This document shows, piece by piece, positions 1 to 64,000 of a stretch of DNA of 64,000 nt. How positions within the stretch are numbered: position 1 is the stretch's first letter; each line of letters begins with the position of its first letter. The translations under genes were made by a program, and so were the position numbers. The notes under the pieces are model-generated. The model ran no database searches, had not been told where the DNA came from, and saw only the letters and a program-made list of their open reading frames with translations. The stretch comes from Hirundichthys speculiger. Taxonomy: Eukaryota; Chordata; Actinopteri; Beloniformes; Exocoetidae. The stretch covers positions 1 to 64,000 of the forward strand of contig JAGFBZ010001934.1 of the NCBI GenBank assembly GCA_018398805.1, written 5' to 3'.

Positions 1-130
1 GATTTATTTTTCAATAGAGAAGCCCACAACTTACCTTTTCTCAGAGGATGCTTTTCTGATGCGTCCCATTTATGCGTTTTAATCCAACATCTGTGTCCCC
101 TTCATTTGTGCGCTCTATTTTTTCCCCCAA

Positions 131-190
131 TGAGAGTGAGTGAGAGAGAGAGAGAGAGGGAGGGAGGGAAAGAGAGACAGAGAGAGGGAG
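131..190. repeat. (GA)n / (GGGA)n purine-rich simple repeat
   Basis: A GA dinucleotide run at about 142-158 passes directly into GGGA units and then into further interrupted GA. It is a purine-only tract on the plus strand with no coding content. Confidence 0.9.
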
Positions 191-1193
191 AAAGCGTGTC
201 TAAGAAAATCCATTTGTTAATTCCATTTGCTGGACGGACAAGGTGAAATCACATTGTCTTTGCTTTCTACACGTTCAAAATTCCCCCATAATTCTAATAT
301 CCCGAAAAGCTCTCTTCTCCTTTTTTTTTTTCCAAAAAAAAATCTTCTTCTCTCCAGCCCTGAAGTTGCCTGGTTACCCCTATTTCTCATTCAAGGAAGC
401 TGAAGCGCAGCATACAGCGGCCAATCATAGAGGCAGCCCGAAAGATTAACTATTTCTAGGCTCCAATACTCTAGTTTCAGGCTAAAATGAGGAGAGTAGG
501 CGGAGAGAACGGTGTGAGAAAAAAAAAAATTAAAATGCACAGAGAATAATGTGTGTGGTGGTGGTGGTGGGGGATCCGTTGGAGGGAGAATGTGTGTTGG
601 GGGGAGGGGACATAGGGGGGATTAAACATTTTCGAAAAATAAAGGATTCCGGAGAGGAGGAGGAGGGACGGTTGCCACTTATCCCAGTAACAAAGAAGTA
701 AGTGAATAATATTCCATCTTTACAGGCTGTTTTGAAAATTGCAGTGACACACAAACTCTTTCAGTGGCCAATCTGTCTTAAATCTGTCTCATTTCTGAAC
801 CCCCCCCCCCAAAAAAGCAATCCATCAGGATAATTGATCATCCTCCCTTTTAACCATCCATCCATCAAACAGAAGCTCCCCCCTGCTCCTCCTCCCTCCT
901 TCGCCCCCGTCCCACTCCAGTCACCTCATCATAGGCTGTATTGATTTCAATTCCACACCTCCCCCAGACGGGGTGAAAGGTGTAGCCAGGTTCAATCACT
1001 GCTACACAACACGGGGGTGGGGTGGGGGGGGGGGGTTACACCTTCACGACCTGCTCACTGAAGACGTGGAGGGCCTCTACATCCAGGTCGAGACCTCCAG
1101 CACACCAGCACAGTGCACGAAGGTCTGTGCACGGCTGGGTGCCGAATGGCCTCCGCGGGGGGCCACAAGGAGCGCTGGGGTATCATGGAGGGT

Positions 1194-1216
1194 GGGGGGG
1201 GGGGGGGGGGGGGGGG
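1194..1216. repeat. Poly-G run of 23
   Basis: An uninterrupted run of about 23 G. A shorter G run lies at 1024-1035. Runs this long in an assembly can carry length errors, which makes any reading frame that crosses them unreliable. Confidence 0.9.
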
Positions 1217-1382
1217 TTGCTGACAGCGAGACTGGTGGGGGCGACCCCCTGTACTGGGAGCAGCAGCATTCCAGCAGATAAATCAGCTCAAAAATGTTTT
1301 GCTCCTGTTTAAAGTTTCCTCCACGGCAGTGACAGGATGTTGTCAGTCATGTTTGAGCGTAATATAAAATTCTGTCTTTTAA

Positions 1383-1403
1383 TTTTTTTTTTTTTTTTTT
1401 TTT
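1383..1403. repeat. Poly-T run
   Basis: About 21 consecutive T. No LINE or SINE body is recognisable next to it, so I leave it as a simple repeat. Confidence 0.85.
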
Positions 1404-1555
1404 AATTTTTGTACTTTTTTTGGTCGGTGAGTGACAAGCGGCTGGCCTCCCGCCATCCCTCTGATTATAAACGAAAACAACGGCGTTGGCTCCTCGCTGC
1501 CCGACAGGAGCATGTGTTTTGTTTGTGTTTGTGCGTGTGTGGTACAGTTGTGAAT

Positions 1556-1558
<3 letters not shown>

Positions 1559-1590
<32 letters not shown>
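1559..1590. repeat. (AC)n microsatellite
   Basis: About 16 uninterrupted AC units. It is the first of four AC arrays within 800 bp. All are AC on the plus strand, and together they create the short frames seen here on both strands. Confidence 0.95.
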
Positions 1591-1593
<3 letters not shown>

Positions 1594-1726
1594 CAAAAGT
1601 GCACGCACAAACACTTAGAGGTTGATTGACATGTCGCTCTTGGCTTGAGCACAGCTTAATCCCGCTGCTTTCACAGATGGACTCAGTCTTCCTCTTTTTG
1701 TCTGGGTGTCACTGGCAGTGGCATGT

Positions 1727-1776
1727 ACACACACACACACATACAAACACACACGCATACACACACACACACACAC
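1727..1776. repeat. (AC)n microsatellite, interrupted
   Basis: AC units broken by ATACAA and GCAT interruptions. The interruptions suggest an older array than its neighbours at 1559 and 1882. Confidence 0.9.
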
Positions 1777-1879
1777 TGTAAAGCACCATGTACTTTTGTT
1801 TATTGGGGATGGAGGCTGCTGTGTGGGTTCTAATCCCCTCTGCAGTCCTACATCTTTTTTGCGGCCACCCCGCTACCCT

Positions 1880-1881
<2 letters not shown>

Positions 1882-1917
<36 letters not shown>
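1882..1917. repeat. (AC)n microsatellite
   Basis: About 18 uninterrupted AC units after CTACCCTAA. Confidence 0.95.
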
Positions 1918-1920
<3 letters not shown>

Positions 1921-2307
1921 TGCAGGCATCTACACTTTGGACATTAGAAAAACAAAGGAGGTCAGTGTCAGCAACAGAATCAGGCAGCTGGGTCCTGTGA
2001 GGCGAGACTTAATCCTCGTTTTCAGGGACCAGAGACAAAAAGAGGCCTCGCAGATGAAACGCTTCACAAGTTCCACGTCACTCTCGCGTCGCCTCGTTCA
2101 TTCACGGATCCGCCGTCACGGCAGAAGAGAATGTTTGCGTCTCTCAGCTCTTTAGGGTTGCCGCTGTTTATTATTAGCACGAACCAAGAGGGGAAATATG
2201 AAGCCGTATTCTGCAAAAGCTTTAATTTCTATGTAGATGGAGCTCTTTTGATAAGAAAATGGGAGCTGCTCCAGGGAAATGAGACACAGCGATAAGATAA
2301 GGCAAGG

Positions 2308-2340
2308 CACACACACACACACACACGCACACACACATAC
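2308..2340. repeat. (AC)n microsatellite, one GC interruption
   Basis: AC units with a single GCAC interruption near 2327, ending at ATACGTG. Confidence 0.9.
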
Positions 2341-5253
2341 GTGCAGAACAAACAGAAAAAGAAAACACAAAAAGGGAATAATTGCCTCGCATGGTGCTTA
2401 ATCTCCATTCTATGCAAAGATTAGCAGTCAAAAATTCTCATTGCCGCGCAAATGATTAGTCATCTCCCTGAGGAGAGATGGGTAACTGGTCACCAGCTGA
2501 TCGATTACACTGACAGTTTCAGAATCACGCTAACACGCTAACTGCGCACAAACACAAAGATTCTGCGGTGTTTGTGAGGAGCTTTGCCGCTAATTGCCGA
2601 GTCATTCTTTTCATTTCAAGAAAACTGTCAAAATTAGTTAGTTGTCGGGGAGAAAGCACCGTTTCCTCCGTATTGTGCTATTTCTATGCTAATGGAGTGT
2701 TTTAATCGAGTCTAAATCATATTGTCCAAAGAGTGATTAGCATTCATGAAGGCACAAAGGGAAAAGCCTGACATCGATAAATGACGTGTGACCTCTGACC
2801 CCGACTGCTCCAGCTGCTGAAAAGTTCATCCCCTTTTAGCCGCTCAAGCTCAGACTTCTTTATTTCCTGTAGCACAACTACTGAAAATGTACTCAGACAG
2901 CAGCAGATCAGAAGGCTAATGTACCCAGGGGCAGGAGACATAACAACCGGGCTAAAGTAGCTTATATTTATTCTTACATGGTAAATGGGCTGCTATTATA
3001 GCATTTTCTGAATATATAACATTCAAAGAGTGATTCAACATCTCAGTGGTTTAACATGGGGAAGATGTCTAGCATAAAAACACCAGCACCTGCAGAGCCA
3101 CAGATCAAACTGTCAACCCTTTGATTAGTGAGCAGTCTGCTTCCCCACCTGTGCAGCTGTAGAACACAACCATCATGTGTCACACGCCGATCAATCAGCC
3201 AGATGAGCCCCTCGTACACTGTTTTAAATCACAGCTGCATAAACTGTAAATAAAAGCACACACAATGAGGTGTGACATCATTTATTGGCCCGCAGTGGAG
3301 CTGCAGCTTCTCTCTGGTTGGAGCCAGGAACATTAAAAAAAAAAAAAAAAAGAATACAAGCCTCATTTCATTTTCAGAGAGTTGGGGAGGTTTCATAAAA
3401 TGTTTTTTAAGAAAAGTGAAATATGTAATATGTTCAGATCTTTTTTAATAGATATGAGTACAAAGTAAGTGATTCCTAAATTAATCTGGGAAGCATTTTG
3501 AAAAGAGTTTAATGGCACCAAAAACAATCCCAGTCACTTGCTTTCCATAATATATTTCCACCTGCACATTTAATTACACTTTGTAATCATTTGCAAACTT
3601 TTTTTTATTGTTCTATCATTGATTTGTGGGTTTTGTGCGTTGCAGTGGCAGACTTTCTTTCCGTCAAAAAGTTTGAATTTGTCACGCTTCAACATGAGCG
3701 TCGACCAGTCAAACCACAGCAACACAGCTGGAACTAGAACCAATGAAATGGTACATAGAGGTTGGACTGTTTCAAAGCACATTGCTTACTTGTGAAGGGA
3801 GTGAGAGGAAGTTTGATTGGATGCCAGACTATGAAAATGATCCACCAAACATTCTCAACAGCAGACATCTGATCTGAATGTACTTTATATTATCAGATTT
3901 CTTTCTTTCTTTCGTTCAAAGACAGCTAGGACATGCTTCAGCTCCAGCTCCCCATGTCCATGAGTAGGACGAAGTCCATATAGTTAGTAAATGAATTGTC
4001 TTTAATGTCATCAAACTATGGGAAGTCTATTTTTTCATTTATTTTTTTGGTATGATGCATCAAATTGCATCTTCTTTACAGAAGAGGAAGCTCTCAGAAA
4101 CAAAGAAGTGACCTTTAGACCTTTAGATGGTTATAATTTGTTGATCAAGAGCAAAATGAAAAACAAAATATCAACATGGTATTTCTACACAGGCTGAGAA
4201 TAAAGTGAACCCAGAAATTATCCGTGGAAGTCATTCCCATGTAAACATGACCCAAAATGAAAGTTAATTTGCTGTGTATGCTTTAAAAGATCTTCTTTTC
4301 TGCTGGTTTATCTTCTAAGCTTTTTATTCTAGTGCTGAATACCCTGCTACACTCATGCAAGTTCTAGGTACACAATAAAAGAAAAACAAAAAAACAAAAA
4401 CAAACCAGTGTGACTTTTAGAAATCTGTCAATAAGTGTCTAATAAACTTTACGGTGAATGCCACAGATCTGATGCAGCGTCGATGTTTACCAATTTGTTA
4501 TACCTGCACACTTGTTGTTGTACTTCCTGCAACTGTTAAAGCTTAAGTCTGAAATAACATGTAACAACATGTTCAAAGTCTCTTAAGTTTAGAGAAAGTC
4601 TGGCTCATTGATCTTGAGAAAAACTGGACAATGGACATCTGGATATATGCTCTCATCATTTTGTTTTCTATTTGTGTAAGAACAAATGCTGAATGCTGAG
4701 CAATGAAGTGAGAGGAAATTAGTAAATTTGTGTTGTGGCTGTTGGGATTCAGAGCCGTCCAGTCTTTGTGAATAACATCTGATCGCTCCGTATGCAGACA
4801 TATGTCAAGTGTAGATGCCTTGCTCTCATGAAGCTGCGTGAACGTCCACTGAAAGAGAAAAACATCTCCCTGAGTGCAGCATTGAAACCCTCAGCAGTAC
4901 AGAAGGATGGGCACACATGGTCCGAGCTCAGACTCGGGGTGTGAGGCGGAGTTCATTAGCTCTTGATATTAAAGAACAGGAGATAAAGCAGATGGACAAT
5001 GACAGGTGCCAGTTGTATTTTGGAAGGAGAAAGGGGATTTTATACCCATCTGCTAAGGTTGTTCTCTTAATTAAAAGCATTAACATAACATGGATACACT
5101 GCACATGAAGCCTGCTTAGATACAGACAAGTGTCCAGATATCTTACCAGTATATTGCTTATTTGTGTTGAGCATTTTTACCATTGGAGCTCCAGAGTCAT
5201 GTGTTGGTTAGTTTTCTTATCTCACAGAGATTTTGTTCTGTTTAAAGCCTATC

Positions 5254-5403
5254 TGGGTTTTCTCCAGCTTTCTTCCACAATCCAAAAGCATGCCTGTTTG
5301 GCTGACAGGTGACTCTAAATTGTATAAATTGTGGTAGTAAGGGAGTGCGGATGGTAGTTTGATGGACCAGGAACCTGTCCAGGATGTACCTGCCTCTTGT
5401 CAG
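5254..5403 (+). repeat. Decayed 3' half of a tRNA-like fish SINE
   Basis: The order of words matches the middle and 3' part of the better-preserved SINE at 17470-17768: TTTCTTCCACAATCCAAAAG, then GCATGC, then GGTGACTCTAAATTG, then CCTGTCCAGGATGTACCTG. The 5' promoter part is missing. It joins directly to the L2-like LINE fragment that follows. Confidence 0.55.
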
Positions 5404-6304
5404 ACCAGATGACTGTAGTCCAATAGACTTACTGTGTCAGTGTCTGGAGCAGATACACATCTGGATGAGGAAGAACTTTCTACAACTTAATGAGGACAAA
5501 ACTGAGATTATTCTGTTTGGTAACAAAGAGAAGACGGGTCGGCATTGCTAATATCTGGAGACCTCAAAACCACTGACCAAGTTCGTCACCGTGGAGTGTT
5601 GATAGACTCGGATCTGACTCTCAGCAGCCACATCACAGCTGTCTCTAAAGCAGCTTTTTACCAGCTCAGAAACATCAGCAGAATTAAAAGTTTTGTCTCC
5701 CAGAAAGATCAGGAGAAAGTCATCCATGCGTCCATCTCCAGTAGACTGAAGGACTTCCCAAAAAGAGCATTAAACAGCTTCAGCGTTCAGAGTTTTAACC
5801 AGAACTAAAAGATCTGAACACATCACAGCAGTTTTTAAATCTTTACACTGGCTTCCAGTTAGTCAGAGAGTAGATTACAAAATCCTACTGATCGTCTACA
5901 AATCCCAGAATGGTTTAGGTCCAGAACACATCTGTGACATGTTCAGAGAGTATAAACCCAGAATGGTTTAGGTCCAGACCACTAGTCCAGACCAGAGTCC
6001 AGACTAAACATGGACAAGTAGAATTTAGCTGTTATGCTGCAAACAAGTGGAACAAACTTCCAGTGGAGATGAAACTTTTAAATCCAGGTTGAAAACATTT
6101 CTCTTTTCATTTGCTTATCCATGAAATCTGCTTTGTCTAGCTTCTTTTAATCATTTTGATTTATTTAGGTATTTTATATCACCTTATTATGATTCATTGT
6201 AATGTTTTTTCTTTCTTTCTTTATATATTTTTAATGTTTTATGTAAAGCACTTTGAACTGTCTTATACAGGAAAATGTGCTATACAAATAAACTTGCTTG
6301 CTTG
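5404..6304 (+). mobile_element. 5'-truncated L2-like LINE, RT C-terminus and 3' tail
   Basis: Plus-strand reading gives the C-terminal part of an L2-type reverse transcriptase. First come LNEDKTEIILFG and then, after a frameshift near 5540, VRHRGVLIDSDLTLSSHI, a pattern typical of the region downstream of the RT catalytic core in fish L2 elements. Further frameshifts follow after 5750 (SISSRL is followed by an altered frame). The 3' end reads GTGCTATACAAATAAA and then repeats CTTG three times, which is the usual short-unit tail of L2-like LINEs. The copy is dead: the catalytic YADD region and everything upstream are absent. The assignment to the L2 group rests on recalled family features; the LINE identity itself is secure. 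Confidence 0.8.
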
Positions 6305-6729
6305 TCTGATAATAGCTGGGTTGGTGTCAAGAATCCCTCTGACTCTGAACAGGATGAAGCAGGTATATAAAATGAATAAATGACATAAAAGTGCAGACAT
6401 GCATATAAACAGTAAAGGTGATATTTTATGTCCTATTTCACAAGTTTAAACAGTTTCCCAATGTCTCAGTGAAATGCTTTGGTCAAAATACCACAAAGAT
6501 GCAGTACAGCAGCCCCCTTTTTAACTATGACTTCACAGCTGTTTTCATAGCAGCTGATTTAAAGGAGTTGAGTCCGATACCCCAAACTCCACCTCCTCTG
6601 AGAGCTGTGCGTCCTTTGAGATCTATCACACCATTTTGCACTACTCATTTTAGAGGTTCTGCAAATGCAGAATTATGTGATGATGAGAGAAGATAAACAT
6701 GAGAAGGCTTATATGTTTTACATTTTTGT

Positions 6730-6981
6730 TAGGGATGTCCGATAATATCGGCCCATCGATATTATCGGCCCGATATTGGCATAAAAATGTAATATCAGTA
6801 TCGTTTTTTTTTTTTTTTTTTTTACACAGACAATGTGCTAATTCCACGACAGGAGATATGTGATGTTACCTAAAATTAGTTTTGAGGAAAAATAGTCCGC
6901 ATATATCGGTATCGGAAATTGAGAGTTGGACAATATCGGCATATCGGATATCGGCAAAAAAGCCAATATCGGACATCGCTA
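6730..6981. mobile_element. hAT-type MITE (252 bp) with 8-bp target duplication
   Basis: The element starts TAGGGATGTCCGATA and ends TATCGGACATCGCTA, an inverted repeat with a single mismatch in 15. It is flanked by an identical 8-bp duplication, ATTTTTGT, at 6722-6729 and 6982-6989. The 8-bp duplication and TAG-type ends are the hallmarks of hAT elements. The interior has repeated ATATCGG words and a poly-T run and no coding sequence, so it is non-autonomous. Orientation is arbitrary. Confidence 0.9.
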
Positions 6982-7009
6982 ATTTTTGTGTTACCCCCCA
7001 GAGGAACAG

Positions 7010-7120
7010 CGAACGCTACATGATATGAAGTCGGGTCGCGATAAAGATGGAACAGCTGGATGATCACTCCGATCTGGGTCTGTGATGTCACACAACCCTG
7101 CAAATCTAAATGTCTTTTTT
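7010..7120 (+). repeat. Copy 1 of an unassigned dispersed repeat
   Basis: This stretch shares the word order GATAAAGA, GATCTGGGTCT, TGA(T/C)GTCACAC, GCAAATCT and AATG with 10060-10165 in the same orientation. The two copies are diverged. I do not recognise the family. Both lie right next to the end of another mobile element. Confidence 0.5.
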
Positions 7121-7887
7121 TAGACTCAGGAAGTCCCAAACAAAGTGACAGAATTATATTATGTCAGAGGTTTTGACTGGGTTGTCAACTGAGACACCCA
7201 ATACGCAAGTATACGTGGTAGTATTAAAAAAAACAACAAAAACAAATCTGAAAGCAGTTTTTAACATGTACAGTACTGGCCGTCAAACAGTTTGATTCCT
7301 CTCATCTGAGGGAGAACTGAGTCAGTGAGATGATGTTGTTTTTACTCAATCAGCAAGTCGAATTGAACAGCAGCTTCTTCAAAGTGTCATGGAAACACAC
7401 AAGAGCTCGTTCATGGCTGCTTTATCAAAGAGGCCTTTTATTTTAACGAACACACTGGCTCTTTAGAAGTCCTGTCATGCTCACGCACACGTGCGCGCAC
7501 GTTTTTTCCACCCACGCATCCCTGTGATCAACGTGTCATTGGGCGACGACGGAGACAGTGTGACGGGGTGTTTATTCATTCATCGTGTCAGAAAAGAAAC
7601 ACAAAAGAGGGTAATTGAGGGTTAAGTGAAGGAAACAAAGTTTTCAGGTGCCGGCTTAACTTTGTCTGCTGTCACAGGACTGTGATGAATTTATTCACGG
7701 GAGGGGGGACGCTGTCAGTTCAAGGACAAACATCATATAATTAGCCTATAAATTCAGGAAGTGTATAATTCTAAACTGTTTAATTAAAATATGCAAATAG
7801 ACAGCCATCACTGTTGCATTTTCTATGTTGCTGTATCAAAGTTTGATTGGAGTTCCCTAGACAGTTGCTTAAAATAGAGGAATTAGA

Positions 7888-7888
<1 letters not shown>

Positions 7889-7918
<30 letters not shown>
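7889..7918. repeat. (AC)n microsatellite
   Basis: About 15 uninterrupted CA/AC units between unique-looking sequences. Confidence 0.95.
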
Positions 7919-7920
<2 letters not shown>

Positions 7921-8699
7921 GATGCACTACATCTGCCTCCATTGCGCATCGCTGATTTCCTTAGCACATTCGGAGCCCAACAGTGGTGACTAAAGCAAGC
8001 GGACTCCTTCAAAGCAGAAGAAGAGCTGTCGTTACAGATGTAATTGGATTCCATTCCAACCATGTAAGAGGAAAAAAGACTTGTCGCCATCCTAGAGAAA
8101 AAAAAAAAAAAAGCCAAAATGCAGTCAGTGTAGTGACTACGCTACATCGAGGGGGTGTGCTCGTGGATGGATGTGTTTTTTTACACCGCGTGCCTCTGCA
8201 AGCGCAACAATGGCTTCAGCTGGGTCTGTGTGGGTGTGTGTCGTGCGAGACTAAAATCCCAAGACAATCCCACAAGTGTCAAATGAATCCGAACAGAGGA
8301 AGGGACAGAGGTTTCCCTACTGCTTTTTAAAGCATTGCATCAGAGCAGAACAAACTGCAGACGGAATGGAAACACAGCTTAAAGCCACTTGTGGAGCAGC
8401 GACAAGTGAAAAGTGTAGTGAGCATCAACAGCAGCCCAGCGTGTATAGATTTACATTCTCTGTTAACCGACAGGAGCCCAACAATACAACCTGTGTGATG
8501 TTACAAGTTCCTGCAGTGCCAGAATAAAGTGCTCGTTCCATGCAGAGAAAACCGGACGTTTTCTTTTGTTGTTGTTAGCGTGTTAGCCGCTAATTACTAG
8601 CCAAAAATAGCACAATACCAGCGGTTTCTTTATTACGGTTCAGAGACCAGAGGCTGTGAAGGTAAAAGAAAGACCACAGTTGAGCCTTTGTCTTGTTTC

Positions 8700-8857
8700 C
8701 CTGCAGTGCCTCGCTACTTTTTTGCGGTTTTTAAACATATTTTAAACACATTATTGAGGCTCGGGGGGCTCCAGTTCGCAGATTTTGATTTTCGGGGGGG
8801 GGGCGGGGGGGGGGGGGGCGCTGGTCCCTATTAATCGCGAAAAATAAGGGATCACTG
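8700..8857. mobile_element. Right end of a mariner-type MITE
   Basis: The right end reads TCGCGAAAAATAAGGGATC followed by ACTG and then TA. This corresponds to the well-known mariner-type MITE terminus (inverted: CAGTGATCCCT...), with TA at 8858-8859 as the expected target. Poly-G interruptions sit at about 8796-8818. I could not find a matching left end, so the start given is only approximate. Name and family come from recalled end sequence. Confidence 0.5.
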
Positions 8858-9235
8858 TATTGCATATTCTTGCTTGCTGCCATTAGACTGTTCAATCAGT
8901 GTGTGTGTCATGGACACACACACACACATGTACATAAGATTCTAATGTGCAATTTCCCTACTTTTGGGTGATGTATGATATCTACTGGTGGTTTTCTTTT
9001 CTTTGTTGTTGCATGTTTTGATTGTATTGTTGAAAGTATTTCTTTTCTTCTACAACTCCATTTTGCCAAATTTGATAGTTTTTACTGCTGCAAAGCATGA
9101 GTTTTCTCATGATGGGACTAATAATGGAATTCTTATTGTTATTCTTCACACAGAAAAAGGCTTTTGTAACTGTTAGAGAAGGTGAGACAATGATGAAAAA
9201 ACCTTCATCCATCCATCCAATGATGCCTCCCATCC

Positions 9236-9690
9236 CTTAGCGAGTGAGTTCCAGCTACTGCCATAAGGACGCAGATTTATAGTTCCTAGAACGAGGACCA
9301 CACGCTACAGGAACAGCTTCGTCCCTGCTGCTGTCTCTCTTTTAAACAAATCTTAACATATTTTATTTATTGATGTGGTCTATCCTGCTTTTTATTTATT
9401 TTAATTTATTTATTTTTATTTATGAAAAACCATGACCTGGTTTTTTTTTTACTTCTATTTATTGTTCTTGGCCTTGTGGGCAAACTTACTTTCTACTTTA
9501 TCATGTTCAGTGAGCATTGTGAGTACCTGCCATGTCTGTCTTGTGCTGTTTTAAAACTTGTTCGATGTTTTTTTGTCCTGTGTTTAATTGATGGTGGTGG
9601 GGGTTGTGTGTGGGATGCCTTCTCCAAACTGCAAAACGAATCTACCTACGGGTATTAATGAAGTAAACTTGAACTTGAACTTGAACTTGA
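9236..9690 (+). mobile_element. 3' end of a LINE with (TTGAAC)n tail
   Basis: The stretch runs from GGACCACACGCTACAGGAAC through an AT-rich 3' untranslated-like region to TCTACCTACGGGTATTAATG. It ends in about four tandem copies of TTGAAC (9668-9690). Short tandem 3' tails of this kind mark target-primed LINEs and their SINE partners. No RT coding sequence remains, and the exact clade is not determined. It abuts the SINE at 9693, which lies in the opposite orientation. Confidence 0.6.
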
Positions 9691-9692
9691 AT

Positions 9693-10052
9693 CCATCCAT
9701 CTATTATCTGTGCCAGCTTAATCCTCTGCAGGGTCACGGGGATCTGCTGGAGTCTATCCCAGCTCACTTTGGGCAAAAGGCAGGGGTCCACCTTGACAGG
9801 TCACCAGTCCGATCGCAGGGCCCCATATAGGTGAACAACCATGCACACTCACAATCACTTCTATGGGAAATTTAGAACCACCAATCAAACTAACATGCAT
9901 GTCTTTGGGAGGAAGCCGGAGGACCCGGTGGAAACCCACGCAAGCACGGGAGAACAAGCAAACTCCACACAGAAAGGCTCCCACTAAGGATCAAACCAGG
10001 ACCCTTCTTGCTGTGAGGCAACAGTGCCGACCACTAAGCCACCGTGCTACCT
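9693..10052 (-). mobile_element. tRNA-like SINE, near full length
   Basis: Read on the minus strand it begins GTAGCACGGTGGCTTAGTGG (an A-box-like start), then GCCTCACAGCAAGAAGG, then a B-box-like GGTTTGATCC. These are followed by TGTGTGGAGTTTGC, AAAGACATGCATGTTAGTTT, GATCGGACTGGTGACCTGTC and CCCCGTGACCCTGCAGAGG. It ends in (GGAT)n-like units (9691-9702 on the plus strand read ATCCATCCATCT). This is the same family as 17470-17768. It has no coding capacity; mobility would depend on a LINE supplying reverse transcriptase in trans. Confidence 0.8.
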
Positions 10053-10059
10053 AAGGGTT

Positions 10060-10165
10060 GAGGTTGGGTGGAGATAAAGACGCCGCGGCCGGATAATTCT
10101 CCATTGATCTGGGTCTTTGACGTCACACTACCAAGCAAATCTGAATGGTCGTCATTGTAAATGAG
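10060..10165 (+). repeat. Copy 2 of an unassigned dispersed repeat
   Basis: Diverged second copy of the segment at 7010-7120 in the same orientation: GATAAAGA, TGATCTGGGTCT, TGACGTCACAC and GCAAATCTGAATGG all recur in order. It starts immediately beyond the 5' end of the minus-strand SINE. The family is unknown to me. Confidence 0.5.
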
Positions 10166-10169
10166 AATT

Positions 10170-11870
10170 CAATAAAGAAATGGCTCACCGAATAAGATAC
10201 TTTTGTGTTATTTTGGAGTTTCTGTTCAGATATTAAAGTCAGTCAGTCAAAATTTAATGATTTTTACTGATGATAAATTGTCATACAGATAAACAGTAAT
10301 CTCATTTCTGCTGCGTTCAGAAACAGTGGAGTCACCATATGGGACTGCCACTTTTTTCTGCAAATCTCACAAATGACCTCCTCAAATTCATTGGTCTTAA
10401 AACCATCATTTGGCCTAAGACCAAAACATGTCCACATTTTGACTGTGCACCTACATCCATAATCATTAGTTAATATGTGCACATCACAATTCAGAAAAAA
10501 TATATAAGAAGTTAAGCTGCTGGAGATGAACAGCTGATGCCATGGAGAATAGTGAAGAAAATATGTCTCTATCATTTATATTTTTTAGTTTTAATGGAGA
10601 TAATTCCTTATGTCAAGGTAAAAATAATAATGAGGCTATCATGTAATAACTTTAACAGGTTCTTTATGCTGTAACTGGTTTGGTTTAGTGACAAAATTGT
10701 ATTACACACCCCAGATTAAAGGACCAACACCTCATTTCATTCATTATCTTATTTAACAGGATAAATGTAGAATAATAGAGTATAACTTAACAAAAAAGAG
10801 ATTATCTAATAAAAAGAAATGAACTCATTTATCTATTCCTTTTGAGGCCTTCAGGTCGAAGTTATTTTTAAAACAAAAGCTTTGTGAACCAGATAAATAG
10901 CTTTTTTTTCCTATGGGGGGATATTCCCTTTTTTTCTCTTTTTTTTCCCTTTGGGGAGGGAAAAAAAAAACATGCTAAGGAAGACACCATTCAGATGTCG
11001 CCCTCCGAAGTGACAGGCGCACCTGCACGCAGCGAGCGCCGCGCAGCTGCTGCACACCTCTGCTTCTGACTGACACATATATTTAACCACTCACACGTAT
11101 TCAACATGACACAAACACACACGCGAGATGGAGACTGAGGCACACCGACACACTGACTGATTTTCCCCTCAGAGTTCAATGCGTGCAGGGCCGCTCCGAC
11201 GTGTCCATCACGAGGGCCGCTGGAACCGAGAACCACGTTTGAGCGCATTAATTGTTGTGCAGTTCAGAAATATGTTATTTGGGTCATTTAAAAATGAGAG
11301 GCAGCTTTGAACTGACAGATAATCGTGTCTTCTCAGACATCTGGAGTGCGAGTACACCTCTCCTCCCACTATACCTCATCTCCATCCTAAATATGCCAAC
11401 CTATTGTTTAGAGAGTTTCTTTCTGGTAGAAGAATGTGAAGCTTGAAGATACACAGAAATAATAATAAAGCTCTTCTGTTATTTTGAAGCTCTGACCCAA
11501 TTCTGATTTGGTCTAATGGGACTGTGTTGAAGCAGAAAAGCTGATATTTTCATTAAACCTTATGTTAGCCAGTGAACAGTCCGATGCCCAATAAGAATGT
11601 AAGCGTCATATTAATAAAAACTACACTATACAACCATATGCTAATATGCAGAATACACGCCATGTTAGTAAATCACACGAACTAGGACAGTGTATCTTAT
11701 GTAATTGGCAGTAAAAGACAAATGCATTAATGCATGCAATTTACAAAGAAAAAAAATGCAGCTCAGATTCCCAGAAAAAAAAGTGAAATTCAAACTGAGT
11801 TAAAGGGGCTTCTTAGGAACTTAATTGATAGCCTTGCAGAGATGTTTTTTTGTAAGTAAGCAAAGTTATC
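10170..11870. other. No gene seen; AT-rich DNA with a short CpG-rich patch
   Basis: AT-rich DNA with scattered T and A runs. The patch at about 10990-11060 is CpG-rich (GCACGCAGCGAGCGCCGCGC) and could be a small regulatory island, but no exon or core promoter can be supported next to it. None of the frames in the interval resembles a known protein. Confidence 0.5.
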
Positions 11871-11876
11871 TCCAGG

Positions 11877-12745
11877 ACGCTTTCACACCTTAGTTTGTTT
11901 GCTCAGGTTTGAATAACTTGATGCAGCATTTCCCCTTGTTTTGATCTTCTTTCACTCTAAAAAATCCAAGCACACCTAAATGTATCACATCAAACCAGAT
12001 TTACAATAAAACCAAAACACACGGTGCATATAGAAGACATAACTCTTGGAATCAATGACCTGGTCAAATTTTACTTAACATGTGATTATTTCTGCCCCAC
12101 AATCACAGTATTATCATAAACACTGTAGACAGTCTGATGCAGTGAAGTTTCATCCATTTTACATCTTCATACTTGTGTGCAGGCGCAGATGTCTCTGATG
12201 ACTGAACCAGCAGTGAACTGAAGGGACTGACACATATTTCTTTCTTTCTTTTTTTAACATTCCTTGCATATCTTTGACGTTATATAGTCAGACATTTTTT
12301 TCTGGAATTTTACCCCCCTCTTTCATCCCACTGTGCATTTTTTTATACCATGTTTGGTATTCCTTTATACTGCTTGTATTCACTCTCACCAAATAATTCA
12401 GGGGATCCTGGTCCATTTGTTCTGGTTTTCTTTGGAGTGCAACAACTGTGTTACCACTGGAGAATAAACCTGACTAGTTTTTTTGGTTTTTGAACAAACT
12501 AACACCTGTAACTTGTAGCTTGGTAGTTTTGGTTCAGACCAAAGCAGGAAATGATGCATTTAATTTGGTTCACTTGAACTGGGACCTTTAAAAAGGTGGG
12601 TCTTGGTCCACTTCCAACCAGAGCAACCCAACTGCCCAATCAGGCTGTGCTGCTGAAAGGCCAACGCAAATGCCAAACGAACCGGGACCTTCCACGAGCA
12701 AATCAAACTAAATGGACAAAAAAAGTCCTGAACATTTAGTGTGAA
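11877..12745. mobile_element. Possible MITE with CTTTCACAC-type ends
   Basis: The left side reads GACGCTTTCACACCTTAG and the right side reads AACATTTAGTGTGAAATC, an imperfect inverted pair around TTTCACAC. Inside are repeated GGTTCACTTGAA-like and GGTTCAGACCAAA words of the sort seen in a common fish MITE. I could not define a target duplication. The interior seems longer than a simple MITE, so other DNA may be inserted. Treat as a suggestion. Confidence 0.3.
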
Positions 12746-12749
12746 ATCA

Positions 12750-14400
12750 AAAATGAGGAGCAGAACAACTTAGTATTCAGTCTGGGTCCAGAACATAGAT
12801 GCTTGGGTTTATACCTTCTCTGAACAGCAAATTCTCCGACATCAAACCCAGATGGTCTCCGGAGCCTTTTGAGCAGCTAATCAGACTTCAGTGCTGTTCC
12901 TTGAAGAAAACTGTGGCTGAATGTTGGTGGATTAGTCCAACAGGGTTATTTTCTCTAAATCTTACCTGGATTTAGACCCACCAGTCACTTCTGCAGTGGT
13001 TGAAGCAGTGACTGACAGAAGTAAAATGAAGGAGCCGGATCGAGATTTGAATATCCTGTGAACTCCCCCCCCCCCATCCTCCCATGGACCGCAGCATGAT
13101 GCAAGGCTGTTGCCATAACCCTCCCTATGGAAAGACAGATGTACGACGACGCGAGAGAAGAACTCAAGCGTCGGGGCAGCAGCAGCAGCAGACTGTTATA
13201 TTAATCACTGTCAGGGGCCTCGTCGAGACTCCAACATCCTTGGGGAGGAGTGTCATAAAAAAAAAAAATATCACGGTGGGCAGAACTATGTGTTGCAATG
13301 CAGCATGAAACATCCCCTCCATCTGCAGTGACTCAGCCAGTAAGGCCAAGGTAAAGGGGAACATGTCTGTCTTCTCCTTGTTATCTCCTCATGTCTGTCT
13401 TGTTCTCCAGACACACATGCTCCCCCCCCCCCCCACACAGACACATGAAAGGAGAGGAGATAGAGAGGACGTTATCATGGCCTGCTTGCATTCATCAGGT
13501 CCTGTGTGCATACAATTTCTGCCATTATCCTCAAATAGGCATATGAATTCATACAAGCTTCCTCAAACAACCACCACTTTCTCTCCTTTTCTAAATCAAA
13601 CAGCAAATGCCCGCGTTTTCTCCCTCCCCACTCGGCTAATCTGTTAATTCTACATTCCCTGGGTAAGACAGACAATGAGGATGATGGGCTACAGCGTTTA
13701 AAACTGCCGGCTATCCGAACTACATTTGAGGTTGTCTATTGTTGCAGGGCTTTCTCATGTAAATAGGTGGTGTAAACAACAATAACTACATGCTACTGTC
13801 CTACATAGATTCTGCCGTGCAAGGAACACCATTAAGCACAAAGACGTATTTATGCACGACCGCATACTTTCATATTTATACGTAGCAGCAGGGTGCAGTG
13901 AGGACATGCATAAACAAACATGAGCTCTCATTAAGAAGAATTTACGCCAATCCTGTACAGTCTTTTGCAAATGGCACACTGGACAGTAAAACCCAGCAAC
14001 TTTTTTAGAGGTTGGCAAAAATGCTCAGTGAAGGTTAGAGAATAAATCCTTCATGAAGCCACTCAAATTTAATGAGCAGGGAAAGGAATCGTATTGTCGT
14101 TTCGGCATGTTTATTCTCAGAATTTATTGCCGTTGCATGCTGCAGCCCTTGCTGTGGTAAATCTACTTTTCTCTCTGAAGCACCTGCATTTCCAAGAGTG
14201 ACTTCTTGTTTACTGGCTCATTCCAAGATGAGAATTTCCGCCGCAAACGAGTTTCCGAAAGCCTTTTAAAGCCGAGCAACATGGTTCATTGTTTATGACT
14301 TGGTGCACGAGTACTCACAAAAATGTTCATTCATATTGCTTTGAACATGATTCAGATACCATCAAGACTACCTGTTAGGGGCTTTTAGACAGCAGAAACC
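12750..14400. other. No gene seen; unique-looking intergenic DNA
   Basis: Contains a C run at about 13066-13075, an A run at 13258-13269 and a C run at 13424-13434. The part from about 13590 to 14060 is free of recognisable repeats and could be conserved non-coding DNA. No frame has the length or composition of an exon that I can support. Confidence 0.5.
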
Positions 14401-14401
14401 C

Positions 14402-14475
14402 TTTTTATTCAATTCACTTTACTTATTTAGTCCCAGTTCACAACAAAGCCATCACAAGGAACTTTACACAGAAAG
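14402..14475 (-). repeat. Short LINE-tail-like fragment
   Basis: ATTCAATTCACTTTACTTAT followed by TTCACAACAAAG and CATCACAAGGAACTTTAC resembles the start of a very common fish repeat with an (AATTG)n tail, read in inverse orientation. It is only about 75 bp long, so the assignment is weak. Confidence 0.35.
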
Positions 14476-14545
14476 CATTATACATTTACAGTTTGATATA
14501 ATTAGTCCTAATTATAATCCGTTACCATTGAGTTCCATAATTCTG

Positions 14546-17131
14546 AGAGGCGCCGAGTGGGGGTGGGCATACTTATTGCCCCCCGATTGGCCTGTACATT
14601 GGGGTTACTCGGTGGACGAGAGGGTAGCCTCTCTCCGCCTCCGGGTGGGGGGACGGGTTGACTGTTGTTTGTGCTACGCACCAATAGCAGTTCAGTACCC
14701 ACCCTTTTTGGAGTTTGGATGGAGTATGGGAAATGTTCCATCTGGGGATCCTCGTCTGCTGGGGGATTCATGCTCACGTGGGCAAGGTGAGACCTAGGGG
14801 TGTGGTTGGGAGGCAGGGCCCCCCCGATTGAGAGTGGTGTTTTGTTGCTTCTGTGCTCGTATGGATGTCCATAAACGAACACCTTTCAGGCATAAGAGTG
14901 TCCATGTGCAACCAGGACACTCTAGGCCGCAGTCATGATCGACTTCAAATCGTATCGTCGGACTTGCGGCATTCTTGGAATCGGGCGAAAGAGGGCGGAG
15001 CTTCAACTGATCACCACTGGTGGGGGGTGGCTCAGATGGTGGGGGGAGGATGCGGTCAGACCTGGAGGCCCAAACGTGTTGTGAGGTCTGCTGGGAAGTC
15101 TGGCAGAGTCTCCTGTCAGAAGGAGCTTTAACTCACTCCGGCGGAACTTCGATCATGCCGAGGGAGGGGGGGACATTGAGTCTGGGCTATGTTCCGGCCT
15201 CCATGTTGAGGCGGCCGACCGGAGCTGTGGCCGTAAGGTCGTTGGTGCCTGTGGGCGGCAATCCCAGAACTCGTTGGTGGACACCAGCAGTAGGATGCCT
15301 CAAGGAAGAAGGAGTCTATAAGGCCTTTTGGCTGTGGGACTGGAGGCAGCTGACAGGTATCGGCAGGCTAAGCGGGACGCGGCTTGGCGGTTGCTGAGGC
15401 AAAAACTCGGACATGGGAGGAGTTTGGAGAGGCCATGGAGAACGACTTCCGAACGTGAAAGATTTGGTCCAATCCGGGTCTCAGGAGGGGGAAGCAGTGC
15501 TCCATCAACTGTATACAGTGGGGATGGGGAGCTGTTGACCTCGACTCGGGACGTTGGGATCGTGGAGGGAATCTTTGAAGTCCTCAGCCGAGTCTCCAAT
15601 GAGGAAGCAGAGTCGGGGACTCAGGGTTGGACTTCTATCCTGGGCTGAGGTTGCCGAGGTTTAAAAAGTCCTCGGTGGCAGGGCCCCGGGTGTGGATGAG
15701 ATCCGCCCGGAGTTCTCAAGGCTCTGGATGCTGAGGGGCTGTCGTGGTTGACACGCCTCTGCAGCATCGCGTGGACGTCGGGGACAGTACCCTGGATTGG
15801 CAGACTGGGGTGGTGTCCCCCTTTTTAAAAAGGGGGACCGGAGGGTGTGTTCAACTACAGGGGGATCACACTCTCAGCCTCCCTGGGAAGGTCTATTCAG
15901 GGGTCCTGGAGAGGAGGGTCCGTCGGATAGTCGAAATCTCGGATTGAGGAGGAAGCAGTGTGGTTTTTCGTCCCGGCCGTGGAACGGTGGACCAGCTCTA
16001 CACCCTCTTCAGGGTCTTGGAGGGGGCATGGGAGTTCGCCCAACCAGTCTACATGTGTTTGTGGACTTGAGAAGGCGTTCGACCGTGTTCCCCGGGGATT
16101 CCTGTGGGGGGCTTCGGGAGTATGGGGTGCCGGACTCCCTTATAGGGCTGTCCGGTCCCTGTACGACCGGTGCCAGAGTTGGTCCGCATTGCCGCAGTAA
16201 GTCGGATTCGTTTCCAGTGAGGGTTGGACTCCGCCAAGGCTGCCCTTTGTCACCGATTCTGTTCATACTGATGGACAGAATCTAGGCGCAGTGAGGTGTC
16301 GAGGGGATCCGGTTCGGTGGCCTCAGGATTGGGTCTCTGCATTTGCAGATGATTGTGGTTCTGTTGGCTTCACGAGCCGTGATCTACAGCTCTCGATCGA
16401 TTCGCAGCCGTTGTGAAGCGGCTGGGATGAGAATCAGCACCTCCAATCCGAGACCATGGTCCTCAGCGGAAAAGGGTGGAGTGCCTTCTCCGGGTTGGGG
16501 ATGAGGTCTTCCCCAAGTGGAGGAGTTTAAGTATATCGGGATCTTGTTCACGAGTGAGGGAAGGATGGAGCGGGAGATGACAGACGGATCGGTGCGGCAT
16601 CTGAGTGATGCGGGTGCTGCGCCGGTCTGTTAGAAGGAGCTGAGTCGGAAGGCGAAGCTCTCGATTTACCGGTCGATCTACGTTCCACCCTCACCTATGG
16701 TCATGAGCTTTGGGTAGTGACCGAAAGAAAAGATCGCGGATACAAGCGGCTGAAATGAGCTTTTCGCAGGGTGGCCGGGTCTCCTTAGAGATAGGGTGAG
16801 AAGCTCGGTTCATCTGGGAGGGGCTCAGAGTAGAACCGCTGCTCCTCCGCATCGAGAGGAGCCAGATGAGGTGGCTCGGGCATCTGGTTAGGATGCCTCC
16901 TGGGCGCCTCCCTGGTGAGGTGTTCCGGGCACGGCCCACTGGGAGGAGACCCCGGGAAGACCCAGGACACGCTGGAGGGGACTATGTCTCTCGGCTGGCC
17001 GGGGAACGCCTGGGATCCCCCCAGAGGAGCTGGAGGAAGTGGCCGGGGAGAGGGGGGTCTGGGCTTCCTTACTCCGGCTGATGCCCCCGCGACCCGACCT
17101 CGGATAAGCGGAAGAAGACGGTACGGTACGG
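14546..17131 (+). mobile_element. Decayed 5'-truncated LINE (probable RTE clade), endonuclease plus RT
   Basis: Plus-strand frames, broken by many frameshifts and stops, give in order: an endonuclease remnant (around 14730-15010, including QDTLGRS and STDHH, the latter holding the expected catalytic SDH/TDH-like motif); an RT core (16040-16290) with EKAFDRVP, LREYGVPDSLI, SDSFPVRVGLRQGCPLSPIL and, at about 16342, FADD; and a C-terminal part (16860-17060) with QMRWLGHLVRMPPGRLPGEV. The 3' end passes through CGGATAAGCGGAAGAAGA into short ACGGT units. An 8-bp TAATTCTG occurs on both sides (14538-14545 and 17132-17139) and fits a target duplication. An intact protein would be close to 1000 residues; this copy is far from functional. 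Several shorter frames on either strand are shadows of it. Clade name is from recalled tail and motif style. Confidence 0.85.
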
Positions 17132-17339
17132 TAATTCTGTTTATTCCAGTTCATAAACCAATTCACCCCTATTGAGTTAGATATTTAAAATGTAATGCTA
17201 ATTCATAAAAAATAACCTACCAAAAGGACCCAACAGATTGAATCAAATCTTTATTTTGTTGCAATTCCCCATCAAACTTGTAGAAACTGGTTTAATGTGT
17301 GTTTTGCAGGTCAAGTCCTGGTTAACATTAACTTCAAGG

Positions 17340-18190
17340 TAGTAAGATTAGATGAAAAGTGATGCCATCCAGAGTTATCAAGCGACTAGACAGTCTATTT
17401 CTGAAGTGTTCAGGTCCAAAGACAACAATCACAGTCTTATCTAAATTTAGTAACTGGGAATCTGCAGTCGAGCAGCACGGTGGCTTCGTGGTCAGCGCTG
17501 GTGCCTCACAGCAAGAAGGTTCCTGGTTCGAACCTCAGCAGAGGACTTTCTGTGTGGAGTTTACATGTTCTCTCCACGCAGGTTCCTCCCACAGTCCAAA
17601 GACATCTATGTCAGGTTCATTGGTGATTTTAAATTTCCTGTGGCCCTGTGATGGACTGACAACCTGTTCAAGGTGTAACCCTGCCTTTCACCCGAAAAGA
17701 GCTGTGACAGACTCACAGATCCCCGTGACCCTGCAGAGGATTTAGCGGTCATAGATAATGGATGGATGGAATTTGCAGTCATCCGGTGTTTATGTCATGA
17801 AGACATAAGGCTTCATGGATAGGAGGAGCTGAGTTTTATCTGCATACATGTGAAAGCTGATGCTATGGTACCTAATGGAAGCATGACTAGAGTGAAAAGT
17901 AATAGCTCAAGTACAGAACCCTGAGGAACACCATGACATGTGAGGAAGACTCCCCATTTACATGAGCAGAGTGTAAACTCTTTCTGGACTATGATGTGAT
18001 CTGAACCCTGACTGGAGCTCTTTAAACAAATAATTTCTTTGTAGATGATCGATTAGTTGACTTGCAACAGTTCTTTCAAAAACTTGAAGAACTTTTCAAG
18101 AAATATGAGGGAGGTTACTTCTGGATCAGAACCACCTTTCTTAATTAAATAATTATTAATATTAAATAAATCAACTTTAGAAGCCTAAAG
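17340..18190 (-). mobile_element. Antisense L2-like LINE fragment, RT core remnant, split by a SINE
   Basis: On the minus strand 17870-17960 reads HGVPQGSVL, then after one changed residue LLFTL, then MLPLG, the conserved block just upstream of the YADD catalytic site in L2-type reverse transcriptases. Further along the minus strand, sequence on both sides of the SINE at 17470-17768 joins into one continuous RT region. The plus-strand words AATTTAGTAACTGGGAA and TTGCAGTCATCC are the flanks. The copy has multiple indels and no open frame. It inserted before the SINE, since the SINE interrupts it. Confidence 0.65.
17470..17768 (+). mobile_element. tRNA-like SINE nested in an L2 fragment, 12-bp target duplication
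   Basis: Starts AGCACGGTGGCTTCGTGGTC (A-box-like), has B-box-like GGTTCGAACCTC at about 17526, then TTTCTGTGTGGAGTTTACAT, CCACAGTCCAAAGACAT, CCCTGTGATGGACTG and CCCGTGACCCTGCAGAGG. It ends in GGATGGATG units. The flanks are GAATCTGCAGTC (17458-17469) and GAATTTGCAGTC (17769-17780), a 12-bp target duplication with one difference. The open frame through it has no protein meaning. It is the same family as the minus-strand copy at 9693-10052. Confidence 0.85.
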
Positions 18191-18845
18191 CACATAGCCT
18201 GTCGATAGGGATAGACTGATTACATCCAGTATGGAAGTATTAATTAAGTATTAATTAAGATTTGTACTAGACCGTAAAAATCTCCTTGTATGGTCTAGTT
18301 ATGACTGGGTCAAAGCGACATGTTGATGGTTCAGAAGAAGCCAGCTCAGAGAGCTCAAAACAGTCCAGACACAAATCAGATTGCAGAGCGGACCCCCCAG
18401 GACTGTTCCTCTTGATGACACCTCAGGGTGGAGTTTGAGGGGCGCCTCTGCGTGACCCTGTAAACACCTGTGGGTTGGGAGTGGTGCTTACTCAGTACTG
18501 GCTGGATATTCTGTAGGCGACTGATGACCATTTCAATAAGGACTGATGATCAGCAGCCGCTGATGACATTTAATCCTCATCGTGAAAATACTAAGACCCT
18601 CTATGATTAGATTATTTCTTTATTGTTCTTACATGAAAAAGAAAAAAACAGTATTGAGATACAGGGTACATTGCTGTAAACTGCAGATACTGTGGTACAC
18701 CGTTATATCTGTTATGTTTTATATTTAGGCTGAAACAACAACAGCAAGAACATGTATTTTTTAACTGGAATATCTCATATTTTGCTTCCACTAATATACC
18801 GACACCCTGCCTGACACTGAAAATAAGACCGCGGTTATATGCACG
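18190..18845. other. No gene seen; intergenic
   Basis: AT-rich sequence with TATTAATTAAG repeated twice near 18240. I see no coding region. Confidence 0.5.
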
Positions 18846-18849
18846 TCTC

Positions 18850-19260
18850 ACACACCAAAAACCACGAGCAGAAAAGAGGGAGAGAGCCCAACAGCTTCTG
18901 CTGCAGCTTCACTCATCCGTGGTCGGCTCCGGTGCAGATGTGCGCTCCACCTCGTTAACCTCAGCCAATGGGAGCCACCCGCACGCAGCTGTGCAGCCGC
19001 CATGCTGCTCTGGCTCACCAGACTGCTGCGCTGGCACGAGGAAGCCACAGGCGCCGAGTCAACACATCCTCACGCGCTCGGACACACGTACGCGCACATA
19101 CAGCGCACGCCTGCGTGCACGCAGAACAGGGGAGGGAGCTCAGGCATACCTTTGTTTTTAAAACAGGATCCACCTCTGGGAGCATCACGCTGCACTGCAT
19201 GCTGGGTTCTTTCAGGAGCCGTCACCTTGTTCAAGGCCGAAAATAAACGGCTAATTTATT
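18850..19260. promoter_or_regulatory. CpG-rich segment, possible regulatory island
   Basis: This is the most CpG-rich stretch outside repeats, with CACGCGCTCGG, ACGTACGCGC and CGCACGCCTGCGTGCACGC words. A CCAAT box in AGCCAATGGGAG lies at about 18963. It might be an unmethylated island or a distal promoter. Several short frames run through it on both strands, but none has a recognisable domain or a clear downstream exon. The regulatory reading is inference from composition only. Confidence 0.3.
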
Positions 19261-20424
19261 GACCTGGGTGGCTTCCTCCTGGCTGCGTTCGGTTTCGCTT
19301 CGCAAGAGGTTTGTAGAAGTTTATATCCATTCCTATAATGTTCACAGCGGCTCTGTACGCTGCAGGGCTGCAACTACTGCTGCCACCTGATTTATTGTAA
19401 CCATAGCAACTACTAGGGCTTTGAGGGGAAGGGAGGTCAAAGGTTGAGTACTGTTCAGCGGAGAAATCAAATCTGCTCTTTGCCAAGACAGCAGCTTTGA
19501 AGATTGATGTCCAGCAGGAAGGAGGATCTGTGAAGTGAGTTACGTTTGGGGGGTTCGAGCTGCTCTGACACGGACTTTAAAACCTGCTGCTCATGTTCAC
19601 TGTGTCTGATCTCCTGTCTGACTCATCCAGAGACTTCGCTGTCTGCTGAATCAGTTGGTTTTTTTGTTTGTTTGTTTGTTTGTTTTTTATCTGCCAACAT
19701 GAATCTCTTGCAACATCACAGAAGCTTAAATGTTTGATTTATTCCAGGGTACACTCGCTCAATCAGTTTGCAGTCTGAGCAATTTGTTGCTTTTTTGCCT
19801 TTTCTTTCTTTCTTTTCCTTCGTTTTTACATCAGAAGCGAGTCCACAGGTGGTCGCTTCCTTTACCGTAACCATGGCAACTGCCCACGGAAAGCCATGAG
19901 TGTTTGTCAAAGAAGAAAGGCACCCTCACTTACCTTTCGAGGGGCTGCTCCTTGGATGACTGTAGGAGGTTTTACATCTGTGATTTGTGATTAAGGCTCT
20001 GATGGACCGTTGTTCAAATAAACCGGTTATAGAAAAACAAAATAAAAAAAAAATGACAGTGTGAGAGAGAAGTGAGGGAGCTGGTGAGTCAGGCCAAGGT
20101 GGGTCACTTTCATTTCCCCCAAAGGGCCGATCCACAGATGGGCCGAGCCAAGAGGGGGCGAGTGATGGGACGGACGCAACCGAGCTCAGCCTTGGCACCA
20201 AGGACCCGAGCCATCTGCCTGTCAGGGCTGCTTCATCTCAGACCCCTGCACTCGCTCTCCGGCGCTCTAAATACAGATGGACAGCCTTTAGAAAGGTGCG
20301 AGTTACGCCCGGGCAGCGTCGCGGCAACACTGGGAGGGGCTGCACGGCCTGGACGTAATTAAAGCCAAATCTAAGAGAGAAAAGACAAACACGGAGGCTG
20401 GACGCAGGAGGAAATCTGTTGTGT
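19261..20424. other. No gene seen; moderately GC-rich intergenic DNA
   Basis: Includes GTTT tandem units at about 19664-19683 and an A run at about 20045. The segment 20080-20360 is relatively GC-rich. No supported exon or repeat family. Confidence 0.45.
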
Positions 20425-20432
20425 CTTTGAAC

Positions 20433-21502
20433 TAGGGATGTTCCTGGCGACTAATTTCCCTGTCGACTAAACGACAATTTTAATTAAGACTAGTCGACTA
20501 GTCTAAAAAAAAAGGAAAACACTCAGAAAACAGTGTAAATTTAGCACAATTTATTGAAACATCAAAACAGAATTTGGACCATTGTCCCAAAAAATATTGT
20601 GTGTAACAAGAGTTCTTTAAGCCTTTAATCACAATGTTCAACAACCATGTCGGATTTTTAAATGCCGCTGAACTATGAGACACTGTGCACTGTGCAGTAT
20701 GAATGAATGTGAACATGAAGGCAACTCAGCCAAACGTTAACCACCAAAATAAATAAATTGCCTCTGACACATTGAATCTTGCAGATTATCCGACAAAAAT
20801 TATTGCTTGAATTCACTTTCAAGTTAATAAAACATCTAAATTATAATTAAATTTCAACCGAAACGAGCAGCATTTTGCGCCGTGCAGTATGAATATAAAC
20901 CCTGCACATCCGACAAAAACTCACTTAAAGTTAAATAATGTAACATCTAAAAAAGATAAATTACTGCTGAATTATTAAGCTCTATGCGCAGTTCAATATG
21001 ATTGTAAAATTAAACAAACATCTAAAATCTCTCAGACCGGACGGGAGAACACGTCTCCGGGTAAACAATGTGGCTAGCAGTGTGGCTAGCACGCTAGCAT
21101 CAGCAGCCGTCGTCTCGTGCAGATTAACATCCAAATGCTTGAGTCGAATGTGGTTGCGCATTGCTCCAGTCGAGTGACTGTATGCCAGTTGTTTCTGACA
21201 CAGTCTACATACTACCTTGTTTTCATTTTCTAGATTAAAGTACCGCCAAACCGCGCTGGTTTTGCGAGACTATCTTCCCACCGTGCCGTTTTAAAACTCC
21301 AGTTTACTCGAGCCTTTCCGCGGGAAGGGGGGCTGCTGTCTGACGGCTCTGTAGCCCCGACTAGTGGCGGGCGGCTGTATGACAGTTAAGCGGCCTTGTA
21401 CATGAATAAAACACAAATTGGTTTTAAACGACTTATATTTCTGGTGCCGACTAAAAAGTGGGCGGACGTTTAATCGGTTAGACGACTAATCGCGCACACC
21501 TA
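20433..21502 (-). mobile_element. hAT deletion derivative (1070 bp) with 8-bp target duplication
   Basis: The outer flanks carry an identical 8-bp duplication, CTTTGAAC, at 20425-20432 and 21503-21510. The left end reads TAGGGATGTTCCTGGCGACT and the right end, inverted, reads TAGGTGTGCGCGATTAGTCG. The termini share TAGG and the GCGA-TTAGTCG type subterminal words, with many GTCGACTA units near the left end. Inside, the minus strand keeps a BED zinc finger (separate entry). The rest of the transposase, including the DDE catalytic domain and the dimerisation domain, is deleted, so the copy depends on a partner for movement. Confidence 0.85.
21085..21275 (-). pseudogene. BED zinc finger remnant of a hAT transposase
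   Basis: Reading the minus strand from about 21275 gives SRKTSAVWRYF, then NKVVCRLCQKQLAYSHSTGA, then MRNHIRLKH, followed by an acidic/alanine-rich stretch. The aromatic WRYF, the C-x2-C pair and the H-x4-H pair of a BED finger are all present in correct order and spacing, so this is the DNA-binding N-terminus of a ZBED-type hAT transposase. The readable stretch is about 60 residues; a complete transposase is about 600. There is no start methionine in the immediately preceding frame. The finger points outward from the element interior toward its left end. Confidence 0.8.
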
Positions 21503-21510
21503 CTTTGAAC

Positions 21511-24423
21511 GGGTTGAAAGAGGTTAAGACACTGTGCAGTGACGTGTCAGCGAGTGATATTTGCACAAACGTTTAAGTAAAAGCCTAGTGGATAACAGAC
21601 ATTAAATATTAGCAGCCAAAACCCCTCATTCAACAACCAGCGCCCCCACACAGCACCATTATAACACGCTTTATTGTGCCTTTTTGTCCTCATTGTCCTG
21701 CTCTTATATCCTTGTGCCATTTTACTTTGCTTCTTTCTCTTGTGTATTCCCACGTAAAAACATGCAAATACAGTTTGAAGACCCACAAAGATTCTCTGTC
21801 TGTGTCTGACTGCCTTTCTACTGCTACGTCTGTCCTCACCTTTCCCTCCATCACATCATTTCTGCTTGACCTTTGTTGCCTCTCCTCTCCTCTCCTCTCC
21901 TCTCCTCTCTAATCCATCGAGATGCAGTGCAGCATTTCTGCCAGAGTTTTTTCTGCGAGTGGATTTGTAAGAGAAACACCAGTAAGCCTCTCTCTGCCCG
22001 AGCCCTAATGGCAGATTAGCGCCTCGCTCCAGCATTAAGTCGACAAACACACAGAGGTGTTGCGGAGCCTCGCAGGCAGGTACAGGAAGGAGGCGGAGCT
22101 CCACGGGGAGAGACGAGACATTTGTCAAAAAAAAAAAGAAGGCACGAGGAGCACAGGTAAGTGGAGGGAAAAAAGAGGGGTGAACATCATAAACTAAACA
22201 TAAGCTGCTTAATGTACCACCTGCTAATTCAATTTTTCTCAGGAGAAAACACAAGTGTGGTGAAAAGGACACACAAACCCCCATATCCGCCTTTTCACGG
22301 TGAGCCTGGTGATGAATGGAGACCCTGACCTTTACCAAGACATTGGCTTTCATTGCTGCTCATTTCTGCAGTTATGTCTGTATCCTGTACGTTATATACG
22401 GACCATGTTTGCTTCTGTAATCTTCATCTTATACCATAAAATCACAACAACCTCTAGAGCTCCTAAGAATGACATCTCATCCTGCTGTGATGATGATCAG
22501 AAGAAACATGTCAACTGCTTAACCTAATTCTGCTCATTGCATCATACTGGATGTGTGAAAACGTTTTCTTTTTCTGGTGAAAAATCTGTCCATGCAGCAA
22601 GATATTTTTACTTGACAAGAAATGTTGTCTCAAGTTTAGATCTGGTAGGTTTGAAACAACTAAAAAAAAAAAAAAAAATGCTGAATTTTAGATCAAGTTA
22701 CTCAAAAACAGACTGATCAGTACGAGGTGAAAGACACTGAAAACTGGCAAAGAAAAAGTCACTGACACATGAAGACCCAGAAATGTGTAATGTAAAAACA
22801 AAATATGCAAAAGTACTTAAAATAAAACAAAAATAAAATTAAAATAAAAGAGATCAATTGTTTTGTAAATATCTTACTGTACAGCCTGAATTCAGTCATT
22901 TTCACCTGGAATTTATTGTTCATTGTTGTTCTTGTATTTTAGCTTGTGATTTCTTTTTTGTTTGTTTGTTTGTTTTGCAGCGCAGTAAACTTGTAAATCA
23001 AGGTGGATTTTACTGAATGTTAGCAAGTTATGTTTAACGGCTTAGTGGAAACAACATTTTTACAGAGAAAGTTCATTTATGATTTCCTGCCTAATTAAGG
23101 AATAAAGGACGTATTCATGATGCGTTTTTATATAAATATGTGGACTAAACAAGTAAATTATATTTAAAACAAGAGCTAAGATTTGAAATCAGCAGAAGAA
23201 CAGAATAGTTTGCAATGTCTGTGTCCTCCAGGATATATGCTTTTAAAAACCTGTGATGATCTCTGATGGTGAGTGACTAACAGCTACTCAGTGAATTTTT
23301 ACTGTTAAAAACAGCTCAAAGCTCAGAAATCTCACAGCAGTTGAAGCAAACGCTGTCTGCGGTATGTTTACAGCATGTCACTTCAGAGCTCAACAAATAT
23401 TGACTTTGTCACTGCATTGTCTTTAACAGCAGAACATCTGCGCTGCAGCATCATGGTGAGAACAGATCGTATGATATATTGTGTTTCCACTATGGAATCT
23501 GTCAGGTTTGAATTGTGTTACTGTATACGGTGAAGGTCGGTTTATGTGGAGCAGAGACAGGTCCATGTTTGCTCGTGATGGGGGAACATATTAGCCCACC
23601 CATGAATGAACAGTTGCCTTCCCTTTGCGGCTTGTACTGATGTCGCCCGATGACAGCTGGGACAGGCGCTGCTGGGTTTCTCTGGACCTTACGTTGAGAA
23701 CCTGCTGTCAACACGATGACATGCTGGATGCCTTAATCTGGTGATCCTGCAGATGATCAGACAGCTGTGTGCTGCAGCTTTAACGGTCCTCCAGCCCCTG
23801 CGTGACACAGTCAGAGGGACTGACCCGACCCGGTGTGCCAGCTGAGGTGAGCTGGCAGCAAACAGAGATGAGACCTCATTACCCGGTCAGCGCGGTGAAC
23901 CGGCACTGTAGCTTATACATCTAACCTACATTACACTCCACACCGCCGCCATGAACTGAACTCTGACACATAGACGTCTAAAGATGCAATATAAAAAACA
24001 CACAAGTGAGAAGCAGCAGCACTGCTGTGCTCCAAATGACTCATGAGCTCATTTTACTGTCTCAGTATCTATTTATTTTTTAACCAAATAGTTTGTGTTT
24101 TAAAACTTGAATAATTTGTATGACTACAGCTTAACACTGAACATCATGTTCCTTTGTCACATGATATAACTTATGTGTAATAAAAAAAAAGAAAATAACA
24201 TGTAATTCCCATCCTCACTACAGCTGTGATTCAAAGAGATGAACTTAGCTTCACTAGAAAATGGCACGTGAGCAGCCTGATTTATTCATGGAGCAAAGAT
24301 CAGTGTCTCAGAACATGTCGCTGAGCACAATATTGTGTCTGATCCCTCAGGAGATGTGCTTATTTTGGAAAGAGATTCAAAGGAGTGAAGAAGTTCTCTT
24401 TTTGATTATATGAATGAGATATA
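21511..24423. other. No gene seen; intergenic
   Basis: Contains CTCTC tandem units at about 21882-21908, an A run at about 22662-22678 and GTTT units near 22960. The frames in this interval are short and unrelated to anything I recognise. The stretch 23700-23960 is less AT-rich but shows no exon structure. Confidence 0.5.
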
Positions 24424-25272
24424 GGCCCCGATCGTACACTTACCGCTAGCCGCTAGCCGCTAGCCGCTAACCGCTACCCGTAATTGCAGGTTTAGGAACC
24501 TCCGCTAACCGCTAATGCAATCCTCCACTCCCTAAAGCTGCTACCCGTTATGCCAACTCCTTTACTCACTTTGTAGGTATGGCAATGGTGTGTCTTTTGC
24601 CCTTTCCGCAAACTCGGTATCTTGCGGTTGCGGGTAGCCGCAACCTGCATGTCGGCGCATACAAGAGCGCATCCAAATGGCATCAATGCGCGTCCACCTG
24701 GTCACATGTGGACATACACAAACGGCTCTACCTCTGGAATTAACTCTTGTATAAAAAGTGTGATTTGGCCTCAGTTGAACCCTTGAGAATACGGCAGAGA
24801 TCATCTTCAACGGCTTGCGCGCCAGTTAAACCATAGACGACCAGAGCATGTTTACTGGGAGCGCACCGACTATCTGGGACTTTCAGGTAGCTGATAGGAA
24901 TTGTCTGTGTAAAAATATTTTTATTTATATATCAGTGCAGAGGAGGAGGAGGAAGGAAGAGGAGGAAGCTCTACAGCAGAGTCCCAGACGAGCTGCGCAT
25001 GAGAACTGCTCCGATCTGGATGAAAAGACGCTCCATAGCAGTTTGAGGATTTGGTAGCGCAACCTGCTCTTAAAGGAAATGGCTACTGACGCACTGATTG
25101 GTTTAACAGGTGGAACATCCTAACCACTCCCATATGTATAATATAGGGGTAGCACAGGTGGGATAGCGGGTTTAGGAAGCTGGAAGATTGCGTTCTTTGC
25201 GGGGGAACGCCCCTCCTGCTACCCGCTATCCCTAAATAGTGGCTTTAGGACATCTGGCGGAAGATCGGGCCC
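24424..25272. mobile_element. Harbinger-like non-autonomous DNA transposon
   Basis: The left end GGCCCCGATCGTAC and the right end, inverted GGGCCCGATCTTCC, form imperfect terminal inverted repeats. Immediately inside the left end are tandem CCGCTAG units, followed by CCGCTAACCGCTACC. The right end carries matching CTACCCGCTATCCCTAAA words. The three bases outside are ATA on the left and TTA on the right, close to but not a clean TWA duplication. No transposase frame remains; the internal frames are lysine/glutamate- or arginine-rich by composition only. The superfamily name rests on the GGGCCC-type ends and is inference. Confidence 0.55.
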
Positions 25273-25295
25273 TTAATGTCTTAGATTATATGGTA

Positions 25296-25610
25296 CACTA
25301 CCTAACCAAAAGAATAAAATAAAACAAGTTTTGATTAGTTTATAAAACATTACAACATTTATTTCCATCCAGAGCTGCATAAAATAATTAATCCATTAAT
25401 CTGTTGGTGGAAAAACCTGATCAGCTGACCTTTTTTCCTTCAAAGCAACCTCATATCATAATAGTGCCCACACATCCTGGGCCTGATAAGAACTTTAACC
25501 TACTGCTCTTCTACCCCTGATGCTCCCATCACTCTGGGTAAACAGGATACAGCTGGACCCTTCAGACCACATGACCTTTTTCATTGACAGAAAAGCAGAT
25601 CTTTATGCTC
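25296..25610 (-). mobile_element. Tc1-like transposon fragment, 3' part with terminus
   Basis: Read on the minus strand it goes GGGAGCATAAAGA, GTCATGTGGTCTGA, CAGAGTGATGGGAGCATCAG and CTGGATGGAAATAAATGTTG, ending CTTTTGGTTAGGTAGTG with TA outside (25294-25295). These are the same landmarks as in the Tc1 copy at 58405-59686. The first two correspond to the region of the second catalytic aspartate, (W)S(D/E). It is 5' truncated and full of indels; it is not functional. Confidence 0.7.
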
Positions 25611-25689
25611 CCTTCCTTTCTTTGTCTTCTTCTTTTTTTTTTCTATTTATTATCCTCACTGATAAGGAGTTTACTTCAGGTTGCACTGC

Positions 25690-26900
25690 TGTTTAACATA
25701 AAACACTCAAGATGTGATCAAAGTTTAGACTTCCAGCTTTAACCCAAGAGGTTTCACAAAAATACAACATTTACCATTAAGGTATTATAGCTATTTTTTA
25801 GACAAGTATCTCCATTTTCAGGGGTTCAATGCAAGTGAACAAGAATAAACAAAAATAAACAAAAAATATAAATATATAAGAGTGAGCAAAAATTTATGAG
25901 TGGCCAAATGAACAGTTTGGTACATTCTTCAAAAGAAAGCATTGGTGAGTCACATCAAAAGACCTGTCTGGGTGTCCCTGGAAGACAACTAATGTGGAAA
26001 GAGAGAATCCCTTTCTTGGTAAAGAAAATAATCCTTCACAACATCAACAAGAGTCAAGAATATTCTGGAGAAAGTAGACGTATCAGTGTCAAAATCTACA
26101 ACTAAGCAGGATCTTCATAAATGGAAATACAGAGCATCCAACATCTTTTTTTAAAAATAAAAAGCCTCCCATGTTCTGGAATCAAATTGCTTGAACAGAT
26201 GAAATGAAGATAACTTGTATCAGAATAAAGAAAACAGTATGGAGAGGAAGGGAAACATCCCACGATTCAAAGTGTTGTGAAATGGGCATGAATGGCTGCC
26301 AATCGAACGCTCTTTATTGATGACGTGACTGCTGACAGGAGCAGAAGGATGAATTCTGAGGTGAACGTGGTTGTCAGTTTTCTCTGTTCACTTTCAGCCA
26401 AAGGCTACAAAACTGAAAGGACAGTGATGCACAGCGTAGATGGATAATGGCCCGAAACATACAACAATAACTCAGGACTTTTTGAAGGGAAAGAATCGAA
26501 ACACTCTTCAACGGCCAAGTGAATGGCATGATCTCAACCCAGCTGGAGAACGCTTTTCAGTTCCTGAAGACAAACCTGAAGGCAGAGAGGTCAACACACG
26601 AGCAGAAACGGATGACGGCTGCAGTGAAGGCCTCTCCATGGAGCAAATATAGAATCTGGAGATCTCCAAGGGCTCCAGACTTCAGGCAGTCATCGACTAC
26701 ACAGAATTTTCATCATAGTATTAAAACAATCGTTATATTTATGTCACTTTTTCCAAATACTTCCGAGCCCTTTAACAACGAGGTAGTTTGCTTATAATAG
26801 CTGTAATTCCTAAATGTTCAATGCTGCATAATCATAAATATCTCTGGATCTAACTGGACTTTGTGTAGCCAAGCAGTGTCTTATAATAATATTTTATGTG
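25690..26900 (+). mobile_element. Tc1-like transposon with long inverted repeats, decayed
   Basis: Left side (25707-25830) and right side (about 26735-26900) carry related sequence in inverse orientation: the left has CATTTTCAGGGGTTCAA, the right has TAGCTGTAATTCCTAAATG. Both are recognisable parts of the long inverted repeats of one fish Tc1 group. Between them the plus strand encodes, with frameshifts, a Tc1 transposase: an N-terminal part near 25930-26110, and a C-terminal part with DNGPKHT (third frame, about 26440), LKGKNRNTLQ and a degraded form of the SPDLNPIE catalytic block (HDLNPAGE), then LKAERST. The catalytic glutamate region is altered. It lies next to a second Tc1 fragment in opposite orientation. 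Confidence 0.75.
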
Positions 26901-27278
26901 GAATATTTGCTCCATGTTTGGATCGATGTGTGGAAGAGAGAAGTGTCGGAGGTCTGCTGAATGTTTGCAGGTGCATTTTAATGGTCTGAACAAATGAAAC
27001 GGCTTTCTTCATTGCAAATGTTAAATGCATGATCACGTCATGGCAATCATCAATATAGTATAATACACATTACATGTCTATTGTCTAGTCAATGAAACAC
27101 ATGCAAGAAGTGCACTCATCTGCTGAATGAATGAAAGGACAGCTTCAGTGCTGTCTTTTTCTTCATTATTTTACAGCATGCCCCCCCCCCCTTTGCTTCC
27201 TGGGTTTCCCTCCTTCATGGTGACACCACCCCACTGTTGCATCCGCACATCACGCGTATGTTATGTACGTGTCCTCAC
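26901..27278. other. No gene seen; short intergenic spacer
   Basis: AT-rich, with a C run at about 27181-27191. Nothing else recognised. Confidence 0.5.
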
Positions 27279-27286
27279 CCACATAC

Positions 27287-27908
27287 TAATGGGTGATATG
27301 GAAAAAAATCATATATCACGATATAGACTATTTTATATCACGATAACAATATATATCACGATATACCATAATAAAGTATGTTTTCAGTTATTCTCTGAAA
27401 AGTTTGACAAACATTTCATTGCTTACTTTTCAACTTTATTTTTAAAAGGACATTTAGCTGAACTGTCACAAACATACATTTTAGTGCAGCAAAAACAGGT
27501 AGGTACAGAGGTACAGTAGCTTTCACATTTTTTTAAAGTGCACAACAGTTTCTGAGAAGAAAAACACATTTTTGCACTGAAGTTAAGCTATAAAAAATAA
27601 ACACAAATTTTTTGAAATCTGTAACCTTGTAGTGCAAAGTTTGCAAACCAATATAAAGTGTCTAAAGTAAACATCAGGGTTGAAGAGAACTCTGTTTAAG
27701 GCATTAACCATGAATAAAAGTGCAAACATAAAAGGCTACTTTGTAGAAGTAGATATGATTCTATTAAATTTATCGTTGCAGGTTATTTAATTATATTAAA
27801 TATAATATAATATTATATTTGCTGTAATAATTGATAAAATTAGGTTAGAAACGATAGAAGAGAAATGGCACGATACACACTTTTCTATCGTCATATCGCC
27901 CAGCACTA
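27287..27908 (+). mobile_element. hAT-type MITE, copy A (622 bp)
   Basis: The flanks carry an identical 8-bp duplication, CCACATAC, at 27279-27286 and 27909-27916. The right end reads GATATCG-type words and CCCAGCACTA; the left end is a slightly shortened form (TAATGGGTGATATGG) of the expected TAGTGCTGGGCGATATGG. Subterminal ATATCACGATAT words repeat near the left end. The interior is AT-rich and non-coding. It is the same family as 33661-34297, in the reverse orientation. Here plus means that the ATATCACGATA-rich end is on the left. Confidence 0.9.
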
Positions 27909-27916
27909 CCACATAC

Positions 27917-28829
27917 GTGTCCAACCATGCTGTGTCCAAGCTCACTCTTCCAACCGTGCCAGAAACCAGGAATCGTTGCGTGCCGGAGCGTGAAACGGAG
28001 CATTCACACTTGCTAACCGAGCCTGACTGTAGGTCTCAGTCATGCTTTTGCAGGGTACAGATTACCTACTGTGAGAGCGCCCTGCCCTGACTCAAAGACA
28101 TGTACGTGCAAAAACAATGCAGGACTCCTCATAGCGCAAAGACAACCTATTAGTGAGACAAAAATATGCTTTCCTTTTCATTTGAAAGAGATCAGTGGAT
28201 TTTTGCACAAAGGCAGCCCAGTTTAGACATCTCTAACAAAGGCTTCCTCAACGCCTCCTTCTTTGTTGCACATACATTCACACATTCGCGTGCTCTTTGA
28301 GGAAGTAGCAGTTGTCATCCAAGCGACAAAGCTGTGAAAAGTGAAAAAGAGGAGGATGGTGGAGGGTAGCCGCTGAGAGGACAGACCTAGAGGAAAAAAA
28401 AAAAAAACTAAGAGGAACGGAGGTGTATATGGGTGTGAGAAAGCTCCTCGGAGAAGCTGAAGCCCACCTTGTTTTTAAAACGCTCTGATGTCACTCTTTA
28501 AAGACGCTCACCCAAGTTGTAGGTCTCTCACAAAGCCACATTGTTTTTATTAGAGACCTGCTCTCCTCTGCTCTGTCCTCTGCTCTGTCGACAGTTTTTT
28601 TTTTTTTTTTTTTTCTTTTTCAATATCATTTTATTTTGGAGCTCAAATTAGCAATTCAAATAAGAGCTATTTAGACATGCTCCCCCAGCTTTCTCTCCAC
28701 ACCCCCCTCCCAGCTTCCCAGGCAGTTTGACAATATTTTTGTTAAGACCCATTTTCCGCTAATGCAACTGTAGCAACAGGGGGAGAGAGAGAGAGAGGTG
28801 AGCTGGGAGAAAGAGGACAGGCCTGTGGG

Positions 28830-28913
<84 letters not shown>

Positions 28914-29227
28914 ATATGCAGCGAGGGCCCGTGTGGGAGTGGAAGGTCAAACAGGAGACAGCGGGCCCTCACCATTTGGTATGTTCTCTCTGCTAAGCTA
29001 ATCTGAGGGATAATGACAGTTATTGGAATAATATGGTTCCGTTTAGAGCTAAAAGGTTTACATTCATTCAGGGATTATAAAATGTTGCCACCCTGCTGCT
29101 GAAAAATGATCCTTCTCTACATCCAGCGGGAACCCTGAACTGTTGAACTATCTATCGTATTTAAGTCTACAGAAAGAGCCAAACACACTTTAACAGAAGG
29201 TCAAAAAATGTGGATGTACAACACAAC
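27917..29227. other. No gene seen; contains a long GA microsatellite
   Basis: Contains an A run at about 28396-28407, a T run at 28590-28613 and the (GA)n array described separately. The frames with serine-leucine or arginine-glutamate repeats here are simple-repeat artefacts. Confidence 0.55.
28832..28912. repeat. (GA)n microsatellite, about 40 units
   Basis: An uninterrupted array of 81 bp, the longest pure dinucleotide array in the window. A shorter GA run lies at about 28783-28797. Its purity suggests it is young or highly mutable. Confidence 0.95.
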
Positions 29228-29400
29228 ATGTTATAAGATAAGATAAGATTCCTTTATTTGTCCCACAATGGGGAAATTTACAATGTTACAGCAGCAGTGA
29301 GAATAGCAATAAAAAAGAGAAAAAAGGACAACAATAAAAATAGGATAAAACAATAATAAAAACAAACAATAACTACAATAGAGAATATATAATAAATAAT
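29228..29400 (-). mobile_element. LINE 3' tail, (AAGAT)n type
   Basis: On the minus strand, AAATTTCCCCATTGTGGGAC is followed by AAATAAAGGAATCTTATC and then TTATC units. This is a very common fish LINE 3' end with a pentanucleotide tail. Only the tail and an A-rich upstream part (plus-strand AATAAAAA-like words to about 29400) remain, with no RT sequence. Confidence 0.65.
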
Positions 29401-29949
29401 AAATAATAACTCTGACTTTATTTACAAGGATATGTTGGTAGTGATTACTATGTCATTATTATGTCAGGTTATGTCATTTGTGTTTTACTGACATGATGTT
29501 TAGAAAGCCTGATTTATAAATTCAAATCAAAAAGTCTCGGGATGGAACAGAAAAATACTAATTAAAGTCATTTTAAAAGAGAAAAGGGGCAATCAGTGCA
29601 GTTTGTCACAGCAAACAATATGTTGCTCTTGTTACTCTTTTGTATTGTTGCAGATCCTTATCACAATACATAATGGCACTGAGCAAGCGATGCTTAGTTT
29701 CAGTTATTATCTCCCAGTTTTCCTGCAAAGCAGTGGGCAACAGTAGGGGTCGTAACATTTTTTTTTTTTACATTGAAAGGTTTTCCAATCATTTCCTGCT
29801 GGGAACAAACCAGGACTGCAGGCAGGTCAGTCCAGTAGCTGCGCCCTGGTCTTCCTCAGCTATGCCTTTGTCGTAGTGTGTCGTTTTAGATCGTAGGTTG
29901 AAAGACGCACTGACGTCCCTGCGTCAGATGTTGTTTTGAAGCCAGGATA

Positions 29950-30660
29950 TCCATCCATTAATTTTCTCTCCCCACTTCATGCAGGCTACAGTCTGTAAAT
30001 ACGTTCATGAACAGTTTCAGCTTGATGCTGATGAGAGTCTGAATGGTTTCATTCGTGTTGGGTCCCAAAAAAAAAACAAACATCTGGAATAGTGATTCAT
30101 CTGAGCTGAAGAGATGTTTTCACCATGTGGTGGTCCTTCCCAAATGTTTTTGAGTCCAGCTCTGGACAAAGGTGACGTAAGGCTTCTCTTTTTTTCCACA
30201 GTGCAGTTTTTGCGGCGTTTGTGAATGCAGCTCTGTATGGTTATAGTTGACACAGTTCCCCAGAGGGATCTCTTCCCCGTCCAGTCAGTTATTGATGAAT
30301 GACAGTTCTGGAAGCAGGTCCACCTGGTTCTTTACCTGCTGAAATTCCTCCACATTTCTTGAATTATTTATGAATATTGTGGACTGTAGATGGAGAAAAA
30401 TACAGATCATCTCAAATCTTTCTGTGAGAAACATTGTTTTCAATCATTTAAATGATTTTCTTGTGCATTTGGCAACCAACTGGAGATCTAATACTAAACG
30501 TTGCTGTTCAAAGGATACTACTTCTGTACTGTACATCATCATTGTTTTACCTTATTACAAGCCTGAAATAACTCCAATCCTATCCTTTAATGTGTTGCAG
30601 GTCCAAAATGCAGGAATGGCAGAATATTTACAAATGAACATACGTTTATGAGACAAAACC
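29950..30660 (-). mobile_element. Kolobok-like DNA transposon remnant
   Basis: Reading 30000-30480 recalls the antisense of a fish Kolobok transposase: GAATATTGTGGACTGTAGAT, GTGAGAAACATTGTTTTCAA, CTTGTGCATTTGG and GTTGACACAGTT occur in the expected order. No open frame of useful length remains on the minus strand. The right part (30595-30650) may include the terminus. Ends and TTAA target could not be fixed, so the coordinates are approximate and the family is from recall. Confidence 0.55.
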
Positions 30661-31589
30661 TGAAATGTTGGGCTTGCAGTGAGATGGATGGGATTTGGCA
30701 ACCATTTGTTACACAAATGAATGTAAGTGTTCATAACTTAAAGTAGTGAAGCGAAAAAACAAGCTGTAACAAAAAAACAAACTGTCTGTGAAGGATGTGG
30801 TGGTCGACTCTGTGGAATGACAAATGGTCTAAATCTGAAAACAATAAGCTATACACTCAAGTTTTCAAGTCAGCACCAGAATGTGCAATAAAGTTGTTGT
30901 TTCAGAGTGCAGCATGGTTTCACAATATCACTAAAAAAAAAGTCTCAAAACTGCTGCAAGCTTGAGTCTGCCCTCAAAGTCATTACATGCCTACAATTAT
31001 ATATATTATGTACAAAATACTGGAACTACTTAATTTTTTTTAAGGCTCCAAACAAGTAACATGCTAATGTTTAGCTTTGCAAATTGTAACAGGTTTATTT
31101 ATTGTGTCACATGATAAAAAACCTTTACTAATCAAAGTGATATTCTTTGTACGGTGATCTGATGCATTAACCACCTCCCAGCACAAAATGTCTTATCGTC
31201 TTTTTTAAATTTTCTTTCCTCAAATATTCAGCAAACTGAGGAACCTTTCTGGCAACCCCTAAATCACTGGTTAAGGTCAAGCATGTAACAAATGTACGGT
31301 TATGGGTTTATGAATAAAATATGTACATGGCGGCAGGTTGGCCAAACATGGTCTTAACACTATGTATGAAATATCAGAGAAAAACCATTAGCGTCTCACA
31401 TTGTTGCACCTTTATGGTGACACTACATACATAACTCAGGCGAAAAATGTCCTAAAACATATTATCTCGTGAGGCTGTGAAGTAAATGGAGCTTCTGGTT
31501 TCTCTCCAAACAAGAGTGTAAATCACTTCCAGAAACACCCAACTATGCCAGTGAAGCTAAAACTAATGAAGCAATGAGCGTAGGAGATA
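30661..31589. other. No gene seen; AT-rich intergenic DNA
   Basis: Unique-looking AT-rich sequence. No exon, RNA gene or repeat family recognised. Confidence 0.5.
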
Positions 31590-31591
31590 TA

Positions 31592-31958
31592 CAGTTATGG
31601 AAAAAATTATTAGACCACCATTTTTTCTTCACTTTCTTGTTCATTTTAATACCTGGTACCACTAAACGTCATCATGTGACTAAAACAGACAGAAAAGAAA
31701 ACACTGAATGCATAAAAGCAGTGTTTTTGGCAGTACAACGCCATAGCTATTGATGTAAAAACTTAAGTGATTTAGGTTATAATCAAGAAAAACCATGGAA
31801 AATGGTAAGATATCAGCTCTTAAATAAAAACTCTTATGAGCAATCTTTGTGGTTATCGTTATGTTGTCCAAACAAATGTACCTTTAGTTGTACCAGGCAT
31901 TAAAATGAACAAGAAACTGAAGAAAACAAGGGGGGTCTAATAATTTTTTCCATGACTG
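31592..31958. mobile_element. Tc1/mariner MITE (367 bp)
   Basis: Left end CAGTTATGGAAAAAATTATT followed by AGACCACC; right end GGTCTAATAATTTTTTCCAT followed by GACTG. These are near-perfect inverted repeats, with TA on each side (31590-31591 and 31959-31960) as expected for Tc1/mariner. A second, inner inverted pair (GTTCATTTTAATACCTGGTA and CCAGGCATTAAAATGAAC) shows that the inverted repeats extend over about 80 bp. There is no transposase. Confidence 0.85.
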
Positions 31959-31960
31959 TA

Positions 31961-33652
31961 TATCTAACTATGATGACTTGGTTAGAATTAACTTTCATAC
32001 CTACTGTCTATATACATTTCTGATACAGTCTGTGATTGTTGATATAAATTGCTCCAAAGTATCAGATATTCAAAGGCAGAGACGCTGAACCACATTGGCT
32101 TCAAAGAAGAACCAAACACACACTCAGCGATACTCATTAGAAGCCGTGCCCATGTATTAATCATGCACAAACATGCAAAGATCAATAACCTTTATACAAG
32201 CAAACGGAGACAAGAGAAACATAAAGATACTTGAACTCGCAGGCATTAACTACTTCTCAGTCTAATCAACATATTTTAGAGGACACTCTGCATGTTATAT
32301 GGAGCGATGTGCCAGCAATAGCTAATATAGCATTCTTGTGTTTGCTTCTATCCCCAGTTCAGCCATAAAGAGCAAAGACGTGTCATGGCTGACATCACCC
32401 ATCCCACTTTACTTGATCAGTTGGTGCACTACAAATGCTAAGTTGAAATAAAGTGACGATTACGTGTAAATTCGATATGTTTGTCCTGCCAGTCAGGTCC
32501 AACTGATTAGCAGCACCTATTCATCCAAATGTACTGCATAACCATTTTTCCAAAACATAATGCGATGCTTTCATGCGTGCTTTGACGGGATATGGTGCGG
32601 TGCTAAGTCAGCGTTCTACTTAATAAGTCCTTTTCATTAAACAAGCATTCATTAAACATTTATTCATTCGCTCATCCTCATTTGCATTTTCTCATCATGA
32701 AAACATTCATGAAACATTCATTTGTTCACTTGTTCCCATTTGCCGGGTTTCAGACGCATTCTTCGAGGAGTGAATGGGGTTGAAATAAGCAGAGGAGGAG
32801 GCGGCAGGAGCTACTTATTACTCTATTTAAAAAAGTCCTGTAAATGAAAAAAGAAATTAGATTATGTTTCGTATCATCATAATGCAGAAGCACTTTAAAA
32901 AAAAAAAAATCTCTGTTGCAGAAGGTGGAGCCATGGTATAAAAAAATAATCGTCTGAAAATGAATTCTTGGTCATGGTTGAATATTACACCCACATAAAA
33001 ACACACAGCATCCCATTATAATTATTTATGTGAGTGGATACTAGTTACACCATATAGTTTTCATTCTCACTGTGCATCAGATGATAAATGGTGCAGCAGT
33101 ACACAAGATCATGCCTTTTTATTTCCTCTTCATCCAGCCCTGTATCAGGCTCTTCCTTATTCATATATTTTTTTTTTTCCCCTTTCAGGCAACACATCAA
33201 AGACACATTCAACAAACCCTCTGTGAAATAGAGCAGCTCTGCTCTGGCTGCAAATCCCTCTACATACAGTATAATTCTGTGCATGTGTGAATGTCAGGAT
33301 GATGAATTCAGTAGCGATGATGCAGCAGTAAGAGATCATCTTCACCCGTTTCCAACCCCTGGGAGCGTTCTCCCTCTTCCATCCCCTCGTCATTACCTTC
33401 TCCTTCTTCCCTTTCAACTCGCGCCGTCAGGGGAGACATCAATCTGAGTGACAGCTTGTGTGATCCTCCTCTCGGGTTTGGTGGGAGAAGGAGCGCTGTC
33501 AACATAAATATCCTTTCTGGATTCACAGCGGACACGGTTGAGCCATGGCCGCGGTGAATCTTCATCCGTGATCACAGGGAAAGAAAAGAAGAAGCATGGG
33601 GCCACCAGGATGGCTGCAAACCTCACTACGCAAATGAAAGTCTCAAAAAAGC
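31961..33652. other. No gene seen; AT-rich intergenic DNA
   Basis: Region 32640-32740 contains loose ATTCATT tandem words. The minus-strand frames near 33045-33720 are short and overlap one another in different frames. I could not connect them into an exon with splice sites. An A run lies at about 32897-32909. Confidence 0.45.
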
Positions 33653-33660
33653 CCCTCCAG

Positions 33661-34297
33661 TAGTGCTGGGCAATATGACGATATATATCGTGGGGACAAT
33701 ATAAAAGTGTGTATCCTGCCATTTCTCTTCTATCGTTTCTAACCTAATTTTATCAATTATTACAGCAAATATGTAATTAAATAACCTGCAATGATGAATT
33801 TGATAGAATCATATCTACTTCTACAAAGTAGCCTTTTATATTTGCACTTTTATTTATGGTTAATGCCTTCCTTAAACAGAGTTCTCTTCAACCCTGATGT
33901 TTACTTTAGACACTTTATATTGGTTTGCAAACTTTGCACTACAAGGTTACAGATTTCAGAAAGTTGAAAAATAATTTGTGTTTATTTTTTATAGCTGAAC
34001 TTCAGTGCAAAAATGTGTTTTTCCTCTCAGAAACTGTTGTGCACTTTAAAAAAAATGTGAAAGCTACTGTACCTCTGTACCTACCTGTTTTTGCTGCACT
34101 AAAATGTATGTTTGTGACAGTTCAGCTAAATGTCCTTTCAAAATAAAGTTGAAAAGTAAGCAATGAAATGTTTGTCAAACTTTTCAGAGAATAACTGAAA
34201 ACATACTTTATTATGGTATATCGTGATATATATCGTTATCGTGATATAAAACAGTCCATATCGTGATATATGATTTTTTCCATATCGCCCAGCACTA
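33661..34297 (-). mobile_element. hAT-type MITE, copy B (637 bp)
   Basis: Begins TAGTGCTGGGCAATATGACG, ends GATTTTTTCCATATCGCCC followed by AGCACTA. It is flanked by a perfect 8-bp duplication, CCCTCCAG, at 33653-33660 and 34298-34305. Compared with copy A at 27287-27908 the interior is the same sequence in reverse complement, for example the block around TTGGTTTGCAAACTTTGCAC. There is no coding sequence. The target duplication shows an independent insertion rather than a copy made by genomic inversion. Confidence 0.92.
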
Positions 34298-34305
34298 CCC
34301 TCCAG

Positions 34306-35297
34306 TATAGTCAACTTGGTGATTTGCCTTTATTATCGACTCATTCTTTCCTGTCACAAGCTTCAAGTACATAGATAATCATAAGCTGACATAACTGATA
34401 TTAGTGAGAGATTTTATTTTCCAAGTTGCCTTGATGAAAAAGTTCTATACTGCAACATAAAACTGCATTTTAATTTTGACCACAACTGGGTTAAATTAGA
34501 CTCGCTCAGCTCGATGTCCATGTACGGCTGGAAAAGTGCTCAGTCAACGCAGCATAATGACAATTAGAGTGGAAATTAAAAACAAAATAACCAAAAATAA
34601 AAACAGCCATAAAGAAGAAAAAGCCATTATTTTTGCCATTTTACAAAGGAAATGAAATTGCAACAGGAAAATGAGAAAATAAATCTACGAAGACATCCTG
34701 CATGAAGGCTTTTTAGGGATGAGCTCAACAAAGAGTACTCACACAAATACAGTCGTAGGACTTCAGAGGATTCAGTCCGTCCAGGTGGATGCTGATCAGC
34801 CAAAATAAATTTTAGTCATTCACTATTTTTCCATTGGCATCACATTACCATGCCTACTGCTTTGGCATCCTTAATTTATATGTAGTTATTTTCAATTATT
34901 CACTCAGATGCACACACTGGTATTAACGTTGCAGCTCAGTGGGGAGTGAAAACCCCGAGGTCCTATTTGTTGAAGAAACTTTGGCACAAACATAACTCCT
35001 GCCACCAAAGTCACAAAGTTAGTTTGTTTGAAAGTTAAAAGTGAAAACTAAGTTAAGATTAACAACTTTTGTAACAAATAAAAGAGCAAAGACGGCCAGA
35101 TGCCAGTCTTCAATCAGGGAGCCAGTATTTTAGTCATCCCTATTGGAAACTTGTTCTGTCAAAGCAAAAATTGTTTCAGTTATTTAAAATGGAAGATGTG
35201 GACATGTAGGAGAATGCTATAGCAGACAAACATTTCTGGAACGAAATGGATTTTGGTGCGCAGGTTATCTTCAGATATGCACAGTGACGAAAATGCA
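34306..35297. other. No gene seen; intergenic
   Basis: AT-rich unique-looking sequence up to the left boundary of the large composite element. Nothing recognised. Confidence 0.5.
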
Positions 35298-35303
35298 GTT
35301 TTA
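35298..35303 (+). repeat. Left target-site duplication GTTTTA
   Basis: This six-base word directly abuts TATGGAGG on its right side. The same word in direct orientation follows CCTCCATA at 50730. An A in front of it (AGTTTTA) also matches the right side if one base of the terminus is counted, so a 7-bp reading is possible. Confidence 0.75.
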
Positions 35304-35329
35304 TATGGAGGGTGAAAAGTGATAAAATT

Positions 35330-35600
35330 GAATAAATAAATATGTCATGAAATAAATAAATCTATCATGAAATACGTATCTTTAAATCTCCCATTAATTA
35401 ATTAAATGTATCAGAATTTTCATTAAAAACATCATTAAATAATTACATTTACCACTAAATAAACAAATATATCATTTAAATTATTAAATACATCAATAAA
35501 TAATTAAATATGTCATGAAATTATGAAATATGCAATTAATTAAATAAATGTCCCATTAAATAATTAAATCTACCTTTTTAAATAAAGAATTTTAATACTA
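35330..35600 (+). repeat. Subterminal ~20-bp degenerate tandem repeat
   Basis: About twelve loosely repeated units built on AAATAATTAAATATRTCAT, for example AAATAAATAAATCTATCATG, AAATAATTACATTTACCACT, AAATAATTAAATATGTCATG and AAATAATTAAATCTACC. The same array occurs inverted at about 50435-50705. Subterminal repeats like these often act as transposase binding sites; that role here is inference. Confidence 0.75.
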
Positions 35601-35809
35601 AAATATCCCTTTAAAGAAAACATCTATTTAAAAATATATTTAATTATTTCACAGTGTATTTATTTATTTCATGACTCCCGTGTTTGTGCTGTTGTCATTA
35701 AATGTGTTAAAACGTCAAACCCAATCATCAAACTCAGTGGGCGGGACTAACGTTGATCCTGTGAAATCAACTGTTTTGGTCTGTTGTCTGTTTTGTGTTG
35801 TGGTCAAAC

Positions 35810-35935
35810 ATGGCGGCTCCGTTCATGCAGGACCTGAATGAGCTCTGTGCTGAACTCATGAGAGACATTTTAGACCAAGCTAGGGACATAGAGGCTGGAG
35901 TTGCTCAACCACAGTTTGTAGTGGATAAAATGTAA
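35810..35935 (+). CDS. 41-codon frame, N-terminus of the element's putative transposase (left-arm copy)
   Basis: An ATG in the favourable context AAACATGGCGG opens a 41-codon frame ending in TAA. It starts MAAPFMQDLNELCAELMRDI and ends with QPQFVVDKM. The frame lies wholly inside the inverted arm, so it exists twice, reading inward from both ends. In the right arm the same frame, ignoring this single TAA, continues for about 55 more residues, but here it runs into satellite. The left copy is therefore only a duplicated gene fragment. It might still be transcribed from a promoter in the arm, because the sequence around the ATG (GCGGGACTAACG, CATGGCGGC) looks promoter-proximal. No catalytic residue is included. 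Function is inferred only from context. Confidence 0.5.
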   Translation: MAAPFMQDLNELCAELMRDILDQARDIEAGVAQPQFVVDKM

Positions 35936-36843
35936 CAGTTTATCGAAATACCTGCTGCCATATAGTGAGACGCCTGCTGCCATATAGTGAGACACCTGCT
36001 GCCACATAGTGAGATGCCTGCTGCCACATAGTGAGACGCCGGCTGCCATATAGTGAGACGCCTGCTGCCATATAGTGAGACGCCTGCTGCCACATAGTGA
36101 GACGCATGACATTTCCATGCAGGCTGCCTGCTGCCATATAGTGAGATGCCTGCTGCCACATAGTGAGACGCCTTTCCATGCTGCGCTCACTATGCTGCCT
36201 GCTGCCATATAGTGAGATGCCTGCTGCCACATAGTGAGACACCTGCTGTCTCACTATGACACCTGCTGCCATATAGTGAGACGTCTGCTGCCACATAGTG
36301 AGACACCTGCTGCCACATAGTGAGACACCTGCTGCCACATAGTGAGATGCCTGCTGCCACATAGTGAGACTGAGACGCCTGCTGCCACATAGTGAGACAC
36401 CTGCTGCCATATAGTGAGACGTCTGCTGCCACATAGTGAGACACCTGCTGCCACATAGTGAGACACCTGCTGCCACATAGTGAGATGCCTGCTGCCACAT
36501 AGTGAGACGAGACGCCTGCTGCCACATAGTGAGACGCCCTGCTGCCATATAGTGAGACGCCTGCTGCCACATAGTGAGACACCTGCTGCCACATAGTGAG
36601 ACGCCTGCTGCCACATAGTGAGACGCCTGCTGCCATATAGTGAGACGCCTGCTGCCACATAGTGAGATGCCTGCTGCCACATAGTGAGACACCTGCTGCC
36701 ACATAGTGAGACGCCTGCTGCCATATAGTGAGACGCCTGCTGCCACATAGTGAGACCCTGCTGACCATTTCCATGTCAGGCGTCTCACTATGCTGCCATA
36801 TAGTGAGACGCCTGCTGCCATATAGTGAGACGCCTGCTGCCAC

Positions 36844-36885
36844 ATAGTGAGACGCATGACATTTCCATGTCAGGCGTCTCACTAT
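36844..36885. repeat. Satellite palindrome module
   Basis: Centre GACATTTCCATGTC with arms reaching out into ATAGTGAGAC and GTCTCACTAT. One mismatch (GCATGA versus TCAGGCG) compared with the perfect form at 37378. An earlier, less complete module lies at about 36747-36790, 97 bp to the left. Confidence 0.85.
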
Positions 36886-37377
36886 GCTGCCACATAGTGA
36901 GACGCCTGCTGCCATATAGTGAGACGCCTGCTGCCATATAGTGAGACGCCTGCTGCCACATAGTGAGACACCTGCTGCCACATAGTGAGATGCCTGCTGC
37001 CACATAGTGAGACGCCTGCTGCCAAATAGTGAGATGCCTGCTGCCATATAGTGAGACGCCTGCTGCCACATAGTGAGACACCTGCTGCCACATAGTGAGA
37101 CGCCTGCTGCCACATAGTGAGACGCCTGCTGCCACATAGTGAGACGCCTGCTGCCACATAGTGAGACACCTGCTGCCACATAGTGAGACGCCTGCTGCCA
37201 CATAGTGAGACGCCTGCTGCCACATAGTGAGACGCCTGCTGCCACATAGTGAGACGCCTGCTGCCACATAGTGAGACGCCTGCTGCCACATAGTGAGACA
37301 CCTGCTGCCACATAGTGAGACGCCTGCTGCCACATAGTGAGATGCCTGCTGCCACATAGTGAGACACCTGCTGCCAC

Positions 37378-37419
37378 ATAGTGAGACGCATGACATTTCC
37401 ATGTCATGCGTCTCACTAT
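37378..37419. repeat. Perfect satellite palindrome, 19-bp arms, TTCC loop
   Basis: Left arm ATAGTGAGACGCATGACAT (37378-37396), loop TTCC, right arm ATGTCATGCGTCTCACTAT (37401-37419). The outer ten bases of each arm are satellite monomer; the inner nine are not. A second module starts 94 bp downstream, at 37472. Confidence 0.95.
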
Positions 37420-38175
37420 GCTGCCACATAGTGAGACGCCTGCTGCCATATAGTGAGACGCCTGCTGCCACATAGTGAGACGCATGACATTTCCATGTCA
37501 GGCGTCTCACTATGCTGCCACATAGTGAGACGCCTGCTGCCATATAGTGAGATGCCTGCTGCCACATAGTGAGACGCCTGCTGCCACATAGTGAGACACC
37601 TGCTGCCACATAGTGAGACCTGCTGCCACATAGTGAGACGCCTGCTGCCACATAGTGAGATGCCTGCTGCCATATAGTGAGACACCTGCTGCCACATAGT
37701 GAGACACCTGCTGCCACATAGTGAGACGCCTGCTGCCACATAGTGAGACCCTGCTGCCACATAGTGAGACGCCTGCTGCCACAGTGAGACGCCTGCTGCC
37801 ACATAGTGAGACACCTGCTGCCATATAGTGAGACGCCTGCTGCCACATAGTGAGACACCTGCTGCCACATAGTGAGACACCTGCTGCCACATAGTGAGAC
37901 ACCTGCTGCCACATAGTGAGATGCCTGCTGCCACATAGTGAGAGACGCCTGCTGCCACATAGTGAGACGCCTGCTGCCATATAGTGAGACGCCTGCTGCC
38001 ACATAGTGAGACACCTGCTGCCACATAGTGAGACCGCCTGCCACATAGTGAGACGCCTGCTGCCATATAGTGAGACGCCTGCTGCCACATAGTGAGATGC
38101 CTGCTGCCACATAGTGAGACCCTGCTGCCACATAGTGAGACGCCTGCTGCCATATAGTGAGACGCCTGCTGCCAC

Positions 38176-38217
38176 ATAGTGAGACGCATGACATTTCCAT
38201 GTCATGCGTCTCACTAT
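38176..38217. repeat. Perfect satellite palindrome, second identical copy
   Basis: Same 19-bp arms and TTCC loop as at 37378-37419. Again it is followed by a one-mismatch module exactly 94 bp downstream (38270). Further modules, perfect or decayed, begin near 38842, 39800, 40829, 41649, 41742, 42705, 44350, 44600, 45043, 46434 and 47392. Confidence 0.95.
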
Positions 38218-40240
38218 GCTGCCACATAGTGAGACGCCTGCTGCCATATAGTGAGACGCCTGCTGCCACATAGTGAGACGCATGACATTTCCATGTCAGG
38301 CGTCTCACTATGCTGCCACATAGTGAGACGCCTGCTGCCATATAGTGAGATGCCTGCTGCCACATAGTGAGACACCTGCTGCCACATAGTGAGACACCTG
38401 CTGCCACATAGTGAGATGCCTGCTGCCACATAGTGAGACGCCTGCTGCCACATAGTGAGATGCCTGCTGCCATATAGTGAGACACCTGCTGCCACATAGT
38501 GAGACGCCTGCTGCCACATAGTGAGACGCCTGCTGCCATATAGTGAGATGCCTGCTGCCACATAGTGAGACACCTGCTGCCACATAGTGAGACACCTGCT
38601 GCCACATAGTGAGATGCCTGCTGCCACATAGTGAGACGCCTGCTGCCACATAGTGAGATGCCTGCTGCCATATAGTGAGACGCCTGCTGCCACATAGTGA
38701 GACACCTGCTGCCACATAGTGAGACGCCTGCTGCCACATAGTGAGATGCCTGCTGCCACATAGTGAGACGCCATTTCCATGTCTGCCACTATGCTGCCAC
38801 ATAGTGAGACGCCTGCTGCCATATAGTGAGACGCCTGCTGCCACATAGTGAGACGCCTGACATTTCCATGTCATGCGTCTCACTATGCTGCCACATAGTG
38901 AGACGCCTGCTGCCATATAGTGAGATGCCTGCTGCCATATAGTGAGACGCCTGCTGCCACATAGTGAGACGCCTGCTGCCACATAGTGCGACACCTGCTG
39001 CCACATAGTGAGACGCCTGCTGCCACATAGTGAGACGCCTGCTGCCACATAGTGAGATGCCTGCTGCCACATAGTGAGACGCCTGCTGCCACATAGTGAG
39101 ACACCTGCTGCCACATAGTGAGACACCTGCTGCCACATAGTGAGACGCCTGCTGCCACATAGTGAGACGCCTGCTGCCACATAGTGAGATGCCTGCTGCC
39201 ATATAGTGAGACGCCTGCTGCCACATAGTGAGACACCTGCTGCCACTATGACACCTGCTGCCATATAGTGAGACGTCTGCTGCCATATAGTGAGACGCCT
39301 GCTGCCATATAGTGAGACACCTGCTGCCACATAGTGAGACCCTGCTGCCCACATAGTGAGACCCTGCTGCCACATAGTGAGACGCGAGACCCTGCTGCCA
39401 CATAGTGAGACACCTGCTGCCATATAGTGAGACGCCTGCTGCCACATAGTGAGACGCCTGCTGCCACATAGTGAGATGCCTGCTGCCACATAGTGAGACG
39501 CCTGCTGCCACATAGTGAGATGACACGCCTGCTGCCACATAGTGAGACACCTGCTGCCATATAGTGAGACGCCTGCTGCCACATAGTGAGACCCTGCTGC
39601 CACATAGTGAGACGCTGCTGCCACATAGTGAGACCCTGCTGCCACATAGTGAGACGCCTGCTGCCATATAGTGAGACGCCTGCTGCCACATAGTGAGACG
39701 CCTGCTGCCATATAGTGAGACGCCTGCTGCCACATAGTGAGACACCTGCTGCCACATAGTGAGACGCCTGCTGCCATAGTGAGACGCCTGCTGCCACATA
39801 GTGAGACGCATGACATTTCCATGTCAGGCGTCTCACTATGCTGCCACATAGTGAGACACCTGCTGCCACATAGTGAGATGCCTGCTGCCACATAGTGAGA
39901 CGCCTGCTGCCACAATAGTGAGACGCCTGCTGCCATATAGTGAGACGCCTGCTGCCACATAGTGAGACACCTGCTGCCACATAGTGAGACGCCTGCTGCC
40001 ACATAGTGAGACGCCTGCTGCCACATAGTGAGACACCTGCTGCCACATAGTGAGACGCCTGCTGCCACATAGTGAGACGCCTGCTGCCATATAGTGAGAC
40101 GCCTGCTGCCACATAGTGAGACGCCTGCTGCCACATAGTGAGATGCCCTGCTGCCATATAGTGAGACACCTGCTGCCACATAGTGAGACGCCTGCTGCCA
40201 CATAGTGAGATGCCTGCTGCCACATAGTGAGACACCTGCT

Positions 40241-40256
40241 GTCTCACTATGACACC
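40241..40256. repeat. Second type of inverted junction in the satellite
   Basis: Here GTCTCACTATGACACC inserts a half-monomer in inverse orientation without the TTCC centre. The same junction recurs at about 36248 and 49033, and decayed forms lie at about 39242 and 42139. It tends to be followed by CTGCTGCCATATAG and, in three of five cases, by GACGTC, a rare monomer variant. Confidence 0.8.
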
Positions 40257-43200
40257 TGCTGCCATATAGTGAGACGTCTGCTGCCATATAGTGAGACGTC
40301 TGCTGCCACATAGTGAGACACCTGCTGCCACATAGTGAGACACCTGCTGCCACATAGTGAGATGCCTGCTGCCACATAGTGAGACGAGACGCCTGCTGCC
40401 ACATAGTGAGACACCTGCTGCCATATAGTGAGACGCCTGCTGCCACATAGTGAGACGCCTGCTGCCACATAGTGAGATGCCTGCTGCCACATAGTGAGAC
40501 GCCTGCTGCCACATAGTGAGACGCCCTGCTGCCACATAGTGAGACACCTGCTGCCATATAGTGAGACGCCTGCTGCCACTATAGTGAGACCCTGCTGCCA
40601 CATAGTGAGACTGCCTGCTGCCACATAGTGAGACGCCTGCTGCCACATAGTGAGACACCTGCTGCCACATAGTGAGACGCCTGCTGCCATATAGTGAGAC
40701 ACCTGCTGCCACATAGTGAGACATGCCTGCTGCCATATAGTGAGACGCCTGCTGCCACATAGTGAGACACCTGCTGCCACATAGTGAGACGCCTGCTGCC
40801 ATATAGTGAGACGCCTGCTGCCACATAGTGAGACGCATGACATTTCCATGTCAGGCGTCTCACTATGCTGCCACATAGTGAGACGCCTGCTGCCACATAG
40901 TGAGATGCCTGCTGCCATATAGTGAGACGCCTGCTGCCACATAGTGAGACACCTGCTGCCACATAGTGAGACGCCTGCTGCCACATAGTGAGACGCCTGC
41001 TGCCACATAGTGAGACGCCTGCTGCCATATAGTGAGACGCCTGCTGCCACATAGTGAGACACCTGCTGCCACATAGTGAGACGCCTGCTGCCACATAGTG
41101 AGACGCCTGCTGCCACATAGTGAGACGCCTGCTGCCACATAGTGAGACGCCTGCTGCCATATAGTGAGACGCCTGCTGCCACATAGTGAGACGCCTGCTG
41201 CCACATAGTGAGACGCCTGCTGCCAAATAGTGAGATGCCTGCTGCCATATAGTGAGACACCTGCTGCCACATAGTGAGACGCCTGCTGCCACATAGTGAG
41301 ATGCCTGCTGCCACATAGTGAGACACCTGCTGCCACATAGTGAGATGCCTGCTGCCACATAGTGAGACACCTGCTGCCACATAGTGAGACGCCTGCTGCC
41401 ACATAGTGAGACGCCTGCTGCCACATAGTGAGATGCCTGCTGCCACATAGTGAGACGCCTGCTGCCACATAGTGAGACGCAGACGCCTGCTGCCACATAG
41501 TGAGACACCTGCTGCCACATAGTGAGACGCCTGCTGCCACATAGTGAGACGCCTGCTGCCACATAGTGACACCTGCTGCCACATAGTGAGACGCCTGCTG
41601 CCATATAGTGAGACACCTGCTGCCACATAGTGAGATGCCTGCTGCCACATAGTGAGACGCATGACTGCCATGTCATGCTGCCTCACTATGCTGCCACATA
41701 GTGAGACGCCTGCTGCCATATAGTGAGACGCCTGCTGCCACATAGTGAGACGCATGACATTTCCATGTCAGGCGTCTCACTATGCTGCCACATAGTGAGA
41801 CGCCTGCTGCCATATAGTGAGACGCCTGCTGCCATATAGTGAGACACCTGCTGCCACATAGTGAGACGCCTGCTGCCACATAGTGAGACACCTGCTGCCA
41901 CATAGTGAGACGCCTGCTGCTGCCACATAGTGAGACCCTGCTGCCACATAGTGAGATGCCTGCTGCCCACATAGTGAGACGCCTGCTGCCACATAGTGAG
42001 ACGCCTGCTGCCACATAGTGAGACGCCTGCTGCCACATAGTGAGACGCCTGCTGCCACATAGTGAGACGCCTGCTGCCACATAGTGAGATGCCTGCTGCC
42101 ATATAGTGAGACGCCTGCTGCCACATAGTGAGACACCTGCTGCCTCACTATGACACCTGCTGCCACATAGTGAGACGCCTGCTGCCATATAGTGAGACGC
42201 CTGCTGCCACATAGTGAGACACCTGCTGCCACATAGTGAGACACCTGCTGCCACATAGTGAGATGCCTGCTGCCACATAGTGAGACGAGACGCCTGCTGC
42301 CACATAGTGAGACACCTGCTGCCATATAGTGAGACGCCTGCTGCCACATAGTGAGACGCCTGCTGCCACATAGTGAGATGCCTGCTGCCACATAGTGAGA
42401 CGCCTGCTGCCACATAGTGAGATGAGACGCCTGCTGCCACATAGTGAGACACCTGCTGCCATATAGTGAGACGCCTGCTGACACATAGTGAGACGCCTGC
42501 TGCCACATAGTGAGACGCCTGCTGCCACATAGTGAGACGCCTGCTGCCACATAGTGAGACACCTGCTGCCATATAGTGAGACACCTGCTGCCACATAGTG
42601 AGACGCCTGCTGCCATATAGTGAGACGCCTGCTGCCACATAGTGAGACGCCTGCTGCCACATAGTGAGACGCCTGCTGCCATATAGTGAGACGCCTGCTG
42701 CCACATAGTGAGACGCATGACATTTCCATGTCAGGCGTCTCACTATGCTGCCACATAGTGAGACACCTGCTGCCACATAGTGAGATGCCTGCTGCCACAT
42801 AGTGAGACGCCTGCTGCCACATAGTGAGACGCCTGCTGCCATATAGTGAGACGCCTGCTGCCACATAGTGAGACGCCTGCTGCCACATAGTGAGACGCCC
42901 TGCTGCCACATAGTGAGACGCCTGCTGCCACATAGTGAGACACCTGCTGCCACATAGTGAGACACCTGCCTAGTGAGACTGCTGCCACATAGTGAGATGC
43001 CTGCTGCCACATAGTGAGACGCCTGTTGCCACATAGTGAGACCTGCTGCTGCCACATAGTGAGATGCCTGCTGCCATATAGTGAGACGCCTGCTGCCACA
43101 TAGTGAGACGCCTGCTGCCACATAGTGAGATGCCTGCTGCCACATAGTGAGACACCTGCTGCCACATAGTGAGACACCTGCTGCCACATAGTGAGACGCC

Positions 43201-46200
43201 TGCTGCCATATAGTGAGACGCCTGCTGCCACATAGTGAGACACCTGCTGCCACATAGTGAGACACCTGCTGCCACATAGTGAGATGCCTGCTGCCACATA
43301 GTGAGACGCAGTGAGACGCCTGCTGCCACATAGTGAGACCTGCTGCCATATAGTGAGACGCCTGCTGCCACATAGTGAGACGCCTGCTGCCACATAGTGA
43401 GACGCCTGCTGCCACATAGTGAGACGCCTGCTGCCACATAGTGAGACGCCTGCTGCCACATAGTGAGACACCTGCTGCCATATAGTGAGACGCCTGCTGC
43501 CACATAGTGAGACGCCTGCTGCCATATAGTGAGACGCCTGCTGCCACATAGTGAGACGCCTGCTGCCACATAGTGAGACGCCTGCTGCCATATAGTGAGA
43601 CGCCTGCTGCCACATAGTGAGACGCCTGCTGCCATATAGTGAGACACCTGCTGCCACATAGTGAGACGCCTGCTGCCACATAGTGAGACACCTGCTGCCA
43701 CATAGTGAGACGCCTGCTGCCACATAGTGAGACGCCTGCTGCCACATAGTGAGACGCCTGCTGCCACATAGTGAGACGCATGACATTTCCCTGCTGCCAC
43801 TATAGTGAGACACCTGCTGCCATAGTGAGACGCCTGCTGCCATGTGAGACACTATGCTGCCACATAGTGAGACGCCTGCTGCCATATAGTGAGACTGCCT
43901 GCTGCTGCCACATAGTGAGACGCCTGCTGCCACATAGTGAGACGCCTGCTGCCACATAGTGAGACGCACTGCCACTAGTGAGACTGCTGCCATAGTGAGA
44001 CGCCTGCTGCCACATAGTGAGACGCCTGCTGCCACATAGTGAGACGCCTGCTGCCACATAGTGAGATGCCTGCTGCCATATAGTGAGACACCTGCTGCCA
44101 CATAGTGAGACACCTGCTGCCACATAGTGAGACACCTGCTGCCACATAGTGAGACGCTGCCTGCTGCCATAGTGAGATGACATAGTGCTGCTGCCATATA
44201 GTGAGACGCCTGCTGCCATATAGTGAGACACCTGCTGCCACATAGTGAGACGCCTGCTGCCACATAGTGAGTGAGACGCCTGCTGCCACATAGTGAGACG
44301 CCTGCTGCCATAGTGAGACGCCTGCTGCCATATAGTGAGACGCCTGCTGCCACATAGTGAGACGCATGACATTTCCATGTCAGATGCGTCTGCCTATGAG
44401 ATGCTGCCACATAGTGAGACGCCTGCTGCCATATAGTGAGACGCCTGCTGCCACATAGTGAGACGCATGCATGCCACATAGTGAGCCATCTCACTATGCT
44501 GCCACATAGTGAGACGCCTGCTGCCATATAGTGAGACGCCTGCTGCCATATAGTGAGACACCTGCTGCCACATAGTGAGACGCCTGCTGCCACATAGTGA
44601 GACGCATGACATTTCCATGTCAGGCGTCTCACTATGCTGCCACATAGTGAGACGCCTGCTGCCATATAGTGAGATGCCTGCTGCCACATAGTGAGACACC
44701 TGCTGCCACATAGTGAGATGCCTGCTGCCACATAGTGAGACGCCTGCTGCCACATAGTGAGATGCCTGCTGCCATATAGTGAGATGCCTGCTGCCACATA
44801 GTGAGACGCCTGCTGCCATATAGTGAGACGCCTGCTGCCACATAGTGAGACACCTGCTGCCACATAGTGAGACACCTGCTGCCACATAGTGAGACGCCTG
44901 CTGCCACATAGTGAGATGCCTGCTGCCCATATAGTGAGACACCCTGCTGCCACATAGTGAGACGCCTGCTGCATTTCCATGTGAGACGTGCTGCACTATG
45001 CTGCCACATAGTGAGACGCCTGCTGCCACATAGTGAGACGCCTGCATTTCCATGTCAGGCGTCTCACTATGCTGCCACATAGTGAGACGCCTGCTGCCAT
45101 ATAGTGAGATGCCTGCTGCCACATAGTGAGACGCCTGCTGCCACATAGTGAGACGCCTGCTGCCACATAGTGAGACACCTGCTGCCACATAGTGAGACAC
45201 CTGCTGCCACATAGTGATAGTGAGACGCCTGCTGCCACATAGTGAGACGCCTGCTGCCAAATAGTGAGACGCCTGCTGCCACATAGTGAGATGCCTGCTG
45301 CCATATAGTGAGACGCCTGCTGCCACATAGTGAGACACCTGCTGCCCATAGTGAGACACCTGCTGCCACATAGTGAGACGCCTGCTGCCATATAGTGAGA
45401 TGCCTGCTGCCATATAGTGAGACACCTGCTGCCACATAGTGAGACGCCTGCTGCCCATAGTGAGACCCTGCTGCCACATAGTGAGACACCTGCTGCCCAC
45501 ATAGTGAGACGCCTGCTGCCACATAGTGAGACGCCTGCTGCCATATAGTGAGACCCTGCTGCCACATAGTGAGACCTGCTGCCATGTCATGCCTATGCTG
45601 CCACATAGTGAGACGCCTGCTGCCATATAGTGAGACGCCTGCTGCCACATAGTGAGACGCCTGCCATGCCATAGTGAGACTGCCTGTGAGCTGCCACATA
45701 GTGAGACGCCTGCTGCCATATAGTGAGATGCCTGCTGCCACATAGTGAGACGCCTGCTGCCATGCACATAGTGAGACGCCTGCTGCCACATAGTGAGACG
45801 CCTGCTGCCACATAGTGAGACACCCTGCTGCCACATAGTGAGACACCTGCACAGTGAGACCCTGCTGCCACATAGTGAGACGCCTGCTGCTGCCACATAG
45901 TGAGACGCCTGCTGCCACATAGTGAGACGCCCATGCTGCCCACATAGTGAGACGCTGCCACATGCACCTGCCACATAGTGAGACGCCTGCTGCCACATAG
46001 TGAGACGCCTGCTGCCACATAGTGAGACGCCTGCTGCCATATAGTGAGACGCCTGCTGCCACATAGTGAGACACTGCTGCCACATAGTGAGACCTGCTGC
46101 ACATAGTGAGACGCTGCTGCCATAGTGCCATATAGTGAGACACCTGCTGCCATATAGTGAGACGCCTGCTGCCACATAGTGAGACGCTGCACATAGTGCT

Positions 46201-49200
46201 GCCACATAGTGAGACGCCTGCTGCCACATAGTGAGACGCCTGCTGCCACATAGTGAGACACCTGCTGCCATATAGTGAGACGCCTGCTGCTGCCACATAG
46301 TGAGACGCCTGCTGCCATATAGTGAGACGCCTGCTGCCATATAGTGAGACGCCTGCTGCCCACTAGTGAGACCTGCTGCCACATAGTGAGACGCCTGCTG
46401 CCATATAGTGAGACGCCTGCTGCCACATAGTGAGACGCATGAGACATTTCCATGTCAGGCGTCTCACTATGCTGCCACATAGTGAGACGCCTGCTGCCTG
46501 CTGCCATATAGTGAGACGCCTGCTGCCACATAGTGAGACACCTGCTGCCATATAGTGAGACACCTGCTGCCACATAGTGAGATGCCTGCTGCTGCCACAT
46601 AGTGAGACGAGACGCCTGCTGCCACATAGTGAGACACTGCTGCTGCCATATAGTGAGACGCCTGCTGCCACATAGTGAGACGCCTGCTGCCACATAGTGA
46701 GACTGCCTGCTGCCACAATAGTGAGACACCTGCTGCCACATAGTGAGACGCCTGCTGCCATATAGTGAGACACCTGCTGCCACATAGTGAGATGCCTGCT
46801 GCCACATAGTGAGACGCCTGCTGCCACATAGTGAGACGCCTGCTGCCACATAGTGAGACGCCTGCTGCCACATAGTGAGACGCCTGCTGCCATATAGTGA
46901 GACGCCTGCTGCCACATAGTGAGACGCCTTCTGCTGCCATATAGTGAGACACCTGCTGCCATATAGTGAGACGCCTGCTGCCACATAGTGAGACGCCTGC
47001 TGCCAAATAGTGAGATGCCTGCTGCCATATAGTGAGACACCTGCTGCCACATAGTGAGACACCTGCTGCCACATAGTGAGACGCCTGCTGCCACATATAG
47101 TGAGACGCTGCTGCCACAGTGAGACCCTGCTGCCACATAGTGAGACGCCTGCTGCCACATAGTGAGACACCTGCTGCCACATAGTGAGACGCCTGCTGCC
47201 ACATAGTGAGACACCTGCTGCCACATAGTGAGACGCCTGCTGCCACATAGTGAGACGCCTGCTGCCCATATAGTGAGAGCCTGCTGCCATATAGTGAGAC
47301 GCCTGCTTTCCATGTCATGCGTCTCACTATGCTGCCACATAGTGAGACGCCTGCTGCCATATAGTGAGACGCCTGCTGCCACATAGTGAGACGCCTGACA
47401 TTTCCATGTCAGTGCGTCTCACTATGCTGCCACATAGTGAGACGCCTGCTGCCATATAGTGAGATGCCTGCTGCCATAGTGAGACACCTGCTGCCACATA
47501 GTGAGAGACGCCTGCTGCCACATAGTGAGACGCCTGCTGCACATAGTGAGACCCTGCTGCCACATAGTGAGACGCCTGCTGCCACATAGTGAGACGCCTG
47601 CTGCCACATAGTGAGAGACGCCTGCTGCCATATAGTGAGATGCTGCTGCTGCCACATAGTGAGATGCCTGCTGCCATATAGTGAGACACCTGCTGCCACA
47701 TAGTGAGACGCCTGCTGCCACATAGTGAGACGCCTGCTGCCATATAGTGAGACACCTGCTGCCACATAGTGAGACACCTGCTGCCACATAGTGAGACGCC
47801 TGCTGCCACATAGTGAGACGCCTGCTGCTGCCATATAGTGAGACGCCTGCTGCCATATAGTGAGACGCCTGCTGCCATATAGTGACGCCTGCTGCCACAT
47901 AGTGAGACACCTGCTGCCACATAGTGAGATGCCTGCTGCCACATAGTGAGACGCCTGCTGCCACATAGTGAGACGCCTGCTGCCAGTGATGAGACCTGCT
48001 GCCATATAGTGAGACACCTGCTGCCACATAGTGAGACGCCTGCTGCCACATAGTGAGACGCTGCCACATAGTGAGACCCTGCTGCCCCATAGTGAGACGC
48101 TGCTGCACATGCTGCCATATAGTGAGATGCCTGCTGCCACATAGTGAGACACCTGCTGCCACATAGTGAGACGCCTGCTGCCATGTGATGCTGCCACATA
48201 GTGAGACGCCTGCTGCCACATAGTGAGACGCCTGCTGCCACATAGTGAGACGCCTATGCTGCCAATAGTGAGACTGCCCTGCTGCCATATAGTGAGACGC
48301 CTGCTGCCACATAGTGAGACAACCTGCTGCCCATAGTGAGACGCCTGCTGCCACATAGTGAGACGCCTGCTGCCACACATAGTGAGACGCCTGCTGCCAT
48401 ATAGTGACATAGTGAGACGCCTGCTGCCACATAGTGAGACACCTGCTGCCACATAGTGATGCTGCCATAGTGAGACGCCTGCTGCCCATAGTGAGACACC
48501 TGCTGCCACATAGTGAGACGCCTGCTGCCACATAGTGAGACGCCTGCTGCCACATAGTGAGACATGCCTGCTGCCATAGTGAGACCTGCTGCCACATAGT
48601 GAGACGCCTGCTGCCACATAGTGAGACACCTGCTGCCACATAGTGAGATGCCTGCTGCTGCCACATAGTGAGACACCTGCTGCCACATAGTGAGACACAT
48701 GTGAGCCTGCTGCCACATAGTGAGATGCCTGCTGCCATATAGTGAGACGCCTGCTGCCACATAGTGAGACCCTGCTGCCACATAGTGAGACACCTGCTGC
48801 CACATAGTGAGATGCGCCTGCTGCCACATAGTGAGACGCCTGCTGCCACATAGTGAGACGCTGCTGCCACATAGTGAGACGCCTGCTGCCCACATAGTGA
48901 GATGCCTGCTGCTGCCACATAGTGAGACGCCTGCTGCCACATAGTGAGACGCTGCTGCTGCCACATAGTGAGATGCCTGCTGCCACATAGTGCTGCCACA
49001 GATGCCTGCTGCCACATAGTGAGACACCTGCTGTCTCACTATGACACCTGCTGCCATATAGTGAGACGCCTGCTGCCACATAGTGAGACACCTGCTGCCA
49101 TATAGTGAGACACCTGCTGCCACATAGTGAGACGCGCTATCACGGTATTTTTTTTTTGAAGGCACAACTGGGTGTTAACCACATTTTCTAATCATTTAGA

Positions 49201-49419
49201 GAGGAACTGCTGCAGTAAATTGGCTCAGAATGACCTATTTTACTGTCACGAGAAGTGAATATTGTAGAAAAACATTCATATCTACACTAGTATTAATACA
49301 GGTTTGCATGGCCTCACAAAATGATGCTATTTACAAAGAGGTGGCACTCATGATTCTGATTAAGTGAAGGAATCAGAATGAATGATAGTTGCAGTTAAAA
49401 TACAGAACCCTTTTATTTT

Positions 49420-49722
49420 TCAAATTTTGCAAACAACTTGAAAAAACATATTTTGTAAAAAATCAACACTAACTAAACAATGTAAACAACGTTCTAAAAT
49501 TGTAGCCGCGGGAGGCAACACCAGCCTGCTGTTGCCTCCCGCGGCTACAACTTTAGCTCGGCAACATTTGCAGATTATTGTAGTTTGTTGGACGTCGTCT
49601 TTTTTAAATCCAAAGAACTTCCACACGACAGATACGGCTCCTCGTTCAGGAAGAAGTTCCTCAGTCTCATGTTGCCGTTCTGGAGCTTCCACTTCGGGAT
49701 TTTCGCTGTTTGCAGCCATCAT
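49420..49722 (-). pseudogene. BED zinc-finger N-terminus of a hAT transposase, disrupted
   Basis: From the double ATG at 49717-49722 the minus strand reads MMAANSENPEV, then an acidic linker, then SVVWKFFGFKKDD, TTIICKCCRAKVVAAGGN. The W-x-F-F aromatic start and the C-x2-C pair of a BED finger are present. The expected continuation to the H-x4-H pair is lost. At that point the DNA folds back on itself: the codons encoding VAAGGN are followed by their own inverted copy (49501-49549), after which the frame is nonsense (SRLVLPPAATIL) up to a stop. A full-length relative would be about 600 residues with an RNase H-like DDE domain. Not functional. Confidence 0.75.
49501..49549. repeat. Perfect 19-bp inverted repeat inside the BED finger
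   Basis: Arms TGTAGCCGCGGGAGGCAAC (49501-49519) and GTTGCCTCCCGCGGCTACA (49531-49549) around an 11-base loop. GC-rich, so it would form a stable hairpin. It marks the deletion junction of the hAT derivative. Confidence 0.95.
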
Positions 49723-49923
49723 CGTTGTTGTGCTTCCAGTGCAACTGCAAAACAGTCCCCTGTCAAACAATGTTCTGCGGCACTTAGGTTCCGCCGTGCG
49801 GCGTTCCCAACATTGTGTACGCTACAGTACATACTCACCGGTATTACAGTATATGCAAAAATTTATATCATAAGAAAAATAAACACCGGTATTCAGTATG
49901 AACAGGTATACTGCCCAGCACTA

Positions 49924-50224
49924 GTACATGATGCTCCAGAACATGCTTCGGTATGTCGAAAGCTGGTCGACCGGGTCCAGGTGTTTCAGGTTGTGTGGTG
50001 GAGAACCGCTGAAGTACTTCTCGTAAATTTGTAATCACTCTGTGGTCGATGTCTTGGTTTGAGAGTGCCGAAATAACTCCAATTATTTCGATAAACTGTT
50101 ACATTTTATCCACTACAAACTGTGGTTGAGCAACTCCAGCCTCTATGTCCCTAGCTTGGTCTAAAATGTCTCTCATGAGTTCAGCACAGAGCTCATTCAG
50201 GTCCTGCATGAACGGAGCCGCCAT
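49924..50224 (-). pseudogene. Transposase-like N-terminal region of the composite element (IS3EU-like)
   Basis: From ATG at 50222-50224 the minus strand gives the same 41 codons as the left arm, then one TAA (50099-50101), then an uninterrupted in-frame continuation QFIEIIGVISALSNQDIDHR, TNLREVLQRFSTTQP, GPGRPAFDIPKHVLEHHV. It stops where the hAT element is inserted at 49923. The R-x-F-s-T...GRP-x-FDIP pattern is what I associate with the region ahead of the helix-turn-helix in fish integrase-like transposases of the IS3EU kind. No catalytic D, D or E remains in the window. The single stop in an otherwise clean ~95-residue frame suggests a recently inactivated gene. An intron at GTAACAG is a less likely explanation. 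Family assignment is inference. Confidence 0.6.
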
Positions 50225-50729
50225 GTTTGACCACAACACAAAACAGACAACAGACCAAAACAGTTGATTTCACAGGATCAACGTTAGTCCCGCCCACTGA
50301 GTTTGATGATTGGGTTTGACGTTTTAACACATTTAATGACAACAGCACAAACACGGGAGTCATGAAATAAATAAATACACTGTGAAATAATTAAATATAT
50401 TTTTAAATAGATGTTTTCTTTAAAGGGATATTTTAGTATTAAAATTCTTTATTTAAAAAGGTAGATTTAATTATTTAATGGGACATTTATTTAATTAATT
50501 GCATATTTCATAATTTCATGACATATTTAATTATTTATTGATGTATTTAATAATTTAATGATATATTTGTTTATTTAGTGGTAAATGTAATTATTTAATG
50601 ATGTTTTTAATGAAAATTCTGATACATTTAATTAATTAATGGGAGATTTAAAGATACGTATTTCATGATAGATTTATTTATTTCATGACATATTTATTTA
50701 TTTAATTTTGTCACTTTTCATCCTCCATA
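50084..50729 (-). repeat. Right inverted arm of the composite element
   Basis: Reverse complement of 35304-35950 with about four differences in total. Beyond its inner limit at 50084 the sequence continues into the transposase-like frame, which the left arm lacks. So the right arm plus its continuation is the ancestral sequence, and the left arm is probably an inverted duplicate of it. Confidence 0.95.
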
Positions 50730-50735
50730 GTTTTA
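50730..50735 (+). repeat. Right target-site duplication GTTTTA
   Basis: Direct copy of 35298-35303, abutting CCTCCATA. Confidence 0.75.
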
Positions 50736-52900
50736 ACCTTGCACTGAGGTTAAAGGCTGCAGCTCTGGGCTCCATCTGCCTCCCTCCCTCTTCCTCTCTC
50801 ACACTTTGCTCTGCCAGGACCAGTAACATGCAGCTTATTGCCCTCCCTGCAACGTTATTAAAGATTACAGGAGATAATCGCCACGGTATCATGCTGTATA
50901 GCAAGGTCAGGAAGCACAATATCATCACATGAAAGAGTGCTTTTGGCGAATAGTAGACAGCTTCGACCGGGGGGGGGGGGGGGGGGTTTATCCATTACTC
51001 AGATAACTGTTAAAAGATAACTGTGCTGTCTGTCAAGCTTTCAGGGGGCTTAAAGCTCTTTTTTCTTTTTCTTTTTTTTTTTTTTGCATATGGAAACAAA
51101 CAAATCAAAAGACCTTAAGAAAGCAAAGATAAATTAAGTGACTGGCCCTTTAACACGAACAACATCATGTATTTTCATTTGCATATAATCGTACATTTAA
51201 AATGATTCCTGTTGTTCTATGCTGCCAATAGCCCGTTTATATCTAAAGAAGGCATACGTAATTTGTCCTTTTATCCCTTTAGTTGACGCGTGTTTTGCAG
51301 TCTAAATAAAACATCTGTGACATGTAACATGTCAGCTCTCCTTTCAACCCTGTCTCTGTAGCTCTGTTGGGGTCTGGATGAGTCAGATGAGCTTTGCAAC
51401 CCTCCTCTTCTGCTGGATGGGGCTCTTCTAGGATCACATGGGAATATAGCACTATCTTTTATCAAGAGCGTGTTATTTCAAATTTCCTTCAAGACGTCTG
51501 CGTTTGCATGCAAACATGTCCATCTTCACCCCGAAACCTGCAAGCTTGTGAAACTTCTCTCCTGTGTGGGGTTCATTGCTGTCGGTGCAGTACAGCCAGA
51601 AGGCTGGATCACCACTATGAACCAGAAATTTACAGCTAATATATCATTATATTGTCCATTCTTCTTCGTTTTATGTATATATATATATAGTAATCTAACA
51701 GCACTTATTTCCAAGCAGTTCTGTCTCCCTAAGATGTTGATGTAGCTTTGACTCCAGTCCAAGCTGAGAGAAGTCCCAAATACATCCTATTCAGTTTGTA
51801 TTTCAATATGGCTCATGTCCAAGGGGATTTTAATGTGCTCTGTATTGTATTGTCCTTCCATAGTAGCAAATCACCTGCAAACATGTCGTTCTTGTCAAGT
51901 GAAAACCCGCGGCCTGCCTATTTATGTATCCGTGCCAGGGAGCGTATCGGTGGACTATCAGTGTCTGAGCCACAGCCGAGGACACCTGCTCTGCAGAGTC
52001 ACACAGAGGCGGGAGAGGAGGCCACCTGAATACAAATCACTGCAGGCTGTCCACCACCAGGAAGGACAGGGATGATAAAGCAAGAGGCAGAGACTGTAGA
52101 CGTTGGTCAGGGAGCTAAAAGCAGATAATAACGGAGAATGCTTATGATGCTATCTCATCTATTTAACTCTTGAAGCCTACTCTGTGGCTGCAGATGCTGA
52201 AATAAATAATCAATAATGGAGTCATGCAACAAACCTTGCATTATAACTGTCTTTGCTTCTACGCTGTATTGATTTTTTCCTCACAGAACTTTTACATTAT
52301 TGATGAGATATGTCAAGGAATCATTGTTCTGACTAATGGTTCTGTAGTTCTGGTCCAGCACTGCTCTGAGCAGCAGCTACATTAGAATGGAGGTTTGGCT
52401 GAATTTTGCTGTTTTTTCCTTGCCTGCATAACAGCTGACTCATAAACACAGCAACATCTAATTAATATTTTGTCGAGCGCCCAAAGCAAGGTCATTATCA
52501 CAACACTTCAGTTATTATCAGAGCTGCTCTGCTTCAGCGCTTTACAGGCAGAGGGTGAGCTTTAAATATTCTTTTCTTCTTGGTGAGGGCTGTTTAAGCA
52601 ATGGCCTCAGGTGGAATTATAACAGGCTGTAACAAATGCAAAAAAAACTGTTTATGACCTCTTTTTTTCAACACCATTTTCTTTAATCTATATTCCCACG
52701 TTAGCTGTTTTAGCCCCAGTAGATTGGAACCAGAGGCGGCGGACATGAAGCAGTCAGTCATAGAACCATTACCGTCACCATCATCATTATCATGCAAGAA
52801 GAAAAACTATGTGACCAGCAGGGTCTTAATGTTTGGTTCCAGCTCAGCTGCTATTGACAGGTCAGTGTGAAAATAATCATATGGGTATATTATACAAAAC
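50736..52900. other. No gene seen; intergenic with a poly-G run
   Basis: A run of about 18 G lies at 50969-50986, a T run at about 51071-51084 and TA units near 51678-51689. Frames of 60-90 codons occur on both strands but have no recognised domain and no consistent splice sites. Confidence 0.5.
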
Positions 52901-53210
52901 CTAAATCAGAAAAGCTGGGTTTGTATAGAAAAAGCTCATATAAAGTGTATTTTGATTTTTATGTCTTTGCGCATAGCATAAAGCCATTTCATGTTTTAGC
53001 TTGTCCAGCTTAAAAAACAATATTGCTCAAAGAGATATAGGAAGGGATTTGTATATTTCTCCTTCTACTGTGCATAAAATCATGAAACTATTCAAGGCAT
53101 CTGTAGGAATTCCAGTGTGAAAGTTTATCCAAGCAGAAGCTGAGCAGCTCTGTCAAGCATTATAATACACTTTTGCCCATGAAGTTGGAATAAAATATGT
53201 TTTACCGCTT
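52900..53210 (+). mobile_element. Kolobok-like non-autonomous remnant
   Basis: CAAAACCTAAATCAGAAAAG at the left and CATGAAGTTGGAATAAAAT at the right resemble the two ends of small fish Kolobok elements. In between, CAATATTGCTCAAAGAGATA, GGATTTGTATATTTCTCC and CTGTGCATAAAATCATGAAA match the helix-turn-helix coding region of the same transposase family seen on the minus strand at 29950-30660. No clean TTAA target was found. Heavily decayed. Confidence 0.5.
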
Positions 53211-53934
53211 CTCCGGAAATGATTGTGACAGTTTGATTTATTCTTGGTTGATAGCTCAGCTGATAACGACATTATTCCATCGTTATGGGCAACAGTGTAC
53301 ATATATATACATACTTAAAAACTGCAGTAAAAAAAAATCTGTATTACCTCTTTAACTAAAACGGGTTCAGCTGATCTGATGTTTAACCTGCTGAAAACTA
53401 GATGACACTAAATATCAGTGAAATATCTTGTAGGCTGTACTGCAGATACAGTCAAGCCTGCATGAAATCAGTTGCTTTATATCGGAAAAAAGGAACTTCT
53501 GTCATCTTCAGCACTTTGGTGTCCTCCTATAGGCAGTGGAGGTTTTACAATGACGTCTTACAGCACAATCTAAGATTCACTTTTGTTTGGTATTTTGCTC
53601 GGTCACTCATTTTTTCTTCTGTAATTATGTTCTTGAGTCAGGCGCCTGCTGATACATGACATCATGTTGTAAAACGATATGCAGTTGTTCCACTGGGTTA
53701 GACACAAGATCATATTTTGGCTGTTTTTTTTTTTTTTCTTCAAAAGAAATGCAAACTGATATTTTAATAAGAATCCTTTGTACTGCTTTAATTAAAAAAA
53801 AAAAAAGATTTCCAATCCACTAAATAATATTTATTCACTGAACTTAATAAAGCACATTATTAACTCCTGTTGGCATTAAAATACATAAGAGGGAGCTGAT
53901 GTGATGATTTCATTTCTCTACCGTCTAATTCGAA
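53211..53934. other. No gene seen; AT-rich intergenic DNA
   Basis: T run at about 53726-53738 and A run at 53794-53806; otherwise unique-looking. Confidence 0.5.
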
Positions 53935-53995
53935 TTCAAAAATTCAAATTCAATATACTTTATTAATCCCCCAAGGGGGAAATTCAATTTCAATC
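53935..53995 (-). mobile_element. LINE 3' tail, (TTGAA)n-like
   Basis: On the minus strand, AATTTCCCCCTTGGGGGATT precedes AATAAAGTATATTGAATTTG and TTGAATTC-like units. This is a common fish LINE 3' end. The minus-strand frame just upstream (53994-54224) might be its 3' untranslated region; I see no RT motif in it. Confidence 0.5.
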
Positions 53996-56900
53996 ATGCA
54001 CTTGCTTGGATCTTAATAGGAGCTACCTGAGTCCTGCAGACTATGAGCTGTAAGGGGGCAGAATTCTTCCAGGGCTTTGCAGAACTGTGCCTTTCTAAGC
54101 TATGGCTTCTCCAGTTATTCCAGTAGAAGTAGGCAGGATCACCACTCATGTCACCTTCAACATCAATCTGCTCCTTGCTGAATTTACAGGAACAGAGCCT
54201 GAAATTTCTCAGGAGGTTCAGCACGTCGACATTCTTCCCTGTTTTGTTCTCACCCTCCAGCTAAATCAGTTCCTTCTGAATCAGTGTTTTGAAGTTTTGA
54301 ACGGTCGCTTTCAAAACCTGAGGTCTACTATATTCCAAAAGCCTCAAATGCAGTGGCAATGACCAGTTTCAACTGGTGCTGCCCCCTAGTGGATACAATG
54401 TTCACGGTACTCAGATAAGTCCTATAACTGGCATAATACATTGACAATTTAGTCAGATAATTTATTTATTCATTTTCAAAATAACATAACATATAGAGAA
54501 CAAATTTGATGAATTCCCATATTAATATTTAATATAATATAATGAGAGGGAAAACACTGTTATTTAAACAAAAGCCAAGATGAGCAGAATAACTAATATT
54601 AACATCAACTAAGTTCTAAAAATAGCTACACATGACATCACACACCCGCCCATGAAATCAGTCAGTCAGACATCAGACAGACAGTTTACCAACAGGTGAA
54701 GGTAAAATCTGTGTTGTAAAATAGCCAGTTCACAGGAGCGGGTGCAGTTGATCTTGCTGATAAAATAATGCACTATATTTATTTTTCTGTTGGTCTTTAA
54801 ATAAGACCTGTCTCAGGTTTAAGCAAACACGCAGGATAAGAGGCCTCAATATTGCAACTGGGATCAAGCTTAACCTCAGCTGCAGGTTGAAGCACAGACG
54901 TAGGAGGGTTTAAAATGTTTAAAAGGTCACGTGACGTCTTACATCAGGCAAGACATTTAACACCAGGTTAAACGTTAGACCTCAGCTAACAGAGCATTCG
55001 ACCCATGATGGATAAAACTAGATGCTATAATGATATCTGCTCAGGAAGGGAAGACTTCAACGCTCAACGCGACAGTTACATGGAGAAAAATCTACGTGTG
55101 TTGTTTTATTATAGAAGGAGCACAATTCATAGGTAATCACTCCAAACCAAAGTCACAAACCCAAAGAGCTTAGTTCAGAGAAAATCACTTTAAAGGGTTT
55201 AGCAGACAGCAGTTAACATTTAAACACTGGGTCAAAGTAAATGAGAGAGGTACAAGACAGAGACACTGCACCGCTAGCATGGCTAAATTAGTCTGGAGCT
55301 GAGAGAGTGGAGCTTAAATGTTAAGCACACTGGTGTGAGCGATGAGTGTAGCTGATGATGACGAGGAATCAGGGAGTGTGCAGAAAGAGGAAAAAAACAG
55401 AGGTCAACAATAAAATAAGGCTGGATGTGGAAAATGAAATCAGAGAATGAAAAGAAAACATGACTCAGGCGGTGATCCAGGACACTGCAAATATTATTAC
55501 AGCTGCTAGTAATATTAAAAACACAATAAACTGCAATCTGACATGACCACAGCGTGAGACGATCTTGTGTGAAGCACAACTCCGGTGTTTTCCGGTGTAG
55601 TGGTAGTAGTGGCTCATATTGCATTTTTCTCTGACATGGAAATTAATGTCACAAGGTCAGTATTACTACAGTGATCAATTCACTTCACCAAATACAAGAA
55701 TTGCAATGCGCGCAACACAGCCAGATATTTTCCTCTTCTCTAAAATTATATTAGCTGCTACCATGACAATGGACCTTAATCTCAACCAATTTTCCAAAAC
55801 AAACACAATGTCACCGACAACACAAGCAAATCCTCCTATCATTACCATCTGAAAAATTCATTAAAAGCCCCCTGCCCCTGCCTGTCTTCGCTAATGGCAT
55901 GTCGCTTGCATAATGTATGAGTGTAATCTTAAATCACAGGTTTAGTTATGCGAATCCACCTGTGTTACAAAATGCAGTGAGCTACTTTAACAATCTGGCA
56001 CGCAGTTTAGTTTCAAATCAGAGCCAACCGCATGGAGTCACCTGATCAAACATGTCAAAGTGAAACTTGCATCAGTGACAGAGAAGCCTGGGGGCGGAGT
56101 CCCGCAGGGCGATGTGGGCTTCCCTCCCAGTCATTTCATCCTGATCTGGATGTGAACTTGGACCATCTGTCCTCTGTTAATTGCACATGTGCTGCCACGG
56201 GCCCTCCTTGGTGGGCCGAACTACAGAGGGACACAGTAAACGTCCCTTATGGGTGTCTCCATAGGTAAATGTGAGCAGTTCATTTAGCTCCAAAAGCAGC
56301 TAGTCGCCCATCACGCTCAAAAAAATAGATTCATTCTTGCTTTTCTTGCAGCTGCAGACCAGTAATATATGTGCATGATCAATCAGAAACGTCTCCCCTG
56401 TTCTCAATCACAACCTAGCCAAAAAGACATTGTTTGTTGACTCTTGAAAAAAAAAAAAAAGCATCCTTCACATTTAATTTAAAGTTTTAGAGCGTAGTTT
56501 GGAGGAACTGAATAATAACGAGTAGCTGAAGGGGAGATAGAGTCAAAGTGCATTCTTTTCACCGGCTCTGCTGTGGATGGCATTACTTTCCCTCCTCCTG
56601 CTCCCAGTTGCTTTTGCCAACAAGCTCTTACTGAAAACAGTGGGGGGGCTGTCCCCTCTGACTTTAATATTACATAGCTAAGACAGGGAAACACAGGGCA
56701 AGAAAGGAAAGATATTTTGATGTTGAATGATGAGGGACAATCTCAGAGCAGCTGAGCCGAGAGGAAGGAGGCAAAGATGCAGCGGCCAGACAGACATTGA
56801 AGAAAAGTAGAAAACAAAAGGAGACTGAGGGCACCAGAGTACACGGTGAGTTCAAAGAGCATGGGCAATGAAAAATGTTAACGTGCAAAACAGAGAGCAG

Positions 56901-58400
56901 CCGTGCACAAACATATATACAGGCATTCAGTTGAAGTTAAAATGCTGCACTGTATTCAACAGGGATTCCTTCAACATTCAGATTTTTACAGCTATGGCTC
57001 TCATTTTAAGAAGCTGTTAGCTTAGCTCCCCCGCTGTGCACGATCCCCCTAAAGGCACACCAAAACCACCCAAATTATTAGTATTTTTTTTAGTATTCTA
57101 AGCATGTTGGTTGGCTTAATTTATCAAGCATCTAAAGCAATTCAGTCAAAGTATTTACAGGAAATCTTACAAAAATAAGCCACCACATCTCACTTTGATG
57201 ACGTCATGCAGGGGACACATTGTTATAGTTTATAGTCTCCTCAACAACCACACCAAACAACAGACGACTCCTGGCCTTATGATAGACAGACAAATGACAG
57301 CTGCAAGTGCACATGGGTAGGCGAGTGACAGCAGTTTAAAGTGACTTGTGAATGCTTGTGCTGTATTTGAAAATAGATTGCACATACTTCAAATAGATTG
57401 GAAATAATGCAAATAGTTATTGTTACTGTGTGTCGTTCAGTTTTGTGGTGATGAGTGCCGCTTGTACCGCCCTCAGTGAAATAATTGTTGCGCTGCTCTA
57501 ATTCTTATCCTGTGAGTAATCTGTGTTTAATGGTATTGATTGTGACAGTCATTGCAGGACTGACTCGATAAAGGGGAACCCCCGTCGTTTAAACTGGCCC
57601 TGACTTCTTAAACTGCAGAGAAATAAAACAACAATAACAACACAAAAGCATCAGGCTGATCCCAGAGCAACCTATATTTTATTCACCACTCTATTTGTAT
57701 CTGCATAATCACATAATTGCAACAACAGTTGCAGGGTCAGTCTGCAGCACATACTGTTTCTGCATGTATTATGTACAGCAAACAGTATGTAGCTTCAAAA
57801 ACCATCGTTAATTTACTTTAGAGCCAGCAAAGTGGCAATTTTGGGAACGACAGTTTTTGGCATATCCTGTGTTAGGCTAGGTTCCAAATTGTGCACATGT
57901 GTATTTACTATTCAGAGTGAAAGAGAGCATGGTGGTGCACTCAGATGGTCAGAAAACTATGTCTGGACGCTTCACACACCAAATAGTTGCCTTTTTTTAT
58001 GACGTAGAGTAAGGGGTTGGACAGTCATTTGCTTCGTTTTCATTTATAAAGAGGATGGCCCTCGGCGCTAGAAAAAGTTCCAGCTTTAATCTCTCATAAA
58101 ACAGAGAGAGATTAGAAAAGGAAAGCTGCGTTCATTTTGTAATTGACAGTCAAAGAAAGGTCAATGGTGGAAACATAGCAGTAACTCTGATGAAGCAGCC
58201 AAACAGGGAAGTTCACTATTGTCATTTCTGGTTAGATTGTCACACATTAGCACACGGCACATATAAGAACACTGTGCATGTAGTGTGCTGTGCTTGAGCG
58301 TCTTCACAAAGGAGATGCATTTGGGACACATCCTTGGTTTCCTTCTTCATCTCCTTACTCAGCTCGTGAGAAGAAAAGTCCCTTCACTCAATGAGCAAGA
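53996..58400. other. No gene seen; large intergenic stretch
   Basis: A plus-strand 86-codon frame starts at 54102 next to the LINE tail, but it has no recognised domain and its opposite strand is equally open. An A run lies at about 56447-56460. No RNA gene, exon pair or intact repeat could be supported across these 4.4 kb. Confidence 0.45.
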
Positions 58401-58404
58401 AAAA

Positions 58405-59686
58405 CACTGTCTGGCCAAAAAAAAAAGTCACCACCTGGATTTAACTAAGCAAATAGGTACGAGCCTCCTATTGGATAATTAATGCATGGGAGATTATCTT
58501 TTAGCTGGCAACAAGTTATTTAACCCTAACTGGTGCAATGAGTTGCTTCTCATTTCATTTCACACAACAACCATGTCAAAGACACGTCCTGTGGTCGTGG
58601 AAGAGATGTTGGTCTGTTTGAGAAGGGTCAAATCATTGGCATCAAGTAGAAAAAATATCTAAGGAGATTGCAGAAACTACCAAAATTGGGTTAAGAACTT
58701 TCCAACGCATTATTAAAAACTGGAATGATAGTGGGGACCCATTGTCTTCGAGGAGGAAATATGGCCGGAAAAAAAATCCTAAATGATCATGATTGGCGAT
58801 CACTTAAACTTTGGTGAGATCAAATTGAAGACAGTAGAACTCAGGGCTGTTTAATAGTGAAAGTGAGAGCATTTCCACACACAATGCTAAGGGAACTCCA
58901 GGGATTGGGACTGAACAGCTGTGTAGCCATAAGAAAACCACTAATCAGTGAGGCTAACTGGAAAAAAAGGCTTCAGTCTGCTAGGGAGCATAAAGATTGG
59001 ACTCTGGATCAATGGAAGAAGGTCATGTGGTCTGATGAGTCCAGATTGACCCTGTTCCAGAGTGATGGGAGCATCAGGGCAGAAGTCAGAAGAGATGCTT
59101 CCATCATGCCTAGTGTCTACTGTACCAGCCTGTGGGGGCAGTGTTCTGATCTGGGGTTGCTGCAGTTGGTCAGGTCCAGGTTCAGCAACAGTATGAGCTC
59201 AAAGAATGAGGTCAGCTGACTACATGAATATACTGAATGACCAGGTTATTACATCAATGGATTTATTCTTACCTGATGCCACATGATCTTTACCGGCCCC
59301 CCAACACAGACAAATTTGTTGATGCTCATCATTAGGGGCCAATCATGGGCCCCTATCATCCTTTACCCCCCCTTTTCGGCTCCCCAGCCAGGATTCACCG
59401 GGCTCAAATAGTAAAAGACTGGTTCAGGGAGCATGAGACATCATTTTCACACATGGATCGGCCACCACAGAGTCCAGACCTGAACCCCATTGAGAATTTT
59501 TGGGATGTTCTGGAGAAGGCTTTGGACATTAAAAAAAAAAAAAGATCAAATTCATCAACTTAGTATGAGATTTATTTTTTCCACAAGTAAGCTCAGGACA
59601 TGTCATTCACACAAATGTGCATGCTAAGAGATGAAGCAAAAACGAGCAGATTAATTTAATTCGGACTTTTTTGCCCTTGACTTCAG
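58405..59686 (+). mobile_element. Tc1-like transposon, full length but decayed
   Basis: The left end CACTGTCTGGCCAAAAAAAA then AGTCACCACC is a typical Tc1 terminus. The right end is decayed (GGACTTTTTTGCCCTTGAC at 59663-59681). About 1.28 kb, the normal Tc1 length. The plus strand carries a broken transposase: MSK-like start at about 58574, TKIGLRTFQRIIKNW (helix-turn-helix region), then in another frame DWTLDQWKKVMWSDESRLTL with the second catalytic aspartate, and in a third [13 protein letters not shown] and [17 protein letters not shown] with the catalytic glutamate. At least four frameshifts or stops separate these pieces. About 100 bp around 59290-59390 is replaced or rearranged. Confidence 0.88.
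58574..59566 (+). pseudogene. Tc1 transposase pseudogene
   Basis: Encodes, in several frames, the paired-type helix-turn-helix DNA-binding region and the DDE catalytic core of a Tc1 transposase (intact relatives are about 340 residues and cut and paste at TA). Catalytic landmarks still visible are the aspartate in WSDES (about 59033) and the glutamate in NPIENFW (about 59490). The first catalytic aspartate region is altered. The two longest surviving frames are 58857-59219 and 59345-59563. An in-frame stop follows the early GIK-like segment near 58648. Not functional. Confidence 0.85.
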
Positions 59687-61650
59687 AACATTTACTGGGA
59701 CCGATCTCATTAAAGTTACAAGCATGGAGGAAAACCTGACTAATAAAGCTGTGGTGTCCTTTCAGTGCATGTCTGGTAACGCAGCATGCAACGTCTCAGC
59801 TCCCGCAGCAGGAGCAGCAGAGGATGCTGGGCACCTCTCATGAGGAACAATTAACCGTGAACGTCGGCAGTGGAACAATCGTTAGCACACGTGAAAATGA
59901 ATATTGAGGAACTCGGGTCTCCTAACACTATCGAACCCTTATATAAGCAGCCTCTGAATTACATAAGGCTCCATGCTTTCATTTCTGTCCTCACTAGTTT
60001 CCACACCTCAGCCCATTTATATGCAAACGCTCACATACTTGATTCCGCTCTCCTCTCTTGATTTGGTTTTTCTTTTCTTCACTTCAGTGACCTCATTTAA
60101 GCAGTTGGGTTAATTAAGAGGCCGACAAACCAGAGTGATCGTCCGCCATATGCTCTGCTGAGCGCTAACTCTGGAGTGTCACAACCCGGAGCATCAGACC
60201 CACGGTAAGCTATCTATTAAAGCACATTGCATCCTTCTGCTCACCTTAATCCACACTAAAAAAACCCAAATCTCTTCTTTAAATTACACACAATTATAGC
60301 TGATTTTTAAAAAAGTTTTTCAGAAAATAAAAAAAGAAGTCAAAAAGGCTCGGATTTACCAGCAGCAAGAAGTGGAAACACAAAACACAGCAGAAATAAA
60401 GAGGACCGACAGGCATCCAGATAAAACACTAAACTATCTAAGCAAAGTAGCCTGCAGGGGCCCTGATGGTGAAAGTCACCTTTAAACTTGAGTCTCAGTT
60501 AGGAGAAAGAAGAAAGGCTGTTGATACTTCAGGGAGAAAAGGTCTGAGTGAAAGCAAAGGGCTGAGTTATATTTAGCTTCTTAGAGAAAATTAGTTAGAG
60601 AAATTGCCCATTTCAATAAAGCAAATCAAGTTTCATGTGTGCAGCCCATTTCACTGCCTGTTCAACGCAGGTTACATCACGCAGGTGTAACTGGCAGGTA
60701 GCCGCCTGGCTCCTGGAGTCATGACCCCAGTGCACCAGTCAAACTGGCCATAGGTGGGTCAGAACACGTCATTCTGCATACTAACAGAAAATATTTGTTT
60801 CTTTTATTCTGCAACATGTTAAATTAAAAGGAAAATGCCAATCACAGGTTCTTAATTCTGTAAATAACATAGAGGCAGATGGAGTGACCCAGTTTTTCAA
60901 TTCTAAATTTTTAAAGCCAGTTAAGACAGTTATGTCTTTAAAGCTGCTAAAATCAATAATTTACATTTTACAAAATCATAGAATAAATAGTTTGTGAAAG
61001 GATTTGCTTGTGATGGAACCCACCAGGACCGATCATCAGCTCCACAGAGCTCTGTGAGATTCAACTTGCTTTCTTTCTACTAGTTGTTTTAGCAGCAATC
61101 ACTTCTCTCACATCATAGTTTCTGGCTGCACCAAGAAGCTGTTTTACATAAAAATTAACTGAGTTAAACTATCTTTACTTTGGCACAGTGAGAGCTCAGT
61201 ATTTACCTCTGAGCAACATGGAGGCAGTGGTGTGAACATTAATTTTACATTATTGGCCAGGAACTGTCTCCAAGCCATGGCTAATGTTGCATTGTGTTCC
61301 ATTAAGCAGTGTGCTTAAGGTGGATATTATGTAATTATTCCGTTCACAGCCAGATATACTCACAAGTCTTTTTTTTTTTTTTTTTTGCATGCCCAAGTTT
61401 AGTCTCAAGTCTTTTTATGGTTATAATGAACATTATATTACCTCCTGCATGTCATCCACTCCATTGCAAGCAATATTTAAAGAATTCAAAGCATGTACAG
61501 TGTTATTATCACTTATAACATCTTAAAACATAATTAATACTCCTTTTGAATCCAGCGTAACGATGAACCTAAAGAACCCATAGCATTACATGGCCAAGCT
61601 TTATATAGGTAGCCGAAGTTATAACACCTGGTCTTGATGAGCCAACTGGT
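59687..61650. other. No gene seen; intergenic
   Basis: AT-rich with a T run at about 61371-61386. Nothing recognised; parts near 60060-60220 are repeat-free and could be conserved non-coding DNA. Confidence 0.45.
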
Positions 61651-61654
61651 GGAG

Positions 61655-61790
61655 TAGCCTCCCATGTACAGAGGCTTAAAGGTGATTTATACCTTTGCGT
61701 TGAAGCGGTGCGACATGTGTAGTTTATAGTTAGGGGCCCTGCGCTGTAACTTCCACAGAAACTTAACTACATCAGGTCGATGGCGACCTG
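61655..61790. repeat. Possible DNA transposon fragment
   Basis: GGTGATTTATACCTTTGCGT and GTTAGGGGCCCTGCGCTGTA are words I associate with a common fish MITE family, but both ends and a target duplication are lacking. Confidence 0.3.
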
Positions 61791-62019
61791 AACAAATGCC
61801 ATTTGTCCACTTAAAACAATATCTTCATCATTAAGTTCACTAGTCCCACAAAATCCTTAAAAAATAATTAATAGTGTGAATAATTAATAATGAATAATAT
61901 GTGAATTAATATGTAGACGAGTTTGGGGTGCCGACTGGCGTGATGACCAGGCGACCTAGTCCTCTGACCATCTCACCTCAGCGCTGCTACCTGCATCTGT
62001 TTATATAATTATTTCATTC

Positions 62020-62390
62020 AGTCATTTGTGTGCTCTCCTCTCTCTGTCCTACATCCTCTCTCTATCCTGTCTCTCCTCTTTTTTTTTTCTTTACCCAGCT
62101 GGTCTTCAGCAGGAAGGTCCCCCCATATGAGCCAGGTCCTGCTGAAGGTTTCTTCCTCTTAAAGTGGAGTTTTTCCTTGCCACTGTTTGGCTTAAAGTTT
62201 TTTTTTCTCCCGCTGTGGGAGTTTTTTTACTTGCCATTATCTTTGTTTAGGATTCAATATTATATTTTTAATTAATGATATTTTCTTGGGGGTCATGCTC
62301 TGGGTCTCTGTAAAGCTACCTAGAGACAATTGACATTGTAACAGATGCTATACAAATAAAATTGAATTGAAATTGAATTGAATTAATAAT
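62020..62390 (+). mobile_element. LINE 3' end with (AATTG)n tail
   Basis: Runs from a CTCTCC-rich stretch through CAGCAGGAAGGTCCCCCCAT, TTCCTTGCCACTGTTTGGCT, GGTCATGCTCTGGGTCTCTG and CTACCTAGAGACAATTGACA. It ends in GATGCTATACAAATAAAATT and GAATT/AATTG units to about 62388. This is a very abundant fish repeat whose TATACAAATAAA end resembles the L2-like end at 6304. Only the 3' region is present and there is no RT coding. Confidence 0.7.
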
Positions 62391-64000
62391 GTCTTAGTTT
62401 CTCTCTGTCCACATCTGCAGGGATCAGATGGTTCTAGCTGAACTGGGATCAATAAACTACTCAGCCATTTATGTTGCTGTAAAGATATCTTTACAGCAAC
62501 TTCAAAAAAGCTTTACGACTTTTCAAAATTTCACCAACCATGAGTTTTATCAAATGAACCTCTCTTTTTTCTTTTTTTTTTTCAAAGATTGCCCTTATTT
62601 TAAATTCTCCTACTAGTCCACAGTGCTAATGTTAATTTTTCGAATTAGTGAGCGACCTATGTGAATGGGTTTTGAAGTGTCTGATAAAATTAGACTTGGG
62701 TCATCCAGCATTGTCGATTTTTCAGCCACAGACGTTGCATTTTGATGTAGCTGCTGTAGCCAAACTTTATCAAAAAAGGCACCACAGGTCAATGCAAGGT
62801 AGCCTTAGTCACTTTTAATTATCTGTGGTTGTGACACAAGAGTGCACAAGTTTCTTCTTTTTAACCTTTAACCTTAACATAAAAAGGTAAAAGCTTTTTT
62901 AGTCATATATATATATACAAAAAGAGGGATAAATCACTGACAGTGAAGCTCAAAAGGACGGGACAGAGAGAGACAGGCAGTGATGGTGTGGTGTGTCCAG
63001 TATGCTGATGCATGTGTGCTGTGGTTTGTGTGTAAATGAATGTGTGGTTCTGTGATGTTGGATTCAACCAGCTATTCACGCCAGAGTTAAAGCAGCCCAG
63101 CAGACGGATATAAAGCTGTGAACGCTTGCTCAGCATCAACCAGTGACCACAACCAGTACTGCAGGCTGGATCACAGCTGCTGTTGGGGTACTGGGCCAGT
63201 GTCATGCACCAGACCTCTACCTGTGCAATGGACTTTCATCCGGACCCAACAGGAACCTCCCAGCCGGGCCAGCATCCCATAGGCACAGCCAGGGCGACGA
63301 GGCCCATCAACTCCCAGAATCGATAGCAAGTGGACCGGTGGGCTTGGAGGACACAGACCAGAGAGGAAGTACTGCAGGCACAGGGAGGAGCCCAGAGCTG
63401 CCCTGCACAACACCACCAGAACCATGGAACGGCCCGCTCCACCACAGCCCACCGGAGCTGAGGCCAAATGTGCAGTAAGACGAGCAGAGAGGGTTGGTGG
63501 GAGAGGAGAGCGGGGAGATGGAAAAAAAAAATCAGGGTCAACATGACCGGCTCCAGTGTTCTTCCTCAGGCAGTTCAGTGACACAAAGCCTCGAGACTCA
63601 CCATAAATAAGCTATATAGTGTTCTGAAGACTGTTGTGAGTGTAAAAGACTGTTCATGGGTGTCAAATCACGACTTCAAATCACGTCTCAAGTCAGTGGA
63701 GTGTGAAGTGATTTTTACAGACCGTACACTTTTGCAAAAAGTATCAAACATTCTAATGTATGACACCCTCTGAGATCTATATAAGCTAAAGTTTAAAGAT
63801 TTTAGAAACATGGAGATCTCGTAGTCACTATTTACATGATTACAATAAGATTCCTTTGTAAATCAAAGGAATCTAGTTGTAGTTGTATATGGCTAAAATC
63901 AGAGGCCTGTTGGCCCTCAGACCATTATTGATTTTGTCATAATGCCAAGATGAGGAACAGACTGCCACGTACGGCTAAGAACTGAAATCAGGAAAGAGTA
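62391..64000. other. No gene supported; one GC-rich segment
   Basis: The part 63130-63490 is GC-richer than its surroundings and open for about 100 codons on both strands (plus 63143-63478, minus 63171-63584). Composition alone explains this, and I see no domain. It may belong to a transposon family I cannot name. TA units lie at 62908-62918. The rest to the window end is AT-rich with nothing recognised. Confidence 0.4.

Follow-up and report, generated by a model that had tools for sequence, protein, structure and literature searches.

Structure of the satellite-bearing unit

We analysed a 64-kb window of Hirundichthys speculiger DNA (contig C1934), which contains a bounded unit at positions 35304-50729. 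The unit is flanked by two inverted arms of 647 and 646 bp that are identical at 643 of 647 aligned positions, with one gap. The hexamer GTTTTA lies directly outside both arms, forming an exact 6-bp duplication; the probability of a random match for one given duplication of this length is 1/4096. The unit termini read TATGG..CCATA. Both the 6-bp direct duplication and the inverted arms of about 646 bp had been named in the original prediction, which was made from this sequence, and both are present. We confirm that the arm-bounded, satellite-bearing unit is real. Its features are as follows.

35298..35303, unstranded: left target-site duplication GTTTTA, the 6 bases outside the left arm
35304..35950, plus strand: satellite-side arm, 647 bp (arm alignment and family search)
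35331..35569, unstranded: AT-rich degenerate ~20-bp repeats in the arm (TRF, period 20, 67% matches)
35951..49135, plus strand: 22-bp satellite array, 13,185 bp, consensus CCTGCTGCCACATAGTGAGACG (TRF and anchor count)
49136..49923, unstranded: dispersed nested element, a remnant with its array side truncated (assembly search and junction comparison)
49924..50083, minus strand: continuation of transposase exon 1, ~160 bp (comparison with family copies)
50084..50729, minus strand: filler-side arm, 646 bp, a mosaic of both arm types (arm alignment and variants)
50730..50735, unstranded: right target-site duplication GTTTTA, the 6 bases outside the right arm

The satellite-side arm begins with the parent's terminal inverted repeat (445 bp) and continues for 202 bp with the 5' leader and the start of transposase exon 1. 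It contains a stop codon at arm position 630-632. The only tandem repeats inside the arms are the degenerate AT-rich ~20-bp pattern of the outer arm, mirrored at 50465-50703. The 22-bp satellite sits between the arms.

The array comprises 592 copies with a period of 22 and 83% matches according to TRF. Counted by anchors, the array has 546 monomers; 191 are identical to the consensus and 228 carry one mismatch. It has the long, homogeneous character of a satellite: over 13.2 kb, 419 of the 546 monomers differ from the consensus at one position at most. Variation among the 512 monomers with at most 4 mismatches is mostly confined to columns 11, 21 and 22, and is less frequent at columns 1 and 2. 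The array also contains 23 inverted CTCACTATG motifs and 19 ATTTCCATG motifs.

The predicted number of roughly 600 satellite copies agrees with the TRF count, but the array does not fill the entire space between the arms, which is ruled out by 948 bp of other transposon DNA next to the right arm (49136-50083). Of this stretch, ~786 bp come from a dispersed nested element and ~160 bp from the first coding exon of the parent. Among 40 places scored with the 948-bp query, 17 match through query position 948, 22 match just from ~3 to 757-807, and contig C1781 matches 1-769. No arm was found beside the nested element in the 12 partial-match places that were fetched out of the 22.

The arms probably belong to an IS3EU/GingerRoot-type family

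We searched the same assembly (1.04 Gb, 3,002 contigs) with the left arm. The best 40 of 80 candidates were scored and yielded at least 42 matches. Many of these represent a ~2.64-kb element with a consistent layout: a 647-bp arm, a coding exon of ~160 bp, the nested element of ~787 bp, a further ~600 bp and a 445-bp inverted repeat. Ten standard elements have both ends in hand, members with one end missing or truncated in the fetched DNA being excluded. The 6-bp duplication is exact in 7/10, matches at 5/6 bases in 2/10, and is without a match in one (C302). TA..TA is found at both ends in 9/10, the exception being C74, with one end reading CCATG.

In three copies (C142, C2863 and C30), the exon has no nested element next to it, and the fetched parts of C142 and C2863 contain an integrase-like exon. 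The exon pieces of C2863 match the Pfam family PF24764 (rva_4, 4.7e-38) above the cut-off and PF00665 (rve, 7e-7) below it. These integrase-core (rve) transposase pieces come from the relative; the unit in the window does not encode them. In the excerpts of PMC10045372, the termini of IS3EU families are always TA..TA, the duplications are usually 6 bp, and the transposase is of the integrase type. Judged by its TATGG..CCATA ends, its 6-bp duplications and the integrase-type exons of its relatives, the arm family appears to be a good fit to IS3EU/GingerRoot.

The unit had been called a fold-back transposon. The long inverted arms are indeed of this kind, but fold-back structure is not its primary nature, since the common ~2.64-kb element has inverted repeats of 445 bp. 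The fold-back form is best explained as a secondary state, in which the 647-bp arms resulted from the replacement of one end by a copy of the other.

Related units occupy several loci

An arm with adjoining satellite is present in seven contigs: C1934 (the window), C443, C47, C2408, C980, C64 and C1781. The outer ends of the two arms are 13.6 kb apart in C443. In C2408, array was detected at four places sampled between contig base 1 and the arm at 15420. The C64 array (sampled) extends ~14 kb from the arm to the contig end, and that of C980 measures ~14 kb (five inner places sampled). In C1781, it covers ~4 kb before the contig ends, and the arm survives just as pieces. The arm of C64 has its outer 26 bp lost or garbled. 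As predicted, several arm copies elsewhere carry the same satellite, in apparently differing amounts.

Five distinct filler-side flanks (window, C47 left, C443 right, C980 right and C1781) suggest that the loaded units occupy about five loci. The distinct satellite-side flanks number four (window, C2408 right, C443 left and C64 left). No similarity was found at E 1e-20 between the flanks of loaded loci, within up to 1.5 kb outside the arms, except for C47-right and C463, which both carry the left flank of the window.

Matching 6-bp duplications of loaded units were found at two loci. The first is the window itself (locus A, GTTTTA). At the second (locus B), the hexamer GGTTTG ends the left flank of C47 and starts the right flank of C2408. 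Joined as a single query, these two half-flanks match C47 and C2408 at 100%. Among the best 40 of 119 candidates scored in this search, the C47 half matches 9 further places at 75-85%, and in 9/9 the C2408 half lies within ~1 kb after it, with order and strand conserved; alone, the right half matches at least 29 more places. Because the halves match jointly and keep their order in all nine paralogous places, the best reading is that C47-left and C2408-right belong to one locus. The C2408 half encodes a FISNA (fish-specific NACHT-associated) domain, found with the joined translations of both flanks as the query, the match covering the right part. Locus B would thus be in or beside an NLR-type gene. 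Arms with 6-bp duplications, expected elsewhere in the assembly by the original prediction, are represented by the seven exact standard elements as well as by locus B.

The right flank of C47 equals the left flank of the window over 1505 bp (0 mismatches, 4 gap openings). The best reading of this contig is a misjoin within the array, apparently connecting the left flank of locus B to that of locus A in inverted orientation. C47 (531538-548235) was considered as an independent intact unit and rejected on the grounds of this flank, the pairing of its left flank with C2408 and the absence of a matching duplication between its own two ends (0/6 bases). No matching duplication is present between the ends of C443 either (3/6 bases), and this contig could be a similar join. 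The C980 array runs leftward into a garbled mixed zone in which no arm is found. The contig end of C463 also carries the window flank, from which it differs by 5 mismatches and 4 gap openings. Its arm has the satellite-type variants except at position 630; we read C463 as a further copy of locus A with a poor tip. Array lengths in this assembly are provisional, because C47 looks misjoined, C443 possibly likewise, and the left array edge of C980 is garbled.

Such defects, together with the three contigs that begin or end inside arrays (C64, C1781 and C2408), would also be seen if the assembler had joined an unrelated array to the arms. An artefact of this kind is nevertheless very improbable for the window unit. 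Its two ends have an exact 6-bp duplication in common, an identical arm-array junction is found in three contigs, the array-filler junctions recur in other contigs, and the arms of each side have their own shared variants.

Arm variants and junctions

At ten alignment columns, two or more satellite-unit arms depart from the majority of 19 standard arms. The variants 20T, 27G and 319A are common to the satellite-side arms window-left, C47-right, C443-left and C2408-right. The filler-side arms carry 9A in 4/4 cases and 114C in three. All nine satellite-unit arms have 421A and 630T in common. The latter creates the stop codon, and is also present in three standard arms (C747, C590 and C2186).

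In a tree that leaves out C463, all nine satellite-unit arms form one clade with moderate support (0.767). Eight of the nine cluster by end and not by locus. The exception is the satellite-side arm of C64 (C64-left), which falls among the filler-side arms. C64-left and window-right are mosaics, as expected from conversion between arms. Since the arms group by end across loci, the pattern fits a loaded unit that moved whole.

The arm-array junction is identical to the letter in C443, C1934 and C2408. A genome-wide pattern search allowing up to 2 mismatches recovered those three only, with 1 match for the backward control. The junctions of C47 and C64 differ from them, and the adjoining repeats are irregular. 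Two forms are seen at the other end of the array. C443 and C980 have, after the array, ~20 nt of filler, the inverted repeat from position 383, ~600 bp and the nested element, in that order. The other form, with the array directly abutting the nested element, is that of the window, C47 and C1781.

The array of the window shares exact blocks of 191 bp with C443 and 275 bp with C2408, at shifted positions. The longest block among 20 monomer-shuffled controls, made for C443 only, is 160 bp. Seven other array comparisons with the window gave 125-151 bp, within the range of this control. As the shared blocks are shifted and the other comparisons do not exceed the control, arrays seem to turn over faster than arms.

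Could the units have spread by segmental duplication, or by ectopic exchange between arrays, instead of transposition? C443 and C47 lack matching duplications, and the two mosaic arms indicate that exchange between arms occurs. The flanks of the loaded loci are dissimilar, however, with the exceptions given above; the boundaries fall at TATGG/CCATA, and loci A and B have different 6-bp duplications. We consider this route about as improbable as an assembly artefact.

Most of the assembled satellite probably adjoins an arm

We counted the satellite genome-wide with a 38-base dimer pattern, allowing up to 3 mismatches. The assembly holds 2,284 matches, 1,336 of them forward and 948 reverse; the backward control has none in either direction. 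All of the ~100 places listed are in C47, C64, C443, C477 and C980. The window accounts for 371 matches. The eight known arrays predict 2,359 matches (1,361 forward, 998 reverse), a figure that extends sampled densities (1.7 to 5.2 kb per array) over the six arrays other than the window and C477. Because this number is close to the 2,284 observed, the known arrays plausibly account for nearly all of the assembled satellite, although a small remainder or unassembled arrays are possible. A DNA search that skips very common words missed the array of the window itself for that reason, and was not used to assess rarity. C197, a weak match in that search, turned out to be a different minisatellite and was rejected.

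Seven of the eight known arrays adjoin an arm. The only armless array found is in C477; it has the same monomer over about 2.2 kb and contributes 79 of the 2,284 matches (3.5%). We looked in the assembly for satellite spread widely without arms and did not find it, as the census approximates the known arrays.

The original prediction held that the array had grown inside the transposon. This is uncertain in view of the armless C477 and of a best interior match of 11 bp. This match, CATAGTGAGAC, occurs in the interior of three longer relatives and is exact over 11 nt; its score is reached by 8, 9 and 3 of 300 shuffles, respectively. For the monomer to be born in place, as proposed for the Tetris element of Drosophila, a short piece of the element would have been tandemly duplicated and expanded, with C477 seeded from the result. 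Beyond CATAGTGAGAC, this is favoured by the estimate that loaded units hold nearly all assembled satellite copies. The match is short, though, and falls on the other strand when the element is read arm first. It is absent from the ~2.64-kb element tested (C2186), in which the best score of 7.5 is reached by 252 of 300 shuffles. The flanks of C477 have no similarity to the element. The ATTTCCATG motif is missing from C477 (0 in 2.3 kb versus 19 in the 13.2 kb of the window), a weak point that does not decide the matter because the sampled filler-side ends of C443, C980, C47 and C1781 also lack it. We regard birth in place as the less likely origin.

A capture with later expansion is no less likely than growth in place, and probably more so, given that the parent interior offers just an 11-bp match and an armless array exists. 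A pre-existing array was probably captured, with C477 as a candidate source or relative. Beside the C477 array, we also noted an 11-nt near-match with one mismatch, whose score is reached by 13 of 300 shuffles; we consider it a weak lead.

Proposed assembly and movement of the unit

Overall, the unit is most likely a satellite-carrying DNA transposon of the cut-and-paste kind, non-autonomous and descended from an IS3EU/GingerRoot-type family, which moved whole. We assign this reading a probability of about 0.83. It is based on the 445-bp inverted repeats that end the family, the satellite copies with the same arm beside unrelated flanks, and the end-specific variants across loci. Our data support the central idea of the original prediction, a mobile unit with defined bounds that carries a block of satellite, because most of what it anticipated was found: arms elsewhere, 6-bp duplications, and a satellite that is not widespread without arms.

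The proposed pathway would begin with a common ~2.64-kb element whose 445-bp end is shortened by its outer 382 bp. During repair, positions 1-647 of the other end would then be copied in, along with a tandem array, probably captured and not born from the element's own sequence. The expected product is an arm, the array, ~20 nt of filler, the inverted-repeat remnant (from 383) and the rest of the element, an arrangement that C443 and C980 may have retained. A later deletion would have set the array against the nested element, as in the window, C47 and C1781. Transposase supplied in trans could mobilise the whole 13-15 kb unit, unequal exchange would alter the arrays, and conversion would mix the two arms. 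A more specific history is conceivable, and we put it forward tentatively, at somewhat less than even odds: a host minisatellite was captured once during end repair, and the IS3EU-type transposon then became its main disperser, in blocks of 13-15 kb, including one beside an NLR-type gene exon.

Both arms carry the transposase 5' leader and start codon, facing inward. Therefore, the array might be transcribed from both sides.

Comparison with known systems

Tandem repeats on transposons are already established for Tetris, MITEs and Helitrons. Tetris / TIR-220 of Drosophila virilis is a non-autonomous element with long inverted repeats and tandem arrays of up to 66 copies of ~220 bp, ~14.5 kb by calculation, according to the excerpts of PMC4079207. 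It resembles the unit described here in its long inverted repeats, its element-tied tandem repeats and its long satellite-like arrays. The Tetris repeats are native and lie within the inverted repeats, whereas the array in the window lies between the arms and probably consists of a foreign monomer. Tetris has 8-10 bp duplications compared with 6 bp here, and its amplification possibly disrupted the element (PMC4079207), while the loaded unit here appears to have moved.

The Helitron-linked CgiSat01 of the Pacific oyster forms arrays of up to 89 monomers, ~15 kb by calculation, in the data given in PMC8268682. The original prediction considered 13-kb arrays within a mobile unit unusual. The size has precedent, as the arrays linked to Tetris and to the oyster element are of similar length. 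Similar to the satellite studied here, CgiSat01 has element-linked arrays beside standalone ones. Its link, as discussed in that paper, is to a rolling-circle element, and its monomer measures ~170 bp; the carrier here is of DDE type and makes target duplications, and the 22-bp monomer occurs mostly inside it.

The miDNA4 MITE of Xenopus, whose arrays vary in length, was proposed to have captured a tandem repeat that already existed (Scalvenzi and Pollet 2014, as outlined in PMC12628747). miDNA4 is a Tc1/mariner relative; the unit here is of IS3EU type, and one genome shows both its junction forms and an armless array that may be its counterpart. Porphyromonas gingivalis has a minisatellite within a MITE, as noted in PMC4596501, which is likewise inside an inverted-repeat element, in a bacterial host.

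The excerpts of PMC10045372 describe IS3EU/GingerRoot elements with the same TA..TA ends, 6-bp duplications and integrase-type transposase; large satellite cargo, as carried by the window unit, is not mentioned there. No satellite-bearing IS3EU element in fish is named in the titles or abstract openings among the literature matches listed. Less usual, as far as these comparisons show, are the DDE-type carrier with target duplications, a satellite located mostly within it, and the presence of several assembly stages in one genome.

The seeding of satellite DNA by transposons has mostly been argued from end states. A single genome here appears to hold several steps at once: the parent, arrays with two forms of junction, several loci with loaded units, and one array without arms. 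Comparisons of individuals and related species could therefore test capture, array turnover and the movement of a very large cargo separately. The related loaded copies elsewhere suggest that the element moved the repeat block through the genome as one package. In practice, such arrays also invite contig misjoins. Satellites similar to IS3EU elements are on record: CgiSat35 and CgiSat47 are tabulated in PMC8268682, and half of TCAST10 is similar to IS3EU elements, as stated in the excerpts of PMC5844308.

Transposase start in the arms and structure of the satellite array

Each arm of the loaded unit contains the beginning of transposase exon 1 (MAAPFMQDLNEL...), oriented inward, so that a hypothetical promoter there would be directed into the array:

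35810-35935, left arm, start of exon 1
50099-50224, right arm, mirror copy

The sole CpG of the 22-bp monomer occupies columns 21-22. Across the array (35951-49135), this site reads CG in 268 matched contexts, CA in 113 and TG in 64, a mixture that would be expected from the decay of methylated CpG. The array also contains recurrent palindrome-like inserts (ATTTCCATG / CTCACTATG), which are frequently paired at a spacing of 94 bp:

36767-36869
37395-37497
38193-38295
41682-41784

Neither the armless array on C477 nor the array ends on the filler side that were sampled for ATTTCCATG contain such inserts. At the array edge of another loaded unit (C980:1559600-1560500), satellite and other sequence form a garbled mixture, which looks like a consensus artefact.

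Tandem arms and other repeats

Three arm copies lie in direct tandem at C2530:610947-614336, spaced by 1,363-1,365 bp, and a portion of the nested element comes after every copy. This tandem can be read as an array in formation out of the standard element itself.

The window contains further elements:

27290-27764 and 33803-34291, two copies of a dispersed repeat in inverted orientation to each other (94.5% identity), with related copies in L050 and L056
58818-59219, Tc1/Tc3-type transposase fragment (PF01498, 4.2e-8)
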